Shown here: piece by piece, positions 1 to 64,000 of the stretch | Layout of the letters: each line of letters begins with the position of its first letter | How positions within the stretch are numbered: position 1 is the first letter of the stretch | Assembly (NCBI RefSeq): GCF_003024805.1 | Contig: NZ_PUEC01000002.1 | Location: forward strand, 1 to 64,000 | Source: Duncaniella muris | GTDB taxonomy: Bacteria; Bacteroidota; Bacteroidia; Bacteroidales; Muribaculaceae | DNA length: 64,000 nt | Direction: 5' to 3' | Notes under the pieces: generated by a model | The model's input: the letters and a program-made list of their open reading frames with translations, nothing else | Databases searched by the model: none | What the model was told of the DNA's origin: nothing | Translations under genes and position numbers: made by a program

Positions 1-63
1 ATTGAGTGATTTTATCAGCTGTCCATATATCGGCTGTCCGAAGAAATTACTACTTTTACTCAT
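1..63 (-). CDS. IS4-like transposase, N-terminus only (runs off the window)
   Basis: Read leftward from an ATG at 63-61, the 21 codons before the window edge give a peptide starting MSKSSNFFGQPIYGQLIKSL. The NFFGQPxxGQL pattern resembles the N-terminus of Bacteroidota IS4-family transposases that carry a DUF4372 domain; this is recognised from memory, not by a search. Upstream lie a strong hairpin (103-137) and a 16-bp sequence (159-174) placed where the element's terminal inverted repeat should be, which supports an insertion-sequence end. Only the first 21 residues are visible, so whether the transposase is intact cannot be judged. Confidence 0.55.
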   Translation of the reverse strand, partial: MSKSSNFFGQPIYGQLIKSLN

Positions 64-102
64 GGTTATTCATGGATTGTTTGGCGACACCAAAATAACC
101 AT

Positions 103-142
103 TTAGGGCTGACTCCTGCAATAGGTGTCAGCCCTAATTTTT
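103..142 (+). terminator. Hairpin with T-tract in the IS leader
   Basis: Eleven-bp perfect stem (103-113 with 127-137), 13-nt loop, followed on the + strand by TTTTT. It sits between the presumed IS end and the transposase start. It would terminate rightward transcripts leaving the element, and in leftward read-through RNA it could fold near the transposase start, a common IS strategy. The structure is seen directly; the function is inferred. Confidence 0.6.
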
Positions 143-158
143 CAATCGCTCAAAAAAA

Positions 159-174
159 GTTTAGCGGACAGTAA
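159..174. repeat. 16-bp inverted repeat, copy 1 (probable IS end)
   Basis: GTTTAGCGGACAGTAA, an exact inverted match to 1792-1807. With the transposase start to its left and on the opposite strand, this is the expected place for the terminal inverted repeat of the IS4-like element, whose body lies to the left. Confidence 0.6.
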
Positions 175-230
175 TAATTGGAAAACGATTTCATGTTAAT
201 TTGGGCGGTGATATGTTGTGACAACGATTA

Positions 231-1520
231 TTAGTCCTTCAAACAGGCAAGAGGAATAACTTTTACGCCATCGGGCCGAGTATATGCCATTGGGCCACCT
301 GTTATTACCAGCAACAGTGCAGGCTCTTCCATTACAATCTGCTTTTCGCGCTCATTCATTTTTCTTACAAGATTTCGGATTTCAAGAAGATGCTCTGCAC
401 CTTTGTCTATTTCAGCACCACCGAGCTTAAACTCAATCAGCGCATATCTGCCGTCGTCGAGATGCAGGACTGCGTCTGCTTCAAGATCATACCTGTCATG
501 ATAATACGATATAGCTCCAAAGCATGATTGGGAATACGCGCGAAGATCCCTCATTGCCATACACTCGAATATGAAACCATAGGTTTTCAAATCCATTTGC
601 AGCCGTTCTGGTGAAAGTCCTAATGCCGCAACTGCGATGGATGGATCTGTAAAGCCTCTTTTCTTCCCTCTTCTGATTGCTGTGGCAGAACGCACGGCAG
701 GCGACCATGAATCAATGTCCTGAATAACAAACAGTTTCTCCAAAGCCAATACATAACTGTCGAACGTTGGCTCTGTGCAGCTTTCTGTTGTAGCCACAAC
801 ATCCTTTATCATTTTCTGTTTCTTCGCAAGAGTCGAGATGTTTCTTGCATAGGTGCGCAGAATCTCACGTGCGAGCTTTTCACTGCGAGCAACGCCGTCG
901 ACAGTGGATATATCCGTAGAGCATACACTTTGAACATAATTCTTGGCCACCAACAGCTTTCCCCTTGTTGTCGGAAGAGATAGCGAAGCCGGCCAACCGC
1001 CCCTGCAGGATGCGAAAATCAACTGCTTTATATCGAGACATGACATCTTGCCGTCAATCTCAAGTTCGGGATTGTCGAACAGTTCCATGAGAGAGATTTC
1101 GCCTGTGGATTCATCGGATTCCCAAAGGCTCATAGGCGCCATCCTTATCCTTGCAATCCTGCCGGTTCCGGTGTGTAATATATTTGACTTGTCTACAGAA
1201 TTCGATCCTGTAAGGATAAACTGCCCAACCTTCTGTCTCTCATCCACAACACTTCTTACGGCATCCCACAACGTCGGAGCATCCTGCCACTCGTCAATAA
1301 GTCGTGGAGTGGCACCATCCAAAAGAAGAGAAGGCTTGGTTGCGGCTGTGGCAAGATAGCCGTCACGAGTGTCGGGCAACTGAAGTTTAAGTTCACTATT
1401 GGCCTGTTGTTCTGCGGTAGTTGTTTTGCCACACCATTTGGGGCCTTCTATGAGTACAGCTCCAAACGCGTCAAGATGTTCACGCAGTGTAGTATCCGCA
1501 ATGCGAGGTAAATATGGCAT
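231..1520 (-). CDS. DUF4143-type AAA ATPase (429 aa)
   Basis: Predicted P-loop ATPase of the family with an N-terminal AAA module and a C-terminal DUF4143-like region; the biological role of the family is poorly defined. Walker A is GPKWCGKT (about residues 26-33) and LIDEWQ (about 75-80) fits Walker B. Near the C-terminus an acidic stretch followed by ALIEFKLGG resembles a PD-(D/E)xK nuclease fold, as is common in this family. A longer frame opens at 1598, but a perfect promoter lies inside it (1544-1574), so the Met at 1520 is chosen. The gene stands alone between two inverted copies of a 16-bp repeat and next to an IS end, which suggests acquisition by transfer. Confidence 0.8.
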   Translation of the reverse strand: MPYLPRIADTTLREHLDAFGAVLIEGPKWCGKTTTAEQQANSELKLQLPDTRDGYLATAATKPSLLLDGATPRLIDEWQDAPTLWDAVRSVVDERQKVGQFILTGSNSVDKSNILHTGTGRIARIRMAPMSLWESDESTGEISLMELFDNPELEIDGKMSCLDIKQLIFASCRGGWPASLSLPTTRGKLLVAKNYVQSVCSTDISTVDGVARSEKLAREILRTYARNISTLAKKQKMIKDVVATTESCTEPTFDSYVLALEKLFVIQDIDSWSPAVRSATAIRRGKKRGFTDPSIAVAALGLSPERLQMDLKTYGFIFECMAMRDLRAYSQSCFGAISYYHDRYDLEADAVLHLDDGRYALIEFKLGGAEIDKGAEHLLEIRNLVRKMNEREKQIVMEEPALLLVITGGPMAYTRPDGVKVIPLACLKD

Positions 1521-1543
1521 TTCTTTACTGACATTTGTTTCTG

Positions 1544-1574
1544 CAAAGATAGTGAGAATTTCTTTATTGTCAAA
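1544..1574 (-). promoter_or_regulatory. Bacteroidota promoter of the ATPase gene
   Basis: On the - strand: TTTG (1574-1571), 19-bp spacer, TATCTTTG (1551-1544). This matches the Bacteroidota -33/-7 consensus exactly. Transcription would start near 1537, giving a leader of about 17 nt before the ATG at 1520 and ruling out the upstream start at 1598. Confidence 0.8.
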
Positions 1575-1663
1575 GTGTAATTTTGATTTTTGCGACAAAA
1601 TACTTTTGGTTTTTGTGGTAATATGTTTATGTTTTTTGCGGTGATTTATTTTTGATTTTTGTG
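1572..1663. repeat. Four tandem 23-bp direct repeats (iteron-like operator)
   Basis: Units at 1572-1594, 1595-1617, 1618-1640 and 1641-1663, each exactly 23 bp. The last 14 bases of each unit follow TTTTGRTTTTTGYG (+ strand), with two to three differences in the third unit. The array abuts the -33 box of the ATPase promoter and extends upstream of it, a position typical of an operator or activator array. The binding protein is unknown. Confidence 0.7.
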
Positions 1664-1791
1664 ATATGTATTTTTAAACAACGACCTCTAAATCAGACCC
1701 GATATGTCAGGAAATCATCAGGATGTTTCGAGTGCTGTGATGCATCTTGTGGGGAGGTATGTCAGGACAAATGGAGATCTATGTGATATTC

Positions 1792-1807
1792 TTACTGTCC
1801 GCTAAAC
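1792..1807. repeat. 16-bp inverted repeat, copy 2 (solo IS-like end)
   Basis: TTACTGTCCGCTAAAC, the exact reverse complement of 159-174. If it is an IS end, its element would extend to the right, but no transposase follows before the BspA-like gene. It is therefore a solo end or the remnant of a deleted copy. Together the two ends bracket the ATPase gene. Confidence 0.5.
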
Positions 1808-1835
1808 CATGTAGCGGGATAACCGGAAAGGGTAT

Positions 1836-1877
1836 GAAATAAAATCTGCTGTGGCTCCTTGGGGGCTGCAGCAGATT
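1836..1877 (-). terminator. Terminator of the BspA-like gene
   Basis: Nine-bp perfect stem (1843-1851 with 1869-1877) with a 17-nt loop; on the - strand it is followed by TTTTATTTC. It lies 37 bp past the stop codon of the gene at 1914-4556. Confidence 0.7.
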
Positions 1878-1913
1878 GCTCGTAGCGTAGAGATCGATTG
1901 GTGCCGAGGATAA

Positions 1914-4556
1914 TTACTTAACGGCTATCTTCTTTACATTTTTGCCCTGACGGACGATATAAATACCTGCCGGGAGATCTTCCAGGCGTGTAGTCAGCTT
2001 TATACCGTTAATATCAAAGATCTCGATGTCGTTATTTTTGGAGTCGATAAAGATTGTATCGATCCCTGATTCAACACCATCGATGTAGAAGAAATCTTTC
2101 CATTGAGGTGCTTCTTTGTACAGGCTTTCACTTCCTATGGGTACATACAGCCTGCAGTTCCATTTGTTTATATCGTCGAGTGCCTGGTCGCCGCATACAG
2201 GAGGTGTGGCTGCATACGAGTAGAATTCTGTCAATCCGGTGCAGTCAGAGAATGCCTCTTTGCCAAAAGATGTGGCTTTATCTCCGACTGAAAAGTATTC
2301 CATTCCCACGCAACCGGAGAATGCCCATTCACCAATTGATATCAAAGCCGGCGAATTCTCTACTTTTTTCAGAACCTCACAATTTTCAAACGTATGGTTT
2401 TTGATTTCCGGGATATTGTTTCCAAATGTCACCGACTGCAATTTTATGCAGTTATAGAAGGCATAGTCGTCTATGACACCGTTGTTATCCAAAGTAATAT
2501 CTGTAAGATAGTCGTGGTGGTAGAAGGCGTACGCTCCTACGTCAATAACTTTCAGTTGAATTCCCTTATATGTAACGGTTGCGGGAACTGAGAATACAGC
2601 ATTAGAGGGTGCATAGAAATAGTCTACGACATTGCAGGTTCTTTCAGACGGGCTGACAGGGACATACACGATTCCCTCAACATCGAACATCGAGCTTAAG
2701 AATGGATATAAAATTTGATTTCCGAATTTATACTGGTTGTTAGAGATAAAATTAACAACAGTATTATTAAATGAATAACATCCTTCAGGGGGATTGTTCC
2801 CAAGCCAAAAAATCTTTTCGATGCCATTCAAAAAATCGGCAGCGCCTGAAATCTGCGTCACGCCTGATCCAACAGTTAACGATTTCAAGGGATTACCCGA
2901 TAATGTTGCCATATCAAATGACTTGACTGCGTTTGGAATAGTGAAGTCATAAAGTTTACAGCCCAAAAATACATTTTTGCCGATGCTTGACAAAGTAGCA
3001 GGCATACGTACATACGTAATGTCTTCGCAATATGAGAAAGCATTATCGGCGATTGTTTTTACCGTACTCGGTACGGTGTATTCGCCTGATAGCGTTGCAG
3101 GGGCAAAGTAGAGGGTAGTTTTCGCCTGGTCAAAAATGACACCGTCCTCTATAGTCGTTTCTTGAGCAGAATACGCAATGGCTCTGCCGTAACTAAATGG
3201 ATTGGAAATGTTATCGGGGTATGCCGATTTTTTTAGCCCAGTACAACCACTGAAAGCGTCGTTCCCAATACTCTTAACTGAATTACCTATAATAACGGAT
3301 GTGAGTCCGGTACAGTTGTAGAAAGCTATTTCATCGATAGTTTGCACTGAATTAGGTATTACAACCGATGTAAGACCGGAACAATTGTAGAAAGCCCTCC
3401 CACCTATAGTTAGTACCGAATTCGGTATTACAACCGATGTGAGTCCGGAACAATATGCGAAAGCGCTGTTTCCAATACTCTTAACCGAATTGCCGATAAC
3501 AACAGAGGTGAGGCCGGTGCAACCATTGAAAGCCCCGATCCCGATATCATCAACTGAATTACCTATAATAACGGAGATGAGACCTGTGCATTCGAAGAAA
3601 GCACCGTCACCTATAATTTTTACCGAATTCGGTATTTCAACTGATGTGAGTTCGGTGCAATATGAGAAAGCATCATCGGCGATTGTTTTTACCGTACTCG
3701 GTACAGTGTATTCGCCCGATAGCGTTACAGGTGCAAAGTAGATGGTAGTTTTCGCGCGGTCAAAAATGACGCCGTCCTCTATAGTCGTTTCTTGAGCAGG
3801 ATACGCAATAGAGGTGACGTAATTACTAAATGGGTTGGGAATGTTATCGGGATACGCCGATTTTTTTAGCCCCGAACAATTTGCAAAAGCGCTGTACCCG
3901 ATACTCATAACCGAATTACCGATAACTACGGAGGTAAGTTTGGTGCAGTAGTAGAAAGCGTATTGGTCGATAGATGTTACTGATTCCGGGATGGTGTATT
4001 CGCCCGATAGCGTTACAGGTGCAAAGTAGATGGTAGTTTTCGCCCGGTCAAAAATGACACCGTCCTCTATAGTCGTTCCTTGAGCAGAATACGCAAAGGC
4101 TATGCCGGTGCTAAAAGGATTGGGAATGTTATCGGGGTACGCCGATTTTTTTAGCCACGAACAATCTGCGAAAGCTTCGTACCCGATACTCATAACCGAA
4201 TTACCGATAACAACGGAGGTGAGTCCGGTGCACATGTAGAAAGCACGGTCACCTATAGTTTTTACCGAATTCGGTATTTCAACCGATGTAAGTCCGCGGC
4301 AATAATAGAAAGCATAGCCGGCTATTTCAACAAGAGTGTACTCGATACCGTTTTTAATAGGAAAATCGGGCAATTCCAGCGCTCCAACAGGCCCGGAAGT
4401 AGAGCCGATAACCGCGCATGTTCTTTTTGACTCGCTTAAGACGAGGTAATTTAGCGTGTGTCCTTTGTATGTGTAGGTAAACTCGTCTTGATCCGCCGCG
4501 TGTACGGACATCACCAAAGACATTAACCCACACAAAAGTAGTAAAAGTCTTTTCAT
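1914..4556 (-). CDS. BspA-like leucine-rich-repeat secreted protein (880 aa)
   Basis: Exported surface protein of the BspA/LRR_5 type. MKRLLLLLCGLMSLVMSVHA is a clear signal peptide, so the Met at 4556 is taken rather than the frame opening at 4613. The body is a ladder of about 23-residue repeats of the form aFxxCtgLtsVxIgnSVxsIG. About three near-identical modules with TTIEDGVIFDxAKTT(I/L)YFAP interrupt the ladder and are visible at the DNA level near 3080-3190, 3690-3800 and 3990-4090. The C-terminus (about the last 50 residues, FDINGIKL...AGIYIVRQGKNVKKI) resembles the sorting-like domain of Bacteroidota exported proteins. Such proteins usually take part in adhesion; the ligand is unknown. 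Confidence 0.85.
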   Translation of the reverse strand: MKRLLLLLCGLMSLVMSVHAADQDEFTYTYKGHTLNYLVLSESKRTCAVIGSTSGPVGALELPDFPIKNGIEYTLVEIAGYAFYYCRGLTSVEIPNSVKTIGDRAFYMCTGLTSVVIGNSVMSIGYEAFADCSWLKKSAYPDNIPNPFSTGIAFAYSAQGTTIEDGVIFDRAKTTIYFAPVTLSGEYTIPESVTSIDQYAFYYCTKLTSVVIGNSVMSIGYSAFANCSGLKKSAYPDNIPNPFSNYVTSIAYPAQETTIEDGVIFDRAKTTIYFAPVTLSGEYTVPSTVKTIADDAFSYCTELTSVEIPNSVKIIGDGAFFECTGLISVIIGNSVDDIGIGAFNGCTGLTSVVIGNSVKSIGNSAFAYCSGLTSVVIPNSVLTIGGRAFYNCSGLTSVVIPNSVQTIDEIAFYNCTGLTSVIIGNSVKSIGNDAFSGCTGLKKSAYPDNISNPFSYGRAIAYSAQETTIEDGVIFDQAKTTLYFAPATLSGEYTVPSTVKTIADNAFSYCEDITYVRMPATLSSIGKNVFLGCKLYDFTIPNAVKSFDMATLSGNPLKSLTVGSGVTQISGAADFLNGIEKIFWLGNNPPEGCYSFNNTVVNFISNNQYKFGNQILYPFLSSMFDVEGIVYVPVSPSERTCNVVDYFYAPSNAVFSVPATVTYKGIQLKVIDVGAYAFYHHDYLTDITLDNNGVIDDYAFYNCIKLQSVTFGNNIPEIKNHTFENCEVLKKVENSPALISIGEWAFSGCVGMEYFSVGDKATSFGKEAFSDCTGLTEFYSYAATPPVCGDQALDDINKWNCRLYVPIGSESLYKEAPQWKDFFYIDGVESGIDTIFIDSKNNDIEIFDINGIKLTTRLEDLPAGIYIVRQGKNVKKIAVK

Positions 4557-4674
4557 TTTATTGATTTTTTGTTGATAATGTTGATATTGTTCTTGCCTGA
4601 TGCCGCTGATCATGGATATGGTCAGGGGCAGAGATACTGATATGCCGGTTCTTTCTTTTGTGTATTTCCGGGGC

Positions 4675-5613
4675 TTACCACTTGTTTCCTTTGGCGCTGT
4701 TTTGGCCTCGCTCCATCAGCATATAGGTAACCATTTTGTTGAGCGCGTTGAATTCGGCTTTCAGCTTTGCGGCATCGGGTTTCAGACCCTTGTTGAGCTT
4801 CTGAAATTCGGGGAAGCGACCGCTGTTTATGGCAATGGAAATTGCAGGGGAGTGGTCAATTGAAATGCTTGAAAGGTCGAGGCTGCCATCGGCATTTCTT
4901 TGTACCTTAAAGGGCGCTATCGAGCCATTCGCATGGTAGCTATATACTGTGGCATATGTATTGTTGCCGTAAACGATTGGGCGAGCCATGAGAATATTGT
5001 TACTGCCAACCCTGAATTCAGCGATGTCAACTACATGGTGAATGCCTTTATCGGTCAATACGATAATGTTTTTTACAGTTCTGGCAATCCATGATCCCTC
5101 GTCGGTTTTGCCGATTATTCCTGATAGCTTTGATGCCGGCCAGTCTTTGCTGTTGCGTGAAGCTACGCGTCCGGGCAAATTCAGCTGTACCGGATAAAAC
5201 ACATCTGCAAGCTCAATCTCCTGCGTTTTTATTGCGAGTGAGGAAGCCTCCACCTTTTCATTACTGTCGGCCGACAGGGCAGCACAACGGCTCTGAAGGA
5301 ATTCATGAAATGTCCTTACGGCTGTTGCTACATCATTTGCGGGGCCATAGAGCCAACGGCCGGCGGCATATTCCGCGCCGATGTATCCGAGAATCGTTGT
5401 GAATATTTTTTCACAAGCGGTGGCGTTGGTACAGCACAATACACCCAATACGTTTAGATTGGATCCGATCGGCGTCATAAAAGAGGATTGATTGTCCCAT
5501 AGCCGGAATGCCCTTTTCAAACGGCTGACATAAGAATCGGCGCTCTTCGCGGTGGTCAGACCTCTCTTAGAAAGAAGCCATTTTTTGAAATCAGACAGCA
5601 TTTTACTTTCCAT
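4675..5613 (-). CDS. Unrecognised 312-aa protein downstream of a structured leader
   Basis: I do not recognise a family. The first 60 residues (SDFKKWLLSKRGLTTAKSAD, then SYVSRLKRAF) look helical and are reminiscent of the SAM-like core-binding domain of tyrosine recombinases, but no recombinase catalytic residues follow. The C-terminal half is predicted mixed alpha/beta with many hydrophobic strands, and there is no signal peptide or membrane segment. Start codons at 5613 and 5601 are both possible. The gene is preceded by about 530 nt of hairpin-rich sequence with its own promoter (6150-6181), so it is probably read from a long structured leader. The BspA-like gene begins 118 bp downstream. 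Confidence 0.6.
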   Translation of the reverse strand: MESKMLSDFKKWLLSKRGLTTAKSADSYVSRLKRAFRLWDNQSSFMTPIGSNLNVLGVLCCTNATACEKIFTTILGYIGAEYAAGRWLYGPANDVATAVRTFHEFLQSRCAALSADSNEKVEASSLAIKTQEIELADVFYPVQLNLPGRVASRNSKDWPASKLSGIIGKTDEGSWIARTVKNIIVLTDKGIHHVVDIAEFRVGSNNILMARPIVYGNNTYATVYSYHANGSIAPFKVQRNADGSLDLSSISIDHSPAISIAINSGRFPEFQKLNKGLKPDAAKLKAEFNALNKMVTYMLMERGQNSAKGNKW

Positions 5614-5639
5614 TGATTACACAACCCAATGGCTTCCGG

Positions 5640-6143
5640 TCGGGCAATGATTAAGCGGAAAAAGCGTGAAGCCGATTGTTGCTCGCTTCACTATCTGAGG
5701 CCTTCGCATTGCCTATTCTGTCGAAACGAGCAACGCTGACCCCACGCCGTATGTATATAATCGGCATGCTCCGTCGCGGAGCATGAGGATATTACATACC
5801 CATGAGCATCATCGCTGCAAGGTCGCCTGACAGAATTTTTGAAAGTTGCGAAGTTTCAGATAGTCAGAAACCAAGCGTCAATAACGCTTTTTACTAATAT
5901 GTCTTGGCATGCTCAGTGGCAAGCCGATAACGTTGCCATTGCTCTGGCTATGGGAGGGATGGCAACACATAAACCCACCTCATCCTCCGGAATAAAGCTC
6001 ATTCTTAAGCTTCAATGCCGGCAACGGCGTAGAGTTTAATGTGCAAATATCTGATTTACATCACAGAAGCGACAAAACAGACTTACGGGGCAAATCCCTG
6101 AAAATCGTTTTAGCCAATTGTTGTAGAATAAATCCAAAATTTG
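5640..6143 (-). ncRNA. Long structured leader or non-coding RNA, unidentified
   Basis: On the - strand, from the predicted start near 6143 to the 312-aa gene, at least five hairpins can be drawn: 5932-5939 with 5959-5966 (8 bp); 5906-5912 with 5919-5925 (one mismatch); 5873-5878 with 5884-5889; a long bulged hairpin 5749-5758 with 5789-5799 capped by a perfect 9-bp stem 5765-5773/5777-5785 with loop TCG; and 5678-5685 with 5727-5734. The last stem competes with 5667-5673/5686-5692. No long leftward reading frame spans it. It could be a cis-regulatory leader or a stand-alone RNA. It lacks obvious tmRNA or RNase P hallmarks. Confidence 0.5.
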
Positions 6144-6149
6144 TAAATG

Positions 6150-6181
6150 CAAAGTTAAACTCATTTTTTTACTGCTCCAAA
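6150..6181 (-). promoter_or_regulatory. Promoter of the structured leader
   Basis: On the - strand: TTTG (6181-6178), 20-bp spacer, TAACTTTG (6157-6150), a full consensus match. A weaker second candidate lies at 6044-6076 (TTTG, 21 bp, GATATTTG). Both read toward the 312-aa gene. The rest of 6182-6349 is low-complexity T-rich sequence followed by short GC-rich repeats, with no gene seen. Confidence 0.7.
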
Positions 6182-6349
6182 AATGAGGCTGTTTTTTTGA
6201 GTCTTTTTTCTGAATCAGCGTGTTAAAACGATCTCTGATATGAGAAAGTCCGGAGCCGGCCACGCACAAAGTGCGGAGCCGACACCGGGTCGATTTTTTC
6301 GAGAATGATGGCCGGGGGAGGGATTGTTGCCTGGACGGGTGTTGCCGCT

Positions 6350-7306
6350 CTATCGGGCCACATTGTTGCGGATGTCACCGGCAATGAAGCCCCGGAGGTT
6401 GTCGGTGGCGATCTGCATGAGGCGTTCGCGGGCTTCTCTGGTGGCCCAGCCGAGGTGGGGTGTGATGAAGCAGTTGCGGGCTTTGAGCAGAGGGTTGTCG
6501 GCGGCCGGCGGCTCGGTGGAGAGCACGTCGAGCCCGGCGGCGTGGATGCGGCCTGAGTCAAGGGCTTCGGCAAGGGCTTGTTCGTCGATCAGTGGTCCGC
6601 GGCCGGTGTTGATGAGTATGGCCGTGGGTTTCATGCCGGCGAGGCGCCTGGCGTCGACCATGTGGCGGGTGCTGTCGGTCAGCGGGCAGTGGAGCGAGAC
6701 TATGTCGGAGGTTGCGAAGAGCTCGTCGAGGCCGGCTTTGCTGACTCCTGCGGGGAGGCTGTCGGGGCTTTTCGATGTGTAGGCCTTGACCTTCATTCCG
6801 AATGCGAGGGCTATGCGGCTGACGGCTTGGCCGATGTTGCCCAGCCCGACTATGCCGAATGTCTTTCCGGCGAGTTCGTGGAGCGGGCTGTCCCAGTAGC
6901 AGAAATCGGGGCATTCGCTCCAGCGGCCGCGGCGGTTTTCGGCTGTGTAGTGTTCGGCTCTGACGGTGATGGCGAGCAGGTGGGCGAAGACCATCTGGGC
7001 TACGGAGTCGGTGCTGTAGGCGGGTATGTTTGTGACCACGATGCCGAGCTCACGGGCGGCGGGGATGTCGACCACGTTGTAGCCCGTGGCGAGTACGCCG
7101 ATATATTTCAGATCAGGGAGAGAGCGGAGTATTTCGGCTGTCAGCACGGTCTTGTTTGTCAGCAGTGCTTCCGATCCGGCGGCGCGGCTGAGGATTTCAG
7201 ATGGTGCCGTGCGGTCATAGACAGTGAACTGACCGAGCTGTTCAAGCGGGTTCCATGACATATCGCCTGGGTTCATGCCGTAGCCGTCGAGGACTGTAAT
7301 TTTCAT
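6350..7306 (-). CDS. D-isomer 2-hydroxyacid dehydrogenase (glycerate dehydrogenase-like)
   Basis: NAD-dependent dehydrogenase of the D-2-hydroxyacid family, 318 aa, the normal length. The nucleotide-binding loop GIVGLGNIGQ is at 151-160, and the catalytic Arg236 (NTGRGPL), Glu265 (STEPP) and His284 (TPHLGW) are all present. The sequence is closest in feel to hydroxypyruvate/glycerate dehydrogenases, which interconvert D-glycerate and hydroxypyruvate, but the substrate cannot be fixed from sequence alone. It lies 48 bp downstream of purN in the same direction and is probably co-transcribed. Confidence 0.85.
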   Translation of the reverse strand: MKITVLDGYGMNPGDMSWNPLEQLGQFTVYDRTAPSEILSRAAGSEALLTNKTVLTAEILRSLPDLKYIGVLATGYNVVDIPAARELGIVVTNIPAYSTDSVAQMVFAHLLAITVRAEHYTAENRRGRWSECPDFCYWDSPLHELAGKTFGIVGLGNIGQAVSRIALAFGMKVKAYTSKSPDSLPAGVSKAGLDELFATSDIVSLHCPLTDSTRHMVDARRLAGMKPTAILINTGRGPLIDEQALAEALDSGRIHAAGLDVLSTEPPAADNPLLKARNCFITPHLGWATREARERLMQIATDNLRGFIAGDIRNNVAR

Positions 7307-7354
7307 TTTGAGTGAAGTGTATGAGGTGTGGGATATGATTTTTACCGGTTGGGA

Positions 7355-7945
7355 TTACCGATAGAAAGTCTCGTGGATGATGCGCGGGAAGTGGGCTTTT
7401 TCGAGCCGGTGGATTTTGCTCTCCACATCGGCGGCCGAGTCCGAGGGGCTGATCTCTACGGGGATCTGCGCTATTATCCGGCCGTCGTCATACTTCTCGC
7501 TGACGAAGTGGACGGTGATGCCTGTGCGGCTTTCGCCGGCCTCGACCACGGCTTCATGGACCCTGCGCCCATACATGCCCTTGCCGCCGTAGGCCGGGAG
7601 CAGCGACGGATGGATGTTGATGATGCGTCCGGGGTAGCGGGCTATCAGAAACGGGGGCACCATCAGCAGAAAGCCAGCGAGCACAATCAGATCGACCCCG
7701 CGGGCTTCCAGAAGCGGCAATATGGTGTCAGGATCTCTGAGACGGTCAGCCGGAAGGACGCAAGTTTCCACGCCGAGACTTTCGGCGCGGCTGATCACTC
7801 CCGCCTCGGCCTTGTTGGTGACCACCAGCGCCACCTGGGCCCCGCGGTCGGCCTCGCGGAAATATCTGATTATGTTTTCGGCATTCGATCCGTTGCCTGA
7901 GGCGAACACGGCGATCCGGCCCGCCGGATTCGATGATGTTTTCAT
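7355..7945 (-). CDS. purN: Phosphoribosylglycinamide formyltransferase
   Basis: Transfers a formyl group from 10-formyl-THF to GAR in purine synthesis; cytosolic. With the start at 7945 it is 196 aa, typical for PurN. The N-terminal FASGNGSNAENI is the phosphate-binding region, NIHPSLLPAYGG carries catalytic Asn110 and His112, and KYDDG carries the catalytic Asp (about 153). The frame opens earlier (8002, 7966), but a -7 box at 7972-7979 places the transcript start near 7965, so the Met at 7945 is preferred, with a leader of about 20 nt. It is the first gene of a two-gene unit with the dehydrogenase. Confidence 0.92.
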   Translation of the reverse strand: MKTSSNPAGRIAVFASGNGSNAENIIRYFREADRGAQVALVVTNKAEAGVISRAESLGVETCVLPADRLRDPDTILPLLEARGVDLIVLAGFLLMVPPFLIARYPGRIINIHPSLLPAYGGKGMYGRRVHEAVVEAGESRTGITVHFVSEKYDDGRIIAQIPVEISPSDSAADVESKIHRLEKAHFPRIIHETFYR

Positions 7946-7971
7946 GGATTCAGAGTTGCGGTTCATGCCTG

Positions 7972-8003
7972 CAAATATACGAAGCTTTTGCAATAGCTCC
8001 AAG
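7972..8003 (-). promoter_or_regulatory. purN promoter
   Basis: On the - strand: CTTG (8003-8000; one mismatch to TTTG), 20-bp spacer, TATATTTG (7979-7972). It decides the purN start codon. Confidence 0.65.
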
Positions 8004-8091
8004 CGTGAAATGCAGCCTGATCTCCCCGGCTGTGAACTTTTTCGGATGGCTGGGTGTTAAAAAATAAATAGCATTTATATATTATATTTTT

Positions 8092-8547
8092 ATGAAAAAA
8101 TTTTTAACTCTGTTTGTGATCGGAATTGTCGCTGCGATGACATGGAGCTGTTCTGACGATGACGACAAGGACCGTCCGCTGGACTACGAGTCGCTTCCTG
8201 CGGTGTCAAAGGCGTTTGTAGAAACTTATTTTCCGGGCGACAAGCCTGTCAAGGTGACACGCGAGGGCAGCAATAGCCGCACGGAATATGATGTGACGCT
8301 TGCAAGCGGTTTCAGCGTTGAATTCGATGCTGAGGGAGAATGGACTGATGTAGACGGCCCGATGAACATAGCTATCACTAACGACGGTTTCATCCCGCAG
8401 CCGATCCGCGACTATGTGGCCGCGAATTATACCGATGCAGGTATCAACGAGATCTCGCGTGACAGACGCGGCTATGAAGTGGAGCTGACAAACCAGATCG
8501 AGCTTCAGTTTGACCAGAACGGCAATTTCGTGAGGGTCGACAACTGA
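8092..8547 (+). CDS. PepSY-like lipoprotein (DUF2874-type)
   Basis: 151-aa exported lipoprotein. The signal peptide ends in a lipobox at residues 17-20 (TWSC) followed by an Asp-rich stretch (SDDDDKD); the retained Asp residues may influence lipoprotein sorting. The body holds two PepSY-like repeats: a helix (LPAVSKAFVETYFPG, later IRDYVAANYTDAGI) followed by strands with YDVTLASGFSVEFDAEGEW and YEVELTNQIELQFDQNGNF. This is the putative beta-lactamase-inhibitor-like PepSY family common in gut Bacteroidales; function unknown. It is a single-gene unit closed by a strong terminator at 8588-8625. Confidence 0.8.
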   Translation: MKKFLTLFVIGIVAAMTWSCSDDDDKDRPLDYESLPAVSKAFVETYFPGDKPVKVTREGSNSRTEYDVTLASGFSVEFDAEGEWTDVDGPMNIAITNDGFIPQPIRDYVAANYTDAGINEISRDRRGYEVELTNQIELQFDQNGNFVRVDN

Positions 8548-8587
8548 TCGGCTACTACTTTAGCTTGACTATAGAAAAATCATTAAA

Positions 8588-8626
8588 AATCGGATCGCTG
8601 TGCCTTAATAGCGATCCGATTTTTTG
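8588..8626 (+). terminator. Terminator after the PepSY lipoprotein gene
   Basis: Twelve-bp perfect stem (8588-8599 with 8610-8621), 10-nt loop, then a T-run. The end of the T-run doubles as the -33 TTTG of the next promoter. Confidence 0.85.
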
Positions 8627-8655
8627 TTTAAAACGCGGGGATTTTTGTAAATTTG
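8623..8655 (+). promoter_or_regulatory. sufE promoter
   Basis: TTTG (8623-8626), 21-bp spacer, TAAATTTG (8648-8655), a full consensus match. The predicted transcript start is near 8662, which excludes the TTG at 8653 and supports the ATG at 8686. Confidence 0.75.
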
Positions 8656-8685
8656 CAGGCTAATGTCTTTAATATTCATAGTATC

Positions 8686-9117
8686 ATGACTATAGACCAG
8701 ATTCAGAATGATATAGTGGAGGAGTTCTCTGATGTGGAGGACTGGATGGACCGCTATGGAATGATCATAGATCTCGGCAACAATCTGCCGGAAATCAACG
8801 AGGCTTACAAGACGCCCGACCATCTGATAGAGGGCTGTCAGAGCCGTGTGTGGCTCAACGCCGAGCTTACGCCTGACGGGCGCGTGCACTATACGGCCGA
8901 TTCCGATGCTATCATTGTCAAGGGCATCATCTCTCTGCTGATCCAGGTGCTCGACAATCAGACCCCTGACGATATTCTCAAGGCCGACCTGCATTTCATC
9001 GATGATATAGGTCTGTCGGAGCATCTTTCGCCTACCCGCTCCAACGGTCTGCTCGCAATGGTGAAGCAGATGCGTCTCTATGCGCTTGCTTTTCAGGCCA
9101 AACAGCAGATGAAGTGA
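8686..9117 (+). CDS. sufE: SufE-family sulfur acceptor protein
   Basis: SufE accepts persulfide sulfur from the cysteine desulfurase SufS and passes it to the Fe-S scaffold; cytosolic. 143 aa, normal for the family. The active-site Cys is in IEGCQSRVWL (about residue 51). ADSDAIIVKGIISLLIQVL and the C-terminal SPTRSNGLLAMVKQMRLYA are conserved family blocks. The start at 8686 follows from the promoter at 8623-8655. Its stop codon overlaps the GTG start of the next gene by 4 nt (GTGA), so the two are translationally coupled even though the second product is a secreted repeat protein. Confidence 0.9.
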   Translation: MTIDQIQNDIVEEFSDVEDWMDRYGMIIDLGNNLPEINEAYKTPDHLIEGCQSRVWLNAELTPDGRVHYTADSDAIIVKGIISLLIQVLDNQTPDDILKADLHFIDDIGLSEHLSPTRSNGLLAMVKQMRLYALAFQAKQQMK

Positions 9118-10586
9118 GTGGTCTCCGATTTTTCATAAGGGCAATGCTTGCTGTGGCATCGGTGTTTTTCCCTGCTCTGTGTGGCGGGGTGACTCTTGAT
9201 GTGCTTTCTGGTGAGATTGCCTGCGGAGAGCTTGTGGGACGGACCGAGGCTTCGCTGACCCTGCGTGGTTCGGCCAATGCCGCCGATCTGGCGTGGATTG
9301 CCGACAACTGCCGTGAACTCCGCATACTTGATTTGAGCGGACTGACCATAGAGCCTTGCAGCCTCGAAAAGGGGCTTGCCAATGGCCTGCGGGAGTTTCC
9401 CGGAGGTGTGCTTCCGGCCTATTCGCTGTCTGGGCTGACGGCTCAGACCCTTGTGCTGCCCGAAGGCATTTCTGAGATCTGTGACGGTGCGCTGCTCGGT
9501 TCGGCGGTTACAGGTCTGACACTGCCGGCGTCAGTCAGGCTGATCGGTCAAGGGGCATTCGCTGCCTGCGAGGCTTTGCGTCATGTCAGCCTTGGCGCGA
9601 GTGTGGAAATCATCGGTCCGTGTGCTTTCAGAGGCTGCGTGTCACTTGCATCGGTCGAGGCTGACGGGAGCCGACTTGTAGAGATCGGCGAAAAGGCGTT
9701 TTCGGGTTGCCGGAAGCTGTCGGCTCTGACTTTCACTTCTCCCGATCCGGCCCTGACAGCCATAGGCGATGAGGCATTCGGGGCCACAGACCTGCAGACC
9801 CTCGATCTTTCGGCCTGCACGGCTCTGCGGTCCATAGGGCGCAGGGCTTTTGCCGCTTGTGCATCGCTGGAAGAACTTGTGCTCCCCTCAGGAGTCGTCT
9901 CTATAGGCGACGGTGTGCTGTTCGGCTGTCAGTCACTGCGTACATTCGCTCTTCCGGAGGCTCTCAATGACTTGCCGGCTATGGCGCTTGCCGGAGCCTC
10001 GGCGCTTGAAGATATATCACTCCATGACGGAGTGAGGAGCCTCGGCGAGTATTCTCTGACCGGAATTGACGGCATCACCGGGCTTTCACTCCCCTCGTCA
10101 CTACGCGAAATCGGGACGGGTGTTTTTGAAGGCTGGAGTTCTCTGCAGACCCTGATGGTCGACAAGCATTCCGAAGTGCCGATTTTAGGTGCGGATGTCT
10201 GGGCCGGGGTTAATCAGTCGGAAGCCATTCTTACAGTTGCCCCCGGGCTTGAAGCGGAATTCGCCGCCGCACCCCAGTGGAAGGAATTCATGATCAGGAC
10301 ACCTGACGAGTCGACCCTTGACCGTGTTCCGGCCATCGACGACCAGGCGGCTGCGGTTATTGACGCGAAACTTGAAAACTCGGTGCTCACGGTGAAGTCA
10401 TCAGAGAAAATCTCCGCCGTGACAGTCTATGACACGGACGGCCGCGCAGTGTTCGGGATAGGAGCCAATGGCTCTACGGCATTAGAGACGGCCACCGGCC
10501 TGCCTGTCGGGCGTATCTACATCGTGGCACTCCGCCTGCACTCCGGAGTCGAGACCGGAATCAAACTTGTCAATATCAAATTATAA
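9114..10586 (+). CDS. BspA-like leucine-rich-repeat secreted protein (490 aa)
   Basis: GTG start overlapping the sufE stop. A hydrophobic N-terminal segment (FFIRAMLAVASVFFPALCGG) acts as a signal peptide. About ten LRR_5-type repeats follow, with the pattern aFxxCxxLxxLxLPxxvxxIGxgaF. The C-terminal 80 residues (KISAVTVYDTDGRAVFGIG...GRIYIVALRL...KLVNIKL) have the form of a Bacteroidota sorting-like domain. Unlike the protein at 1914-4556, its repeats are diverged from one another and the gene has the GC-rich codon use of the core genes around it, so it looks like an old resident. Role: probable surface or extracellular binding protein; the ligand is unknown. Confidence 0.82.
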   Translation: MSGLRFFIRAMLAVASVFFPALCGGVTLDVLSGEIACGELVGRTEASLTLRGSANAADLAWIADNCRELRILDLSGLTIEPCSLEKGLANGLREFPGGVLPAYSLSGLTAQTLVLPEGISEICDGALLGSAVTGLTLPASVRLIGQGAFAACEALRHVSLGASVEIIGPCAFRGCVSLASVEADGSRLVEIGEKAFSGCRKLSALTFTSPDPALTAIGDEAFGATDLQTLDLSACTALRSIGRRAFAACASLEELVLPSGVVSIGDGVLFGCQSLRTFALPEALNDLPAMALAGASALEDISLHDGVRSLGEYSLTGIDGITGLSLPSSLREIGTGVFEGWSSLQTLMVDKHSEVPILGADVWAGVNQSEAILTVAPGLEAEFAAAPQWKEFMIRTPDESTLDRVPAIDDQAAAVIDAKLENSVLTVKSSEKISAVTVYDTDGRAVFGIGANGSTALETATGLPVGRIYIVALRLHSGVETGIKLVNIKL

Positions 10587-10597
10587 TCAGCCCCTTT

Positions 10598-11350
10598 ATG
10601 GGAAAAAACAAATTAAAGAAATTCGCTGAGATGGAGACGCTCGGATGCGTCTATCAGTATCCTCAGTCGGTGCTTGAAGAGCAGGGTGACTGCCCTCTGC
10701 GCGGCCGGTGGGGCCGGGAGGTGTTCGGCAATTCGAATCCGATAGTGCTTGAACTCGGATGCGGCAAAGGGGAATATGCCGTAGGGATGGGCAAGCTTTA
10801 CCCTGAAAAGAACTTCATCGGCATTGACATCAAAGGCGCCCGCATGTGGACCGGGGCCAAGGAGGTCGATCAGCTCGGACTGAAGAATGTGGCCTTCCTT
10901 CGCACTTCGATCCATCTGCTTCCGCGCTTCTTCGCTCCGGGCGAAGTGTCGGAAATCTGGATCACCTTTCCGGACCCGCAGATGAAGAAGGTAAACAAGC
11001 GTCTGACCGGCACTCATTTCCTCGACATCTATCGTCAGGTGATGGCTCCCGGAGCCACGGTCCATCTCAAGACCGACAGCCCCTTCCTCTATGCCTATAC
11101 CTCGGCGATGCTCTCGCACAATTCGATCACTCCGCTCCACTCCACCGACGATCTCTACAACTCTCCCTGCAACGAACTTGTGCCCCCGATCCGCACCTAC
11201 TACGAGCAGCAGTGGCTTGGCCGCGGCATCCCCAGCAAATACATCGCCTGGCCCCTGCCCGCAGCCGGAGTGAGCCTCTCAGAGCCTGAAGTCGACATCG
11301 AGCCTGACACCTACCGCTCGTTCGGGCGCGGAACTCTCCAGGGCTTCTGA
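10598..11350 (+). CDS. trmB: tRNA (guanine-N7-)-methyltransferase
   Basis: Methylates G46 in the tRNA variable loop using SAM. 250 aa. The SAM-binding motif ELGCGKGEYAVGMG is near residues 52-65, FIGIDIKGARMWTGA follows, and the signature TFPDPQMKK is present (many homologues read PDPWPKK). It starts 11 bp after the BspA-like stop, so sufE, the BspA-like gene and trmB form one transcription unit. A short hairpin (7-bp stem) directly follows the stop but has no T-run. Confidence 0.93.
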   Translation: MGKNKLKKFAEMETLGCVYQYPQSVLEEQGDCPLRGRWGREVFGNSNPIVLELGCGKGEYAVGMGKLYPEKNFIGIDIKGARMWTGAKEVDQLGLKNVAFLRTSIHLLPRFFAPGEVSEIWITFPDPQMKKVNKRLTGTHFLDIYRQVMAPGATVHLKTDSPFLYAYTSAMLSHNSITPLHSTDDLYNSPCNELVPPIRTYYEQQWLGRGIPSKYIAWPLPAAGVSLSEPEVDIEPDTYRSFGRGTLQGF

Positions 11351-11460
11351 ACCGAAAGACCCCTTCGGTTGTTGATCACTTACAATACACTTTCAATATC
11401 AAATAGAATTCATCACAGGCTATTTTATCCTGCCGTAAAACAATCTGATCCAAATTCATC

Positions 11461-12558
11461 ATGCAACTTTATCCTGCACTGATTACCGATGCTCTCCAGA
11501 CCGTGCGCTATCCCGGTAACGGCAAGAACCTTGTCGAGGCCGGAATGGTCGAGGATGACATCCGCATCGACGGTGACAGCGTCAGCTTCTCACTGGTTTT
11601 CGACAAGCCTACCGACCCCTTCATCAAGTCGATGGCCAAGGCTGCCGAAACAGCTATCCACACTTACATATCTCCTGAAGTCAAAGTGACCGTAAGCGTG
11701 GCCTCGCGCCAGCCGGCGGCTCCCAAAGATGCCCCTGTGCTTCCCGGAGTCAAAAACATCATAGGTGTCTCCTCTGGCAAGGGCGGAGTAGGCAAGTCGA
11801 CTGTAGCCTCAAACCTTGCCGTGGCCCTCGCCCAGGAAGGCTACAAGGTGGGTCTGCTTGACGCCGACATATTCGGGCCCTCTATGCCGAAGATGTTCGG
11901 TATAGAAGACGAGCAGCTCTACATCCACGAAGTCGACGGCCGTCAGCTCATCATCCCGCAGGAACGCTACGGCGTCAAGCTCCTTTCTATCGGATTTGTG
12001 GTAGACAAGGAAAAAGCAGTGCTCTGGCGCGGCTCGATGGCCTCCAACGCGCTCAAGCAGCTTATAACCGATGCCGACTGGGGCGACCTCGACTATTTCC
12101 TGATCGACATGCCTCCCGGCACAAGCGATATCCATCTGACCCTCGTGCAGACTCTGCCCATCACCGGAGTAGTAGTAGTCACCACCCCGCAGGAAGTGGC
12201 TCTCGCCGATGCCCGCAAGGGCATAGCCATGTTCCGTGAAGACAAGGTCAATGTGCCTATCCTCGGACTGGTCGAGAACATGGCCTGGTTCACACCCGCA
12301 GAGCATCCTGACGAGCGCTACTACATCTTCGGCCGTGAAGGAGGAGTGCGTCTGGCCGAAAAACTCGGAGTGCGCCTGCTCGCTCAGATCCCACTCGTGG
12401 CTTCGATAGCCGACTGCGGCGACAACGGCACACCAATAGCTCTTGACGGCAGCGTGACAGCCCAGGCCTTTGCCCATCTCGCCCGCGAGGTTTCAGACGC
12501 AGTGGCCGAGCGCAACCGCGAACTGCCGCCTACCCACAAGGTGGAACTCAAGCACTGA
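11461..12558 (+). CDS. apbC: Mrp/ApbC-type Fe-S cluster carrier ATPase
   Basis: P-loop NTPase that carries or transfers Fe-S clusters; cytosolic. Residues 1-85 form a MIP18/DUF59-type domain. The deviant Walker A GKGGVGKST is at about 106-114, followed by DADIFGPSMPKMFG, DYFLIDMPPGTSDIHLT and VVVVTTPQEVALADARKG, all Mrp signatures. The CxxC found near the C-terminus in many family members is not obvious here (GLVENMAWF replaces the usual GVVENMSYF-type block), so cluster binding through that motif is uncertain. It has its own 110-bp upstream region and stands next to other housekeeping genes. Confidence 0.92.
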   Translation: MQLYPALITDALQTVRYPGNGKNLVEAGMVEDDIRIDGDSVSFSLVFDKPTDPFIKSMAKAAETAIHTYISPEVKVTVSVASRQPAAPKDAPVLPGVKNIIGVSSGKGGVGKSTVASNLAVALAQEGYKVGLLDADIFGPSMPKMFGIEDEQLYIHEVDGRQLIIPQERYGVKLLSIGFVVDKEKAVLWRGSMASNALKQLITDADWGDLDYFLIDMPPGTSDIHLTLVQTLPITGVVVVTTPQEVALADARKGIAMFREDKVNVPILGLVENMAWFTPAEHPDERYYIFGREGGVRLAEKLGVRLLAQIPLVASIADCGDNGTPIALDGSVTAQAFAHLAREVSDAVAERNRELPPTHKVELKH

Positions 12559-12571
12559 TCATCACAAAATC

Positions 12572-12595
12572 CCGGCGGCTTTACCGAGCCGCCGG
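12572..12595. other. Intergenic hairpin after apbC
   Basis: Nine-bp perfect GC-rich stem (12572-12580 with 12587-12595), 6-nt loop, 13 bp after the apbC stop. It is followed by A residues rather than T on the + strand, so it is not a classic terminator for apbC. It may pause transcription or stabilise the 3' end. Confidence 0.45.
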
Positions 12596-12638
12596 AAAAA
12601 CAATATCCTCTCACGTCAACTCAACACTATTGCCATTT

Positions 12639-14327
12639 ATGAGAAATTTCCTACGCCAGTTTGTGCTTGTGGCCATAGGAGCCGGTTCGTGGCTCGCCGG
12701 GAGCGCAGCAATTCCCGCAGGCTACTATTCGAGCCTTAAAGGAAAGTCAGGAGCCGAGCTTAAGACTGCGGTCTTTCAGGTGATCAACCCTCACACCACG
12801 GTTTCGAGCTACAGCAACCTGCCCCAGTACTTCCAGAAGACAGACGTCTATCCTTCATCGAAACAATGGTGGGACATGTATTCCAACGTAAAGCGCTATG
12901 CGCCGAGTTTTTCAGGCCTGAACCGCGAGCATGCTTTCCCTAAAAGCTGGTGGAAGCAGAACGGCAGTGTGGAATACACCCCGGCCTACATTGACCTGAA
13001 CCATCTCTATCCCGCTGACGGACCTGCCAACCAGGCCAAGAGCAACTATCCGCTTGGCGTGACAGGCAGCAACCCGAAGTTTGACAACGGTGTCAGCCGT
13101 ATCGGCTATCCGGTGTCAGGTCAGGGAGGTGGCGCGCAATATGTGTTCGAGCCGGCTGACGAATACAAAGGTGATTTCGCCCGCGCCTATTTCTACGTGG
13201 TGACCTGCTATCAGAATCTGACCTGGAACAGCACATGGATGCTTCAGCATAACACCTATCCGACTCTTGCGCCCTGGGCCGTCGATCTGCTGCTCAAGTG
13301 GCATCGCGCCGACCCTGTGGACCAGAAGGAGACCGACCGTAACGAGGTTGTCTACAGCTATCAGAACAACCGCAACCCCTTCATTGACTTTCCTGACCTT
13401 GCCGAGTATATCTGGGGCAACAAGTTCGGCGAGTCTTTCGATCCGGGCAGCTCTTCGGAGCCGGGAGGCGACCCGATTCTGATCAACCCGGTCAACAACA
13501 CCGCCCTTGACTTTGCCGAAGTAGCCGTAGGCAGCACCACCACAGCCCTTCTTTATCTCAAAGGCGAAAGCCTTTCGGGCAACGTGTCGCTCCGAATCTC
13601 AGGCACCGACCGCAACATGTTCACCCTTGATCCTGCCGCCCAGACCCCCAAGCTGTCCGCCAGCATATCGTCCTCGCTCATCAATGCAGCCGGAGGATAT
13701 CAGCTCCAGGTTTCATATAAACCTACCGCTGTAGGCGAACACAGCGCCAAGATCTCAATCTATGACGGAGGTACCGTCGGTACCACCACCGTCAATCTTC
13801 TCGGCCAGGCCCTCGAAGTGCCGACCCTCAGCCGTCTGACAGCCTATGACCCCTCGGACATCACAGCCACATCCTACAAGGCATCATGGTCAGAGGCTCC
13901 TGAAGTGGTTGACTACTATCTGCTGACACGCATACGCACCATCAACGGAAATATGATCGAAGAGAAGATCGAGTGCGACGAGAACTATGCCGTTATCGAT
14001 GACTATGATCCCTCGGTATCCGAAGCCTATTATGTGCAGAGTAGCCGTCTGGGCTATCTCTCCGAACCATCCGAAACCAAGTTTGTCAGCCAGTCAGGCA
14101 TCTCCAACGTGGAGACCGACAATCCCTTCTCGGTTGAAAGCTATCCCGGCTGTGTGCGTTTCCGTTGCGCCGGAGTCCACACCGATGTCTGCATCTATGA
14201 CATGACCGGACGTCTTGTCATGAGCATCTCCGAGATCACTGATGGCCATGAGATTACACTCCCCTATGGCATCTATCTTGTCCGCAGCGCCCAGCATCCC
14301 GCCGCCGTCCGCATCATAGCAAGATAA
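12639..14327 (+). CDS. Secreted endonuclease I-family nuclease with C-terminal sorting-like domain
   Basis: Extracellular DNase/RNase of the EndA/NucM type. ATG 12639 gives a signal peptide (MRNFLRQFVLVAIGAGSWLA). The nuclease domain occupies about residues 25-260 and includes the metal/His motif NREHAFPKSWW and the downstream block DLNHLYPADGPANQAKSNYP. After it come an Ig-like/choice-of-anchor domain (about 280-390), a fibronectin-like stretch and a C-terminal sorting-like domain (VCIYDMTGRLVMS...GIYLVRSAQH). Likely role: degradation of environmental nucleic acid for nutrition. 562 aa, larger than the bare enzyme because of the added domains. Confidence 0.87.
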   Translation: MRNFLRQFVLVAIGAGSWLAGSAAIPAGYYSSLKGKSGAELKTAVFQVINPHTTVSSYSNLPQYFQKTDVYPSSKQWWDMYSNVKRYAPSFSGLNREHAFPKSWWKQNGSVEYTPAYIDLNHLYPADGPANQAKSNYPLGVTGSNPKFDNGVSRIGYPVSGQGGGAQYVFEPADEYKGDFARAYFYVVTCYQNLTWNSTWMLQHNTYPTLAPWAVDLLLKWHRADPVDQKETDRNEVVYSYQNNRNPFIDFPDLAEYIWGNKFGESFDPGSSSEPGGDPILINPVNNTALDFAEVAVGSTTTALLYLKGESLSGNVSLRISGTDRNMFTLDPAAQTPKLSASISSSLINAAGGYQLQVSYKPTAVGEHSAKISIYDGGTVGTTTVNLLGQALEVPTLSRLTAYDPSDITATSYKASWSEAPEVVDYYLLTRIRTINGNMIEEKIECDENYAVIDDYDPSVSEAYYVQSSRLGYLSEPSETKFVSQSGISNVETDNPFSVESYPGCVRFRCAGVHTDVCIYDMTGRLVMSISEITDGHEITLPYGIYLVRSAQHPAAVRIIAR

Positions 14328-14340
14328 ACCGCGCGGCCCG

Positions 14341-14720
14341 GCCCGCCCCCCGACACCTACGCGCATTGCGCTGCGGTGTCGAGGGCTACTATTAAATCGG
14401 TGTCCTGCCGGACACCCGCTAACCGTAGTCCCTCCGGAACTTGTTAAACGCTCGCCGATCGCATAGCCGTCCGGCTTCCGCCTTCCACGGCCCCTTCGGA
14501 ATCCGCCTTGTAGGGTTCGTCGTTGCACTGCGTATCTGTCCTGGTCACGTAGCGCGTGTTGAGACCGGATGGGCGTCCGGAGGACGCAGATTTACTCGTA
14601 GCCCGTGACACCGCAGCGCAAAGCGCGCAGGTGTCACGGGTTTACAATTCCCCCCTGCATGAGGTGTCCGGGCGAGGTCACCGATTTACCGTCACGTATG
14701 GTGTGTCTCCGCATTATCGC
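14341..14720. repeat. Palindromic repeat cluster 1
   Basis: Between the convergent endonuclease and HEAT-protein genes. It contains two B palindromes: GACACC arm 14352-14357, 17-nt core, GGTGTC arm 14375-14380; and 14607-14612, core, 14630-14635. It also contains A palindromes around GTGTCC...GGACAC (14400-14415), joined by CTACTATTAAATCG or its reverse complement. The 150 bp between the B copies is repeat-like but unmatched elsewhere in the window. Confidence 0.75.
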
Positions 14721-14768
14721 ACTCTTTCGGAGGCCCGGTATTGTATCTTTGCAGAAGTTCTTTTCGAT

Positions 14769-14834
14769 ATGGATTTTGACAACAGCTTTCTCTTACATAG
14801 GCCTGGTGTCAGAAACGCGCCTTACAGTATGTAA
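14769..14834 (+). CDS. Possible 21-aa small protein
   Basis: ATG 14769 to TAA 14834 encodes MDFDNSFLLHRPGVRNAPYS plus Met. It is preceded by a good -7 box, TATCTTTG at 14744-14751, although no -33 TTTG is seen at the right distance. The leader would be about 11 nt. No family is recognised. It could equally be the unproductive start of an RNA. It lies between repeat cluster 1 and the convergent gene at 14912. The remaining sequence to 14911 shows nothing clear. Confidence 0.2.
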   Translation: MDFDNSFLLHRPGVRNAPYSM

Positions 14835-14911
14835 AATCGTGGCTGTCGGCAACAGCTGAGTAAGGGTTGTGATGCCCCGTCATCGTTAATAAATATTGGG
14901 GAGCGGGGTCT

Positions 14912-15460
14912 TTATTGCTCTTCCTCCATGAATTCGATTTCCTGGAGGAGATTGAGGCAAAGGGGAAGGATGAGTGCTGTGGCTACCGGGAGTTCGGCTT
15001 CGGCAAAGGGCTTGATTTCCTTGGGGTAGGTGTAGACCAGATTGCTCATCAGGCGGAAGGCCCCGTAGCGGTGCATTTCGTCAGAGGCGGTGGCGGCTTC
15101 CAGTGCGAGATCGAGCGCGTATGGCTGATGGCGCAGCAGTCGGTGGCAGAGGATGTCGGCCACCTCGGTTGTCTGCGCCTCACGGAGCATCTCGGCAGCG
15201 CGCTCGCGCGTCAGCTCCTCGCGCGGATAGACCATAGGACTCAGCAGGCGGCTTTCACGAGTACGGATGTCGGCCCACAGTTCCTCGGCCAGTTCGCGGC
15301 TATGTGGAAGCGTGGCGGCAATGTCGGCAATCTGCGGAAGGTTGAGGCCGAAAATCATTTTGTATTGCAGGCCTCCGCGGCGGATGGTGTCGGCCACTAT
15401 ACCGTTGCGCATGGCGAAGAAATTGCGTTTGATCTGCTGGAAGCGGTTGAATTCTGTCAT
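14912..15460 (-). CDS. HEAT-repeat protein, DNA alkylation repair (AlkD)-like
   Basis: All-helical 182-aa protein. Paired helices such as NLPQIADIAATLPHSRELAEELW, REELTRERAAEMLREAQTTEVADILCHRLL and ALDLALEAATASDEMHRYGAFRLMSNL resemble the HEAT-like repeats of AlkD/AlkC-type glycosylases and are usually annotated as DNA alkylation repair enzymes in Bacteroidales. The glycosylase base-binding residues are not obvious to me and the protein is shorter than AlkD (about 230 aa), so enzymatic activity is unproven. The start at 15460 is preferred over 15481 because the -7 box at 15483-15490 would start the RNA near 15476. Confidence 0.65.
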   Translation of the reverse strand: MTEFNRFQQIKRNFFAMRNGIVADTIRRGGLQYKMIFGLNLPQIADIAATLPHSRELAEELWADIRTRESRLLSPMVYPREELTRERAAEMLREAQTTEVADILCHRLLRHQPYALDLALEAATASDEMHRYGAFRLMSNLVYTYPKEIKPFAEAELPVATALILPLCLNLLQEIEFMEEEQ

Positions 15461-15482
15461 CGCTGAAGAGTTGATTTTCATG

Positions 15483-15490
15483 CAAAATTA
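15483..15490 (-). promoter_or_regulatory. -7 box for the HEAT-repeat gene
   Basis: TAATTTTG on the - strand; the -33 position shows only TATG (19-bp spacer). It supports the downstream start at 15460. Confidence 0.5.
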
Positions 15491-15554
15491 CTGCATATTA
15501 ATCAATTTTCATAGTTGGATTGTTAAAAAAGAAACGCTTCAACTATTCTGATTT

Positions 15555-17930
15555 ATGAAACATATGCTGACTCTGTGGCTCGTCATGGCCATAGCGGGAG
15601 TGCAGGCTGCCTCGCAGACTCCAGACACGGTTCCGCCCATCACGCCGGAAGGCTTTGTGACACCTGGCGGAGCTATGGGACGTCCGCCACGTCCCGACCG
15701 CCCCACCGTGGGGCTTGTGCTCAGCGGCGGAGGTGCCAAGGGCATAGCCCACATAGGCATGATCCAGGCTCTGGAAGATGCCGGAATTCCGATCGACTAT
15801 ATCACCGGTACTTCGATGGGGGCGATAGTGGGGGGCCTCTATGCCTCCGGCTATTCCCCAGCAGAGATGATAGAGCTGATCGCTTCGAGAGACTTCAGCT
15901 ACTGGAGCACAGGGAGGATTGATCCGGCTGATACCTACTATTTCACCTCGCGGCGCGACACTCCCTCGTTTGTGACCTTCAACCTCGGCAAGGATTCCAC
16001 CCAGATCACATCGGTTCTGCCGGTCAGCCTGATCAACCCGATTCCGATGAACTATGCCTTTTTTCAGTTGTTCAGCCCCTACACCCTGCAGTGCGGCGGT
16101 GATTTCAACAAGCTTTTTGTACCCTACCGCTGCGTGACCTCTGACGTTTATGCCAAACACAAGGTGGTGCTTGGGCGCGGCCCCTTGGGCGATGCCGTCA
16201 GGATGTCGATGTCGTTTCCGATGGTGTTCGAGCCCATACAGCTTGACGGGGTGCCGATGTATGACGGCGGTATCTATGACAACTATCCCGTCGATGTGAT
16301 GATGGAGGAGTTTGCCCCCGACGCGGTGATCGGAGTCAACGTGGCCTCCGGAAAAACGGCCCCCGACTCGCGCAATATGATGGATCAGCTCGAAGAGATG
16401 ATAATGCAGCCCAACGACTATCCCTTTCCGGCCGACAAGGGCATCAGCATACGCATCGACCTTGACGAATTCGGGCTTCTCGCCTTTGACCGATACCGGG
16501 AGATCTATGACATAGGCTACAGGCGCGGACTGGAGATGATGGACTCCATCAAGGCGAAGATCCCTGAGCGCACCGACCGCCGGACGGTAGAGTCCGCGCG
16601 GGCGCGCTTCAAGAGCTGCACTCCGCAGGTGCGCATCGGCAAGGTGACGGTCAGCGGTGGCAAAGCGGTTGAAAACGCCTATCTGCAGTCGTTTTTCGGC
16701 CACAGGCATGAGGGTGACAGCACTCTCGGCCTGCGACAGGGGCGCGATGCCTATTACCGGGCCGCAACTGCTACTGGAATTCAGAACTTCGTCCCCACAC
16801 CCTGGTTCAACGTGCGCGACAGTCTGGTCAATCTCGACTTCAAGGCCGTCATAAAAGATCCGTTCACCGTGGGAGTGGGCGGCTACATATCATCATCGAC
16901 AAACAGTATGCTCTTCTTCAATGCCGGCTACAACCGCCTTAGCTTCAAGACTCTGAAAGCCAACGTCAACGCATGGCTCGGACAGAGCTACATGGCCGCC
17001 GAAGGAGATTTCAGCTACTTTTTTGACACGAGCCGCCCCTCGGCACTTGTGGCAAGAGTGGTCACCTCGCGTCAGAAATATCATGAGACCGAGAAACTCT
17101 TCTATCAGATACATGAGCCGGATTTCATAGTCAAATCCGAGACATTCGCCCGGCTGTTCTATACCACTGCGCCATCAATGCGCTCCCAGCTGACCGCAGG
17201 GGCGGGTTACGGCCATCTGACCGACAAATTTCACTCCGAACTTCTCGGCTCCGGCGATCTGTCGGGTCGCAACAAGGGCATATCCGATCTTGGCGAGATT
17301 TTTGCATCATGGGAGCTGAACACTCTCGACAACCAGCTCAACCCAACCTCAGGCATAGACCTGCGCAGCGAAGTGCTCGGTGCGGCCGGCCGTTACCGCT
17401 ACAGGGCTGACAGTGACGGCGACCATTCCTACAGCCGCAATCTCCGCTGGCTGCAGCTATCAGCCTCCGTGTCAGACTATCTTGTGCTTGACAAAGCTTT
17501 CTCTTTAGGGCTGCTCGGCAATGCGCTGCTCTCCACCCGCAAGCTGCTGCCCACCTACGATGCGTCAATCGTTGCCGCAGAGGCTTTCCACCCTACGCCG
17601 TCGAGCTACAACTATTTCAACACCAAGCTGCGGGCCAATTCCTTCCTGGCGGCCGGAGTGGCTCCCGTGTGGAAAATCTCAGGATCGTTTCAGCTCCGTG
17701 GATCGTTCCACTGCTTCCTGCCCATGCGCAAGATTGTCTATGACAGCGGCCGGGCGGCTTACGGCAAGTGGCTTCACGATCCGGAATTCTTCGGCGAGGT
17801 CCAGGCCGTCATTGCATTGCCGTTCGGATCAATCAGCGCCTATGGAAACTATACTCCGGCCCATGACAGCAACTGGAACTTCGGCATCTCGATAGGTGCC
17901 TTTATTCTCGCACCACGCTTTCTGAAGTAG
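15555..17930 (+). CDS. Patatin-like phospholipase fused to an outer-membrane barrel
   Basis: 791-aa PlpD-type protein. A signal peptide is followed by a patatin domain (about 50-340): oxyanion loop SGGGAKG, nucleophile Ser87 in GTSMG, catalytic Asp237 in YDGG. After it come a POTRA-like segment (about 355-410) and a C-terminal Omp85/surface-antigen type beta-barrel (about 430-791) with alternating hydrophobic strands ending ...GISIGAFILAPRFLK. In the family the barrel anchors or exports the lipase domain, which hydrolyses phospholipids. It stands alone, and its 3' end overlaps the convergent HAD gene by 29 bp. All catalytic residues are present. Confidence 0.88.
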   Translation: MKHMLTLWLVMAIAGVQAASQTPDTVPPITPEGFVTPGGAMGRPPRPDRPTVGLVLSGGGAKGIAHIGMIQALEDAGIPIDYITGTSMGAIVGGLYASGYSPAEMIELIASRDFSYWSTGRIDPADTYYFTSRRDTPSFVTFNLGKDSTQITSVLPVSLINPIPMNYAFFQLFSPYTLQCGGDFNKLFVPYRCVTSDVYAKHKVVLGRGPLGDAVRMSMSFPMVFEPIQLDGVPMYDGGIYDNYPVDVMMEEFAPDAVIGVNVASGKTAPDSRNMMDQLEEMIMQPNDYPFPADKGISIRIDLDEFGLLAFDRYREIYDIGYRRGLEMMDSIKAKIPERTDRRTVESARARFKSCTPQVRIGKVTVSGGKAVENAYLQSFFGHRHEGDSTLGLRQGRDAYYRAATATGIQNFVPTPWFNVRDSLVNLDFKAVIKDPFTVGVGGYISSSTNSMLFFNAGYNRLSFKTLKANVNAWLGQSYMAAEGDFSYFFDTSRPSALVARVVTSRQKYHETEKLFYQIHEPDFIVKSETFARLFYTTAPSMRSQLTAGAGYGHLTDKFHSELLGSGDLSGRNKGISDLGEIFASWELNTLDNQLNPTSGIDLRSEVLGAAGRYRYRADSDGDHSYSRNLRWLQLSASVSDYLVLDKAFSLGLLGNALLSTRKLLPTYDASIVAAEAFHPTPSSYNYFNTKLRANSFLAAGVAPVWKISGSFQLRGSFHCFLPMRKIVYDSGRAAYGKWLHDPEFFGEVQAVIALPFGSISAYGNYTPAHDSNWNFGISIGAFILAPRFLK

Positions 17931-18579
17931 GGGGCCAGGGCCGGCCGTCGATCAGCAGCGTCCGGCAGCCCAGCGAGGCTGCCGGCAGAATATCCTTGTC
18001 CATGCTGTCGCCTATGACGAGGATCTCCTCAGGAGGAAGGCCGAGAGCTTCGACTCCGAGACGGAAGATGGCCGGATCGGGCTTGCGCACCCCGACGCGG
18101 GCGCTTTCGATCACGGCTTTGAAATATTCAGCGAGCCCGAAATCGGTGATGACGGCTTCGAGATTGCCGTAGAAGTTCGACACGAGAACAAGCGGATAGT
18201 CCTGGGCCAGTTCCTCAAGCATCGGCCGGGCCTCGGCCGTGCAGCTGCGGGCGCTCTCGTAGCAGTGGCGCGCTATGGCCTCGCGGGTAGCCGCATCGGG
18301 CTGCGGATCGAGCTGCGAGCATTCGGCCTCGATCTTCTTGCGCATCAGATCCAGGAAGGTGTCAGACGGGTCGACCGCTCCCAGCTGTGCGAGCTGACGC
18401 TCTCCGTAGATGTAGGCTCTGACAAAGTCCTCGATGTCAGGCTCCACGCCGGCGGCAAGGTAGGCTTCGAGTATTATGTGGCTCCAGTGGTCACCGTGGC
18501 TGTCGAGGGTGCCGCCGTAGTCAAAAATGATGCCACTGACATCGTCGGGGACAAGCATTGGCATATCAATATAGTCCAT
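17902..18579 (-). CDS. HAD-family hydrolase
   Basis: 225-aa haloacid-dehalogenase superfamily phosphatase. Motif I is DYGGTLD (nucleophile Asp20), motif II VSN, motif III Lys in RKPDPAIF, motif IV GDSMDKD. The insert between motifs I and II is helical (cap C1). Note Gly-Gly after the nucleophile region instead of the common DxDGTL; D20xxGT(L)D26 is a known variant. Last gene of the lipid operon; its start overlaps the upstream CDP-alcohol transferase by 14 nt (later Met codons at 18564 and 18558 are also possible). A role as phosphatase of a phosphorylated lipid head-group or of inositol phosphate is an inference from context. Confidence 0.85.
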   Translation of the reverse strand: MDYIDMPMLVPDDVSGIIFDYGGTLDSHGDHWSHIILEAYLAAGVEPDIEDFVRAYIYGERQLAQLGAVDPSDTFLDLMRKKIEAECSQLDPQPDAATREAIARHCYESARSCTAEARPMLEELAQDYPLVLVSNFYGNLEAVITDFGLAEYFKAVIESARVGVRKPDPAIFRLGVEALGLPPEEILVIGDSMDKDILPAASLGCRTLLIDGRPWPPTSESVVRE

Positions 18580-19510
18580 TCCTGAGGCTGTTTGTGAAGC
18601 GTTTGCAGATTTTTTCGTGGCGTATGATCATGTAGACCAGCAGAGCATTGAACACAGTGAGTTCCACCAGGAAGTAAAGCCAGGGCTGCCCGATGAACAG
18701 TGCTGTGAACAGAGTGATGACACGCCAGTTGAATGATAGAATGTTGGTGAACTTCATCAGCGGCAGCGAAGCCCGGCGGAAGTCCTCGCGGAAACTCTGA
18801 GGGATCCGGCCGTTGGGAAAGCGCTCGCGCAGCTGACTGCACAGGGCCTGCATGGCGGGCGCAGTGGCCTCCTGCTGGCGGGTATAGGCAAGATAGAAGG
18901 CCATTGACAGACGTTTCCAGAAATGCCTGCGCCAGGTGATGCCGGCATCTTCGAGCTGCCGGCGCAGCTGCGGGGCGCTGTCCAGCTCGCTCCCGTCCTC
19001 GCCTTTGAGGAAATAGAGATGGAACTGGCGGTAATAGTCGGCCATCGCGGCTTGCTTGGTGTGACACATGCCTGTGACGGCGGCAGTCAGCCACAGAATC
19101 CAGTGATGTTCGCTGAAAAAGGGAGAGAAGGAGTTTTCGCGCAGCACTATGGCGATGTAGATGGCCGCAAACCAGAAATCGCCGCAGAGGCCGTCGAGTA
19201 TGCGTCCTATGCGTGAATAGCTGTGAGTCATGCGGGCAAGCTGTCCGTCGGCGCTGTCAAAGGAGTTGGCCCATACGAGCAGCAGCATTCCGGCCACGTT
19301 GATCCATAGGTCCGGGAAATAGAAGAGCACACCGGCGCCTATGCCAAGAAAGATCGCGGCAATGGTGATGGCGTTGGGGGAGACCCCGAAGCGCGCGGCC
19401 AGCCGCGCCCACATGTAGCCTATGGGGCGGTAGAAAGCCAGGTCGATACCCTCTTCGGTATCCATTGACTTCAGCGAGCGGCGGTAGTCGTCCTTCAGAC
19501 TCTGTTTCAT
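18566..19510 (-). CDS. CDP-alcohol phosphatidyltransferase family protein (second copy in the operon)
   Basis: 314-aa membrane enzyme. Several hydrophobic segments flank the family motif D85-x2-D88-G-x2-A-R-x8-G102-x3-D106. The final Asp of the canonical motif (expected at 110) is Gly, with Asp at 111, a one-residue shift. A central soluble insert (about 165-245) is unusual. It overlaps the Aur1-like gene by 4 nt (ATGA). Family members swap CMP for an alcohol; the acceptor here is unknown. With a nucleotidyltransferase in the same operon, it might use a CDP-activated polar head-group such as CDP-inositol (inference). Confidence 0.8.
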   Translation of the reverse strand: MKQSLKDDYRRSLKSMDTEEGIDLAFYRPIGYMWARLAARFGVSPNAITIAAIFLGIGAGVLFYFPDLWINVAGMLLLVWANSFDSADGQLARMTHSYSRIGRILDGLCGDFWFAAIYIAIVLRENSFSPFFSEHHWILWLTAAVTGMCHTKQAAMADYYRQFHLYFLKGEDGSELDSAPQLRRQLEDAGITWRRHFWKRLSMAFYLAYTRQQEATAPAMQALCSQLRERFPNGRIPQSFREDFRRASLPLMKFTNILSFNWRVITLFTALFIGQPWLYFLVELTVFNALLVYMIIRHEKICKRFTNSLRNGLY

Positions 19511-20463
19511 CGGCTCTTTGGGGTGGAGGGTGATGCCACATAGGAGGCATAGGCGCTCATGAACCGGGCGAATGCCGGAATTTTCATCAGTCCGTACTCA
19601 AACAGGGCATATCCGGCCAGAGTGCAGCCAATTCCGGCAAGCACGTCAAGGATATAGTGGTGCGATGTATATACGGCTGTGAACCAGATGCCGAGGCAGA
19701 TGAAGGCGAAAAGCGCGCGCATCCATCCGGGGCAGCGGGCCTTGAGCGAGTAGAGTAAGGCTATGAGCATGTAGGCCGCATGGAGCGAGGGCATGGCGGC
19801 AAAGACGTTGGCGTTGCGCGAGTAGAGCCCGTGGAATATGCCGAGGCCTGTCATCTCGTCCCATTTGCCGAGTCCGGCCACTTCGCCGGGAGTACCGACA
19901 ATGAAGTCAAAGCCGTGAGAGGCCACATACCACGGCGGGGCTGCCGGGTGGATGTAGTAGACGGCGAATCCGATGAGGTTGACAAGCAGGAACACCAGCG
20001 AGAAGTGGAGGTAGGCCGGATACTGGCGTTTGAAATAGAGCCAGATGCCGAAGAGGATGGGCACCGGAACCCAGCAGAGATAGAAGATGCCGGCCATGAA
20101 GTCCATCAGGCGGCAGTTGTGCAGGGCGAAAAATTCGTTGGGAGTGAACGTTCCGGCGGCCGATGCGATGCCGAAGAGGCTTTTTTCGGTGTCATAGAGC
20201 GCGCGGATGTCAACCGGATTCACCTCGTAGTTGGGGAGTATGTTCATCCAGTCATATGAGATGGCGAAGACGGCGAAGGGCAACATCGCCACTACGAAAC
20301 GGCGTGAAGTGGCCGTGATGAAGAGCAGCAGAGTCAGCGTCCCGGCTATGTAGAGATGTTCGGGGCGGAATCCGACGCAGATGCTTGTCACCGCGACCCA
20401 GAGCAGCACCACCGGAATGATGATGGCCGTTTCGCGGCGCGTGGGAAATGAAAATCCTGTCAT
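19507..20463 (-). CDS. Aur1-like (PAP2-fold) inositol phosphorylceramide synthase candidate
   Basis: 318-aa polytopic membrane protein, about six to seven TM segments. It carries the lipid-phosphatase/phosphotransferase signature: AAMPSLHAAY (His228) and YTSHHYILDVLAG (His269, Asp273), spaced as in yeast Aur1. In Bacteroides, an Aur1-like protein next to a PIP synthase and PgpA-like phosphatase transfers phosphoinositol to (dihydro)ceramide (known cluster, recalled from the literature). The same neighbours are here, so inositol phosphorylceramide synthase is the best call; a plain lipid phosphatase is the alternative. It overlaps the next gene by 4 nt. Confidence 0.8.
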   Translation of the reverse strand: MTGFSFPTRRETAIIIPVVLLWVAVTSICVGFRPEHLYIAGTLTLLLFITATSRRFVVAMLPFAVFAISYDWMNILPNYEVNPVDIRALYDTEKSLFGIASAAGTFTPNEFFALHNCRLMDFMAGIFYLCWVPVPILFGIWLYFKRQYPAYLHFSLVFLLVNLIGFAVYYIHPAAPPWYVASHGFDFIVGTPGEVAGLGKWDEMTGLGIFHGLYSRNANVFAAMPSLHAAYMLIALLYSLKARCPGWMRALFAFICLGIWFTAVYTSHHYILDVLAGIGCTLAGYALFEYGLMKIPAFARFMSAYASYVASPSTPKSR

Positions 20464-20523
20464 GGTAATGATTGGAATTGTGTAGTCCTTTGAGACCTTT
20501 GGAACTTGTTGTCCTACAAGTTC

Positions 20524-21240
20524 TTACTTCTTGCAGAGGAGACGGCGGCAGTGGTTTATGCGGGCAAATGCGGTGATGTTGGCGAAGACGGCTATCACAG
20601 CCATGCAGAAAATGAGGATGTTGACGGCATCGAAGTCGGCCGGGCTGACACACTGGCCTGTTATGCCTGTGGCGAGGGCGCCGATTGTGGTGACCACCAC
20701 ACGTTCGGGGCGCTGCATGAAGCCCACCTTGCATTCGAGTCCGAGGCCTTCGGCGCGGGCGCGCACGTAGCTGACCATGATCGAGCCCACGAGGGCCACG
20801 AAAGTGATCAGAGCGCCGATCACGTAGCCGGTCTGGATCAGGTAGTAGCTGAGACCGCCGAGGGTGAAGAGCTCGCAGTAGCGGTCGAGCACCGAGTCAT
20901 ACATGGCTCCGAAGGTCGAGGTCATGTTGCCGAGGCGGGCCACCTGGCCGTCGAGCATGTCAAAGAGCGAGAAGAGGATGATGACCACACCGCCCCAGGT
21001 AATGAGCGGATAGTTCATGTCGGTTCCGGGAGTGGCACTGTAGCCGGCGTAGACGAAGATAGCTGCCGCGGCGATGTTGCCGAGCAGGCCTATGGTGGTG
21101 ACCATGTTGGGGGTGACGCCTATGCGGATCAGAAAGCGCACAAAGGGGTTGATGATGAAGTATATGCCTTGCTGGAGGCTATCGCGGAAACGCTTGAATG
21201 TCGATGATTTCTGTGTCATTGTCATTTCGTTTTCAGCCAT
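20524..21240 (-). CDS. CDP-alcohol phosphatidyltransferase, phosphatidylinositol-phosphate synthase candidate
   Basis: 238-aa integral membrane enzyme. The canonical motif is complete: D94-x2-D97-G-x2-A-R102-x8-G111-x3-D115-x3-D119 (DMLDGQVAR...GAMYDSVLD). The following SYVRARAEGLGL resembles the block seen in actinobacterial PIP synthases, suggesting CDP-diacylglycerol plus inositol phosphate to phosphatidylinositol phosphate. The frame opens at 21342, but the Met at 21240 gives the usual N-terminus and avoids overlap with the GtrA-like gene. It lies 60 bp upstream of the Aur1-like gene. Confidence 0.82.
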   Translation of the reverse strand: MAENEMTMTQKSSTFKRFRDSLQQGIYFIINPFVRFLIRIGVTPNMVTTIGLLGNIAAAAIFVYAGYSATPGTDMNYPLITWGGVVIILFSLFDMLDGQVARLGNMTSTFGAMYDSVLDRYCELFTLGGLSYYLIQTGYVIGALITFVALVGSIMVSYVRARAEGLGLECKVGFMQRPERVVVTTIGALATGITGQCVSPADFDAVNILIFCMAVIAVFANITAFARINHCRRLLCKK

Positions 21241-21268
21241 TGTTTTCAATATTGGGATTACGTTTGTT

Positions 21269-21808
21269 CTATAGTGTTTTTTTTGAGAATAGATCGACCA
21301 GGCGGATGGCATAGGGGTCGAACGGAGTCTTGCGGTAGACAAAATTGCGCTGCAACACGAAGTTCCATCCCCATGACACGGCCAGCGATGCCGCCAGTCG
21401 TGATGCGGCGAAAATGCCGTCGGGCTTGAAGCCGAGGTCGAGCAGCCACTGCCAGTGGCTCATCAGAGTGGCCAGGCCGGTGGTGCCATACATGTTGAGA
21501 AGCAGCGATCCGGTCCATACGAGGAAATATTTCACCCCTACAGCCTTCACGCTCTGGCCTGCGGCATGGAAGGTGAAGCGGTAGTTGATGCAGCAGTTCA
21601 CTATGCCTCCGGCTATGGCTCCAATGGCCACCGAGAGGTTCGACCGGTAGAAGGGGTCGAGGGCCACGAAGACGAAGGAGTAGAGCAGCATGCTTGTGCC
21701 CAGATCGATCCACGATGCCACCTGCGACGAGACTGACGAGCGCAGGAAGGTGGAGATCAGGCCTCCGCCGTGGAGAAATTTGTCTTTCAACTCTCTGTAT
21801 CTTGACAT
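21269..21808 (-). CDS. GtrA-like four-TM membrane protein
   Basis: 179 aa with four predicted TM segments (about 25-45, 55-75, 90-112, 130-155), of the GtrA-like type, known for flipping polyprenyl-linked sugars or for uncharacterised lipid-linked roles. FRSSVSSQVASWIDLGTSMLL and GGIVNCCINYRFTF match the family's helix-turn regions. The position between the PIP-synthase-like and PgpA-like genes suggests a role in moving or presenting an inositol lipid intermediate (inference). Confidence 0.7.
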   Translation of the reverse strand: MSRYRELKDKFLHGGGLISTFLRSSVSSQVASWIDLGTSMLLYSFVFVALDPFYRSNLSVAIGAIAGGIVNCCINYRFTFHAAGQSVKAVGVKYFLVWTGSLLLNMYGTTGLATLMSHWQWLLDLGFKPDGIFAASRLAASLAVSWGWNFVLQRNFVYRKTPFDPYAIRLVDLFSKKTL

Positions 21809-21868
21809 TTCGTTGCGTGATTTAGGTGACTTAGAGGGGGGTAATAACTCTTGTTATGGAACACCCTC

Positions 21869-22384
21869 TTAGTGGGTGAAATACATGCAGATGCTGAGTA
21901 TCACACAACTGTAGACTCCGGCCAGGATGTCATCGGCCATGATGCCCCAGCCGCCGGGAAGTTCTTCCATCTTGCGGACTCCAAGGGGCTTTACTATGTC
22001 GAAGAATCTGAATAGGATGAGCGAGGCGATGGTCCACATCCAGAACCATCCGTCAGTCAGCGCGTCGGGCCTGACGGCGTAGACCGAGAGCGGAATCATG
22101 GCCAGCCACTGGCCTACGGTCTCGTCCATTACCACACGCGAGGGGTCGGGTCCCCAGTACTGTTCGGCTATTCCAGCTGACCAGACGCCGAGCGCGGTGA
22201 AGACGGCGATGAGTCCGAGGGTGATAAGTACAGTGCCCGCGAAGTGCCCGGTCAGAACGAGCGGAAGCCAGAGAATCAGCCCTACTACAGCTCCGGCGGT
22301 TCCGGGGCCATAGGGCCAGTAGCCGGCACCGAACGATGTGGCTATGAAGCGCGGCAGGAAGGGGAAGGAATTGTTCTGTGTCAT
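21869..22384 (-). CDS. PgpA-like phosphatidylglycerophosphatase, probable PIP phosphatase
   Basis: 171-aa membrane phosphatase of the PgpA family. GAGYWPYGPGTAGAVVG is the conserved N-terminal block; WGPDPSRVVMDETVGQW holds the acidic metal site (DE), followed by FRFFDIVKPLGVRKMEELPGGWGIMADDILAG with further acidic residues. PgpA dephosphorylates PGP. In the Bacteroides inositol-lipid cluster the PgpA-like member is thought to remove the phosphate from phosphatidylinositol phosphate, and the context here points the same way. Its start overlaps the stop of the ATP-grasp gene by 4 nt (ATGA). Confidence 0.85.
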   Translation of the reverse strand: MTQNNSFPFLPRFIATSFGAGYWPYGPGTAGAVVGLILWLPLVLTGHFAGTVLITLGLIAVFTALGVWSAGIAEQYWGPDPSRVVMDETVGQWLAMIPLSVYAVRPDALTDGWFWMWTIASLILFRFFDIVKPLGVRKMEELPGGWGIMADDILAGVYSCVILSICMYFTH

Positions 22385-23247
22385 TTCCGTGCTGTTTTTT
22401 TTGCGTTGTGGTTTTTGATTTCAGAGAGGATGGCGCGGGCTATCACAGCCGAGGCTTCGGCGCGGCAGGGAGCGAAGCTCGGCCAGTCATTGAAGTCGAT
22501 GATCGTAAACGTGCCGTCGGGGAGTATGATGGCATCGCCTCCGAATATCTTGATATCGAGGGCTTCTGCCGCGCGGGTGCAGACCTCTTTGAGCTTGTCG
22601 TGGTCAAACTGCGGCTTGCCTTCGTCGGTTCCGCGGGCCTCGCGTGAGCCGTAGTGGAAGAAGCAGTGGAACCAGGGGGTGCCGTAGACGCCGTAGAACT
22701 TCAGCAGCTCGCCTTCTATGTGGCGGTTGATGACGGCGCGCTTGATGCCGCGGAGGAAGTATTCCTGCACCACCTCCTGGGCTTCTTCGGTGTGGCGCAC
22801 GTAGGTCACGTCTTCCTTGTGCATGGTGTGGTAGTCGCCCCTCTTGATCCAGGCCTTGGTCATGCCTGCCTCCTTCATGCGTTCGGTCACCACCTCGTTA
22901 GTGTTGACTATCAGGCTGTCAGGAGTGGGTATGTTGCTGCCTATGAGTATGCGGGTGAGGCGTTCGCGGGTGCAGTTCTCTATGCCGTAGCCGGAGTTGA
23001 TCACCAGCGCCCCCTCGTCTTCCTTCTTCTGGAGTATGGGGAACGAGCGGTGGTGACGGCACATGCTGATGATGACATCTTCGGTCACCTGTCCGGCAAT
23101 GAGCTGTTCTTCGCTGTAGATTTTCACCTCGCAGCCGCGTTTGCGGAGTTGTTCGGCAGTGAGGTTGAGTATCGCGGCGTCGTTACCAATGTGGTTTGGC
23201 GAGTAGGCGCCGGCTCTCATAATTCCGGCTATCTTTATGTCAGCCAT
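22381..23247 (-). CDS. ATP-grasp-like protein in the inositol-lipid operon
   Basis: 288 aa, soluble. The C-terminal block GGDAIILPDGTFTIIDFNDW carries the acidic D-x-N metal site of ATP-grasp enzymes, and AWIKRGDYHTMHKEDVTYV and AVINRHIEGELLKFYGV supply nucleotide-binding Lys/Glu positions. No carrier or ligase partner domain is attached. The substrate cannot be read from sequence. In this operon an inositol-phosphate kinase (ITPK enzymes are ATP-grasp) or a ligase decorating the lipid head-group are both conceivable; this is speculation. It lies 16 bp downstream of the nucleotidyltransferase gene and overlaps the PgpA-like gene by 4 nt. Confidence 0.65.
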   Translation of the reverse strand: MADIKIAGIMRAGAYSPNHIGNDAAILNLTAEQLRKRGCEVKIYSEEQLIAGQVTEDVIISMCRHHRSFPILQKKEDEGALVINSGYGIENCTRERLTRILIGSNIPTPDSLIVNTNEVVTERMKEAGMTKAWIKRGDYHTMHKEDVTYVRHTEEAQEVVQEYFLRGIKRAVINRHIEGELLKFYGVYGTPWFHCFFHYGSREARGTDEGKPQFDHDKLKEVCTRAAEALDIKIFGGDAIILPDGTFTIIDFNDWPSFAPCRAEASAVIARAILSEIKNHNAKKTARK

Positions 23248-23263
23248 TATAGTTGAGCGTTAG

Positions 23264-23983
23264 TTATGATTGGTTTTCCTTTGAGAGAAAAATTTCGGCC
23301 TCGCGCAGGTCTGAGCTGTGGTCGGCGTCTATTATTTTCGAAAAAGGCCATGCCTTCAGGCGCATTCCGGCGGCCACGAGCGAGCGCTGGTAGTCGCGCA
23401 TACGGGTTTTTCCGGCGGCCGCGCAGTCGTCGAGCAGTCCGAAGGCTTCCGGGCGCAGGGCGTAGATGCCGCCTGATATGTAGCGGGTGTCCGGGAGCGG
23501 ATGGTCGAGAAATCCGGTGATGTCGTTCTCCGGTTCGGTGGCCACATAGAGCGGTTTCTCATCAGCCACGTATGATGTCACGGCCATATATCCGTCGGCT
23601 TCCGGGTCGGCTTCGAAGCGGGCAATGAATTCCCGGAACTCTTCGGGGCGGAAGATGCTGTCGACTGTAAGCAGGCAGAAGGGGCGGGTGCGGTCCATAG
23701 AGCGGGCCAGTTCCCTGAAACTTTCCATTGATCCGGCGGTGCTTCTGACGGTCAGGCGCAGTTGCGGAGCGGAGTCTGTCTGGCGCGAGCGAAGATAGTC
23801 GGCCACTTCGGGCATCTCTTCGTTGACTATTATATATATTGTACGCGCGCCCGCGAGAGAGAGCACATCGATCAGCCTCCCGATCATAGGCCTGCCGCCC
23901 AGACGCACCAAGGGCTTCGGAAGGTCCTGTCCTTCCGATTTCAGGCGTGATCCCTGTCCGGCGGCTATGATGGCGAAGTCCAT
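23264..23983 (-). CDS. Sugar/inositol-phosphate nucleotidyltransferase (MobA-like fold)
   Basis: 239 aa. The N-terminal AIIAAGQGSRLKSEGQDLPK is the nucleotidyltransferase signature (GxGxR...PKPL). LLTVDSIF takes the place of the metal-binding DxD, and SKIIDADHSSDLREAE near the C-terminus provides the second acidic site. Similar enzymes make NDP-sugars, CDP-choline or CDP-inositol. Lying in one run with two CDP-alcohol transferases, it is a candidate inositol-1-phosphate cytidylyltransferase (inference). It is 72 bp downstream of pdxA. Confidence 0.75.
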   Translation of the reverse strand: MDFAIIAAGQGSRLKSEGQDLPKPLVRLGGRPMIGRLIDVLSLAGARTIYIIVNEEMPEVADYLRSRQTDSAPQLRLTVRSTAGSMESFRELARSMDRTRPFCLLTVDSIFRPEEFREFIARFEADPEADGYMAVTSYVADEKPLYVATEPENDITGFLDHPLPDTRYISGGIYALRPEAFGLLDDCAAAGKTRMRDYQRSLVAAGMRLKAWPFSKIIDADHSSDLREAEIFLSKENQS

Positions 23984-24055
23984 TGCTGATCGGTATGTGT
24001 GTGGTGCTGTGTGACTGGTGACTGGCTGGTATTGACCGGGGTTGCGGGGCGGCTC

Positions 24056-25141
24056 TTATCCGCGTTCGGCTGGCAGACGGTCGCTGCCCTTGTCGAAGTT
24101 CTGCTTGCGCAGGGGGTTGGCTGTTGCCTCTGCCTCGCGGCGGCGGTTGCGGTAGATGTCTATGGCGGTATAGATGGCCTCGCGCATCGACTGCTCGTCG
24201 GCCTTGCCCTGGCCGGCTATGTCATAGGCGGTGCCGTGGTCAGGCGAAGTGCGCACATAGGGGAGTCCGGCGGTGAAGTTCACGCCGTTTTCCGCAGCGA
24301 GGAGCTTGAAGGGTATGAGTCCCTGGTCGTGATACATGGCCAGGATGCCGTCAAACTTGGTGTAGGCGCCGCTTCCGAAAAATCCGTCGGCCGGATAGGG
24401 GCCGAAAGCAAGGATCTTGCGCTTGTTTGCTTCGGCTATTGCCGGGGCTATGATTTCGGTCTCTTCCGAGCCGATCACTCCGGCGTCGCCGGCATGGGGG
24501 TTGAGGGCAAGCACTGCTATGCGCGGGCCGTGGATGCCGAAGTCTTCTGTGAGCGAGCGGTTGAACGCCGCGAGTTTGTCGCTGACGCTCTTGGCGGTGA
24601 TTCCGGCGGCTACTGTGGCGATGCTGTCGTGGATGGTCACGAGGGCCACACGCAGGTTGCCGCCACACATTATCATCATGGCTTCGCGTCCTTCGCCCAG
24701 GCGCTCCTGCAGATATTCGGTGTGGCCGGGGAAGTTGAATGCCTCGCTGTGGATGGTCTGCTTGTTGATGGGGGCGGTCACCAGCACATCGATCAGTCCG
24801 TCGCGCAGGTCGGCGGTAGCGCGTTCGAGTGCGGCGAGGGCTGCCTGTCCTGCTGTCTGTGTGGCCTGTCCGGGCTCCACCTTGCAGTCTTCGGGCACCA
24901 CGTTGATGAGGTTGATCTGCTCGTCGGCGGCTTTGTCGGGGCTGTCGATCTGGAAGAGTCTGAAGTCGGGGAGCTCGATGCCTTTGCGGTAGAAGTTGGC
25001 TATTTTTGCCGAGCCGTAGATCACCGGGGTGCAGAGTTCGGCTATGCGGATGTCGCCCAATGCTTTGAGCAACACCTCATAGCCCACGCCGTTGATGTCA
25101 CCGTGAGTGATCCCGACACGAATTTTTCTATTTTGTTCCAT
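24056..25141 (-). CDS. pdxA: 4-hydroxythreonine-4-phosphate dehydrogenase
   Basis: NAD-dependent oxidative decarboxylation in the DXP-dependent vitamin B6 pathway; cytosolic, dimeric. 361 aa. ITHGDINGVGYEVLLKAL at the N-terminus, VTAPINKQTIHSEAF, the metal ligands in FPGHTEYL, NPHAGDAG and MYHDQGLIPFK, and the C-terminal TSPDHGTAYDIAG block are all family hallmarks. It heads the leftward operon. No obvious link exists between B6 synthesis and inositol lipids, so the operon may combine unrelated genes. A perfect hairpin (25181-25199) lies in its leader. Confidence 0.93.
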   Translation of the reverse strand: MEQNRKIRVGITHGDINGVGYEVLLKALGDIRIAELCTPVIYGSAKIANFYRKGIELPDFRLFQIDSPDKAADEQINLINVVPEDCKVEPGQATQTAGQAALAALERATADLRDGLIDVLVTAPINKQTIHSEAFNFPGHTEYLQERLGEGREAMMIMCGGNLRVALVTIHDSIATVAAGITAKSVSDKLAAFNRSLTEDFGIHGPRIAVLALNPHAGDAGVIGSEETEIIAPAIAEANKRKILAFGPYPADGFFGSGAYTKFDGILAMYHDQGLIPFKLLAAENGVNFTAGLPYVRTSPDHGTAYDIAGQGKADEQSMREAIYTAIDIYRNRRREAEATANPLRKQNFDKGSDRLPAERG

Positions 25142-25180
25142 TTTTTTTGATCAGTGCATAGTGTGATAGAGAGGGCGGAC

Positions 25181-25199
25181 GTGCAGCCGTCGGCTGCAC
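25181..25199 (-). promoter_or_regulatory. Hairpin in the pdxA leader
   Basis: Perfect 8-bp stem GTGCAGCC/GGCTGCAC (25181-25188 with 25192-25199), 3-nt loop, 40 bp before the pdxA start. On the - strand it is followed by CGTCC, not by T residues, so it is not a terminator of the usual kind. A weak -7 box (TAACTTTA) lies about 20 bp further upstream. It may be a leader stem or operator. Further upstream, 25265-25281 holds a near-palindrome TTTAACATTTGTTAATG. Nothing else is seen between 25200 and 25389. Confidence 0.45.
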
Positions 25200-25440
25200 A
25201 CCGGTCTCAATTAATTGGTAAAGTTACTAAAAAAGTCCTATAGGGTCTTTCGGATGTCTGTGGTTTAACATTTGTTAATGTCGCGCTTTCCCTCTTCGCC
25301 ACGGCGTATATCGGTCACTCCGTTAGCATTCTGGATCAGCCTCGATGTTAATGAGGTTTAAAAAGCGACCGTCAGAATGATAATTTATGTAATTTTGCGC
25401 ATCAAGTTGCAGAGCTAAGTCGGTCACAATTAAGGATTTC

Positions 25441-25686
25441 ATGAACAATGAAGTCTTTATGGACTGCCTGGCTAAACAGGGCATAGAGGTGATTGACCGT
25501 AAAGATAACAATGGATATACTTACGAGTATATAGGTGTTTATTCGCTTGATAATTTCTATAAAACAACTCCTTCGGTCTGTGACCGCGATATGACTCTTG
25601 CCTGCCGTGACTATCTTGACCGGATCGGTATTAGAAATGATCCGGATGCCGATGCATTGGGATGCACAGCGAGTGGTAAAACGTAA
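25441..25686 (+). CDS. Small unrecognised protein (81 aa) with a replaced 3' end
   Basis: No family recognised. Acidic, Tyr-rich peptide with no signal peptide (GYTYEYIGVYSLDNFYKTTP in the middle). A -7 box TAATTTTG at 25390-25397 and an ATG at 25441 make expression plausible. From 25655 onward the DNA is identical to the end of the LruC gene at 48041-48006 (inverted orientation), but it is read in another frame. The last 10 residues (from LGCTASGKT back) are therefore the product of a junction, and the original C-terminus is probably lost. Confidence 0.5.
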   Translation: MNNEVFMDCLAKQGIEVIDRKDNNGYTYEYIGVYSLDNFYKTTPSVCDRDMTLACRDYLDRIGIRNDPDADALGCTASGKT

Positions 25687-25850
25687 GTGATATTCCCTCG
25701 TCACAAAGCCGATCCGCAAGGCGTGACGGTAAATCGATGTCCTCAGCCGGACATCAACAAAACTTGAAAACATCGTACCCCCGACACCGCAGCGCACAGC
25801 GCGCAGGTGTCGGGGGCTACTATTAAATCGGTGTCCTGCCGGACACCCGC
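25655..25850. repeat. 196-bp inverted duplicate of 47846-48041
   Basis: By eye, 25655-25788 (134 bp) is identical to the reverse complement of 47908-48041, and 25806-25850 (45 bp) to that of 47846-47890. The 17-nt palindrome core between them (25789-25805) is in the opposite orientation in the two copies. The block includes the last 36 bp of the LruC gene's coding sequence. Confidence 0.85.
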
Positions 25851-26150
25851 TATCCTCTACGCCCTGCGGACACCCGCTATTCCCTGTGCCGTGCGGGCTC
25901 TGTCCTGCGGGGATTCCGGATGGAGATGTCCGCCAGGACATCGATTTACTCATAGTCCGTGACACCGCAGCGCACAGCGCGCAGGTGTCACGGGTTCTTG
26001 ATTTCCCCGTCATGTGGTGTCCGTCAGGACACCGATTTACCATCACTCTTGGTTAGATTCCCTCCGGGTCGGTAAAACCGCGTGCCCTGCCGGACACCCG
26101 CTATCCGCGCGACATGTGCGGGGTGGGTTCTGATCTGTCATTTAGATTGT
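25687..26150. repeat. Palindromic repeat cluster 2
   Basis: Two B palindromes: arms 25783-25788/25806-25811 and 25961-25966/25984-25989, both with core GCAGCGCACAGCGCGCA. Several A palindromes (GTGTCC...GGACAC or GATGTCC...GGACATC) are present, with spacers reading TAAATCG, CATAGT or CTACTATT. The first B copy is the only one in the window whose core is inverted relative to its flanks. The sequence from 26030 to 26090 resembles 29113-29178 of cluster 3. Confidence 0.75.
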
Positions 26151-26264
26151 CCGCGAGGCTTTTCTTCATGTATTTGCGGATGAATAGGGGGAGATTAATG
26201 GCGAATTGTAAGTTTTTTAAATGTTTTTAACGCGATTGGTGGATAGAGTTAATATTATAAAACT

Positions 26265-26272
26265 TATCTTTG
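26265..26272 (+). promoter_or_regulatory. -7 box for the exported protein at 26387
   Basis: TATCTTTG. No TTTG is found at the right distance upstream. The predicted RNA start is near 26279, leaving a leader of about 108 nt. The 115 bp upstream of the box is AT-rich and shows nothing else. Confidence 0.5.
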
Positions 26273-26386
26273 CGAATGTTCAGAAACCTAGTGCATACGT
26301 ATTGACCTACGGTCAGTTATCACCGCTATTTCACGAAATTAGCCCAAAGAAACCCACTCTTATCACACTAACAATTCGAAAAAAGT

Positions 26387-28609
26387 ATGAGAAAAACTTT
26401 ACTAACCCTGGTTGCTGTATTGCTCAGTTTTTCGGCCTATGGAGCTGACATATTCGAAAACTGGGAAGAAAAATCAAGCTTCGGTCCTGCGACAAACGGC
26501 GGAACAAGTGCCGTAAAAGGCAAAAGCCCTTTGACTGACATTGAATATTCATTCGTGAGAGCCTGCAAATCGGTTCCCGGTCAGGCTGCCATACCAGCAT
26601 TTCTCAGTATTGCAAACAGAGCCGGTGCTTATGTAGAATTCGCACTCCCGATCAACTGCAAGGAAATCAAGATCAAGACTACTTCTAATATCGCTTCTAC
26701 CTGCAAAATCAATGTTCTTGCAGGGGGGACTACAATTGAATCGGCATATGCCGTTGGCGAGGCTGACAAGGAATATTCAATTGCCATTCCTGAAGAATAC
26801 CGCAAGGCTGGTACTCTCTATCGCATTGCCCGTAATGCCGGGAACAATCTTTTTGCCGGCTTCACCTATATTGAAGATGCCGCTGAGGAACCGCAGGGTA
26901 TTACTCTGCCTTACAGCCTGACATTCGATGAACCTGAAAAGGTGGAAGGCTATACTTCTGTATGCCCCTATGATCGTCCGAAGTTCGCCTACATCGCCAA
27001 GGGTGTATCTCCCGTATATTCAGGTTTCAACTGTGTGGCTTCAAAGAACCTATTCTCAAGCAACGATATTGAATATAAAGACTCATGGTTTATCTCACCG
27101 GCCATCAAGCTTGAAGCCGGCAAGAAGTACATCGTGAAATATACCGTAGGTGTGACTAATCAGGAAAGAGCAGCCTTAGGTATTTTCTATGGTACAGAAG
27201 CGACTGCCGAGGCCATGACCGGCACAGCTCTTGAAGTTACCCATTACAGAGGCAATGGCCTGCTTGAAGGTCAGCTCTTCACAGTTTCAGGCACTATCGC
27301 ACCTGAAGCCACCGGCGCATACAACATCGGATTCTATGACAATACCGATAAATATTGCAGCGCCAGGACTATCCTGACCGATATCTCCGTGACCGAGGCC
27401 GCTTCCGGCGAAATGCCTGCCGAACCTACCGATTTCACCGCTGTAGCTGACAAAGACGGTGCTCTCTCAGTGGCTCTTTCGGCCAAGGCTCCGACTGTCG
27501 ATGCAGAAGGCAACACCCTGAACGAGCTTACCGCTCTCGAATTCCTCCGCGGAACCACCGTGATCGAGACTATTGAAAACCCGACTCCCGGCGAAACATA
27601 TACCTATATAGACAATGAGGCAGTTCACGGCAACAGCACCTACGGTGTGCGCGCTGTCAACTCAGCAGGTAACTCAAACGTTGTTTCGCAGGATGTGAAG
27701 GCCGGTCTTGAAATTCCGAATCCTCCCACCGATGTCGCCGCCCATCAGTCAGTTGCCGGCAGCATCAAAGTTACATGGCACCGCCCCGAATCAGGCATCT
27801 TCGGCGCCGGTTTCGGCAATCTTTCTCTGATCAAGACCAAAGTTGAGGTCTATGACGGTGATACCCTGATCAAAACTTTTGAGGATCTGAGTGGCGAAGA
27901 TGCTGATCTTGAGATCAATGACGGCACAGCCGATCAGAAGTTCTACAGTCTTAAGGTCTATGCCGTGACCTCAGGCGGCCCGTCACTTCCGGTTGAAGTC
28001 AATGCGGTTCCCGTTGGCAAGCCCGTCGCTCTTCCCTACAGCGAAGATTTTGCCGGCGCTGTCCCTGCTCAGCTACTCTATGCCAACAATAATGAGAACT
28101 ATACCGCTTCATGGAGCTTCAAGGATGGATATGCTTTCTTCACAGGTCGGTCATATGGTTCTCTTGCAAGCCTTTACAGCGGCCTGATCTCTATCCCTGC
28201 CGAATCAAAGAAGGTTGCTCTGACTCTTGAATATTCAAACGATGCCCGCAGCTATACCGGTTCTGTCCTGTCCGTTCTGGTCAATGCCGACGGCGAATGG
28301 GTTGAGCTCAAGAGCGAAGAAGCTCCGAAGGAATACACTCTGATGAGTGTTGATCTTTCTGAGTATGCAGGCAAGGATATCCAGTATGCTCTGCGCGGCA
28401 AGGGTGGTCAGTATTCTTACTACATCGACGTGAAGAATATCAAGATCGCCGATGAAGAAGAAAGCGGTATTGATTCTATCATCGCTGACGAGGCCGAAGG
28501 TGAGGCTGTCTACTATGATCTCATGGGCCGTCGCGTGGCTAATCCTTCAGCCGGCAAGATCTATATCAAGGTTCTCAACGGCAAGGCATTCCGTGTTCTT
28601 GTGAAGTAA
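26387..28609 (+). CDS. Large exported protein with FN3/choice-of-anchor domains and sorting-like C-terminus
   Basis: 740 aa. The signal peptide MRKTLLTLVAVLLSFSAYG ends before ADIFENWEE. It contains several beta-sandwich segments: an N-terminal domain (about 25-165), a cleaved-adhesin/choice-of-anchor-J-like region (about 175-340, with DSWFISPAIKLEAGKKYIV), FN3-like domains (about 350-545) and a second anchor-J-like region (about 550-690). The C-terminus (VYYDLMGRRV...GKIYIKVLNGKAFRVLV) is the sorting-like domain seen in other exported proteins of this window. Probably secreted or surface-bound; no enzymatic motif is seen. Confidence 0.78.
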   Translation: MRKTLLTLVAVLLSFSAYGADIFENWEEKSSFGPATNGGTSAVKGKSPLTDIEYSFVRACKSVPGQAAIPAFLSIANRAGAYVEFALPINCKEIKIKTTSNIASTCKINVLAGGTTIESAYAVGEADKEYSIAIPEEYRKAGTLYRIARNAGNNLFAGFTYIEDAAEEPQGITLPYSLTFDEPEKVEGYTSVCPYDRPKFAYIAKGVSPVYSGFNCVASKNLFSSNDIEYKDSWFISPAIKLEAGKKYIVKYTVGVTNQERAALGIFYGTEATAEAMTGTALEVTHYRGNGLLEGQLFTVSGTIAPEATGAYNIGFYDNTDKYCSARTILTDISVTEAASGEMPAEPTDFTAVADKDGALSVALSAKAPTVDAEGNTLNELTALEFLRGTTVIETIENPTPGETYTYIDNEAVHGNSTYGVRAVNSAGNSNVVSQDVKAGLEIPNPPTDVAAHQSVAGSIKVTWHRPESGIFGAGFGNLSLIKTKVEVYDGDTLIKTFEDLSGEDADLEINDGTADQKFYSLKVYAVTSGGPSLPVEVNAVPVGKPVALPYSEDFAGAVPAQLLYANNNENYTASWSFKDGYAFFTGRSYGSLASLYSGLISIPAESKKVALTLEYSNDARSYTGSVLSVLVNADGEWVELKSEEAPKEYTLMSVDLSEYAGKDIQYALRGKGGQYSYYIDVKNIKIADEEESGIDSIIADEAEGEAVYYDLMGRRVANPSAGKIYIKVLNGKAFRVLVK

Positions 28610-28621
28610 TTGACAGATCGT

Positions 28622-29180
28622 CAAAACATATCAGCCCCCGGCACCTTTGCGCAGTGCGCACGGTGCCGGGGGCTTATGTTATCAAGCCTCTCCGAGGCAT
28701 CATCATCCCGCATCCCTTCCGGGTCGGTAAATCCGTGTCCTTGCGGACACGACAATTTGGATGTATGACTTTACCCCCTCCTACACCTACGCGCTGTGCG
28801 CTACGGTGTAGGGGGCTACTATTAAATCGGTGTCCTGCGGACACCCGCTATCCCCTGTGCCGTGCGGGATAACGCCCTGCGGACACCTGCTATCCGCGTG
28901 CCGTGAGGGATCATGCTCTGCCGGGATTCCGGATGGTGATGTCCGACAGGACATCGGTTTACTCATAGCCTGTGACACCGCAGCGCACAGCGCGCAGGTG
29001 TCACGGGCTCGTGATTCCCCCCGTCATGTGATGTCCGACAGGACATCGGTTTACTCGTAGCCCGTGACACCGCAGCGCACAGCGCGCAGGTGTCACGGGT
29101 TCGTGATTACCCCGTCATGTGATGTCCGACAGGACATCGGTTTACCATCACGCAGTGGTTAGATTCTCTCCGGGTCGGTG
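28622..29180. repeat. Palindromic repeat cluster 3
   Basis: The largest cluster, between convergent genes and ending at the stop codon of the gene at 29181. It has four B palindromes: 28640-28645/28662-28667 (arms GGCACC/GGTGCC), 28782-28787/28805-28810 (TACACC/GGTGTA), 28974-28979/28997-29002 and 29066-29071/29089-29094 (GACACC/GGTGTC). Arm changes are always compensated on the other side. A palindromes lie between them. The last two B copies are a tandem duplication of about 92 bp. Confidence 0.78.
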
Positions 29181-31229
29181 CTAATAGCGCCGGTTGTAAT
29201 CGTTGTAGTTATTGTTGCCAAACTGACGGCGCGAGGCAGAGTTCATGAACGGATCGTCGAAAAATTCATCTTCTTCCTCTTCCTCTTCTTCGCGATCATC
29301 GTTCTCGCCACGCTTGCGTTTGGGCTTGTTCTTCTTGATTTCCTGCGGCTTCTGCATGTCAATGGGCAGCTCATAGATGTTCCACGACTGCTCTATGCCC
29401 CAGTTCTTCTTCAAGGTGATCTTTTTGGGGTAGTAGTAGACCTCCTCCGGCTGGATCGAGTCGAGAAGTCCGTTGGTATATATACCGTTAGAGTCGGAGT
29501 CGATGAAGAGTCGGGCGTAGTAGGTGCCGGGAGTCAGATATTCGATGCGGCCGAAGGAGCCTTTGACCGGGGCTGCCGCCACGACCTTGTCAGAGGCATC
29601 GAGCACCTCGACCACTGCGGGTCGTCCTTCAAGCCCTTCGATGTTGAAATTGAGCGTGGAATATTCCTCAAGTTTCTTGGCATTGAATTCATGGACCAGC
29701 GGAGGATTCGTCAGGCCGTAGATGTCATAGATCGCCGCCGAGTCGATGGTCAGCTTGTAGTGTCCGCCGGGTTCCCACTCGTAGGGCGCAATGAATTTGA
29801 GACTGTTGTGCTCCCCGATAGCGCGCATCACGGGAGCTGTGCGGGTGTACCACACGGAGTCGATCATCTCTTCAAGGTGAAACGCGGTGGAATCGACCGA
29901 GGCCACCGGAGTTGCAGACTGGAAGACCAGGGGCAGGTTGAGATCCTGCGATGTCGGGCTGCTGACCTTGAAACTGATGGGGGGCGGTGGCGGCGGGATG
30001 GTGTCGGCCGCATCGAGCGAGTCAAGATCCACACCCTGACGTGCCAGTTCACGCCGGTGGTCTTCACGCAGCTTGGCAAGCTCTTTGGCCTCTTCCTGGG
30101 CCCGTTTGCGGCGCATGCGGGCATTTTTTGTGACCATGCGCAGAGTGTCGGTGGTCCATGAAAGCTGATCGAGAGTATCGGTGCGGATATAGCGTGCCTC
30201 AATCATAAGAGTGTCAAGAGCCACGAGTGATGTATCGGTGATCCAGTAGCGCAGAGTATCAAGCGTGGGCGATGCCTGGAGCACTGACCATTTTTCGCTT
30301 TCCTCGCCGGCACGACTGGTGTTGAGCAGTTTCAGGATAGGGAGGGTGTCGGCTTTGGTAGAGAACTCAAAGTCGAGATTGTTTGGTTCGGGGCGCTCGT
30401 TCTTGCGGAGATATTGCGAGACGTAGCCCTCGTTGAACCATGTCAGGAGTATGTCGTCAGGCAGAAAGCGGGTGCCCGGATAGGTCACTATGGAGTCCTC
30501 GCCGGCCATGTTGACAAGAGTATCGGTAAACTGCGCGGCCTCGGTCTCAGGCGAGATTGTCACGTCGAAAAAGGCCACGTCTTCCGAGCGGTCCCAGTGA
30601 TAGTCGCGGTTCACGTCGTTGACGGCATAGATGCGGTAGGTTCCGGCCTTCATGTTGCGCAGAGTGAACTGGCCGAGTTGATTGGTCTTGGTGATGCGCT
30701 CGAAAGGGAGGGTGGAGACAGCCGTGTCTGAAAGATTCGAGTAGACACCCACCAGCATACCCTGTGCGGGCTCCAGTGTGCGGGCCTCGAAGACCATTCC
30801 CGAAACGCGCAGAGTGTCAATCGTGTCGCCTGTAGCGAAATCAAGAGCGAAACCGTCGAGCACATTGCTCTCGTTCAGATCCTTGATGGCATCGGCAAAG
30901 TCGATGGTATAGGTGGTGTTTGGCACGAGGCTGTCGCGGAGCTCCACGGTTACACGCCGGCCGTTTGCCGTCACCACTGGAGTGGTGCGCTGGGCGGGAG
31001 AGACCACCACCTTGTTCATAGGGTCGTCAATCGACACATTTTCATCAAAGTCGACGGTGATCTTGCTTCCGTCAAACCTCAGCTGTCCGGGCTTCGGGTT
31101 TGACCTGACATAGACGGGAGGGGTCTCGTCGCGTGGACCTCCCTCAGGATGCCCGATGCTCGCGCAGGCGGCAAAAAAGGCCGTGGCGACTATTATGAAA
31201 AGCAGCCTCAGGGCTGATGTAGAGCGCAT
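29181..31229 (-). CDS. Ig-like (SbsA/Big_5-type) domain lipoprotein
   Basis: 682-aa exported lipoprotein. Lipobox AAC at about residues 19-21 (FFAACASIGHPEGG). It starts with an SbsA-type Ig-like domain (DETPPVYVRSNPKPGQLRFD, then ITVDFDENVSIDDP) typical of a conserved Bacteroidota family of about this length. A carboxypeptidase-regulatory-like segment follows (about 140-235). A Lys/Glu-rich coiled-coil stretch (about 370-395) and Pro run (PPPPPP) precede a C-terminal beta domain. The tail is strikingly low-complexity: Lys/Arg-rich, then a Glu/Asp run, then Asn/Tyr/Arg-rich. Role unknown, probably in the cell envelope. Confidence 0.82.
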   Translation of the reverse strand: MRSTSALRLLFIIVATAFFAACASIGHPEGGPRDETPPVYVRSNPKPGQLRFDGSKITVDFDENVSIDDPMNKVVVSPAQRTTPVVTANGRRVTVELRDSLVPNTTYTIDFADAIKDLNESNVLDGFALDFATGDTIDTLRVSGMVFEARTLEPAQGMLVGVYSNLSDTAVSTLPFERITKTNQLGQFTLRNMKAGTYRIYAVNDVNRDYHWDRSEDVAFFDVTISPETEAAQFTDTLVNMAGEDSIVTYPGTRFLPDDILLTWFNEGYVSQYLRKNERPEPNNLDFEFSTKADTLPILKLLNTSRAGEESEKWSVLQASPTLDTLRYWITDTSLVALDTLMIEARYIRTDTLDQLSWTTDTLRMVTKNARMRRKRAQEEAKELAKLREDHRRELARQGVDLDSLDAADTIPPPPPPISFKVSSPTSQDLNLPLVFQSATPVASVDSTAFHLEEMIDSVWYTRTAPVMRAIGEHNSLKFIAPYEWEPGGHYKLTIDSAAIYDIYGLTNPPLVHEFNAKKLEEYSTLNFNIEGLEGRPAVVEVLDASDKVVAAAPVKGSFGRIEYLTPGTYYARLFIDSDSNGIYTNGLLDSIQPEEVYYYPKKITLKKNWGIEQSWNIYELPIDMQKPQEIKKNKPKRKRGENDDREEEEEEEDEFFDDPFMNSASRRQFGNNNYNDYNRRY

Positions 31230-31257
31230 AGTCAGTTTATTCAGGTGTTTTAAAATG

Positions 31258-31265
31258 CAAAATTA
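31258..31265 (-). promoter_or_regulatory. -7 box for the Ig-like lipoprotein gene
   Basis: TAATTTTG on the - strand, 28 nt before the ATG at 31229, giving a leader of about 22 nt. No clear -33 element. Confidence 0.5.
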
Positions 31266-31336
31266 TGAAATTTCCACAACATAAAGTTTTCCCGCGCGTT
31301 AAATTATTATTAATCCACCTAAAGCAAGCATCACTC

Positions 31337-31618
31337 ATGGCATCACCACTGATCATAAACATAGTCGGCTATGCAGCCGCCATCTGCATGATCTGCGGCT
31401 ATCTCCCGCAGGCCATCTACACCATCCGCACCCGCGACACCGACGGTATCGCCCTCCCTACCTTCCTACTGCTTGGGTTCGGAAGTATCTTTTTCGTGAT
31501 ACAGGGCATCATGCTCGGCAACTGGCCGCTGATGATCACGAACACCATCACCACCGTTTCGTCGGCCATCGTGTTTGCCATCAAGATCCACAACGACCGC
31601 ATGAAAAAGAGAAAATAG
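31337..31618 (+). CDS. SemiSWEET/PQ-loop family transporter
   Basis: 93-aa membrane protein with three TM helices (about 4-24, 38-58, 64-84), the size of bacterial SemiSWEET sugar transporters, which work as dimers. The PQ motif lies in GYLPQAIYTIRTRDTDGIAL; a Trp-Pro (NWPLMITN) and Asn in helix 3 match the substrate-site positions of the family. The start at 31337 (MASPLIINIVGY) is chosen over the frame opening at 31265, which would add a charged, non-conserved leader. The sugar substrate is unknown. Confidence 0.82.
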   Translation: MASPLIINIVGYAAAICMICGYLPQAIYTIRTRDTDGIALPTFLLLGFGSIFFVIQGIMLGNWPLMITNTITTVSSAIVFAIKIHNDRMKKRK

Positions 31619-31739
31619 CACGCCGCTGAAAAGAGCGTCCGGGCCACCTTTTCGTTACAAATTTATCCCTGATTTACCCCTGAGAGCATTTCGAAACATC
31701 CTCGGAAGAAAATCTGCTTAGATTTTCAAGAAAAATTCG

Positions 31740-31747
31740 TAACTTTG
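31740..31747 (+). promoter_or_regulatory. -7 box of the hpt promoter
   Basis: TAACTTTG. It rules out the in-frame TTG at 31745 and supports the ATG at 31772 with a leader of about 18 nt. The -33 region is weak. Confidence 0.55.
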
Positions 31748-31771
31748 CGTCAAATTTTTCCGCCAGGAACC

Positions 31772-32314
31772 ATGAAACAGAAATGCTACCAGGGGATGAC
31801 TTTCCGTCCCTACATCAACAACTCCCAGATTCAATCACGAGTTCAGGAACTGGCAGCCGCCATCAAGACCGACTGCGCAGGAGTCACACCTCTGTTCATC
31901 TGTGTGCTCAACGGAGCCGCGCCGTTTGCGATCGACCTCTTCCGCGCATGCGAAGACATCGACGCAGAACTTACTTTCATGCGCTTCAAGAGCTATGAAG
32001 GAACCGGTTCGACCGGCGACGTCAAGCAGATCATGGGGCTGAGCGAGAATCTCGAAGGGCGCCACATAGTGCTGATCGAAGACATCATCGACACCGGCAA
32101 CACAATGGTAAGCCTACTTGCCGAGCTGCGCAGACACAAGCCTGCCTCGATCCGCATCGCGACCCTGCTTTTCAAGCCTGAAGCCCTTGAGCATCCCGAA
32201 CTCCACGCCGACTACGTAGGATTCGAGATTCCCAAAAAATTCATCATCGGCTACGGCCTCGATATCGACGGCCTGGCCCGCAATCTTCAGGATATCTATA
32301 TACTTGACGAATAG
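31772..32314 (+). CDS. hpt: Hypoxanthine phosphoribosyltransferase
   Basis: Salvages hypoxanthine and guanine to IMP and GMP with PRPP. 180 aa. The PRPP-binding loop is VLIEDIIDTGNTM (about 97-109), PLFICVLNGAAPFAIDL holds the pyrophosphate loop, and DYVGFEIPKKFIIGYGLDID is the C-terminal base-binding block. It stands immediately before adk, so purine nucleotide genes are clustered here. The gap to adk is 88 bp without a visible terminator. Confidence 0.93.
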   Translation: MKQKCYQGMTFRPYINNSQIQSRVQELAAAIKTDCAGVTPLFICVLNGAAPFAIDLFRACEDIDAELTFMRFKSYEGTGSTGDVKQIMGLSENLEGRHIVLIEDIIDTGNTMVSLLAELRRHKPASIRIATLLFKPEALEHPELHADYVGFEIPKKFIIGYGLDIDGLARNLQDIYILDE

Positions 32315-32402
32315 CCGGCCGGACATCTCCGGCAGTCTGTCCTCTCTTCCCGGCCGGGACGGCAAGGGCGGACTTCAACCAATATATTTTTAAGGATAAA
32401 GA

Positions 32403-32987
32403 ATGTTTAATCTTGTGATTTTCGGTGCACCCGGCAGCGGCAAGGGCACCCAAAGCGAAAAGCTCATCGACCGTTACGGTCTGACTCACATTTCAACCGG
32501 CGACGTCCTGCGCAAGGAAATCGCCGCAGGTTCAGAACTCGGCAAGATCGCCGACAGTTACATTTCAAAAGGCCAGCTCATCCCTGATGAGCTCATGGTC
32601 GATATACTCGCGTCAGAGTTCGACCGCCTGCGTCCGGAGTCAAAAGGCTTCATCTTTGACGGCTTCCCCCGCACCATCCCCCAGGCTGAGGCCCTCAAGA
32701 AGATGCTCGAGGATCGCGGCGAGGAAGTGCATTCGGTAATCGGTCTCGAAGTGGCCGACGAGGAGCTCATGGAGCGCCTGATCAAGCGCGGAGCCGAAAG
32801 CGGCCGTTCGGATGACAACCCCGAAACCATCGGAAACCGTCTGAAAGTCTATCACTCGACCACCTCGCCCCTGCGCGACTACTATACCGCCGAAGGCACC
32901 TACCGCGCCATCCAGGGTTCAGGCCGTGTCGACGAGATCTTCTCACGCATCACCGAGGCTATCGAAAGTCAGACTGTGCTCAACTGA
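32403..32987 (+). CDS. adk: Adenylate kinase
   Basis: Catalyses ATP + AMP to 2 ADP. 194 aa, the short form lacking the zinc-binding LID. P-loop GAPGSGKGTQ (about 7-16), AMP-binding STGDVLRKE, the FDGFPRTIPQAEAL block (about 80-95) and the LID region RGAESGRSDDNPET are all present. Common in Bacteroidota next to hpt. Confidence 0.95.
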   Translation: MFNLVIFGAPGSGKGTQSEKLIDRYGLTHISTGDVLRKEIAAGSELGKIADSYISKGQLIPDELMVDILASEFDRLRPESKGFIFDGFPRTIPQAEALKKMLEDRGEEVHSVIGLEVADEELMERLIKRGAESGRSDDNPETIGNRLKVYHSTTSPLRDYYTAEGTYRAIQGSGRVDEIFSRITEAIESQTVLN

Positions 32988-33056
32988 ACGCTCTCTGACC
33001 CCGGTCTCCACAAACCATAAACTCTCCCCCCAAACCGGACCAGAATCATATCACCG

Positions 33057-33281
33057 ATGCCAGAATCAAAGCCTGTAGGTTCAATGACCTATGCCGAGAG
33101 CCTCAGCGAGCTCGAAGCCATACTCCGCACCATGCAGAGCGACAGCTGCGACATTGACCGCCTTGCGGCCTACACCCGTCGCGCCACCGAGTTGCTGAAA
33201 GCCTGCCGTTCACGCCTCACCGCAACCGAGGAGGAACTGCAGGCCATACTCTCCACTCTCGAAAACCAGTCAAACCAATAA
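33057..33281 (+). CDS. xseB: Exodeoxyribonuclease VII small subunit
   Basis: 74-aa helical protein. MTYAESLSELEAILRTMQSD and CDIDRLAAYTRRATELLKACRSRL match the XseB helical hairpin. It works with the catalytic XseA subunit in ssDNA degradation. xseA, usually adjacent, is not in this window on either side. Confidence 0.85.
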   Translation: MPESKPVGSMTYAESLSELEAILRTMQSDSCDIDRLAAYTRRATELLKACRSRLTATEEELQAILSTLENQSNQ

Positions 33282-33295
33282 CACAGATATTTCTA

Positions 33296-35347
33296 ATGAA
33301 ATTATTACCCCTGACAGCAGTTGCCATGACCATGACATTTGCTACAGTATCGTGCAGCCATCGTGCCTCCGAGCATCTGGCCAGCCTCAATGTGGCCTAT
33401 CTTGACACCACAGTGGCTCCCGGCGCAGACTTCTACACTTATGTGAACAAGGGCTGGATGGAAGCTCATCCGCTCACTGCCGAACATGCCCGCTACGGCC
33501 AGTTCGACATTCTCAACGACTCTTCAGAGAACCGCGTAAAGGAACTCATAGCCAATCTCGGCACCACAAACCCCGAACCCGGTACCGTGGCCCACAAGGT
33601 CTGGACCATCTACTCGCAGGCTATGGACACCGCCCGCCGAAACCGCGAGGGCGCAACTCCAATCCTCGCCGACCTCAAGAAAATCGAGGAAACTCCGCAT
33701 GAAGGTATGGAAGACCTCTTCCTCTGGATGCACGGAAACTATGCAAGCCCTTTCTTCGGCGCCGGTCCGATGGAAGATCTCGCCAACTCGCAGGTCTACG
33801 CCATGTATCTCTCGAACGGAGGCATGGGTCTGGGCGACCGCGATTATTATCTGCTTGACGACGAGCGCAACACCGCTGTCCGCAACGCCTACAGGAAACT
33901 AATCGCAACCCAGATGCAGAATGCAGGCTATGCGGCAGCCGACGCCGCCCGCATCACCGACAACGTGATGAAGATCGAGACCGCCCTCGCACAGAAGACC
34001 CTCACCCGCGAGGAAAGCCGCGACATCCCCCGCATGTACAATCCCCGCACCTTCGCCCAGGTCAAGGAAGTGTATCCCAACGTAAACTGGGACCGTTTCT
34101 TCATTGAGACAATGGGCATCAAGTCGCCCGACACCCTGATTGTCACAGAGCCTGAATATCTGGCTCAGGCCGACAAGCTCATGGGCTCGCTCTCCGACCG
34201 CGAGATCAAGGACTACTATCTCTGGAAATACGTAAGCCAGGCCGCTTCGAAACTCAGCGACAACTTCACCCAGGCCAGCTTCGAGTTCTCGAAGGTGATG
34301 AGCGGTGTGCAGGAGCTCCGTCCGCTCTGGAAACGCGCCATCGATGCCACTGAAGGCGCTCTCGGCGAAGCTGTAGGCGAACTCTATGTTGCGAAATACT
34401 TCCCCCAGTCGTCCAAAGACTATATGCTCGGCCTTGTAGAGAATCTCCGCGTGGCCCTCGGCAAGCACATCGACAACCTCGACTGGATGAGCGACACCAC
34501 CAAGGCCCGCGCCCATGAGAAACTTGACGCTTTCACCGTCAAGATCGGATATCCCGACAAGTGGAAGGACTATTCCACAATGAAGATCGATCCCGAACTG
34601 AGCTACTATGAGAACATGCACAACGTGGGCATGTGGCATCAGGCCGAAACTTATGCCAAATGGGGCAAGCCGGTTGACCGCACCGAGTGGGGCATGACTC
34701 CTCAGACTGTCAACGCCTACTACAATCCGCTGGCCAACGAGATCGTCTTCCCCGCAGCTATCCTCCAGGCTCCTTTCTTCGATCCGAACGCTTCAGACGC
34801 TGAAAATTACGGTGGTATCGGTGTGGTAATCGGCCACGAGATGACTCACGGTTTCGATGACCAGGGGCGCAACTTCGACGCCAACGGCAACATGACCGAC
34901 TGGTGGACTCCCGAAGACGCTGCCAGGTTCACTGACAAGACCAAGGCTCTGATCGCTCAGTTTGACGAAGTTGAGGTGCTCCCCGGCGTTCACGCCAACG
35001 GCCGCTACACTCTGGGCGAAAACATCGCTGACCAGGGTGGCCTGCGCATAGCCATGACCGCTTTCCTTGACGCTCAGGAGAAGAAGGGAGTCGACATCAA
35101 GTCGCCCGAAGCAAAGATCGACGGCTTTGATCCCCTCCAGGTGTTCTACATGAACTACGCCAACCTCTGGGCCAACAACATCCGTGACGAGGAGATCCGT
35201 TCGCTCACAACCGGCGACGTCCACTCACTCGGCTGCAACCGCGTCAACGTCACTCTCCGCAACATCGCACCCTTCTTCGAAGCATTCTCAATCACCGAAG
35301 GCCAGCCCATGTTCCGCCCCGAAGCCGAACGAGTGATCATCTGGTAA
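33296..35347 (+). CDS. M13-family metallopeptidase (PepO/neprilysin-like) lipoprotein
   Basis: 683-aa zinc endopeptidase, exported. Lipobox TVSC near residues 17-20. Long N-terminal helical domain (about 35-400). The zinc site is HEMTH (His514, Glu515, His518) with the third ligand Glu575 in GENIADQGG. The C-terminal VNVTLRNIAPFFEAFSITEGQPM is typical of M13. 15 bp downstream of xseB, so possibly in one unit, and closed by two hairpins (35369-35392 and 35414-35453). Likely degrades peptides in the periplasm or at the surface. Confidence 0.93.
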   Translation: MKLLPLTAVAMTMTFATVSCSHRASEHLASLNVAYLDTTVAPGADFYTYVNKGWMEAHPLTAEHARYGQFDILNDSSENRVKELIANLGTTNPEPGTVAHKVWTIYSQAMDTARRNREGATPILADLKKIEETPHEGMEDLFLWMHGNYASPFFGAGPMEDLANSQVYAMYLSNGGMGLGDRDYYLLDDERNTAVRNAYRKLIATQMQNAGYAAADAARITDNVMKIETALAQKTLTREESRDIPRMYNPRTFAQVKEVYPNVNWDRFFIETMGIKSPDTLIVTEPEYLAQADKLMGSLSDREIKDYYLWKYVSQAASKLSDNFTQASFEFSKVMSGVQELRPLWKRAIDATEGALGEAVGELYVAKYFPQSSKDYMLGLVENLRVALGKHIDNLDWMSDTTKARAHEKLDAFTVKIGYPDKWKDYSTMKIDPELSYYENMHNVGMWHQAETYAKWGKPVDRTEWGMTPQTVNAYYNPLANEIVFPAAILQAPFFDPNASDAENYGGIGVVIGHEMTHGFDDQGRNFDANGNMTDWWTPEDAARFTDKTKALIAQFDEVEVLPGVHANGRYTLGENIADQGGLRIAMTAFLDAQEKKGVDIKSPEAKIDGFDPLQVFYMNYANLWANNIRDEEIRSLTTGDVHSLGCNRVNVTLRNIAPFFEAFSITEGQPMFRPEAERVIIW

Positions 35348-35368
35348 ACCCCAGCGCATTCATAACAC

Positions 35369-35392
35369 ACACCTTATAATATAATAAGGTGT
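35369..35392 (+). terminator. AT-rich hairpin after the M13 peptidase gene
   Basis: Nine-bp perfect stem (35369-35377 with 35384-35392), 6-nt loop. No T-run follows, so termination may depend on the second hairpin. Confidence 0.4.
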
Positions 35393-35413
35393 AAAACACA
35401 GACTATATTGACG

Positions 35414-35453
35414 GCGAGAGCCTGCTGCCCTGATTCCGGCAGCAGGCTCTCGC
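35414..35453. terminator. Strong 16-bp hairpin between convergent genes
   Basis: Perfect 16-bp stem (35414-35429 with 35438-35453), 8-nt loop, followed on the + strand by TTATTCATT. It ends 4 bp before the stop codon of the convergent WYL gene. Probably terminates the M13 gene and may serve both directions. Confidence 0.75.
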
Positions 35454-35457
35454 TTAT

Positions 35458-36351
35458 TCATTCATACTGGTCAAGGGCTTCGCGCAGGGCCGTCGTCACC
35501 ATTACACGCAGTTCGGGCGGTTCCACAACCTTTATGTCAGGCCCGTGTGACAGAAGTTCCTGCACAAGGTCGGGCGTGAGGCGCAGGCGGTAGTGGAAAA
35601 GCGAGTAGTCGTCATGGATCTCCTCCTGCTGGGAAGTGTGGAGAGGAAGCGCGCGCAGATATTTGGCCTGGCGGGTCGAGGTGCGGATCACAACTTCGTG
35701 CGGCTCGGCCTGCGTGAAGACTATGCCGAATGAGTCTTTGACAAAGCTCTCGGCATCGAAGGCCGGATCGACCGTATAGGTTTCGGCATCGACCTTGACA
35801 TCTTCCATACGGTCGAGGGCGTAGGTCTTGACCACTCCGTCGCGCACGTTGAGCCCGGTGACATACCACCGCTGGCGGAATATCTTCAGAAAGTATGGTT
35901 CGACAACCACATCGCGCGTAGGGTTGACTCGTGTGTAGGGCCTGTAGGTGAACCGTACCGGATGCCTCTCACGCAAGGCCGAGATGACCTGCGAGAGGTA
36001 GAGCCGGGCCGAGGGCACGTCTTCAAGGAAAATGCTGTCTGAGATGTCGCTCACGTTGGAGAGAACATTGCTCATGGCCGCAGAGTTGAGCAGCCAGTCG
36101 GTGACGCTTTCCTGATGAGAGTCTCCGGAGTCGATATAATACTCATAGGTGGCTGAATTACATTCGATATTGATGTTGAAAAGCTCTTCGATGGCATTGC
36201 GGTAGTTGTAGAAAGTGCGGCGCGGAAGCGCGGCGCCATCGGAGTAGGGCGACTGCATCCAGAGTTCGTTGAGCTTTTCACGGGTTATGGCACCATAGCG
36301 TCGTATGGTGTCAATGATCCATATGTAGCGGGCAAGAAGGTTGCGTGACAT
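35458..36351 (-). CDS. WYL-domain transcriptional regulator
   Basis: 297-aa DNA-binding regulator. N-terminal winged helix (RYIWIIDTIRRYGAITREKLNELW and PRRTFYNYRNAIEELFNINI). The WYL domain is around 140-200 (RYTYRPYTR-like FTYRPYTRVNPTRDVVVEPY, then RWYVTGLNVRDGVVKTYAL) and the WCX-like C-terminal domain follows. The open frame continues upstream to 37053, but that part is a shadow of nhaC; the Met at 36351 lies 3 bp past the nhaC stop. WYL domains sense nucleic acids or nucleotides; targets unknown. Co-transcribed with nhaC. Confidence 0.88.
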   Translation of the reverse strand: MSRNLLARYIWIIDTIRRYGAITREKLNELWMQSPYSDGAALPRRTFYNYRNAIEELFNINIECNSATYEYYIDSGDSHQESVTDWLLNSAAMSNVLSNVSDISDSIFLEDVPSARLYLSQVISALRERHPVRFTYRPYTRVNPTRDVVVEPYFLKIFRQRWYVTGLNVRDGVVKTYALDRMEDVKVDAETYTVDPAFDAESFVKDSFGIVFTQAEPHEVVIRTSTRQAKYLRALPLHTSQQEEIHDDYSLFHYRLRLTPDLVQELLSHGPDIKVVEPPELRVMVTTALREALDQYE

Positions 36352-36353
36352 AA

Positions 36354-37667
36354 TCAGTTGAGGCGTCTGGGGAAGAGGAATATTATCGAGAGTACAATCA
36401 TGGCAGCGAGAGCCCAGGGATAGTAGAGGTAGGGAAATGGAGATGCGGGCGAGATGCCGGCCAGAGAGGTGGCGAGAAGGGTCTGCGCACCGTAGGGGAT
36501 CAGACATTGCACCACACAGGAAGCCGAGTCGAGCAGCGAGGCACTTTTGCGAGGGTCGATGCCGTAGCGCTCGGCTATGTCGCGGGCAATTCCGCCCACG
36601 GTGATGATGGCTACCGTATTGTTGGCCGTGCAGAGATTCACCAGCCCGACAAGCAGAGCGAGTATGGCCTGCGCGCCGCGTTTGCCGTGGATGCGTGAGC
36701 TGAGGCCCTGAAGCAGGAACTGGATGCCTCCGGCTGCCTTTATGATGCCTAACATTCCGGCCGCGAGAAGAGTGACAATGATCAGATCGCCCATTCCGTC
36801 GATTCCGGCACCGGCATATCCGGCCATATCCATGATCGAGAAACCGTTGACGGCTCCCATGACGAAAGCCGAAAGGATTCCAAGCGAGAGGACCACCGTG
36901 ACGTTTATGCCGGCTATGGCTGTGGCGAGGACTATCAGGTAGGGCAGAACGAGCCAGGGGTTGCTGTCGTTGACCAGATCTATAGCCGGAGAGTCTTTGC
37001 TCATGACCATGTAGATGGCCAGAGTCACGAGGGCGGCCGGAAGCGCTGTCCACAGGTTGGCTTTGAACTTGTCAGCCATGCCGCATCCCTGCGAGCGGGT
37101 AGCTGCGATGGTTGTATCGGAGATGAATGACAGATTGTCGCCGAAAAATGCGCCGCCGAGCACTACCGCCACATAGAAAGCCACCGAGCCGTCTACAGTC
37201 TGAGCTATTTCCACAGCCAGAGGAGCCAGTGCCACCACGGTGCCGACCGAGGTTCCTACCGAGAGCGAGATGAAGCATGCCGCAAAGAAAAGCGTTGGCA
37301 CAACGAACTGCGGCGGGCATACCCGGAGGGTCAGGCTGACCGTAGCGTCGACAGCCCCGATCTCCTTGGCCACCGTGGCGAAAGCTCCGGCAAGGATGAA
37401 GACCCAGATCATGTAAAGGATATTGAAATGTCCGGCGGCCCGCGAGAAGGTCTCGATTCGGGCGGCAAGCGGATGTCCGCGGTAGATGATAACAGCCCAT
37501 ACGGAAGCTGCCACCAGCGCTACGGCTATAGGCATTTTATAAAAATCGTTCAGTATAACCGACACTGCCACATAGAGCAGCAGAAAGACAATGACCGGCG
37601 ACAGAGCCAGCCATCCCCGTCCGGGCGCCACACGGCGGTCGGTATTGCGGTCAGAAATCTCATTCAT
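36354..37667 (-). CDS. nhaC: NhaC-family Na+/H+ antiporter
   Basis: 437-aa inner-membrane antiporter with about 11-12 TM segments. GGAFFGDNLSFISDTTIAAT (about 180-200) is the NhaC signature, and LSVGTSVGTVVALAPLA and GLVNLCTANNTVAIITVG are other conserved blocks. It may exchange Na+ for H+ or a carboxylate pair such as malate/lactate; the substrate is not determined. Own promoter at 37710-37740. Confidence 0.88.
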   Translation of the reverse strand: MNEISDRNTDRRVAPGRGWLALSPVIVFLLLYVAVSVILNDFYKMPIAVALVAASVWAVIIYRGHPLAARIETFSRAAGHFNILYMIWVFILAGAFATVAKEIGAVDATVSLTLRVCPPQFVVPTLFFAACFISLSVGTSVGTVVALAPLAVEIAQTVDGSVAFYVAVVLGGAFFGDNLSFISDTTIAATRSQGCGMADKFKANLWTALPAALVTLAIYMVMSKDSPAIDLVNDSNPWLVLPYLIVLATAIAGINVTVVLSLGILSAFVMGAVNGFSIMDMAGYAGAGIDGMGDLIIVTLLAAGMLGIIKAAGGIQFLLQGLSSRIHGKRGAQAILALLVGLVNLCTANNTVAIITVGGIARDIAERYGIDPRKSASLLDSASCVVQCLIPYGAQTLLATSLAGISPASPFPYLYYPWALAAMIVLSIIFLFPRRLN

Positions 37668-37709
37668 GATTCTCTAAGAGTTACTTATCTATTCTCAACT
37701 TTGATATTG

Positions 37710-37740
37710 CAAAAATAGCGAAAACTTTCCGCATTTCAAG
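37710..37740 (-). promoter_or_regulatory. nhaC promoter
   Basis: On the - strand: CTTG (37740-37737), 19-bp spacer, TATTTTTG (37717-37710). It matches the consensus with one mismatch in the -33 box. Between here and the comM stop, 37783-37800 is a perfect 8-bp stem with a 2-nt loop. Confidence 0.65.
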
Positions 37741-37843
37741 CCAAGAGCAGCCCGGAATCATTCGGCCTCTGATTCGAGGGTTCGAGAACTGAAGTTCTCG
37801 GCGGGGATGAAATTTTGGCGGGGATGAGGTTTTTGGGGTGTTT

Positions 37844-39469
37844 TCAGAAGGGGAGTTTGCTGACGGTCTGGCCCCAGTTGCCACGGTCGAGATTCCGGTA
37901 TGAGAGGGCCTCGGACAGGTGGTGGGTTCTGATGGGGGCGGTGATGGCTTCTCTTAGCGTTTCGGCTGTCGGGGCGCAACCGCCTGCGGAGAGGATGGCC
38001 GTGGCCTGTTCGAGGTCAGCTATGGTGCGGGCCACTTTCAGAATGCGGTCATAGGCACGGGCGCTCATGTCGAGTCTTGTCATGGCTTCGCGCAAGGTTT
38101 CAAGACTGTCGCTGTCAATTGAGGCATAGGTGCGGAGCAGGCGTGAGTTCATCTGGGCGTTGCTGTGAATGCCCCGCTCTGCGGCAAATCTGAGGGCCTG
38201 GATCTCGCGCGCGCAGATCACCCTCCGCTTGATGGCTTCGCTCTTTTCTCCCTCGCGGGCCGAGGCGAGCTCCTCAAACGGCACCGGAAAGATCTCAACC
38301 TGCAGGTCTATACGGTCGAGCAGCGGTCCGCTGATGCGGTTGAGATATTTCTGCACTGCGGCTCCGGTGCACAGACATTCCTTGGTGGGGTGGTTATAGA
38401 ATCCGCACGGACAGGGATTCATGGAGGCTACAAGCATAAAGCCTGCGGGATAGTCAATGGTGTATTTGGCGCGGGCTATGGTGATGTGGCGGTCTTCAAG
38501 AGGCTGGCGCATCACTTCGAGCACCTGGCGCGAGAATTCCGGAAATTCGTCGAGAAACAAGACTCCGTTATGGGCAAGCGAGATCTCGCCGGGTGCCGGA
38601 TTGGAGCCGCCGCCCACGAGGGCTACGGGTGAGATGGTGTGGTGTGGCGAACGGTAGGGACGCTGTGTCATCAACCGCGAACCGCTCTTGAGTTTCCCGG
38701 CCACGGAGTGGATTTTGGTGGTTTCCAGAGCCTCGGCAAGGGTCAGCGGCGGCAATATGGTGGGTATGCGCTTGGCCATCATCGACTTTCCGGCTCCGGG
38801 AGGGCCGACCATCAGAATGTTATGGCCGCCGGCACATGCCACCTCGAAAGCTCTCTTCACACCCTCCTGCCCTTTGACTTCAGAGAAATCGCAGTCGAAA
38901 ACCGATGAGGCGCGGGCAAATTCCTCGCGGGTATTGACGCTCACGGGCTCGGCTTCGCTGCGGCCTGTGATGAAATCGACCACCTCGCGCAGAGATGACA
39001 TGCCGTAGACCTCCAGATTGTTGACCACGGCACCCTCCGTGACATTGGCCACGGGCACAATCATGCCCTTGAATCCCAGCTCACGGGCTTTTATGGCCAT
39101 CGGGAGCACTCCCTTGATAGGCAGCAGCGAGCCGTCAAGCGACAGTTCGCCCATGATCATGAACGACTCCAGCGGAACCGACGGCGTGATCTGTTCGCAT
39201 GAGGCCAGAACCCCGATGGCAATCGGGAGGTCATAGGCTGCACCCTCCTTGCGCACATCGGCCGGCGAGAGGTTGACCACCATACGGCGCCGCGGCCACT
39301 TGTAGCCCGACTGGGTCAGCGCTGAAATCACACGCTGATAGCTTTCCTTGACTGCTGTGTCGGCCATGCCGACAAGGTTGAATGACACACCGGGCTCGGC
39401 AACGGCCTCTATGGTGACAACTATGGCGTCAATGCCCTGTACGGCGGCTCCGTATGTCTTTATAAGCAT
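37844..39469 (-). CDS. comM: YifB/ComM-family Mg-chelatase-like AAA ATPase
   Basis: 541 aa, cytosolic. N-terminal Lon-like/ChlI domain (MLIKTYGAAVQGIDAIVVTI, NLVGMADTAVKESYQRV), central AAA domain with Walker A GPPGAGKSMMAKR (about 221-233) and Walker B GVLFLDEFPEFSR, zinc-like cluster CPCGFYNHPTKECLCTG, and the C-terminal Mg-chelatase helical domain. ComM is a branch-migration helicase that helps transformation in some species; its role in Bacteroidales is not established. 51 bp downstream of metH, same direction. Confidence 0.93.
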   Translation of the reverse strand: MLIKTYGAAVQGIDAIVVTIEAVAEPGVSFNLVGMADTAVKESYQRVISALTQSGYKWPRRRMVVNLSPADVRKEGAAYDLPIAIGVLASCEQITPSVPLESFMIMGELSLDGSLLPIKGVLPMAIKARELGFKGMIVPVANVTEGAVVNNLEVYGMSSLREVVDFITGRSEAEPVSVNTREEFARASSVFDCDFSEVKGQEGVKRAFEVACAGGHNILMVGPPGAGKSMMAKRIPTILPPLTLAEALETTKIHSVAGKLKSGSRLMTQRPYRSPHHTISPVALVGGGSNPAPGEISLAHNGVLFLDEFPEFSRQVLEVMRQPLEDRHITIARAKYTIDYPAGFMLVASMNPCPCGFYNHPTKECLCTGAAVQKYLNRISGPLLDRIDLQVEIFPVPFEELASAREGEKSEAIKRRVICAREIQALRFAAERGIHSNAQMNSRLLRTYASIDSDSLETLREAMTRLDMSARAYDRILKVARTIADLEQATAILSAGGCAPTAETLREAITAPIRTHHLSEALSYRNLDRGNWGQTVSKLPF

Positions 39470-39520
39470 AATGGAGAGAGTTGATTGGGTTTGTAGCGAT
39501 TGAGGGTTCGGGGAAAGTGC

Positions 39521-42500
39521 CTAATAGGCAAGCAGATTTCTGACCTGGTCCGTGTCAAGGGAGCGGCGGCGGGCATAGTCGGCAATCTGGTCGTCGGCAA
39601 TGCGCCCCGGCATGAAGTAGCTTGATTCCGGATGAGCTATATAGAGGCCGCAGACTGTGGCTGAAGGCTCCATTGCTCCGTTTTCGGTCAGGCTCACGCC
39701 TATGTCTCCAAGTCCGAGCAGACTGTCAAGCACAAAGGTCAGTTTCTGATCGGGCAGGGAGGGATAGCCTACAGCGGGCCGGATACCTGTGTAGCGAGCC
39801 TGCGAAAGCTCCTTCAGCGAAAGATTTTCGGCAGGAGCATAGCCCCACAGTTCGCGGCGCACTTTTGCGTGAAGCCACTCCGAGGCAGCTTCGGCCAGAC
39901 GGTGGGCCAGGCTCTGCACCAGGAGTGAGCGGTAGCTGTCAGCCGCCTCATCAGCGGCCCGGACTTCATCTGCAAAATCAATGCTCACGGCAAAGGCTCC
40001 CGCATAGTCGCTGCTTTCGGCCAGATAGTCGGAAAGTCCGCGCGAGGGTTCGCCCGCACCGAGAGCCTGTGAGCGCAGAGTGGGGATGCGGATGCCGTCC
40101 ATCACAATGTCATCGCCCTCGGCATGAGCCTCGCAGAGTTTCACTATTGCACTCGCGCCGCGATCTTCTCCGCTCCAGCGGTCGAGCAGCGAGGACGCAT
40201 CGCGGTAGAGCCTGATGACCTCCTCGCCTTTTGAAGGATCAGCCGGAGTATATTTTTCGATCCAGGCACGGCGGCAGGCCGGACAGTCATGCAGGGCTGT
40301 GACCGAGGCGAAATCTCCGGGCAGTTTCCAGGCATTGAAGAAGAAGTGCCAGTTGATATAGGGGATGATTTCTTTGACGGGTATGTCAATACGGTGACGC
40401 CCCGGAGCGGCAGGTGCTACGGGCACATGCGGTTTAAGACAGCCTCTGACCGAACGCCTGCGGGCTTCGGCGAGAGACACCGTGGCCACGGTGCGGAGGC
40501 GCTCGCGCTCACGCAGGGTGTCATACTGTTCTTTAAGTTCGGCAATGAAAGCCTCACAGGTGTCAGGGTTGAGCAGACGGGCGGCTATCAGCGGGTTTTG
40601 CGAGGCGTCAGGCACATGGATCACCGGCGCTGAGTAGTTAGGGGCTATCTTCACTGCCGTGTGGATGCGCGAAGTGGTGGCGCCGCCCACCATCACCGGT
40701 ATTTTCAGCCCGGTTTCCTCCATCAGCCTGACCACGCGGGCCATCTCCTCAAGCGAGGGGGTGATGAGGCCGGAAAGACACACCAGATCAGGCTTCTCAC
40801 GCAAGGCGGTGGCCACGATATCCTCCGCAGGCACCATCACTCCGAGGTCAATCACCTCGTAGTTGTTGCAGGCAAGGACGATCGACACGATGTTCTTGCC
40901 GATGTCATGCACATCGCCTTTCACGGTGGCAAACACCACCTTTCCGGCCTTTTCTGACTGCCGGCTGTCGCGGCGGCTCTCGATCACTGGCTGGAGAATG
41001 GTCACGGCGCGCTTCATGGTGCGGGCGGTCTTCACCACCTGAGGCAGAAACATCTTGCCTTCGCCGAAGAGGGAGCCCACGCGGTTCATTCCTTCCATCA
41101 GCGGGCCGTCGATTATGTCGACCGGATCAGTGCCTGCGGCAAGAGCCTCGGCGAGATCCTCTTCGAGATGGTCATGGATGCCTTTGACAAGCGCGTGGGT
41201 CAGACGTTCGCCCACCGGCAGCGCGCGCCAGGCCTCGGCGGTCTCAGTGCGCGCCGGATCAGCACCCTGCTCCTTGGCGGCAAGCATCTCCTGCGCGCGG
41301 GCCATCAGCTGCTCGGCCGCATCCTCGCGCCGATAGAGAACCACGTCTTCTATCAGTTCGCGCAGACCTGGTTCGATCTCCTCATAAGTCACAGACGAGG
41401 AGGGGTTGACAATGGCCATGTCCATGCCTTTGGCTATGGCATGGTAGAGGAACACGGCGTGCATGGCTTCACGCAGATAGTTGTTGCCGCGGAATGAGAA
41501 CGACAGGTTGCTGACGCCGCCGCTCACTTTGGCTCCGGGCAGATTCTGCTTGATCCACTCCACGGCGCGGATGAAGTCGAGACCGTAGCGGTCATGCTCC
41601 TTCATGCCGGTGGCTATGGCAAGTATGTTGGGGTCGAAAATTATGTCTTCGGGGTTGAAGCCCACTCGCTCGGTGAGCAGACGGTAGGCACGGGCGCAGA
41701 CTTCTGTCTTGCGTTCGAAAACGTCGGCCTGGCCCTTTTCATCAAAAGCCATTACAACTGCGGCGGCGCCGAGACGGCGGATGCGGCGCGCATGGTCGAG
41801 AAAGACTTCCTCGCCCTCCTTGAGGGAGATGGAATTGACTATCGACTTGCCCTGCACACATTTGAGCGCCGCTTCGATCACCTGCCAGTCAGAGGAGTCG
41901 ATCATCACGGGCACACGGGCTATGTCAGGCTCGGATGCGATCAGATTGAGGAAGCCACACATTTCCTTGCGGGCATCCATCATGCCGTCGTCCATGTTGA
42001 TGTCTATGATCTGCGCTCCGTCGTCAACCTGCTTGCGGGCAATGCTCAGGGCCTCGTCAAGCTTGCCTTCCTTGATCAGGCGCAGGAATTTGCGTGATCC
42101 GGCCACGTTGCAGCGTTCACCGACGTTGACGAAGAGGCTGTCAGGCATGATGTCGAGACGTTCGAGGCCCGACAGGTGCATTCCGGCGGGAGCCTCGGTG
42201 CTGAATGTGCGACCGGGTTTTCCCGCCACGGCCCGGCTGATGGCTGCGATGTGGGCCGGAGTGGTGCCGCAGCAGCCGCCCACTATGTTGACCAGTCCCT
42301 CATCGGCAAAGCCGGCAATCTGCGCGGCCATTGTCTCAGGGCTTTCCTCATATTCGCCCATAGCGTTTGGAAGCCCGGCGTTGGGGTGGCAGCTTACCGG
42401 ACAGCGGGCTATCTTGGCAAGCTCTCTGAGATGGGGCTTCATGTCAGCCGCGCCGAAGGAGCAGTTGATGCCTATCGAGGCTATCGGGAAGTGCTCCACC

Positions 42501-43186
42501 GAGGCCATGAAGGCCGGAATGGTCTGTCCGGAGAACGTGCGGCCGTCATGACCTGAAAGTGTGATGGAAAGCATCACCGGGAGCTCGCGGCCGGCGGCGT
42601 CCATAGCGTCGCGCGCGGCATCGAGTCCGGCCTTGAGGTTGAGCGAGTCAAAGATAGTCTCGAAGAGCAGCAGGTCTGCGCTCCCCTCTATCAGGGCTGC
42701 GATCTGTTCGCGGTAGGCATTGAAAAGATCGTCGTAAGAGACAGCCCGCAGAGCAGGATCGTTGACATCGGGGCTCATCGATGCCGTCTTGTTGGTCGGG
42801 CCGATTGATCCGGCCACCCATATGCGGCGCCCGTCTGCAGCGCGGCGGCTGTCGGCCAGACTGCGGAGCAGCGAGGCCGCGGTGCGGTTTATCTCGCTGA
42901 CCAGCGCCTCCATGCCGTAGTCAGCCATAGAGATTGAATTGGCGTTGAAGGTGTCGGTGCTTATGATGTCGGCTCCGGCGTCGATATACTGCGATGCGAT
43001 CGCGCTTATCACATCCGGACGGGTGAGCACAAGCAGGTCATTGTTTCCGCGCAGGTCAGTGGGCCACTGGGCAAAGCGCTCGCCGCGGAAATCGGCCTCG
43101 CCGAGCCCGTAGCTCTGGATCATGGTGCCCATCGCACCGTCGAGTATCATTATCCGCTCGCGCAGGAGCGAAGAGAAGTCTTCCAA
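39521..43186 (-). CDS. metH: Cobalamin-dependent methionine synthase
   Basis: 1221 aa, full-length four-module enzyme: homocysteine-binding (about 1-325, with zinc-ligand blocks GINCSFGA and GGCCGTTP), pterin-binding (about 350-620, NVGERCNVAGSRKF), cobalamin cap and binding (about 660-890, with TVKGDVHDIGKNIV carrying the cobalt His) and AdoMet-reactivation (about 910-1221, with RYTGIRPAVGYPSLPDQ). The only start codon after the upstream stop is TTG (43186), which fits the family N-terminus (LLRERIMILDGAMGT). No B12 riboswitch is seen in the 49 bp before it; the SGNH gene lies there. Confidence 0.95.
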   Translation of the reverse strand: MEDFSSLLRERIMILDGAMGTMIQSYGLGEADFRGERFAQWPTDLRGNNDLLVLTRPDVISAIASQYIDAGADIISTDTFNANSISMADYGMEALVSEINRTAASLLRSLADSRRAADGRRIWVAGSIGPTNKTASMSPDVNDPALRAVSYDDLFNAYREQIAALIEGSADLLLFETIFDSLNLKAGLDAARDAMDAAGRELPVMLSITLSGHDGRTFSGQTIPAFMASVEHFPIASIGINCSFGAADMKPHLRELAKIARCPVSCHPNAGLPNAMGEYEESPETMAAQIAGFADEGLVNIVGGCCGTTPAHIAAISRAVAGKPGRTFSTEAPAGMHLSGLERLDIMPDSLFVNVGERCNVAGSRKFLRLIKEGKLDEALSIARKQVDDGAQIIDINMDDGMMDARKEMCGFLNLIASEPDIARVPVMIDSSDWQVIEAALKCVQGKSIVNSISLKEGEEVFLDHARRIRRLGAAAVVMAFDEKGQADVFERKTEVCARAYRLLTERVGFNPEDIIFDPNILAIATGMKEHDRYGLDFIRAVEWIKQNLPGAKVSGGVSNLSFSFRGNNYLREAMHAVFLYHAIAKGMDMAIVNPSSSVTYEEIEPGLRELIEDVVLYRREDAAEQLMARAQEMLAAKEQGADPARTETAEAWRALPVGERLTHALVKGIHDHLEEDLAEALAAGTDPVDIIDGPLMEGMNRVGSLFGEGKMFLPQVVKTARTMKRAVTILQPVIESRRDSRQSEKAGKVVFATVKGDVHDIGKNIVSIVLACNNYEVIDLGVMVPAEDIVATALREKPDLVCLSGLITPSLEEMARVVRLMEETGLKIPVMVGGATTSRIHTAVKIAPNYSAPVIHVPDASQNPLIAARLLNPDTCEAFIAELKEQYDTLRERERLRTVATVSLAEARRRSVRGCLKPHVPVAPAAPGRHRIDIPVKEIIPYINWHFFFNAWKLPGDFASVTALHDCPACRRAWIEKYTPADPSKGEEVIRLYRDASSLLDRWSGEDRGASAIVKLCEAHAEGDDIVMDGIRIPTLRSQALGAGEPSRGLSDYLAESSDYAGAFAVSIDFADEVRAADEAADSYRSLLVQSLAHRLAEAASEWLHAKVRRELWGYAPAENLSLKELSQARYTGIRPAVGYPSLPDQKLTFVLDSLLGLGDIGVSLTENGAMEPSATVCGLYIAHPESSYFMPGRIADDQIADYARRRSLDTDQVRNLLAY

Positions 43187-43235
43187 AACGTCAGTTCGTT
43201 AGAGGTTGTGTGGGTAAGTAAAATAAGCGGGGGCT

Positions 43236-44318
43236 TCAGAGGAGATTGTCGCGCAGGTAGGCGGTCAGCTCTTCGGCCATTCTCGCCGCCTGGGCTCTGG
43301 AGGGATGATAGTCGGCGCCATAGCCCAGCTCGCCTGTCTGTTCCGACATGTCGAAGCGGTAGATCTGCTTTTCGGGATCGGCAAGACGGTCAAGCGCGCC
43401 TTTGACATCGGCCAGGGCCTGCCCTCGGAGCATCGAGCCGGTCAGCAGCACTATTTTTGCCTGCGGATGGAGCATACGCAGGTGAGTCAGGAACTTGCGG
43501 TAGGCCAGTTCGAAGCGGTCGATGTCATAATTGTCAAGCGAAGTGTCGTTGGTGCCGAGATTGATGCAGATGATGTCAGGGTGAAACGACGAGTGGTTCC
43601 AGTAGTGGTCCGGATTGTAGATGAGAGTGCGGTCATATTCCACGGGCATTCTCTGCTCCGGAGTGCCCTCGCGGGGTCCGCCGAAGGAGCGGTACATTCC
43701 GATGCCTGATCGCGCCACCACATTGAAGTCGGCGTTGAGCGCGCGGGCCGTCAGATAGGCATAGCCGAGAGTATGGTTCTCGGTGTCATAGCTGAAACCC
43801 ACGGAGGGGTCAGTCTCTTCGGTGCCGTAGCCGCAGGTGATCGAGTTGCCGATGAATTCCATCTTGAGCGCCGGGCGTTCGGGGGGCGGGAGCAGGCGGG
43901 CTCCTTCGCCGCTGATGGTGAATCCACGGAATTCGGGATTCTTCTCATAGCCTTCTATGGCGTAGGCCACTCTCAGCGAGTGGGGGCCTGCGGGGAGTGA
44001 GTCGGCGAGGGTGATGAGCGAGTCGGAGGGAGTGAAGTTGATCTTGAACGGTTCTCCGCCGTCAATCTCGACCATGAACTGACCGCTGCCGGGGCTTGCG
44101 GCCATAGCCACTGCCGAGCCTTCGAAGTTGAACATTGCTGTGGTGCCGGGCCAGGTGAACTTAGGCGCGAGCGAGTCGGCCCAGAGGATGCGGCCCATAT
44201 AGAGGATGGAAGGGTCTGAAGGCTTCACATCCAAACGGCGCGCACCCCCGCATGCTCCGGTCAGGAGCACAAGCAGGAGTGCGGCGCAAACGTCAGTCAA
44301 TCTGCGTGAGAGAGGCAT
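43236..44318 (-). CDS. SGNH-hydrolase lipoprotein, CE2-like esterase
   Basis: 360 aa. Signal peptide with lipobox TGAC (about 20-23). N-terminal jelly-roll-like domain (about 40-140) followed by an SGNH domain: catalytic Ser in EFIGNSITCGYG, Gly/Asn blocks in NLGTNDTS, and the Asp-His pair in DYHPS near the C-terminus. This two-domain layout is that of carbohydrate esterase family 2, which deacetylates plant polysaccharides. It probably acts at the cell surface. It sits between yebC and metH in one leftward run, with no functional link apparent. Confidence 0.85.
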   Translation of the reverse strand: MPLSRRLTDVCAALLLVLLTGACGGARRLDVKPSDPSILYMGRILWADSLAPKFTWPGTTAMFNFEGSAVAMAASPGSGQFMVEIDGGEPFKINFTPSDSLITLADSLPAGPHSLRVAYAIEGYEKNPEFRGFTISGEGARLLPPPERPALKMEFIGNSITCGYGTEETDPSVGFSYDTENHTLGYAYLTARALNADFNVVARSGIGMYRSFGGPREGTPEQRMPVEYDRTLIYNPDHYWNHSSFHPDIICINLGTNDTSLDNYDIDRFELAYRKFLTHLRMLHPQAKIVLLTGSMLRGQALADVKGALDRLADPEKQIYRFDMSEQTGELGYGADYHPSRAQAARMAEELTAYLRDNLL

Positions 44319-44362
44319 GATGTTGTGTGATGCGTATATGTGTGTGGGTATGTGGTTGAGGA

Positions 44363-45100
44363 TCAGTCCTCTTCCTTCATGTTGTGGAACACGTTCTGGA
44401 CATCCTCGTCCTCTTCGATCTTTTCGAGGAGTTTCTCGATGGCGGCGCGCTGTTCGGCGGTAACTTCCTTGAGATCGTTGGGGATGCGCTCGAACTCTGA
44501 AGAGATGATCTCGAAGCCGTTGTCTTCAAGATATTTCTGGATGTTGGAGTATTCTTCAAACGCACCGTAGAGTATCACCTGCTCTTCGCCGCTTTCGTCA
44601 TCGGTGATGTCTTCGAGTTCGTCTACACCGTAGTCGATGAGTTCAAGTTCGAGATCTTCGAGCGAGACTCCGTCTTTGGGTTTGATCTTGAATACGCTCT
44701 TGTGGTCGAAGAGGAAGGTCAGCGAACCCTGGGTGCCGAGGCTGCCGCCGTGTTTGGTGAAGTATGAGCGGACGTTGGCCACGGTACGGGTGTTGTTGTC
44801 AGTAGCGGCTTCGACAAAGATGGCGATGCCGTGGGGGCCGTATCCTTCGTAGGTGATTTCCTTGTAATCGCCTGCGTCTTTGTCAGTTGCTTTCTTGATG
44901 GCGCGTTCTACGGTGTCCTTTGGCATGTTTGCTGCCTTGGCGTTCTGCATGAGTGCGCGCAGACGGGGGTTGGTGGAGGGATCTGGACCGCCTGCTTTGG
45001 CGGCGATGGTGATTTCCTTGCCTATGCGGGTAAATGTGCGCGACATGTTACCCCAACGTTTGAGTTTACGTGCTTTGCGGTATTCAAATGCTCTTCCCAT
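44363..45100 (-). CDS. yebC: YebC/PmpR-family protein
   Basis: 245 aa. KRWGNMSRTFTRIGKEITIAAK, NAKAANMPKDTVERAIKKA, YEGYGPHGIAIFVEAATDNNNRT-like (TDNNTRTVANVRSYF) and GTQGSLTFLFDHKSVF are the family blocks. Members are annotated as transcription regulators; recent work links the family to translation of difficult sequences such as proline runs. An acidic C-terminus (KIEEDEDVQNVFHNMKEED) ends the protein. 69 bp downstream of the pheT stop. Confidence 0.93.
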   Translation of the reverse strand: MGRAFEYRKARKLKRWGNMSRTFTRIGKEITIAAKAGGPDPSTNPRLRALMQNAKAANMPKDTVERAIKKATDKDAGDYKEITYEGYGPHGIAIFVEAATDNNTRTVANVRSYFTKHGGSLGTQGSLTFLFDHKSVFKIKPKDGVSLEDLELELIDYGVDELEDITDDESGEEQVILYGAFEEYSNIQKYLEDNGFEIISSEFERIPNDLKEVTAEQRAAIEKLLEKIEEDEDVQNVFHNMKEED

Positions 45101-45169
45101 TGCTGTTTATGAGATTTTTATGAGAGTTATGAGATTTCCGGGTAGTGGTTTATATGATAATTCCTGACT

Positions 45170-47635
45170 TTAACGGAGTTCGGCACCGAGTTTCTTGGTG
45201 AGGTTGGTGATCACCTTGTTCATCACGGCTTCGATCTGCTTGTCCTGGAGGGTCTTTTCATCGTCCTGGAGGGTGATGGCGATGGCATATGATTTCTTGC
45301 CTTCGGGGAGGTTTTTGCCTTCATAGACATCGAAGAGACTCACGTCTTTGAGCAGACGGCGTTCGCTCTCGCGCACTGTGGCCTCTACCTGCTCCATGCT
45401 GACGCTCTTGTCGAGAAGCAGTGCGAGGTCGCGCTTGACGGGCATGGTGCGCGCCAGGGGCGAGTAGCTGACTTTCTTGCGGATCGAGAGGTTGACCAGC
45501 GCATGCCAGTCGAGCTCGCAGTAGACCACCTGCTGCTTGATGTCCATCGACGCGGCTATCTTCTTCGAGAGGATGCCGAGGGTGCCGAGGACCTTGCCTG
45601 AGCGGGTGGCTATGTCGAGACCGGCGGCATAGAGGCCTGAGGTGCCTGCCGAAAGTCTGATCTCGGCGGGATTGATGCCGAGGCGGGCGAAGATGTTGGC
45701 AACCACGGCTTTCAGGTCGTAGACCGTGGCTTCCTCTTCCTTGCGGGCCCAGTTGCCCGGACGGAGGGCGCCGGTCATCCACAGTGCCAGACGCGAGCTT
45801 TCGCTGTAGGGGGCGAGCACTCGGTCGGCGGTCGATTCGGCGGCGGGGTTGAAGAAGTAGACGTTGCCGAACTCAAACATGCGCAGGTCAGCCATCTTGC
45901 GGTTGATGTTGTGGCTGAGCGATTCGAGGCCTCCGAATAGGAGTGTCTGGCGCATTACGCTGAGGTCGTTGCTCAGAGGGTTGAGAAGCTTGACGCAGTG
46001 GTCGGCGGGATAGCCGGGCAGTTCATTATAGTAGGACTCGGCTGTGAGCGAGTTGTTGAGAATCTCGTTGAAGCCTTCGGCGCAGAGCTGTTCGCTGATG
46101 AGGTTACGCAGGGCGTTGTCGCGGTCCTCAAAGGTCTGCGACGAGAGAGCCGAGCGGACGCTGTCGCTGATCTCCACGTTGTTGTAGCCGTAGATGCGGA
46201 GCACATCCTCGACCACGTCACACGGACGGGTCACGTCCACACGATAGGTGGGCACTTCCATCTTCACTTCATTGTCTGTGACCTCCAAGAGGTTCATTTC
46301 GAGGCTCTTGAGGATGGAGACCACGGTCTCGGCGGGGATTTCCTTGCCAACGAGCGAGTTGAGATAGTCGAATCTGAGGTCGACGCGGGCGGGTTCGATC
46401 ACCGAGGGATAGACGTCGGTCAGCGGGCCGCAGATCTCGCCTCCGGCAAGCTCTTTGACCATCATGGCGGCCAGACGGAGCACGTAGAGGGTGTTGTTGG
46501 GATCCACGCCGCGTTCGAAGCGGAACGATGAGTCGGTGTTGAGTCCGTGGCGGCGTGCGGTCTTGCGCACGGAGGTCGGGTTGAAGTAGGCGCTTTCAAG
46601 GAAAACGTCGGTGGTGGTTTCGGTCACGCCTGAGTCGAGTCCGCCGAACACTCCGGCTATGCACATCGGCACCTCGGAGTTGCAGATCATCAGATCGCGT
46701 GAATCAAGAGTGTGTTCCACTCCGTCGAGGGTCACGAATTTCTCTCCCTCGCGGGCGTTTTTGACCACGATCTCTCCGCCGGCAATCTTGGCCACGTCGA
46801 AGCAGTGGAGCGGCTGGCCGATGCCGTGGAGCAGGTAGTTTGTGATGTCGACAATGTTGTTGATCGGACGCAGGCCTATGGTAGAGAGGGCGTCTTTGAG
46901 CCATTTGGGCGACTCCTTGACGGTGACACCGCGGACTGTCACGCCGGTGTAGCGCGGGCAGGCCTGGGTGTTTTCCACTCTCACACTCACTCCGCCTTCG
47001 GCGTTGTCAAGCTCGAAAGCATCCACTGCGGGGCGGCGGAGTTCCGAGGCCTGTGTGTGGGCCGCCATCCAGGCCGAGAGGTCGCGGGCCACGCCGTAGT
47101 GCGAGGCGGCATCGATGCGGTTGGGAGTGAGGTCCACTTCAAGGAGCCAGTCGGAACTGAGTCCGTAATATTCTGCGGCTGGTGTTCCGGGCTTCACATC
47201 GTCGGTGATTACGATGATGCCGTCGTGCGACGATCCGACACCGATCTCGTCTTCGGCACAGATCATGCCGAACGATTCCACGCCGCGGATTTTCGATTTC
47301 TTGATGGCGAATTCCTTGTCGCCGTCATAGAGGGTTGTGCCTACAGTGGCCACCACAACGGTCTGTCCGGCAGCCACATTGGGCGCGCCGCAGACAATCT
47401 GGGTCTCGGCTCCGTCGCCGAGATCAACGGTGGTGATGTGGAGATGGTCGCTGTTGGGATGCTCGACGCAGGTCAGCACTTTGCCGATGACAATGCCGCG
47501 GAGACCTCCGCGTATCGACTCTACTTCCTCCACCGAGCCGGTCTCAAGACCTATCGAGGTGAGGGCGGCGGCGAGTTCGTCGGGGGTCAGACTGAAATCG
47601 AGATATTTTTTTAGCCAGTTATATGATATGTTCAT
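45170..47635 (-). CDS. pheT: Phenylalanine-tRNA ligase beta subunit
   Basis: 821 aa, full length. N-terminal MNISYNWLKKYLDFSLTPDE; tRNA-binding EMAP-like domain (about 40-150, SDHLHITTVDLGDG); B3/B4 editing domain with GVTVKESPKWLKDALSTIGL and NNIVDITNYLLHGIGQPLHCFD; B5; catalytic-like core; C-terminal anticodon-binding fold (PVKRDLALLLDKSVSMEQVE). Forms the alpha2-beta2 enzyme with PheS, not in this window. The start at 47635 is preferred because the -7 box at 47682-47689 would start RNA near 47676, after the upstream Met at 47680. Confidence 0.95.
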   Translation of the reverse strand: MNISYNWLKKYLDFSLTPDELAAALTSIGLETGSVEEVESIRGGLRGIVIGKVLTCVEHPNSDHLHITTVDLGDGAETQIVCGAPNVAAGQTVVVATVGTTLYDGDKEFAIKKSKIRGVESFGMICAEDEIGVGSSHDGIIVITDDVKPGTPAAEYYGLSSDWLLEVDLTPNRIDAASHYGVARDLSAWMAAHTQASELRRPAVDAFELDNAEGGVSVRVENTQACPRYTGVTVRGVTVKESPKWLKDALSTIGLRPINNIVDITNYLLHGIGQPLHCFDVAKIAGGEIVVKNAREGEKFVTLDGVEHTLDSRDLMICNSEVPMCIAGVFGGLDSGVTETTTDVFLESAYFNPTSVRKTARRHGLNTDSSFRFERGVDPNNTLYVLRLAAMMVKELAGGEICGPLTDVYPSVIEPARVDLRFDYLNSLVGKEIPAETVVSILKSLEMNLLEVTDNEVKMEVPTYRVDVTRPCDVVEDVLRIYGYNNVEISDSVRSALSSQTFEDRDNALRNLISEQLCAEGFNEILNNSLTAESYYNELPGYPADHCVKLLNPLSNDLSVMRQTLLFGGLESLSHNINRKMADLRMFEFGNVYFFNPAAESTADRVLAPYSESSRLALWMTGALRPGNWARKEEEATVYDLKAVVANIFARLGINPAEIRLSAGTSGLYAAGLDIATRSGKVLGTLGILSKKIAASMDIKQQVVYCELDWHALVNLSIRKKVSYSPLARTMPVKRDLALLLDKSVSMEQVEATVRESERRLLKDVSLFDVYEGKNLPEGKKSYAIAITLQDDEKTLQDKQIEAVMNKVITNLTKKLGAELR

Positions 47636-47681
47636 GATCAGTATTCCGGTTATTATGATCAGTGTTAATGATTGGGACATG

Positions 47682-47712
47682 CAAAGTTACAACAAAATCC
47701 CGAAATCCCAAG
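47682..47712 (-). promoter_or_regulatory. pheT promoter
   Basis: On the - strand: CTTG (47712-47709), 19-bp spacer, TAACTTTG (47689-47682). Leader of about 40 nt to the ATG at 47635. Confidence 0.7.
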
Positions 47713-47809
47713 AAAAATCACGCAAGCATACAGCAAACCGCCCCTCCCCCGCGCGCATCAATCCGTTCCCCGGATGGGGGATGACACGGGCGTGATGGAA
47801 AATCGGTGT

Positions 47810-47990
47810 CCGTCAGGGCGGTGATTCCGGATGGTGCAGGGGTTGGCGGGTGTCCGGCAGGACACCGATTTAATAGTAGCCCCCGACACCGTGGCGCACA
47901 GCGCGCAGGTGTCGGGGGTACGATGTTTTCAAGTTTTGTTGATGTCCGGCTGAGGACATCGATTTACCGTCACGCCTTGCGGATCGGCTT
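47810..47990. repeat. Palindromic repeat cluster 4 (part of the 196-bp duplicate)
   Basis: One B palindrome (arms 47885-47890/47908-47913, core GTGGCGCACAGCGCGCA) with an A palindrome on the left (TGTCCGGCAGGACACCGATT, 47851-47870) and a variant A hairpin on the right (GATGTCCGGCTGAGGACATC, 47941-47960). The stretch 47846-48041 is the partner of 25655-25850. The 70 bp between here and the pheT promoter shows nothing else. Confidence 0.78.
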
Positions 47991-48005
47991 TGTGACGAGG
48001 GAATA

Positions 48006-50288
48006 TCACTTACGTTTTACCACTCGCTGTGCATCCCAATGTATCGGATCGGCATACCATTCCTTGGTGTCGCCCTTGAGCCATGACTCGAAGTTGAAAT
48101 AAACTTCATGGATTCCGCATTCCTCCATAGGCCAGTACCAGGAAGACTCAAGACAAAGCATTTCGGGCGAAACCACCACCTGATCCTGTTTGTCGAACGA
48201 TGAGGGCGGGGTCACCTTGTGAAAATGCGACTCATCATTCAGAAGCTCCACATCGAAGCGGCTGATAGCGGTCTGGATATAGTTCAGCGAATTGCTCGGA
48301 TTGACGAGGATATAGAATCCGCCCATGCCTTTGACATCGTTCTGCGTCCAGGAGGGACGGTCCTGATACTCATCGGTCAGCGACCATTCGCCGTCTACCA
48401 TAAATGACAGCGGAGTGCCTGAGGCCGAGGCTACGGGTTCTTTGACGTTGATCGGACTGCGGTAATATCCGCCGAGCCATCTGTGGAGTTCCGGACCGAT
48501 GTTGTAGTGTCCGAGACCGAGTTCCTGACCGTTGCCATCGCCCTGATCGTCGGTGATTGTGCCGTTAAACATCACGTAGATAGGCAGTGTACCACCTGCT
48601 GCGAGGGGTTCGACGGTGATGCGGGTCTTTTTGGCTCCGTTTTCCTCACCATCGACAATGGTTGTGGCGCTGACGGCAAACACCGCATCGTTGAAGTCCC
48701 AGTCATAGGTACCCGCCAAGTCCTCCGCGGCAATCAGCCACTGGTAAGGTTCGGGTTCGGGTTTGTCTTTGTCATTAACATCAGGAATATCCTGATGTAT
48801 TTCTGATGAGATGAAGAACATCATATCATTCAAGTCATGCACATCTTCACCATAATCCTCAAAGCCAAGAACGCGATATGTTCCTGTTGGAGCTTTATAC
48901 ATGTATGTTGCACCAAACACATTGGAGCCGCCAATTTCAGGATTGTATTTTGCTTCTGAATAGAAGCGGCGATATTGGTCTTTTTTAGGCAGACCGGTTT
49001 CAGGATCCAAGGGCAACCGCACAATATCAACATTGTCAATCGACGGTTTCGGGATCCCTTGGTCTGTCATATACCATGCACGAATATACATGCCGAATTT
49101 GGTGCCTGTAGCTATACTGACATGGATTCCACGAGATTTCCAGCCTTTGACTTCTTTGTTTGAAGGATGGCTGTCTTGTTCATCTACAGGATATTTCCAG
49201 TCATTCAACGGACCCATTGACAGCTTGACTATGTTGACATGTGTCTCATCCTTTGCTTCGACCTCTATGCCGGAGACGAATATTTTTCTTTCTTTTGCAG
49301 GGTCAAAATGAGAGTCTTTTATAAGATAATCAATATCAAAATACTCTGAAAACGGATGTCCGCTGAAATAATATCGATGCTGTTCCTGAAGTTTGAGGAT
49401 ATACCGTCTTTTGAAAATATACCAGTCTTCATCCTGGAAGTCAAGAAAACTTGTCAGTCCGTTATTGTTAAAGTCAGCCGGTTTTAATTCCTGATTGTTT
49501 AATGGCACAGAGGCATCAAGCGGTCTGGATTCATCAATCAAAGGTATATTGTCTTTAGCAGGGACATAATCCTCGGCATAAGGATCTTCAAACGTATATA
49601 TCAGGTTGCCCTGGGTGCCATCTATCGGAAAAATTTTATTGGTATAAAACGGAATGTGGACCATTTCATTTTTCTCTTCATCAATATAATAGATGCCAAG
49701 GGTATTGTAGCTGGCTGTACACCAGTAAACAGGATAAATCGTAAAGTCTCCGTTTGCGACAAAACTGAAATTTTGAGTCACCTTTCCGATATTGTCCACT
49801 TCTTCCGGCAGATAGTCTTTGAAGGCCATTACACCTTCATCGGTAAGGCCACGGTAGTCCTCTCTGGTGATCTCAACTACATTGTCTTTTTTCTCCCAAA
49901 TGGCACGGCCTGTGGAATTTGCGCGGACAGTTCCGCCCAAAGGCGTCTTTATGAGGCGTCCGTCAATATCGACGATGACTTCTTTGACTGATTTCGGTAC
50001 GTCGAAAGTCAGTGGCGTTGTGCCGGAAAGCTTATGGCCTTCGGCAAACAGATAGCGCTTGCCGTTGATGTCGGCATAAACTTTAACATCTGTCGGCCGT
50101 GTGGTTACAACATTAATTTCTGAATGTGTTGCGGAGTTGAGATCGCGGTCGGGATCAATGACTCCGAATTTCTTAATGAATTCACGGGCATAGAGCTCAC
50201 TTTTGGGGATAGTGATCTCGTCGGTTGTACATGCTGTGAGCAGTGCGCCCGCAATGGAAGCGCCTACTAATAAGTTGCTTAAACGCAT
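48006..50288 (-). CDS. LruC-domain (DUF4842-type) surface lipoprotein
   Basis: 760 aa. Lipobox TAC near residues 18-20 (ALLTACTTDE). The C-terminal half has the LruC/DUF4842 signature: LIAAEDLAGTYDWDFNDAVF, an acidic, probably calcium-binding motif, followed by EPLAAGGTLPIYVMFNG and the C-terminal SWYWPMEECGIHEVYFNFESW. The N-terminal half (to about 300) has an AREFIKKFGVIDPDRDLNSA element seen in related lipoproteins. The base composition of 48800-49800 is AT-richer than neighbours, suggesting foreign origin. Its last 36 bp are duplicated at 25655-25690. Function unknown; surface exposure is likely. Confidence 0.82.
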   Translation of the reverse strand: MRLSNLLVGASIAGALLTACTTDEITIPKSELYAREFIKKFGVIDPDRDLNSATHSEINVVTTRPTDVKVYADINGKRYLFAEGHKLSGTTPLTFDVPKSVKEVIVDIDGRLIKTPLGGTVRANSTGRAIWEKKDNVVEITREDYRGLTDEGVMAFKDYLPEEVDNIGKVTQNFSFVANGDFTIYPVYWCTASYNTLGIYYIDEEKNEMVHIPFYTNKIFPIDGTQGNLIYTFEDPYAEDYVPAKDNIPLIDESRPLDASVPLNNQELKPADFNNNGLTSFLDFQDEDWYIFKRRYILKLQEQHRYYFSGHPFSEYFDIDYLIKDSHFDPAKERKIFVSGIEVEAKDETHVNIVKLSMGPLNDWKYPVDEQDSHPSNKEVKGWKSRGIHVSIATGTKFGMYIRAWYMTDQGIPKPSIDNVDIVRLPLDPETGLPKKDQYRRFYSEAKYNPEIGGSNVFGATYMYKAPTGTYRVLGFEDYGEDVHDLNDMMFFISSEIHQDIPDVNDKDKPEPEPYQWLIAAEDLAGTYDWDFNDAVFAVSATTIVDGEENGAKKTRITVEPLAAGGTLPIYVMFNGTITDDQGDGNGQELGLGHYNIGPELHRWLGGYYRSPINVKEPVASASGTPLSFMVDGEWSLTDEYQDRPSWTQNDVKGMGGFYILVNPSNSLNYIQTAISRFDVELLNDESHFHKVTPPSSFDKQDQVVVSPEMLCLESSWYWPMEECGIHEVYFNFESWLKGDTKEWYADPIHWDAQRVVKRK

Positions 50289-50372
50289 AGTGTGGTCTGT
50301 AAAGGTCTCAGTTTGAAGTAAAAAATGAGAAGAAGATAGTTAAGGCTAAAGTTAAGCTATACAATCTATGCG

Positions 50373-50406
50373 CAAAGATAATAATTTTATACTAAATCAA
50401 AGCAAA
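50373..50406 (-). promoter_or_regulatory. Promoter of the LruC lipoprotein gene
   Basis: On the - strand: -7 box TATCTTTG (50380-50373) with TTTG at 50401-50398 (17 bp) or 50406-50403 (22 bp). Both spacers are slightly off the usual 19-21. Leader of about 78 nt. A perfect 14-bp palindrome TTAACAATTGTTAA at 50419-50432 lies just upstream and could be an operator. Confidence 0.6.
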
Positions 50407-50524
50407 CGCCAATGATTATTAACAATTGTTAATGCGATAGACACCCGTCTGTCAATCCGCAAGATAGGCCGGAATCCCACAATAAGGGGGATGAAATGGC
50501 GGGGAGGATAAAATGGAGTGACGG

Positions 50525-50670
50525 CCAAGGCGTGATGGTAAATCGGTGTCCGACCGGACACCGATTTAATAGTAGCCCCCGACACCGCAGCGCAATGCGC
50601 GCAGATGTCGGGGGAAAAGATGATTACAAAAATGTCGTGTCCGACAGGACACGGATTTACCGTTCCGGAG
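50525..50670. repeat. Palindromic repeat cluster 5 (clearest single unit)
   Basis: One complete unit: A palindrome with perfect 13-bp arms (50539-50551 and 50556-50568, loop GACC), linker ATAGTAGC, then B palindrome (arms 50581-50586/50604-50609, core GCAGCGCAATGCGCGCA; outer CCCCC/GGGGG). A further A half-palindrome (GTGTCCGACAGGACAC) is at 50638-50653. It lies between the LruC promoter region and the stop codon of the next leftward gene. Nothing else is seen between 50433 and 50524. Confidence 0.8.
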
Positions 50671-50707
50671 GGATGCCACTGGATGGCGTACCCGATCGGG
50701 GCTGAGA

Positions 50708-51874
50708 TCAGATCATGCTGATGCCGAGATAGACCATGTGGGCTACGATGGCGGCAACGATTCCGCCGATGGTATGGGCGAGGATAGCCTTGGGGGTCAG
50801 TTCGCGGTAGCCGAGCGAGTCAAGCATAGCGGTATGAGTGCTGAGATAGCCGCTCCAGCACATGCCAATGGCCGTGAAAACCGCTATCGCATTGCCGTCG
50901 ATCCACCCCTGGGCTGCGAAATTGGGCACGAGGCTCAGCGCCGCCCCTACGGCACCGAGAGCCGTGATGGGGAAGGCCACAAGATGCGGGTCGCTGAAGC
51001 CGAAGAGCCATTCGAACACGAAATTGATCTTCGAGGCAAGCCAGGGCAGGAGCTCTATGCCCTCATAGGCCGCGCCGGTATATCCGCTCTCCGAAGCCCC
51101 GAAGGTCAGGATCATCACCAGTGTAGAGATGATCAGCACGCCTGGAATGATGGCGATGCCGACATCAACACCTGTGCGCCCGCCGTCGAGCAGCGAATTG
51201 AGTGTGCGGATGAAGACCGACTTGGTCTCCACCTTCTCCTCTTCCTCAAGCTTGCCGGCCTCCTTGACAACCGCATCTTCCACGGCAAACGAGGGGTAGG
51301 CCTTGATGACGAAATACTGCATGAGGCGAGTCGACACGATGCAGCCGCAGAAGGCGCCGAAAAGGCCGATGACCGGCTCGATGTAGTAGCCCTGCCCGAC
51401 CATGAACACCATGACCAACAGCCCCATGCCGAAAGCGGTTCCGAAGTTGGTCAGCGAGATGTATTGGAATTTCTTGAAATAGCGGCAGAAACGGCGGTCC
51501 TGCGAGAGGGAGATGATGGCGGGGTTGTCGCTCAGGAATGTCATGGTGGCTCCGAGGGCAGCCACGCCTGGCAGATTGAAGAGCGGGCGCATCAGAGGGC
51601 GGAGTATGTTTTCAAGCAGTTTGACCACTCCGAACTCCACAAACAGACGGCCTATGGCTCCGGTGACCACACAGATGCCCATGAGGTAGAACACAGTGTT
51701 GAGCAGCAGGTCATGGGCCGTGTGCATGATAGTGTTGAGCATGTTGGGGAGGCCCATGATCGACCCTACATACCAGAACAGGGCGAAGACTACTGCAAGG
51801 CAGGGCACTCCGGTTGGAATCAGGCGCCACAGCGAGAATGAGCGTGCCGGGGCCGGGTTTTCGGTTTTTTCCAT
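50708..51874 (-). CDS. Gate-domain (nucleoside-recognition-like) membrane protein
   Basis: 388 aa, about ten TM segments. Two Gate-type regions are visible: LLLNTVFYLMGICVVTGAIG...LPGVAALGATMTFLSDNPAI in the first half and GIAIIPGVLIISTLVMILTF with GMCWSGYLSTHTAMLDSLGY in the second, separated by a charged loop (EAGKLEEEEKVETK). Similar proteins are annotated as YjiH-like or CD0519/CD1768-family membrane proteins of unknown substrate. The start at 51874 (MEKTENPAPARSFSLWRLIP) is preferred over 51916. The porin gene ends upstream at 51980, so the pair may form an envelope uptake or export route. Confidence 0.75.
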   Translation of the reverse strand: MEKTENPAPARSFSLWRLIPTGVPCLAVVFALFWYVGSIMGLPNMLNTIMHTAHDLLLNTVFYLMGICVVTGAIGRLFVEFGVVKLLENILRPLMRPLFNLPGVAALGATMTFLSDNPAIISLSQDRRFCRYFKKFQYISLTNFGTAFGMGLLVMVFMVGQGYYIEPVIGLFGAFCGCIVSTRLMQYFVIKAYPSFAVEDAVVKEAGKLEEEEKVETKSVFIRTLNSLLDGGRTGVDVGIAIIPGVLIISTLVMILTFGASESGYTGAAYEGIELLPWLASKINFVFEWLFGFSDPHLVAFPITALGAVGAALSLVPNFAAQGWIDGNAIAVFTAIGMCWSGYLSTHTAMLDSLGYRELTPKAILAHTIGGIVAAIVAHMVYLGISMI

Positions 51875-51979
51875 GATGATGATTTGAATAGGTGTCAGGC
51901 AGTGAGGATGTTTCACTACACCCTCACTTTGCTATATCTATATATAATAAGGTGGTAAAAACGTGAATGGGGAGGAGTC

Positions 51980-53002
51980 TCAGCGGCGCAGCGAGAGGAT
52001 GTTCATGTTCCATTTGACACCGAAGTCCACAAGCATGGTCTTGTTCTGCATCACATCGGCAGTGTTACCGTTGCTTCCCCAGGAGTAGAAGAGATTTGCA
52101 TGGAGCCTGAGAGTGTGGCGGCCGTCGGCCAGGGGAAAGAACTCAACGCCGGCGCCGGCCATCTTCATCTCCGTTCCGGGGCTCACGCAGAGGTCGGCAT
52201 CGCTGTGGGTGCGGTTGACATCGTAGGTCATCTTGCCGAACACCTTCCACTTGGCCGTCGGGGCATAGGCAAGCTCGCCCATCACCGACATGTCGCGCAG
52301 GAAGAAAGTCTGCCGCGCGGCCGCACGGTTCATCAGGTCGAGCTCAAGCGCGACTTTGCCGAAACTGAACCTGTTGCCGAGCGCCAGATAGCTGATGTAG
52401 CGGTCAGGGGCATACTCCAGAAGGTTGGCCGACCAGATGGCCTCGAAGAAACCGTGACGGCCGTTCCACATGAGGTTGTAGGCATACATGTTGCGGTTTT
52501 CAGGCGTGTAGAAGGGGCTTTCGCAGAGCTGAAACGTCAGTTTGTCAGCCGCCGAAGGTCTGAAACTCACTGATCCGCCTATCTGATAGCAGGGGACATT
52601 GTTCCAGAACACCGAGCAGCCGTAGAGGTCGATCGGCGCGCGGTCATACTCCCAGCCACCTATGGCGACTACCTGCTTTCCGCCGGCCACAGACCAGCGT
52701 CCGAAATCGTAATTGAGGTAGACCCAGTCAGTGGCGTCGAAAAACGACGCATCTTTGTGGGGCTTGTTGAGACGCTGACGCCAGGAGTAGCTCAGTCCGT
52801 CGGTGATATTTCCGTCAAGGCGGAAATTGATGTATTTGCCCTCGAAACCGGTGTTGTCATTGACGGTGTGGCCGTCAAGCCAGTCGTGCTGATAGTCAAG
52901 CCTCACTTCGGCCTGAAGATTCACGAGAGGGTCGGTTGCCGTCTCTTCAGCGCGCGCGAAAGCGGCTGCGGCAAGGCAGAAAATCAAAAGTGTTTTTCTC
53001 AT
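51980..53002 (-). CDS. Porin, phosphate-selective porin O/P-like
   Basis: 340-aa outer-membrane beta-barrel. Signal peptide MRKTLLIFCLAAAAFARA. Strand pattern YINFRLDGNITDGLSYSWRQ, DWVYLNYDFGRWSVAGGKQ and GKQVVAIGGWEYDRAPID are typical of the OprO/OprP-like family, and the last strand ends DFGVKWNMNILSLRR. Family members conduct phosphate or other anions; the substrate here is undetermined. Transcribed toward the Gate-domain gene, 105 bp apart. Confidence 0.85.
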   Translation of the reverse strand: MRKTLLIFCLAAAAFARAEETATDPLVNLQAEVRLDYQHDWLDGHTVNDNTGFEGKYINFRLDGNITDGLSYSWRQRLNKPHKDASFFDATDWVYLNYDFGRWSVAGGKQVVAIGGWEYDRAPIDLYGCSVFWNNVPCYQIGGSVSFRPSAADKLTFQLCESPFYTPENRNMYAYNLMWNGRHGFFEAIWSANLLEYAPDRYISYLALGNRFSFGKVALELDLMNRAAARQTFFLRDMSVMGELAYAPTAKWKVFGKMTYDVNRTHSDADLCVSPGTEMKMAGAGVEFFPLADGRHTLRLHANLFYSWGSNGNTADVMQNKTMLVDFGVKWNMNILSLRR

Positions 53003-53036
53003 GGCTGTGTTTAGGTGGTATTTAATCTAAGTTTGG

Positions 53037-53044
53037 CAAAGATA
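53037..53044 (-). promoter_or_regulatory. -7 box of the porin promoter
   Basis: TATCTTTG on the - strand; ATTG 18 bp upstream is a weak -33. Leader of about 28 nt. Confidence 0.55.
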
Positions 53045-53212
53045 AGTTAAAATTTGCGATAGCAATGAAATTTTCGTTTATTTTTTCATCCGGCGGTGGA
53101 ATTTTGCTATAGGGGATGGTAAATATGTGTCATTTTTGATCACATTTGAAGCATGTGACATGATTGCACCTTCTGAATACATGACATATCCCTGCCAATG
53201 GCGCGGGCATAC

Positions 53213-53220
53213 TAAATTTG
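53213..53220 (+). promoter_or_regulatory. -7 box of the exported-protein gene at 53273
   Basis: TAAATTTG, 53 nt before the ATG. No -33 TTTG at the correct spacing. The 160 bp between this box and the divergent porin promoter holds ATGTGTCA and ATGTGACA motifs (about 53128 and 53154), but no clear site. Confidence 0.5.
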
Positions 53221-53272
53221 CATCGTATCACACAACAAAACCCGATTCAACAACCCAAAATCTTATTGATCC

Positions 53273-54163
53273 ATGATTAAAAATCTACTTGCTCTTTTTC
53301 TGCTTATATCAAGCGTGGCATCTGTTTGCGCCACACCCGTTGTACTCTGGCAGTCCGACTCTCCTGAAGGAGTGTCAGTCAGGTGGGACGCCGCAGGCCC
53401 AACCATCAGCGCCGAACAGTGTGCCGACTTTACCGGCGGCGGCAAAATCGAAGTCAGCGTTGCCAGCTGCAACAGCGGCGCTATCCTGTTGCTGACCAAA
53501 GGAGACTGGAACGGCGATCTCTGCCCCGCAGTCTACCCCGACAATCTTACAATGCCTGCTACCGTCACATTTTCTCTGACACCCGCCCAGGCAAAAAGCG
53601 CCAGGGAACTCGGATTTATCCCCTTCGGCGACGGCTACAATATCTCGCGCATAAGCTATGTGCCATCTGAAACGGAAGTTGATCCGGATGCTATCTGGTT
53701 CGGCTCGGAAGATTGCCGCAGCGAATGGAAAAACATCGATCTGTCTGCTCCGCTTTTTGCCGATGCCAAAGCCGGTGACAAACTGGTGTTCGTAACTTCC
53801 GACCGCGGACCGGAAGTCATCATGCAGCCCATCATCGGAAACTGGGGCGGCATTGTACTCAATTCCGTCGACAACCCTGAACTATTCACCACCGAAGGAG
53901 ATCTTATCTCGATCACCCTCACCGACCAGTGGGCCGACAAGCTCAAGGAAAAAGGATTTGTGCTTCAGGCCTACGGAGTGGTGATCAATGAAATCAGGCT
54001 TGTGACACCCGGCGGTGACACAACTTCGATCATCGGCATCGGCGCTGACAGCAACAACGCGCCTGTCGAATATTTCAATCTCAACGGTCTGCGTGTCGGG
54101 AATCCCTCAAACGGCATCTTCATCCGCCGCCAGGGAGATAAAGTAACCAAAGTGGCGCTCTGA
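53273..54163 (+). CDS. Exported beta-rich protein with sorting-like C-terminus (296 aa)
   Basis: Signal peptide MIKNLLALFLLISSVASVCA. Two similar beta domains (about 22-130 and 138-240), each opening with a Trp-containing strand (VVLWQSDSPEG; AIWFGSEDCRSEW) and containing a KGDWNGDLCPAV-type loop. C-terminus VEYFNLNGLRVGNPSNGIFI plus RRQGDKVTKVAL. The same ending and a similar layout appear in the protein at 60003-61190, so the two are paralogues. I do not recognise the central domain; it may be a carbohydrate-binding-like sandwich. Confidence 0.72.
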   Translation: MIKNLLALFLLISSVASVCATPVVLWQSDSPEGVSVRWDAAGPTISAEQCADFTGGGKIEVSVASCNSGAILLLTKGDWNGDLCPAVYPDNLTMPATVTFSLTPAQAKSARELGFIPFGDGYNISRISYVPSETEVDPDAIWFGSEDCRSEWKNIDLSAPLFADAKAGDKLVFVTSDRGPEVIMQPIIGNWGGIVLNSVDNPELFTTEGDLISITLTDQWADKLKEKGFVLQAYGVVINEIRLVTPGGDTTSIIGIGADSNNAPVEYFNLNGLRVGNPSNGIFIRRQGDKVTKVAL

Positions 54164-54318
54164 GCGCTGTGCTGAATACTGATTTCAACTCACAATAGTA
54201 ACAACTCTGTCAGAACAATAATAGTTAAACACTTGAATAAATACAATTTTTAAGGTAAGCAAACTTAAACTAATCAAATAAGGTAAATTAATTGTATCAG
54301 CGGGAATTTCATTTTTCG

Positions 54319-54350
54319 ATGGCTCTGGATTTGAATCCGGGGCCATTTTT
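54319..54350 (+). terminator. Intrinsic terminator, 155 bp after the exported-protein gene
   Basis: Thirteen-pair stem (54319-54331 with 54333-54345, including two G-T pairs; innermost pairs likely open) followed by TTTTT. The sequence between 54164 and 54318 is AT-rich with nothing recognisable. Confidence 0.75.
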
Positions 54351-54408
54351 CAATGCTGTGATCAATTAGGGTTGATCCGCCCGTTAACATGTTTAAACGA
54401 GATTGATA

Positions 54409-54439
54409 TTTCGATTGTTATATTTATTGATTAACTTTG
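54409..54439 (+). promoter_or_regulatory. Promoter of the CTP protease/mfd unit
   Basis: TTTC (54409-54412; one mismatch), 19-bp spacer, TAACTTTG (54432-54439). Predicted RNA start near 54446, leader about 85 nt. Confidence 0.6.
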
Positions 54440-54530
54440 GGACTCCGTTTCGGAGCTCCCGCAGACACGGCTGCATCCCGCCCTTCCGGCAAGCCCTCAC
54501 GGATTCATCAATTCACTATCAATCAGGAGT

Positions 54531-56180
54531 ATGAAAAAACTTACCCTCATCGCCGCATCGTTAGTCCTGCTCTGCGTGCTCGCTTCCGCAGCAACCCGCA
54601 GCAAGAAAAACGAGATTTCGCGCAATCTTGACATATTCAACGCACTCTACAAGGAACTCCAGACTTTCTACGTCGACTCCATCGACGCCGAGAAGTCCAT
54701 CAACACAGCCATAGTGGCAATGCTCGACGACATCGACCCCTACACCGAATATTTCTCAGCCAAAGACCAGGACGCATTCCGCACCATGACCACCGGCGAG
54801 TATGGCGGTATCGGGTCAGTCATCCAGCAGAACGAGGAGGGCGTGATCATTGCCGAGCCTTACGAGGGAAGTCCCGCCCAGAAAGCAGGTCTGCGCCCCG
54901 GTGACCTATTCCTGACAATCGACGGCGACTCGGTGCTCGGATGGACATCGGCCCGCGTCAGCGACAAGCTAAAAGGCCAGAGCGGATCGACTCTGAAACT
55001 GGTGATGAAGCGCCCCTGGACCGCCGACTCCATCAAGACCTTCGAATTCAAGCGCGCCAAGATACAGATTCCGCCCGTGCCCTACGTTGGCATGGTGCGC
55101 CCCGGAGTGGGCTACATCGGGCTCAACACTTTCTCTGAAAAAAGCTTCCCCGAAGTCCGCGCCGGAGTGGAGAAACTGATCAAGGAAGGCGCCAAAGGTC
55201 TGATTCTCGACCTCCGAGGCAACGGCGGCGGCCTCGTCGAGAGCGCCGTGGAGATTCTCGGCCTCTTCCTGCCCAAAGGCACCGCCGTGCTGACCACCCG
55301 CGGCAAAGGTGTGCTCAACGAGAAGGTCTACAAGACAAGCATCAACCCCATCGACATCAAAATACCCCTCGCCGTGCTTGTTGACGGCAATTCGGCCTCG
55401 GCATCGGAGATTGTCTCCGGCGCGCTCCAGGATCTTGACCGCGCGGTGATCATCGGCAACCGCTCCTACGGCAAAGGCCTCGTGCAGAGCACCCGCGAGC
55501 TTCCCTATGACGGCTTGCTGAAAGTGACCGTGGCTAAATACTACATCCCCTCCGGACGCCTCATCCAGGCCATCGACTATTCCCGCCGCAACCCCGACGG
55601 CTCTGTGGCAAGAATCCCTGACAGCCTGACCAGCGTGTTCAAGACAGCCGGCGGACGCGAGGTGCGCGACGGCGGTGGCATAACCCCCGACATCAAGATT
55701 GAATATCCCGAAGTGAACCGCCTGACCTTCAACGTGGTCCGCGACAACTGGGCCTTCAACTTCGCCAACAAGTATGCCGCCACCCATGACACTATTGCCC
55801 CGCCGGAGACCTTCGAGGTCACAGACGAGATCTACAGCGAGTTCAAGAACTTCATCGACCCCGCAAAATTCAACTATGACAAAGTCTGCGAGAATGCCGT
55901 CAAGCAGCTGCGCGAGATAGCAACCGCCGAAGGATATATGAACGACTCGACCGCCGCGCAGTTTGACGTGCTCGCCACCATGCTCCGCCACGACCTGGGC
56001 CGCGATCTCGACATCAACCGCAAGAATCTCACCCCCTACATAGCCGGCGAGCTCCTCAGCCGTTACTATTTCAACCGCGGCGAGGTCATCTACTCGCTGC
56101 GCGACGACCAGGCCGTCGACTCGGCCGCAGCCGTGCTGACCACCCCGCGCTTCGGCGAGATCTTAGGTAAAAAGAAATAG
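54531..56180 (+). CDS. C-terminal processing peptidase (S41 family)
   Basis: 549-aa periplasmic serine protease. Signal peptide MKKLTLIAASLVLLCVLASA. N-terminal helical region with DIDPYTEYFSAKD; PDZ domain (about 85-170, GIGSVIQQNEEGVIIAEPYE); protease core with LRGNGGGLVESAVEILG, the Ser in GNSASASEIVSGAL and the Lys in SYGKGLVQ. A C-terminal domain of about 180 residues (VYSE/DEIYSEFKNFIDP...) is typical of Bacteroidota forms. It trims or degrades exported proteins by their C-termini. 31 bp before mfd, probably one unit. Confidence 0.93.
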   Translation: MKKLTLIAASLVLLCVLASAATRSKKNEISRNLDIFNALYKELQTFYVDSIDAEKSINTAIVAMLDDIDPYTEYFSAKDQDAFRTMTTGEYGGIGSVIQQNEEGVIIAEPYEGSPAQKAGLRPGDLFLTIDGDSVLGWTSARVSDKLKGQSGSTLKLVMKRPWTADSIKTFEFKRAKIQIPPVPYVGMVRPGVGYIGLNTFSEKSFPEVRAGVEKLIKEGAKGLILDLRGNGGGLVESAVEILGLFLPKGTAVLTTRGKGVLNEKVYKTSINPIDIKIPLAVLVDGNSASASEIVSGALQDLDRAVIIGNRSYGKGLVQSTRELPYDGLLKVTVAKYYIPSGRLIQAIDYSRRNPDGSVARIPDSLTSVFKTAGGREVRDGGGITPDIKIEYPEVNRLTFNVVRDNWAFNFANKYAATHDTIAPPETFEVTDEIYSEFKNFIDPAKFNYDKVCENAVKQLREIATAEGYMNDSTAAQFDVLATMLRHDLGRDLDINRKNLTPYIAGELLSRYYFNRGEVIYSLRDDQAVDSAAAVLTTPRFGEILGKKK

Positions 56181-56211
56181 CATCAAAGCAACACCTCATC
56201 AGCCCATACGC

Positions 56212-59200
56212 ATGACCTCCATACAGCAACTCTGCGATGAATTCATGTCGTCCCGCCGCCGCGAAGCCCTCCAGAAGGCTCTCGGCGGCGAGACTGCGAT
56301 AATATCCGTCTATAACCTCGCCGGATCGGCGCCGGCCATGATGCTCGCTGCGCTGCCCGCGCGCAAGGTCCCGACGGTGGTTGTCGGCGATTCGCTCGAC
56401 GATGCCGGCTATATCTACCACGATCTCAGCCGCATCCTCGGCGAGGACCGGGTGCTGCTCTTCCCGTCGGGCTACAAGCGCGACATCAGATACGGCCAGG
56501 TCGATCCCCCTTCGCAGATACTGCGCACCGAAGCCCTCAACCAGTGGCATTCCGACCGCGCGCCGGCCTATGTGGTGACCTATCCTGAGGCCCTGGCCGA
56601 AAAAGTGGCCCGGCGCGAGGTGATTGACCGCCACACCCTCCACCTGCGCAAAGACCGCGAGACGGACCTCCCCGCCACCATAGACTGGCTGCGCCAAAAC
56701 GGCTTCCAGGAGGTCGACTATGTCTATGAGCCGGGCCAGTTTGCCGCACGCGGCTCCATTCTCGACATCTTCGGCTACAGCCACGAACTTCCGTTCCGCA
56801 TCGACTTCTTCGGCGACGAGATCGACTCCATCCGCACCTTCAACATTGAGACCCAGCTCTCCGAACGCCGCCTCGAAGAAGTGGCCATAACCTCCGGAGT
56901 GGCCTCGCAGTCATCAGGCGAGTCGTTGCTGGAGTTCGTCGATCCCTCGACCCTCTTCGTGGTCCGCGATGCTCTCTACACCCTGGAGCGCGTAAGGGCC
57001 ATCGGTGCCGAGGAACTTTCGCAGAGCGCCCTGGCCGCTGTCGATGACAGCACCGACACCAACGCCATGAAACAGGTGGTCGACGGCGAGGCCTTCACCC
57101 GTGCCTTCAGCTCCTTCCGTCAGCTGCGCTTCTCGGCCGCCGCACAGCCCGATCCCGCCGCCGGAGCCTCGATTGACTTCCACTGCTCGCCCCAGGCCAT
57201 CTACCACAAGAATTTCGAGCTGATCAGCGAAAGTTTCACCCGTTTCCTCTCCGAGGGCTACCGCATCTGCATCCTCAGCGACAGCGAGAAGCAGATCGAG
57301 CGCCTGAAAGTCATCTTCGCCGACCGCGGCGACGACATAGCCTTCTCGCCCGTCATGCCTACGGTCCATGAAGGTTTCACCGACCACTCGCTCAAACTCT
57401 GCGTCTTCACCGACCACCAGATTTTTGACCGCTTCCACAAATACACCCTCAAGAGCGACCGCGCCCGCTCAGGCAAACTCGCCCTCTCGCTCAAGGAACT
57501 GAGCGCCATCGAGCCGGGCGACTTCATAGTCCACGTGGACCACGGCGTAGGCAAGTTCGCCGGACTGCTCCGAACCAACGTCAACGGCAAGACCCAGGAG
57601 ATGATCAAGCTCATCTATGCCAATGACGACATCATCTTCGTCTCCATCCACGCCCTCCACAAACTCGCCAAATACCGAGGCAAGGAGGGAGTGCCCCCGA
57701 AGATCAACAAACTCGGCTCCGGCGCATGGAACAAGATGAAGGAGCGCACCAAGTCAAAACTCAAGGACATAGCCCGCGATCTGATCAGACTCTACGCCGC
57801 CCGCAAAGACGAAAAGGGCCATGCCTTTGCCCCTGACAGCTATCTGCAGCAGGAATTGGAGGCTTCATTCATCTACGAGGACACCCCTGACCAGCTGACC
57901 GCCACCAAAGCCGTCAAGGCCGACATGGAGAGCGACCGCCCGATGGACCGACTGATCTGCGGCGACGTGGGCTTCGGCAAGACCGAAATAGCCATCCGCG
58001 CGGCTTTCAAGGCGGCTGTCGACGGAAAGCAGACAGCCGTGCTCGTGCCGACTACGGTGCTGGCCTATCAGCACTTCAACACCTTCCGCGACCGCCTCAA
58101 AGAGCTCCCCGTGAGAGTCGACTACATCTCCCGCGCCCGCACTCCCAAGCAGGTCAGGGAAATAATCAGCGATCTGGCCGAAGGAAAAATCGACATACTC
58201 ATCGGAACCCACAAACTCATCGGCAAGGATGTCCGCTTCAAGGATCTCGGCCTGCTGATTGTAGACGAAGAACAGAAATTCGGCGTGGCCGTCAAAGAAA
58301 AGCTCAAGCAGATGAAGATCAATGTCGACACCCTGACCATGAGCGCCACCCCCATCCCCCGCACCCTCCAGTTCTCTCTCATGGGCGCACGCGATCTCAC
58401 CTCGCTCAACACTCCCCCCGCCAACCGCTACCCGATCATCACCTCCGTCTGCGCCGGCGGCGACGACATTGTGGCCGAGGCCGTCAACTTCGAACTCTCG
58501 CGCAACGGACAGGTCTTCATGATCAACAACCGCATCGAAGGACTATATGAGCTTGAAGCCCAGGTGAAACGCCTTGTCCCTGACGCCCGCGTGATCGTGG
58601 CCCACGGACAGATGCCACCCGAAAAACTCGAAAAGGCCATCATCGACTTCGCCAACCATGACTACGACGTGCTGATAGCCACAACCATCATCGAAAGCGG
58701 CATCGACATGCCAAACGTCAACACCATCATTGTCAACAACGCCCAGAACTTCGGCCTCAGCGAGCTTCATCAGCTCCGCGGACGTGTGGGCCGAAGCAAC
58801 CGCAAGGCTTTCTGCTATCTTCTGGTGCCCCCCCACATACCCCTGACCCCCGTGGCGCGCCGGCGCCTCCAGGCAATCGAGAGTTTCAGCGATCTCGGAA
58901 GCGGAATCCACATAGCCATGCAGGATCTCGACATCCGCGGAGCCGGCAACCTCCTGGGTGCGGAGCAGTCAGGCTTCATAGCCGATCTCGGCTACGAGAC
59001 ATATCAGAAAATCCTCAAGGAGGCAGTCACCGAACTGCGCACCGAGGAATTCTCGGATCTCGAACAGGCCGACCGTCTCGACGAGTCACAGACTGATTTT
59101 GTGGCTGACTGCGTAATCGAGAGCGACATGGAACTGCTTCTGCCGGCCGACTATGTCCCAACTGAGAGCGAGCGCATAGCCCTCTATCAGGAACTCGACG

Positions 59201-59553
59201 GCATAGAACGCGAACTCGACCTCCAGGCCTTCAAAAACCGTCTCACCGACCGCTTCGGCGCCATCCCGCCCGTCACCGCCGAATTGCTGCGCATTCCGCG
59301 TCTGCGGAGCCTCGCCCGCCGTCTTGGCATAGAAAAAGTAGCCCTGAAGCAGGGCCGGATGTACACTTATTTCGTCGACGAGAGCAACAAGGCCTACTAT
59401 CAGTCTGACATGTTCGGCAAGATGCTGGCCTATCTGACCGCCAATCCGCGCCGGGTGCAGATCCGTGAGCGCAACGGCAAGCGCTCATTCGCCATCGCCG
59501 ACGTCACCAACGTCGAAACCGCCGTTGCCATCCTTTCCGAAATCATAGCCTGA
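56212..59553 (+). CDS. mfd: Transcription-repair coupling factor
   Basis: 1113 aa. UvrB-homology region at the N-terminus (about 1-330), RNA-polymerase interaction domain (about 430-510, LKELSAIEPGDFIVHVDHGV, GKFAGLL), translocase domains with Walker A GDVGFGKTEIAIRAAF (about 585) and DEEQ box LLIVDEEQKFGV, SATPIPRTL, QLRGRVGRSNRKAFCYLL, and the TRCF C-terminal domain. It removes stalled RNA polymerase and recruits UvrA. Complete, no missing motifs. Confidence 0.96.
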   Translation: MTSIQQLCDEFMSSRRREALQKALGGETAIISVYNLAGSAPAMMLAALPARKVPTVVVGDSLDDAGYIYHDLSRILGEDRVLLFPSGYKRDIRYGQVDPPSQILRTEALNQWHSDRAPAYVVTYPEALAEKVARREVIDRHTLHLRKDRETDLPATIDWLRQNGFQEVDYVYEPGQFAARGSILDIFGYSHELPFRIDFFGDEIDSIRTFNIETQLSERRLEEVAITSGVASQSSGESLLEFVDPSTLFVVRDALYTLERVRAIGAEELSQSALAAVDDSTDTNAMKQVVDGEAFTRAFSSFRQLRFSAAAQPDPAAGASIDFHCSPQAIYHKNFELISESFTRFLSEGYRICILSDSEKQIERLKVIFADRGDDIAFSPVMPTVHEGFTDHSLKLCVFTDHQIFDRFHKYTLKSDRARSGKLALSLKELSAIEPGDFIVHVDHGVGKFAGLLRTNVNGKTQEMIKLIYANDDIIFVSIHALHKLAKYRGKEGVPPKINKLGSGAWNKMKERTKSKLKDIARDLIRLYAARKDEKGHAFAPDSYLQQELEASFIYEDTPDQLTATKAVKADMESDRPMDRLICGDVGFGKTEIAIRAAFKAAVDGKQTAVLVPTTVLAYQHFNTFRDRLKELPVRVDYISRARTPKQVREIISDLAEGKIDILIGTHKLIGKDVRFKDLGLLIVDEEQKFGVAVKEKLKQMKINVDTLTMSATPIPRTLQFSLMGARDLTSLNTPPANRYPIITSVCAGGDDIVAEAVNFELSRNGQVFMINNRIEGLYELEAQVKRLVPDARVIVAHGQMPPEKLEKAIIDFANHDYDVLIATTIIESGIDMPNVNTIIVNNAQNFGLSELHQLRGRVGRSNRKAFCYLLVPPHIPLTPVARRRLQAIESFSDLGSGIHIAMQDLDIRGAGNLLGAEQSGFIADLGYETYQKILKEAVTELRTEEFSDLEQADRLDESQTDFVADCVIESDMELLLPADYVPTESERIALYQELDGIERELDLQAFKNRLTDRFGAIPPVTAELLRIPRLRSLARRLGIEKVALKQGRMYTYFVDESNKAYYQSDMFGKMLAYLTANPRRVQIRERNGKRSFAIADVTNVETAVAILSEIIA

Positions 59554-59559
59554 TCCCCC

Positions 59560-59905
59560 GCAGCATGATGGTAAATCGGTGTCCTGCCGGACATCTCCAT
59601 CTGTAATCCCCGCATGGCGCACGGATAGCGGGTGTCCGCAGGACACCGTTTTACTCGTAGCCCCCTACACCGCAGCGCAAAGCGCGTAGGTGTAGGGGGT
59701 AAAGTCATTCATCCAAATTATCGTGTCCGTCAGGACACGGATTTACGACCCCGGATGGCCCCCGCCCGCCTGCAGCATGATGGTAAATCGGTGTCCGCCG
59801 GACACCACATGACGGGGAAATCACGAACCCGTGACACCTTGGCGCTGTGCGCTGCGGTGTCACGGGCTATGAGTAAATCGATGTCCTGCGGACATCACCA
59901 TCCGG
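59560..59905. repeat. Palindromic repeat cluster 6
   Basis: Between convergent mfd and the gene at 60003. Two B palindromes: arms 59666-59671/59689-59694 (TACACC/GGTGTA, core GCAGCGCAAAGCGCGTA) and 59833-59838/59856-59861 (GACACC/GGTGTC, core TTGGCGCTGTGCGCTGC), and A palindromes at about 59574-59593, 59631-59647, 59722-59739, 59785-59806 and 59877-59896. The two B copies are in opposite orientation relative to each other. Confidence 0.78.
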
Positions 59906-59914
59906 CCGTCATAG

Positions 59915-59947
59915 CATAACAAAGAGGCTGCACCCATCGGTGCAGCC
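59915..59947 (-). terminator. Terminator of the exported-protein gene at 60003
   Basis: Nine-bp perfect stem (59926-59934 with 59939-59947), 4-nt loop; followed on the - strand by TCTTTGTTAT. 56 bp past the stop. Confidence 0.7.
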
Positions 59948-60002
59948 CCTCGACTTCTGAAACTTGTTCAGATTATTGTAGACGGAAAAGGTATAAGCAG
60001 CC

Positions 60003-61190
60003 TTATCGGATGATAACTTTTGAAACCTTGTTGCCCTGACGGCGGATGTAGAGGCCGTTTTCTGGGTTTTCAACGCGGATACCCTGGAGGTTGAAGTATT
60101 CAACGGGAACGTTTTCGTCGGCCACGATATCGGCTATGCCGCTGTCATCGCCAGAAGGCAGGTTTACGGAAATGAGTTTGCCGTTGGAATTGATGATAAG
60201 CTCTTTCTTGGCATTGATGGCCGAGATCATATCTGCTGTGAGGCCGAATGTGTAGGTCACGGTGCCGTCAGCGTTGGTCTTGCTGGAGCTGGTGGCCGCA
60301 AGGTCGGTCCAGCTGCTGTTCATCAGCTGTGCATAGTCAACGGCTGCGGTGAAAGTCACAGCGAGCTGGGTAGCACTTTTGGGTAGCACTGTGAATACGT
60401 TCGTTCCGCAGAAGCGTTCGCCATAGGCCACTACACCGGCGGGATCGAAAGAACCTGCGCGTTCAACTTTGGTCAGCACACAGCCGCCTTCGCCCTGTAC
60501 ATTGATGTTGGCGCCGCAGTTGTCAAGCATTTCCTGGGTAACGCCCACGATTGCCGAACCGGTGGCGATATCTTTCTGGGCGATCTTGGCGGAGCCGAGG
60601 AGGTCGTTCCAGTCAGCGCCCTTGACAATGACCTGAGAACCGCTTCCGGCGGTAGAGAAAGTGTATTTCAGAAGGTCGCCTGCTTTCAGTTTGGAGGCTG
60701 GGATGATGGCTCCCTGAGAGCTCCACGAGAGAGTGCATTCGCCTTCCCACAGAAGGTTTTCGTCAACGGTCTTGTCTGTCTCGCAGGTGACTTTGGTCAC
60801 AGTCATGCCGTAGCCCTGCACGCGCAGACCGTCAGCCTTGATGGCCGCTATATCTTTGGCTCCAAGGGGGCAGTCGGTTTTGCTTGAACCTGCTTCTACC
60901 GAAATGCACTGGTAGTCGTTGCCGAGTTCAGTGGCCACATCAAGTGGTGTCCAGCCGGATACGTCTGAGCAAGGTTTGTATTGCCAGTAGGTACATTTGG
61001 GATCAAGAGTGTAGTGGAAAGTCAGAACGGCTGACTCATTGCCAAGCACGGTGAGCTCAGACTGTGGGATAGAGAATGACTCTGACCAGCTTGTGCCGAG
61101 ATTGCAGCTGCCTTCCCATAGGGTTACTTCGGCGGCTGATGCGGAGAGCGCTGCTACGAGAGCGGCTGATGCGAGTAGATGTTTGATCAT
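60003..61190 (-). CDS. Exported beta-rich protein with sorting-like C-terminus (395 aa)
   Basis: Signal peptide MIKHLLASAALVAALSASAA. Three similar beta modules (about 22-128, 135-245, 255-345), each beginning with a strand such as VTLWEGSCNLG or NLLWEGECTLSW and containing a KGADWNDLLG-type loop and a final helix (AIKADGLRVQGYGMTVTKV). C-terminus VEYFNLQGIRVENPENGLYI plus RRQGNKVSKVIIR, nearly the same as in the protein at 53273-54163. It is likely surface-attached or secreted; ligand or activity unknown. Two -7 boxes lie about 150-170 nt upstream. Confidence 0.75.
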   Translation of the reverse strand: MIKHLLASAALVAALSASAAEVTLWEGSCNLGTSWSESFSIPQSELTVLGNESAVLTFHYTLDPKCTYWQYKPCSDVSGWTPLDVATELGNDYQCISVEAGSSKTDCPLGAKDIAAIKADGLRVQGYGMTVTKVTCETDKTVDENLLWEGECTLSWSSQGAIIPASKLKAGDLLKYTFSTAGSGSQVIVKGADWNDLLGSAKIAQKDIATGSAIVGVTQEMLDNCGANINVQGEGGCVLTKVERAGSFDPAGVVAYGERFCGTNVFTVLPKSATQLAVTFTAAVDYAQLMNSSWTDLAATSSSKTNADGTVTYTFGLTADMISAINAKKELIINSNGKLISVNLPSGDDSGIADIVADENVPVEYFNLQGIRVENPENGLYIRRQGNKVSKVIIR

Positions 61191-61342
61191 AAGCGTAAAA
61201 TGTGATTTAGGTAAGAAGATGTTTTTGATATGGTGTTTTTTAGGTTATTTCAGCGTGTGTGATGTCAGGTCTAAGAGTTTCTGATCGAATGTTATTGGTA
61301 ATGCTGTTTGATAGGTGAAGTTGATAGGTCAGTCAATTTTTG

Positions 61343-61360
61343 CAAATTTATGCAAAATTA
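61343..61360 (-). promoter_or_regulatory. Tandem -7 boxes upstream of the exported-protein gene
   Basis: On the - strand, TAATTTTG (61360-61353) and TAAATTTG (61350-61343), 10 bp apart. No -33 TTTG at the right distance. They would give leaders of about 145-155 nt. Nothing else is seen in 61191-61342. Confidence 0.45.
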
Positions 61361-61468
61361 AACGCTTGATATGATACTATTTTGCCCGATTGATGCACTG
61401 TTTTGCATATATGGAAAGAAACAGGCGGTCCGACATATCTGTCGAACCGCCTGCCTCTTTCGATGCGC

Positions 61469-61541
61469 GCTTCAGGATGGGCTTGAACCAACGACCCCCT
61501 GATTAACAGTCAGGTGCTCTAACCAACTGAGCTACTGAAGC
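61469..61541 (-). tRNA. tRNA-Asn (GTT), copy 2
   Basis: 73-nt cloverleaf on the - strand: 7-bp acceptor stem GCTTCAG/CTGAAGC, D arm AGCTCAGTTGGTTAGAGC, anticodon loop CTGTTAA with anticodon GTT, T arm GGTTCAAGCC. No encoded CCA. Identical to the copy at 61573-61645, 31 bp away; likely one transcript. Confidence 0.95.
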
Positions 61542-61572
61542 TTTGGATATTGTTTTAAGTATGGCGTTTTGC

Positions 61573-61645
61573 GCTTCAGGATGGGCTTGAACCAACGACC
61601 CCCTGATTAACAGTCAGGTGCTCTAACCAACTGAGCTACTGAAGC
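61573..61645 (-). tRNA. tRNA-Asn (GTT), copy 1
   Basis: Identical in all 73 nt to the copy at 61469-61541. First of the tandem pair relative to the promoter at 61686-61717. Confidence 0.95.
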
Positions 61646-61685
61646 AGATGCAATTTTTCTTTGGGCTCTCCCTAAATTTGCGTTG

Positions 61686-61717
61686 CAAAATTACACTGTT
61701 TTTTTTAATTATGCAAC
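61686..61717 (-). promoter_or_regulatory. Promoter of the tRNA-Asn pair
   Basis: On the - strand: GTTG (61717-61714), 20-bp spacer, TAATTTTG (61693-61686). Start near 61679, about 34 nt before the first tRNA. Confidence 0.6.
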
Positions 61718-61778
61718 CTTTTGGCGGAAAATTTGAAAAATTGTTTTATTTTTTTATGCCTTGGAATGTGTGGAGCGG

Positions 61779-62792
61779 TCACTGCACACACTGGATTTCG
61801 TTGTGGAGCAGGTTGAGCACGGTCTGGCCTGCAGCCTGCATGGCGGAGGGATCGATGTTGTCGAGGTTGTCATTGGCGGTGTGCCAGGTCGGGGCAAACG
61901 ACCCTGTCTCGTCGTTTTTGGTCTCGATGATATCAATTGCCGGGATGCCGGCTTTGTTGAGGAAGATATGGTCATCGACCACGGATCCGCCGTTTTTGTT
62001 GATGAAGCGGTCGCCGAAGCCGGAGCGCTCGGCAACGGACCAGACTTTGTCAACGAGCTGGCTGGCTTCTGAGTCGGAGAAAAATTCGCGGTGGAACTTG
62101 GCGCCTACGCCGCCTACCATGTCGAAGAGTATGGCATAGCGGGGCAGAGAGTCAGAGGCGTAGGGCATGTTTTCGATCCAGTATTGTGTGCCCAGACACC
62201 AGGTGGAGTCATGAGTGGAGAACCCTGAGGCCTGGCCGTAGTCTTCGGCGTCGACAAACAGCAGGTCAACTCCAACCGGAGTTTTGTGCTGGTTGAGCAG
62301 GCGGCCTATTTCGAGCAACACGGCCACTCCGCTGGCACCGTCGTTGGCTCCGAGTACTGGCCGCAGGCGGTTTTCCTCCTGAGCGTCAGAGTCGGCCCAG
62401 GGGCGGGTGTCATAGTGGGCGAGGAGCAGAATGCGGTCTTTGATTTCCGGTTGATAGGAGCCCATGATATTGCCTATGGGCAGGACATCGCCGTTGAAGG
62501 CCTTGACTTCGCCGGTCTGTACGCTGACGTTCTGGGCTCCGTGGCGGGTCAGTTCGGAGACTATATAGTCGCGGCATTTGAGATTGGCGGGAGTGCCTGA
62601 AACGCGTGGACCAAAGGCTACCTGACGGCGCACATAGGCATATGCGCTGTCGCGGTTGAATTTGACAGGTTCTTTCAGGCTTTTCTCAGTGCCGCTTTTT
62701 TTGTCGTTTCCTGTCTTCGGAGATGTCTTGCAGCCTATGGCTGTGACGACAACGGCAATGCAGAGCATTGCGGTGTAAAAAATTCGTTTCAT
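61779..62792 (-). CDS. M28-family peptidase lipoprotein, glutaminyl-cyclase-like
   Basis: 337-aa exported zinc enzyme. Lipobox AIGC at about 18-21. The zinc site is AHYDTRPWAD (His, Asp), GANDGASGVAVLLEIG (Asp), DAEDYG (Glu/Asp region), and WHTANDNLDNID near the C-terminus (His, Asp). The AHYDTRPWAD/WHT pattern is that of animal-type glutaminyl cyclases within M28, found in several Bacteroidota, which turn N-terminal Gln into pyroglutamate on exported proteins. An aminopeptidase is the alternative. Confidence 0.87.
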   Translation of the reverse strand: MKRIFYTAMLCIAVVVTAIGCKTSPKTGNDKKSGTEKSLKEPVKFNRDSAYAYVRRQVAFGPRVSGTPANLKCRDYIVSELTRHGAQNVSVQTGEVKAFNGDVLPIGNIMGSYQPEIKDRILLLAHYDTRPWADSDAQEENRLRPVLGANDGASGVAVLLEIGRLLNQHKTPVGVDLLFVDAEDYGQASGFSTHDSTWCLGTQYWIENMPYASDSLPRYAILFDMVGGVGAKFHREFFSDSEASQLVDKVWSVAERSGFGDRFINKNGGSVVDDHIFLNKAGIPAIDIIETKNDETGSFAPTWHTANDNLDNIDPSAMQAAGQTVLNLLHNEIQCVQ

Positions 62793-62876
62793 GTTTCTCC
62801 TTTGTTGACTCTGAATTAGATTGGCTTGGTGCCGGTTGTGTCATTCCATTTGCGACACAATAGAGGTATTGTCCGA

Positions 62877-62920
62877 CAAAGTTACAACATAGTTACAAAT
62901 TGCCAACAAAACTGTTACAA
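62877..62920 (-). promoter_or_regulatory. Promoter of the M28 gene with phased GTTACAA repeats
   Basis: -7 box TAACTTTG (62884-62877) and TTTG at 62910-62907 (22-bp spacer) on the - strand. GTTACAA occurs at 62881, 62892 and 62914, spacings 11 and 22 bp, on one helix face. A 20-bp palindrome (62931-62950, 9-bp arms ATGTTAATT/AATTAACAT) follows upstream. Confidence 0.5.
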
Positions 62921-62980
62921 AATAATTTGCATGTTAATTTTAATTAACATAACATGGAGCCCGGTCACTGTCTGACAATG

Positions 62981-63013
62981 AAAAAGGCGCACACTCACAT
63001 GGAGATGTGCGCC
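62981..63013 (-). terminator. Terminator of the rubrerythrin gene
   Basis: Eight-bp perfect stem (62986-62993 with 63006-63013), then TTTTT on the - strand, 68 bp past the rubrerythrin stop. Confidence 0.8.
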
Positions 63014-63080
63014 TCTGAAAAATAGGCTTATAGCTATTATGCTGCCATTTTGGGCTTAGGAGTTGTTTTCAGACAAGCTC

Positions 63081-63632
63081 TTATTTCTTGAAATAGCGGT
63101 TGTAGAGACCCTGGAAGCCCTGGCCGTGGCGAGCTTCGTCTTTGGCCATTTCGTGAACGGTGTCATGGATTGCATCGAGGTTGAGCTCTTTGGCACGACG
63201 TGCGATGCGCATCTTGTCGGCATTGGCTCCGGCTTCGGCAGCCATGCGCTTTTCGAGGTTTTCTTTGGTCGACCATACGCATTCGCCGAGGAGCTCTGCG
63301 AATTTAGAAGCATGTTCGGCTTCTTCAATGGCGTAGCGCTTGAAGGCTTCTGCGATTTCAGGATAGCCTTCGCGATCGGCCTGGCGCGACATGGCCAGAT
63401 ACATGCCTACTTCGGCGCATTCGCCTTCGAAGTGTGCGCGGAGGTCAGCCTTCATTTCGTCATCGGTATCTTTTGCAATGCCGATCACGTGTTCGGTCAC
63501 GAATTCGAGAGCTGCGCTTTCGTTAAGTTCCTTGAATTTTGAACGGGGTGCTTTGCAGAGGGGGCAGATTTCAGGTGCTTCGTCACCTTCGTGAACGTAA
63601 CCACATACGGTGCAGATGAATTTCTTTTTCAT
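63081..63632 (-). CDS. Rubrerythrin with N-terminal rubredoxin domain
   Basis: 183 aa. The rubredoxin-like iron site is at the N-terminus (CTVCGY...CPLCKAP; Cys 8, 11, 23 and 26 approximately), followed by a ferritin-like diiron domain with [26 protein letters not shown] and [12 protein letters not shown]. This is the reverse order to classical rubrerythrin and fits the reverse-rubrerythrin type that reduces hydrogen peroxide. It lies beside a Fur/PerR-type regulator gene and probably belongs to a peroxide defence unit. Confidence 0.92.
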
Positions 63633-63735
63633 AAGTTTGTGTTGTTTAGATAATTATACGATATTTTATTTTGTTTCTTTGTGTTTGCTGCCGGCGTTTT
63701 ACGCCGCCGGGGGCGGAGTGGGGTAGGTGAGGCCT

Positions 63736-64000
63736 TTATCCGGCACAGAGGGGGCAGGTGCCTCGGAAGATCACATCCGCTGACTTTACCTGATAGCCGC
63801 TCTCCGGGAGAGGCAGTGACGAGGGCATCGTAAAGGCTACGTCAGTCACTCGGCCGCATTCCGTACAGAGGAAGTGGGCGTGGTCATGCTGAGAGTAGTC
63901 CCAGCGGGCGCCGTTGACTCCGGTTTCGATGCAGCGGATTATCTCGGCTTCGGTCAGCAGTCGCAGTGTGTTGTAGACTGTGGTGCGCGAAAGCGTGGGG
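63736..64000 (-). CDS. Fur-family transcriptional regulator, PerR-like (3' end only)
   Basis: Translated leftward from the window edge to TAA at 63738-63736. The visible 87 residues begin TLSRTTVYNTLRLL (end of the winged helix), then DYSQHDHAHFLCTECGRVTD, the metal-binding HDHxHF and first CxxC of Fur proteins, and end with FRGTCPLCAG, the second CxxC and a normal C-terminus. The two cysteine pairs fit a structural zinc site. Fur, PerR and Zur cannot be told apart for certain; the rubrerythrin neighbour favours PerR. Confidence 0.85.
   Translation of the reverse strand, partial: PTLSRTTVYNTLRLLTEAEIIRCIETGVNGARWDYSQHDHAHFLCTECGRVTDVAFTMPSSLPLPESGYQVKSADVIFRGTCPLCAG

Follow-up and report, generated by a model that had tools for sequence, protein, structure and literature searches.

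Leaders that work by transcription attenuation and the platforms of riboswitches carry mutually exclusive helices upstream of a gene, with one of the alternatives being a GC-rich hairpin followed by a U-tract. The leader RNA described here has the same arrangement, with the difference that nearly the whole RNA is taken up in two complete folds, possibly started by a loop-loop contact, and in a further difference from riboswitch platforms its downstream genes have no pathway in common. Leader-dependent control of surface loci is also known from antitermination by NusG paralogs (LoaP, and UpxY in the Bacteroidales), systems whose targets are particular long operons. In the gut Bacteroidota are a dominant phylum, and to our knowledge few RNA switches are known from the phylum.

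Structured RNAs of the same phylum are held in Rfam as the motifs Bacteroidales-1 (RF01693), Bacteroides-1 (RF01694), Flavo-1 (RF01705), 6S-flavo (RF01685) and Bacteroid-trp (RF01692), and none of these matches the window (the whole stretch of 64,000 nucleotides analysed) or further copies of the element at permissive E-values. The Rfam comparison proposed in the initial annotation leaves the element without a match to any known RNA family, both against the window at the gathering threshold and against positions 5500-6300 at E-values up to 10 (T-box model included), and the same holds for 10 further loci and 20 type-2 loci at E-values up to 1. The DUF805b RNA (RF02914, cis-regulatory in Rfam) gives 30.2 bits at positions 803-838 of L234, under its cut-off of 35.6; this 35-nt stretch lies between a compact copy of the element and the gene, past the U-tract, and is not part of the element. 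The large catalogue of candidate structured RNAs from human microbiomes of Fremin and Bhatt 2021 (PMC8040213) includes, in the portion of its text compared here, palindromic, terminator-like Bacteroidetes motifs of 80-132 nt (HMP2_4205, HMP2_1065 and HMP2_1032), among which there could be a fragment of the present family. A two-state leader family is not described in that portion. Many structured 5' regions without Rfam hits are reported from Flavobacterium psychrophilum of the same phylum (PMC9723704), and the excerpted part of this paper names no such multi-copy family. No description of the leader family was found in the main texts of papers available without subscription, and a regulator form that is known in kind is seen here in a leader family that is apparently unrecorded.

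The leader RNA of the window is encoded on the minus strand between a promoter and a gene for a 312-aa protein (4678-5613), and all features below lie on this strand with 5' to 3' positions descending. The full-consensus leftward promoter that the initial annotation placed at 6150-6181 is present in the minus-strand sequence as TTTG (6181-6178), a 20-nt spacer and TAACTTTG (6157-6150), corresponding to the Bacteroides -33/-7 type described in PMC7366714, and it is unchanged in the closest relative, L033. A proximal candidate (6044-6076) consists of TTTG (6076-6073), a 21-nt spacer and GATATTTG (6051-6044), with seven of the eight letters of the -7 box in place and one departing from consensus. 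By alignment to the promoter boxes of the relatives, this proximal candidate and not the distal promoter is probably their counterpart. No long leftward ORF is found from the distal promoter down to 5613, as had been noted, the sole leftward ORF of at least 60 aa in the interval being a 77-aa TTG ORF (6036-6269) that ends upstream of the core.

A leader of some 500 nt had been proposed; the interval is indeed hairpin-rich and folds beyond its shuffles, but the conserved part is a narrower core of type 1 that runs from a GCGTT segment to the U-tract (5891-5659) and is supported by blastn and by two covariance models, R1 and R2. R1 scores 179.9 bits on the core (E 3.8e-51) with the window copy itself part of the model, and R2, built from the compact type-2 matches, recognises it independently with 62 bits (E 1e-8), these E-values being approximate owing to a short calibration. 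The predicted fold of 5893-5659 has an energy of -97.4 kcal/mol (z -8.2), with 0 of 200 shuffles equally low, and the segment 5747-5659 alone reaches -40.3 kcal/mol (z -5.3). Upstream of the core a variable, hairpin-rich domain termed P0 (5894-6043) also folds well (-52.1 kcal/mol and z -3.5 for 6045-5894), and related domains are present in other type-1 copies.

In the first of the two folds, the rod state, the 5' and 3' halves of the core zip together through helices P2, K, P3, P5 and P6. The P2 strand CTATCTGA (5856-5863) pairs with TCAGATAG (5698-5691), a helix that is 99.7% paired across the copies with both-sided changes in 6 of 7 pairs. K is formed between CTTCGCA (5847-5853) and TGCGAAG (5708-5702), which are the loops of hairpins A and B of the other fold, and is 99% paired with compensatory changes present. 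P3 joins ATTCTGTC (5829-5836) to GACAGAAT (5722-5715), being 93% paired with covariation in 7 of 7 pairs, and P5 joins GCAGCG (5813-5818) to CGTTGC (5735-5730), 95% paired, with the 3' strand also being used by a helix of the terminator state. The 9-bp stem on a bulged outer stem described in the initial annotation corresponds to P8, CATGCTCCG (5785-5777) with CGGAGCATG (5773-5765), set on P7 (5799-5794 with 5754-5749), and this bulged hairpin (5749-5799) is variable among relatives.

Covariation in the rod helices exceeds the controls in both subtypes. In an alignment of 91 type-1 copies fitted to the rod, 91.2% of cells are paired compared with 72.9% after shuffling and 35-45% with the strands slid, and 775 cells are compensatory compared with 236 in the shuffles; in the 51 type-2 copies, likewise aligned to the rod, 91.8% are paired compared with 67.1%. 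None of 500 shuffles is as good, the shuffle controls being of a kind that leaves shared ancestry in place. A structure-blind MAFFT alignment of 26 copies gives 85.2% of cells paired compared with 74.3% for shuffles and 38-43% for slid strands, with both-sided changes in 32 of 45 pairs.

In the second fold, the split state, each half folds on itself. The 5' half consists of P1L, P4 and hairpin A, with the P4 strand GGTTTCTGAC (5863-5872) pairing with GTCAGGCGACC (5831-5821) around hairpin A (5841-5857; GAAA with TTTC, loop CTTCGCAAC). The 3' half forms a terminator-like hairpin (5664-5747) of two stacked helices around hairpin B (5698-5714; AGGC with GCCT, loop AATGCGAAG). The outer helix is composed of GCGTGGGGTC (5747-5738) and GGCTTCACGC (5673-5664), the inner helix of GTTGCTCGTTTC (5734-5723) and GAAGCGAGCAAC (5689-5678), and the U-tract (5659-5663) abuts the stem immediately. 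In 131 of 152 copies the element has a run of at least four T residues at its end, and a poor U-tract (TTCTGTTT) is found in many Muribaculaceae-like copies. When the 3' half is folded alone, the terminator hairpin results in 51/51 type-2 and 50/87 type-1 copies. Type 1 additionally has a small alternative hairpin (5666-5691), GTGAAGC (5691-5685) with GCTTCAC (5672-5666), which is mutually exclusive with the inner helix; these are the two competing stems near the gene that the initial annotation had pointed out. Since the small hairpin lies before the U-tract and could form in the rod too, both states might terminate.

The split-state helices are 88.6% paired in an alignment not fitted to them, with 96 compensatory cells compared with 40 in shuffles and 22-52 with strands slid, counting the non-overlapping helices P4, AT and T. 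Each of these three exceeds its own shuffles in compensatory cells in type 1. The covariation of P1L is not clearly above shuffles, nor is that of P4 in type 2. The covariation of this state is far weaker than that of the rod, in part because its strands hardly vary.

Both helix sets exist and are mutually exclusive. The predicted energies of the two states lie apart by about 9-11 kcal/mol on average with the rod lower, and in the window copy the split state has -89.3 kcal/mol compared with -94.7 kcal/mol for the minimum-energy fold. The advantage of the rod is lost in 120 of 138 chimeras in which 3' halves were swapped between copies. Nearly all highly conserved bases pair in one state or in both, and the conserved GGGC positions fall in hairpin B. 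Hairpins A and B have complementary loops, as given by the 99% pairing of K, and these loops could thus start the exchange of strands.

Relatives of the element reach well past close strains. A blastn search with 6190-5600 gives matches in 60 of 148 genomes of relatives. Within the query these fall mainly at 288-356 and at 432-532, and the distance between the two blocks varies, as would be expected of a structured RNA. With R1 the element turns up in 107 of 392 Bacteroidales genomes, representing 60 of 205 genera, in a scan limited to six scored candidates for each genome; a more complete scoring of 25 genomes, almost all picked for earlier matches, finds 24 positive with 2-19 copies each, the copy numbers being lower bounds. 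Copies were located by a pattern scan in Segatella copri, Parabacteroides distasonis, Bacteroides caecigallinarum and Muribaculaceae, and also in Prevotella, Phocaeicola, Paludibacteraceae and Salinivirgaceae. The compact subtype, type 2, was first met as weaker R1 matches and is about 165-168 nt long with the same layout as type 1; a GATG segment present in type-1 copies, which bears on a possible short ORF of a leader-peptide attenuator, is absent from it. R2 has matches in 58 of 392 genomes sampled evenly across Bacteroidota, other orders and more distant families included, and in this phylum-wide sample type 2 is more widespread than type 1. Given the independent recognition of the window element by R2, the two types are taken to be homologous. 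A conserved structured leader with alternative pairing near the gene, as the initial annotation had conjectured, is thus widespread in Bacteroidales and beyond with strong covariation. Of the three outcomes that the initial annotation named as refuting it (conservation confined to close strains, lack of covariation, and identity with a known RNA family), none is seen.

The source genome of the window carries six copies and one fragment. Among the compact copies, one (L281, 2332-2503) stands before a 696-aa gene that by eye is TonB-receptor-like and another (L283, 242-417) precedes a small gene, zinc-ribbon-like by eye, at the head of a same-strand run. A broken leader fragment (L077, G000:C16:256-418) has its first 5' segments intact and the remainder degenerate.

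Computationally, the element is a conserved, two-state structured leader with a promoter, a terminator-like end and a sense gene, and mutually exclusive helices of the terminator/antiterminator kind lie between promoter and gene, as judged from sequence and folding only. The favored reading, to which we give a probability of roughly 0.6, is that of a family of cis-acting leaders, each controlling the gene behind it, most probably by attenuation of transcription. In the proposed mechanism the 5' half would fold first into P1L, P4 and hairpin A, and the 3' half, once made, would zip with it into the rod, with the complementary loops of the two hairpins, A and B, supposedly providing the nucleus. 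Formation of the rod would free the 3' arm of the terminator and allow RNA polymerase to read through; alternatively the 3' half would fold on itself, and the GC-rich hairpin with its U-tract would stop transcription before the gene. Once the polymerase has read through, the released 3' arm would pair just before the start codon in a helix termed P9, perhaps locking the read-through state. We infer termination in the cell and the choice of default state, and likewise that a factor or small molecule may bias the choice by stabilizing or opening the 5' domain, which would be the sensing part.

A classical metabolite riboswitch, with the ligand bound by the rod or the 5' domain, is a sub-case of attenuation, so that its probability overlaps with that of the favored reading, and we regard it as unlikely. 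The size of the element, its terminator/antiterminator layout and its occurrence as leaders in multiple copies are as in riboswitches. The strongly conserved bases, however, are nearly all in the alternative pairings and leave little obvious unpaired pocket, and the downstream genes follow no common pathway, with 108 downstream proteins hitting 86 Pfam families of which the most frequent, LRR_5, occurs in 8. Other downstream genes encode lipoproteins, outer-membrane proteins, HU-like and LytTR regulators, restriction-modification methylases and a DrmD/phospholipase-D-type helicase (some names by eye). Neither defence nor secretion describes the set as a whole, since some of the genes are of the defence kind and most are not, and secreted products are mildly enriched by a simple rule (50% compared with a background of 32%). 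The element would work in the manner of a riboswitch or attenuator; membership in the riboswitch class is not claimed, as the usual pathway coherence is absent.

The diversity of the downstream genes also means that the RNA-plus-protein system suggested in the initial annotation fails. The 312-aa protein is absent from all 246 other Bacteroidales genomes searched, with the first gene in L035 being the only relative seen, and it is itself unrecognized, as had been stated, with no family assigned from Pfam, NCBIfam, PHROGs or PDB. The best match is a weak one to Phage_int_SAM_5 (E 0.19), a faint likeness of the N terminus to the SAM-like domain of phage integrases without a catalytic domain. In L033, which shares 93% identity with the window, leader and promoters have been retained and most of the 312-aa gene is deleted, so that the leader there directly precedes the gene for a BspA-like LRR_5 surface protein, which in the window is the next gene in the same direction (1917-4556). 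An obligatory pairing of RNA and 312-aa protein is therefore rejected.

A second alternative, which we consider rather improbable, is control of translation or mRNA stability with constitutive read-through, in which P9 would either open or close the site where ribosomes land or form a 5' structure that protects a processed mRNA. P9 (5631-5673) is formed between GGCTTC (5673-5668) in the 3' arm of the terminator and GAAGCC (5636-5631) downstream, ending shortly before the start codon, and it is found in many copies with compensatory changes. The test for it discriminates moderately, with a median of 0.15 (type 1) and 0.30 (type 2) of foreign downstream regions pairing equally well, because GGCTC is common to many copies. 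P9 sits beyond the U-tract and so cannot itself antiterminate, a role for which it is ruled out, and it may point to translational control instead, as may the poor U-tract of some copies. Control at this level leaves unexplained, however, the T-run after the stem and the near-perfect terminator hairpin, and many type-2 copies, SusC-linked ones included, are without a convincing P9.

More doubtful still is a free-standing, trans-acting small RNA that has a promoter and a terminator of its own and stands before genes by chance. The element does have a promoter and a terminator-like end, with 120 of 138 copies carrying a TAnnTTTG box no more than 170 nt upstream compared with 11 of 138 control windows (80/87 and 4/87 for type 1 only), and in type 2 some copies are separated by 220-270 nt from a SusC-like gene as the next gene, with others having no close called gene. 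Against chance placement, the nearest downstream ORF of at least 80 aa is sense in 120 of the 130 cases having one, and the start codon lies a median of 69 nt beyond the element's end (from the 110 copies for which a start was called, almost all type 1). A promoter box belonging to the gap between element and gene is rare (8/145), P9 ties the RNA to sequence past its end, and the 24 positive genomes each carry 2-19 divergent copies. A DNA-level repeat of the MITE or REP kind, kept as a hairpin or recombination site, would suit a partly palindromic, multi-copy element with several copies near contig ends and a mosaic-looking L033, but it is already largely refuted and very improbable given the fixed orientation between promoter and gene, the U-tract, the compensatory changes and the loop-loop complementarity, with a mobile-element origin rejected in that neither blastn of the window element against phages and plasmids nor the exact element pattern in viral contigs gives a match.

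A wider and tentative proposal, to which we give somewhat less than even weight, is that the leaders form a phylum-wide class in which one signal, or one elongation or RNA-binding factor, would set the fold of as many as about 19 leaders in a genome simultaneously and unite unrelated surface, restriction-modification and regulatory genes in one RNA-controlled regulon. This is a multi-copy, widely spread leader family absent from Rfam that precedes outer-membrane proteins, lipoproteins, BspA-like proteins, restriction-modification genes and regulators, and its signal, if found, would reveal a common control layer over many accessory genes. The two fully alternative folds offer a clean system for studies of co-transcriptional folding, and the leaders could be usable as parts for gene control in gut commensals.

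Several loci show further variation around the leader. In L033 the segment 6062-6475 (reverse-complement), compared with 6053-5636 of the window, differs on both sides of K and of P3 and on the 3' side only of P2, and by sequence it looks like a mosaic, as though a segment had been taken from another leader by gene conversion. At five loci (L254, L256, L260, L268 and L277) a SusC/RagA-like receptor gene follows a compact copy at a distance of 220-270 nt with no clear P9, and such copies may constitute a functional group of their own or be free small RNAs. In L034, L035, L038, L039, L053 and L062 the leader is followed by a short variable gene and then by a BspA-like LRR protein, with the short genes differing between loci, which suggests exchange of the first gene.
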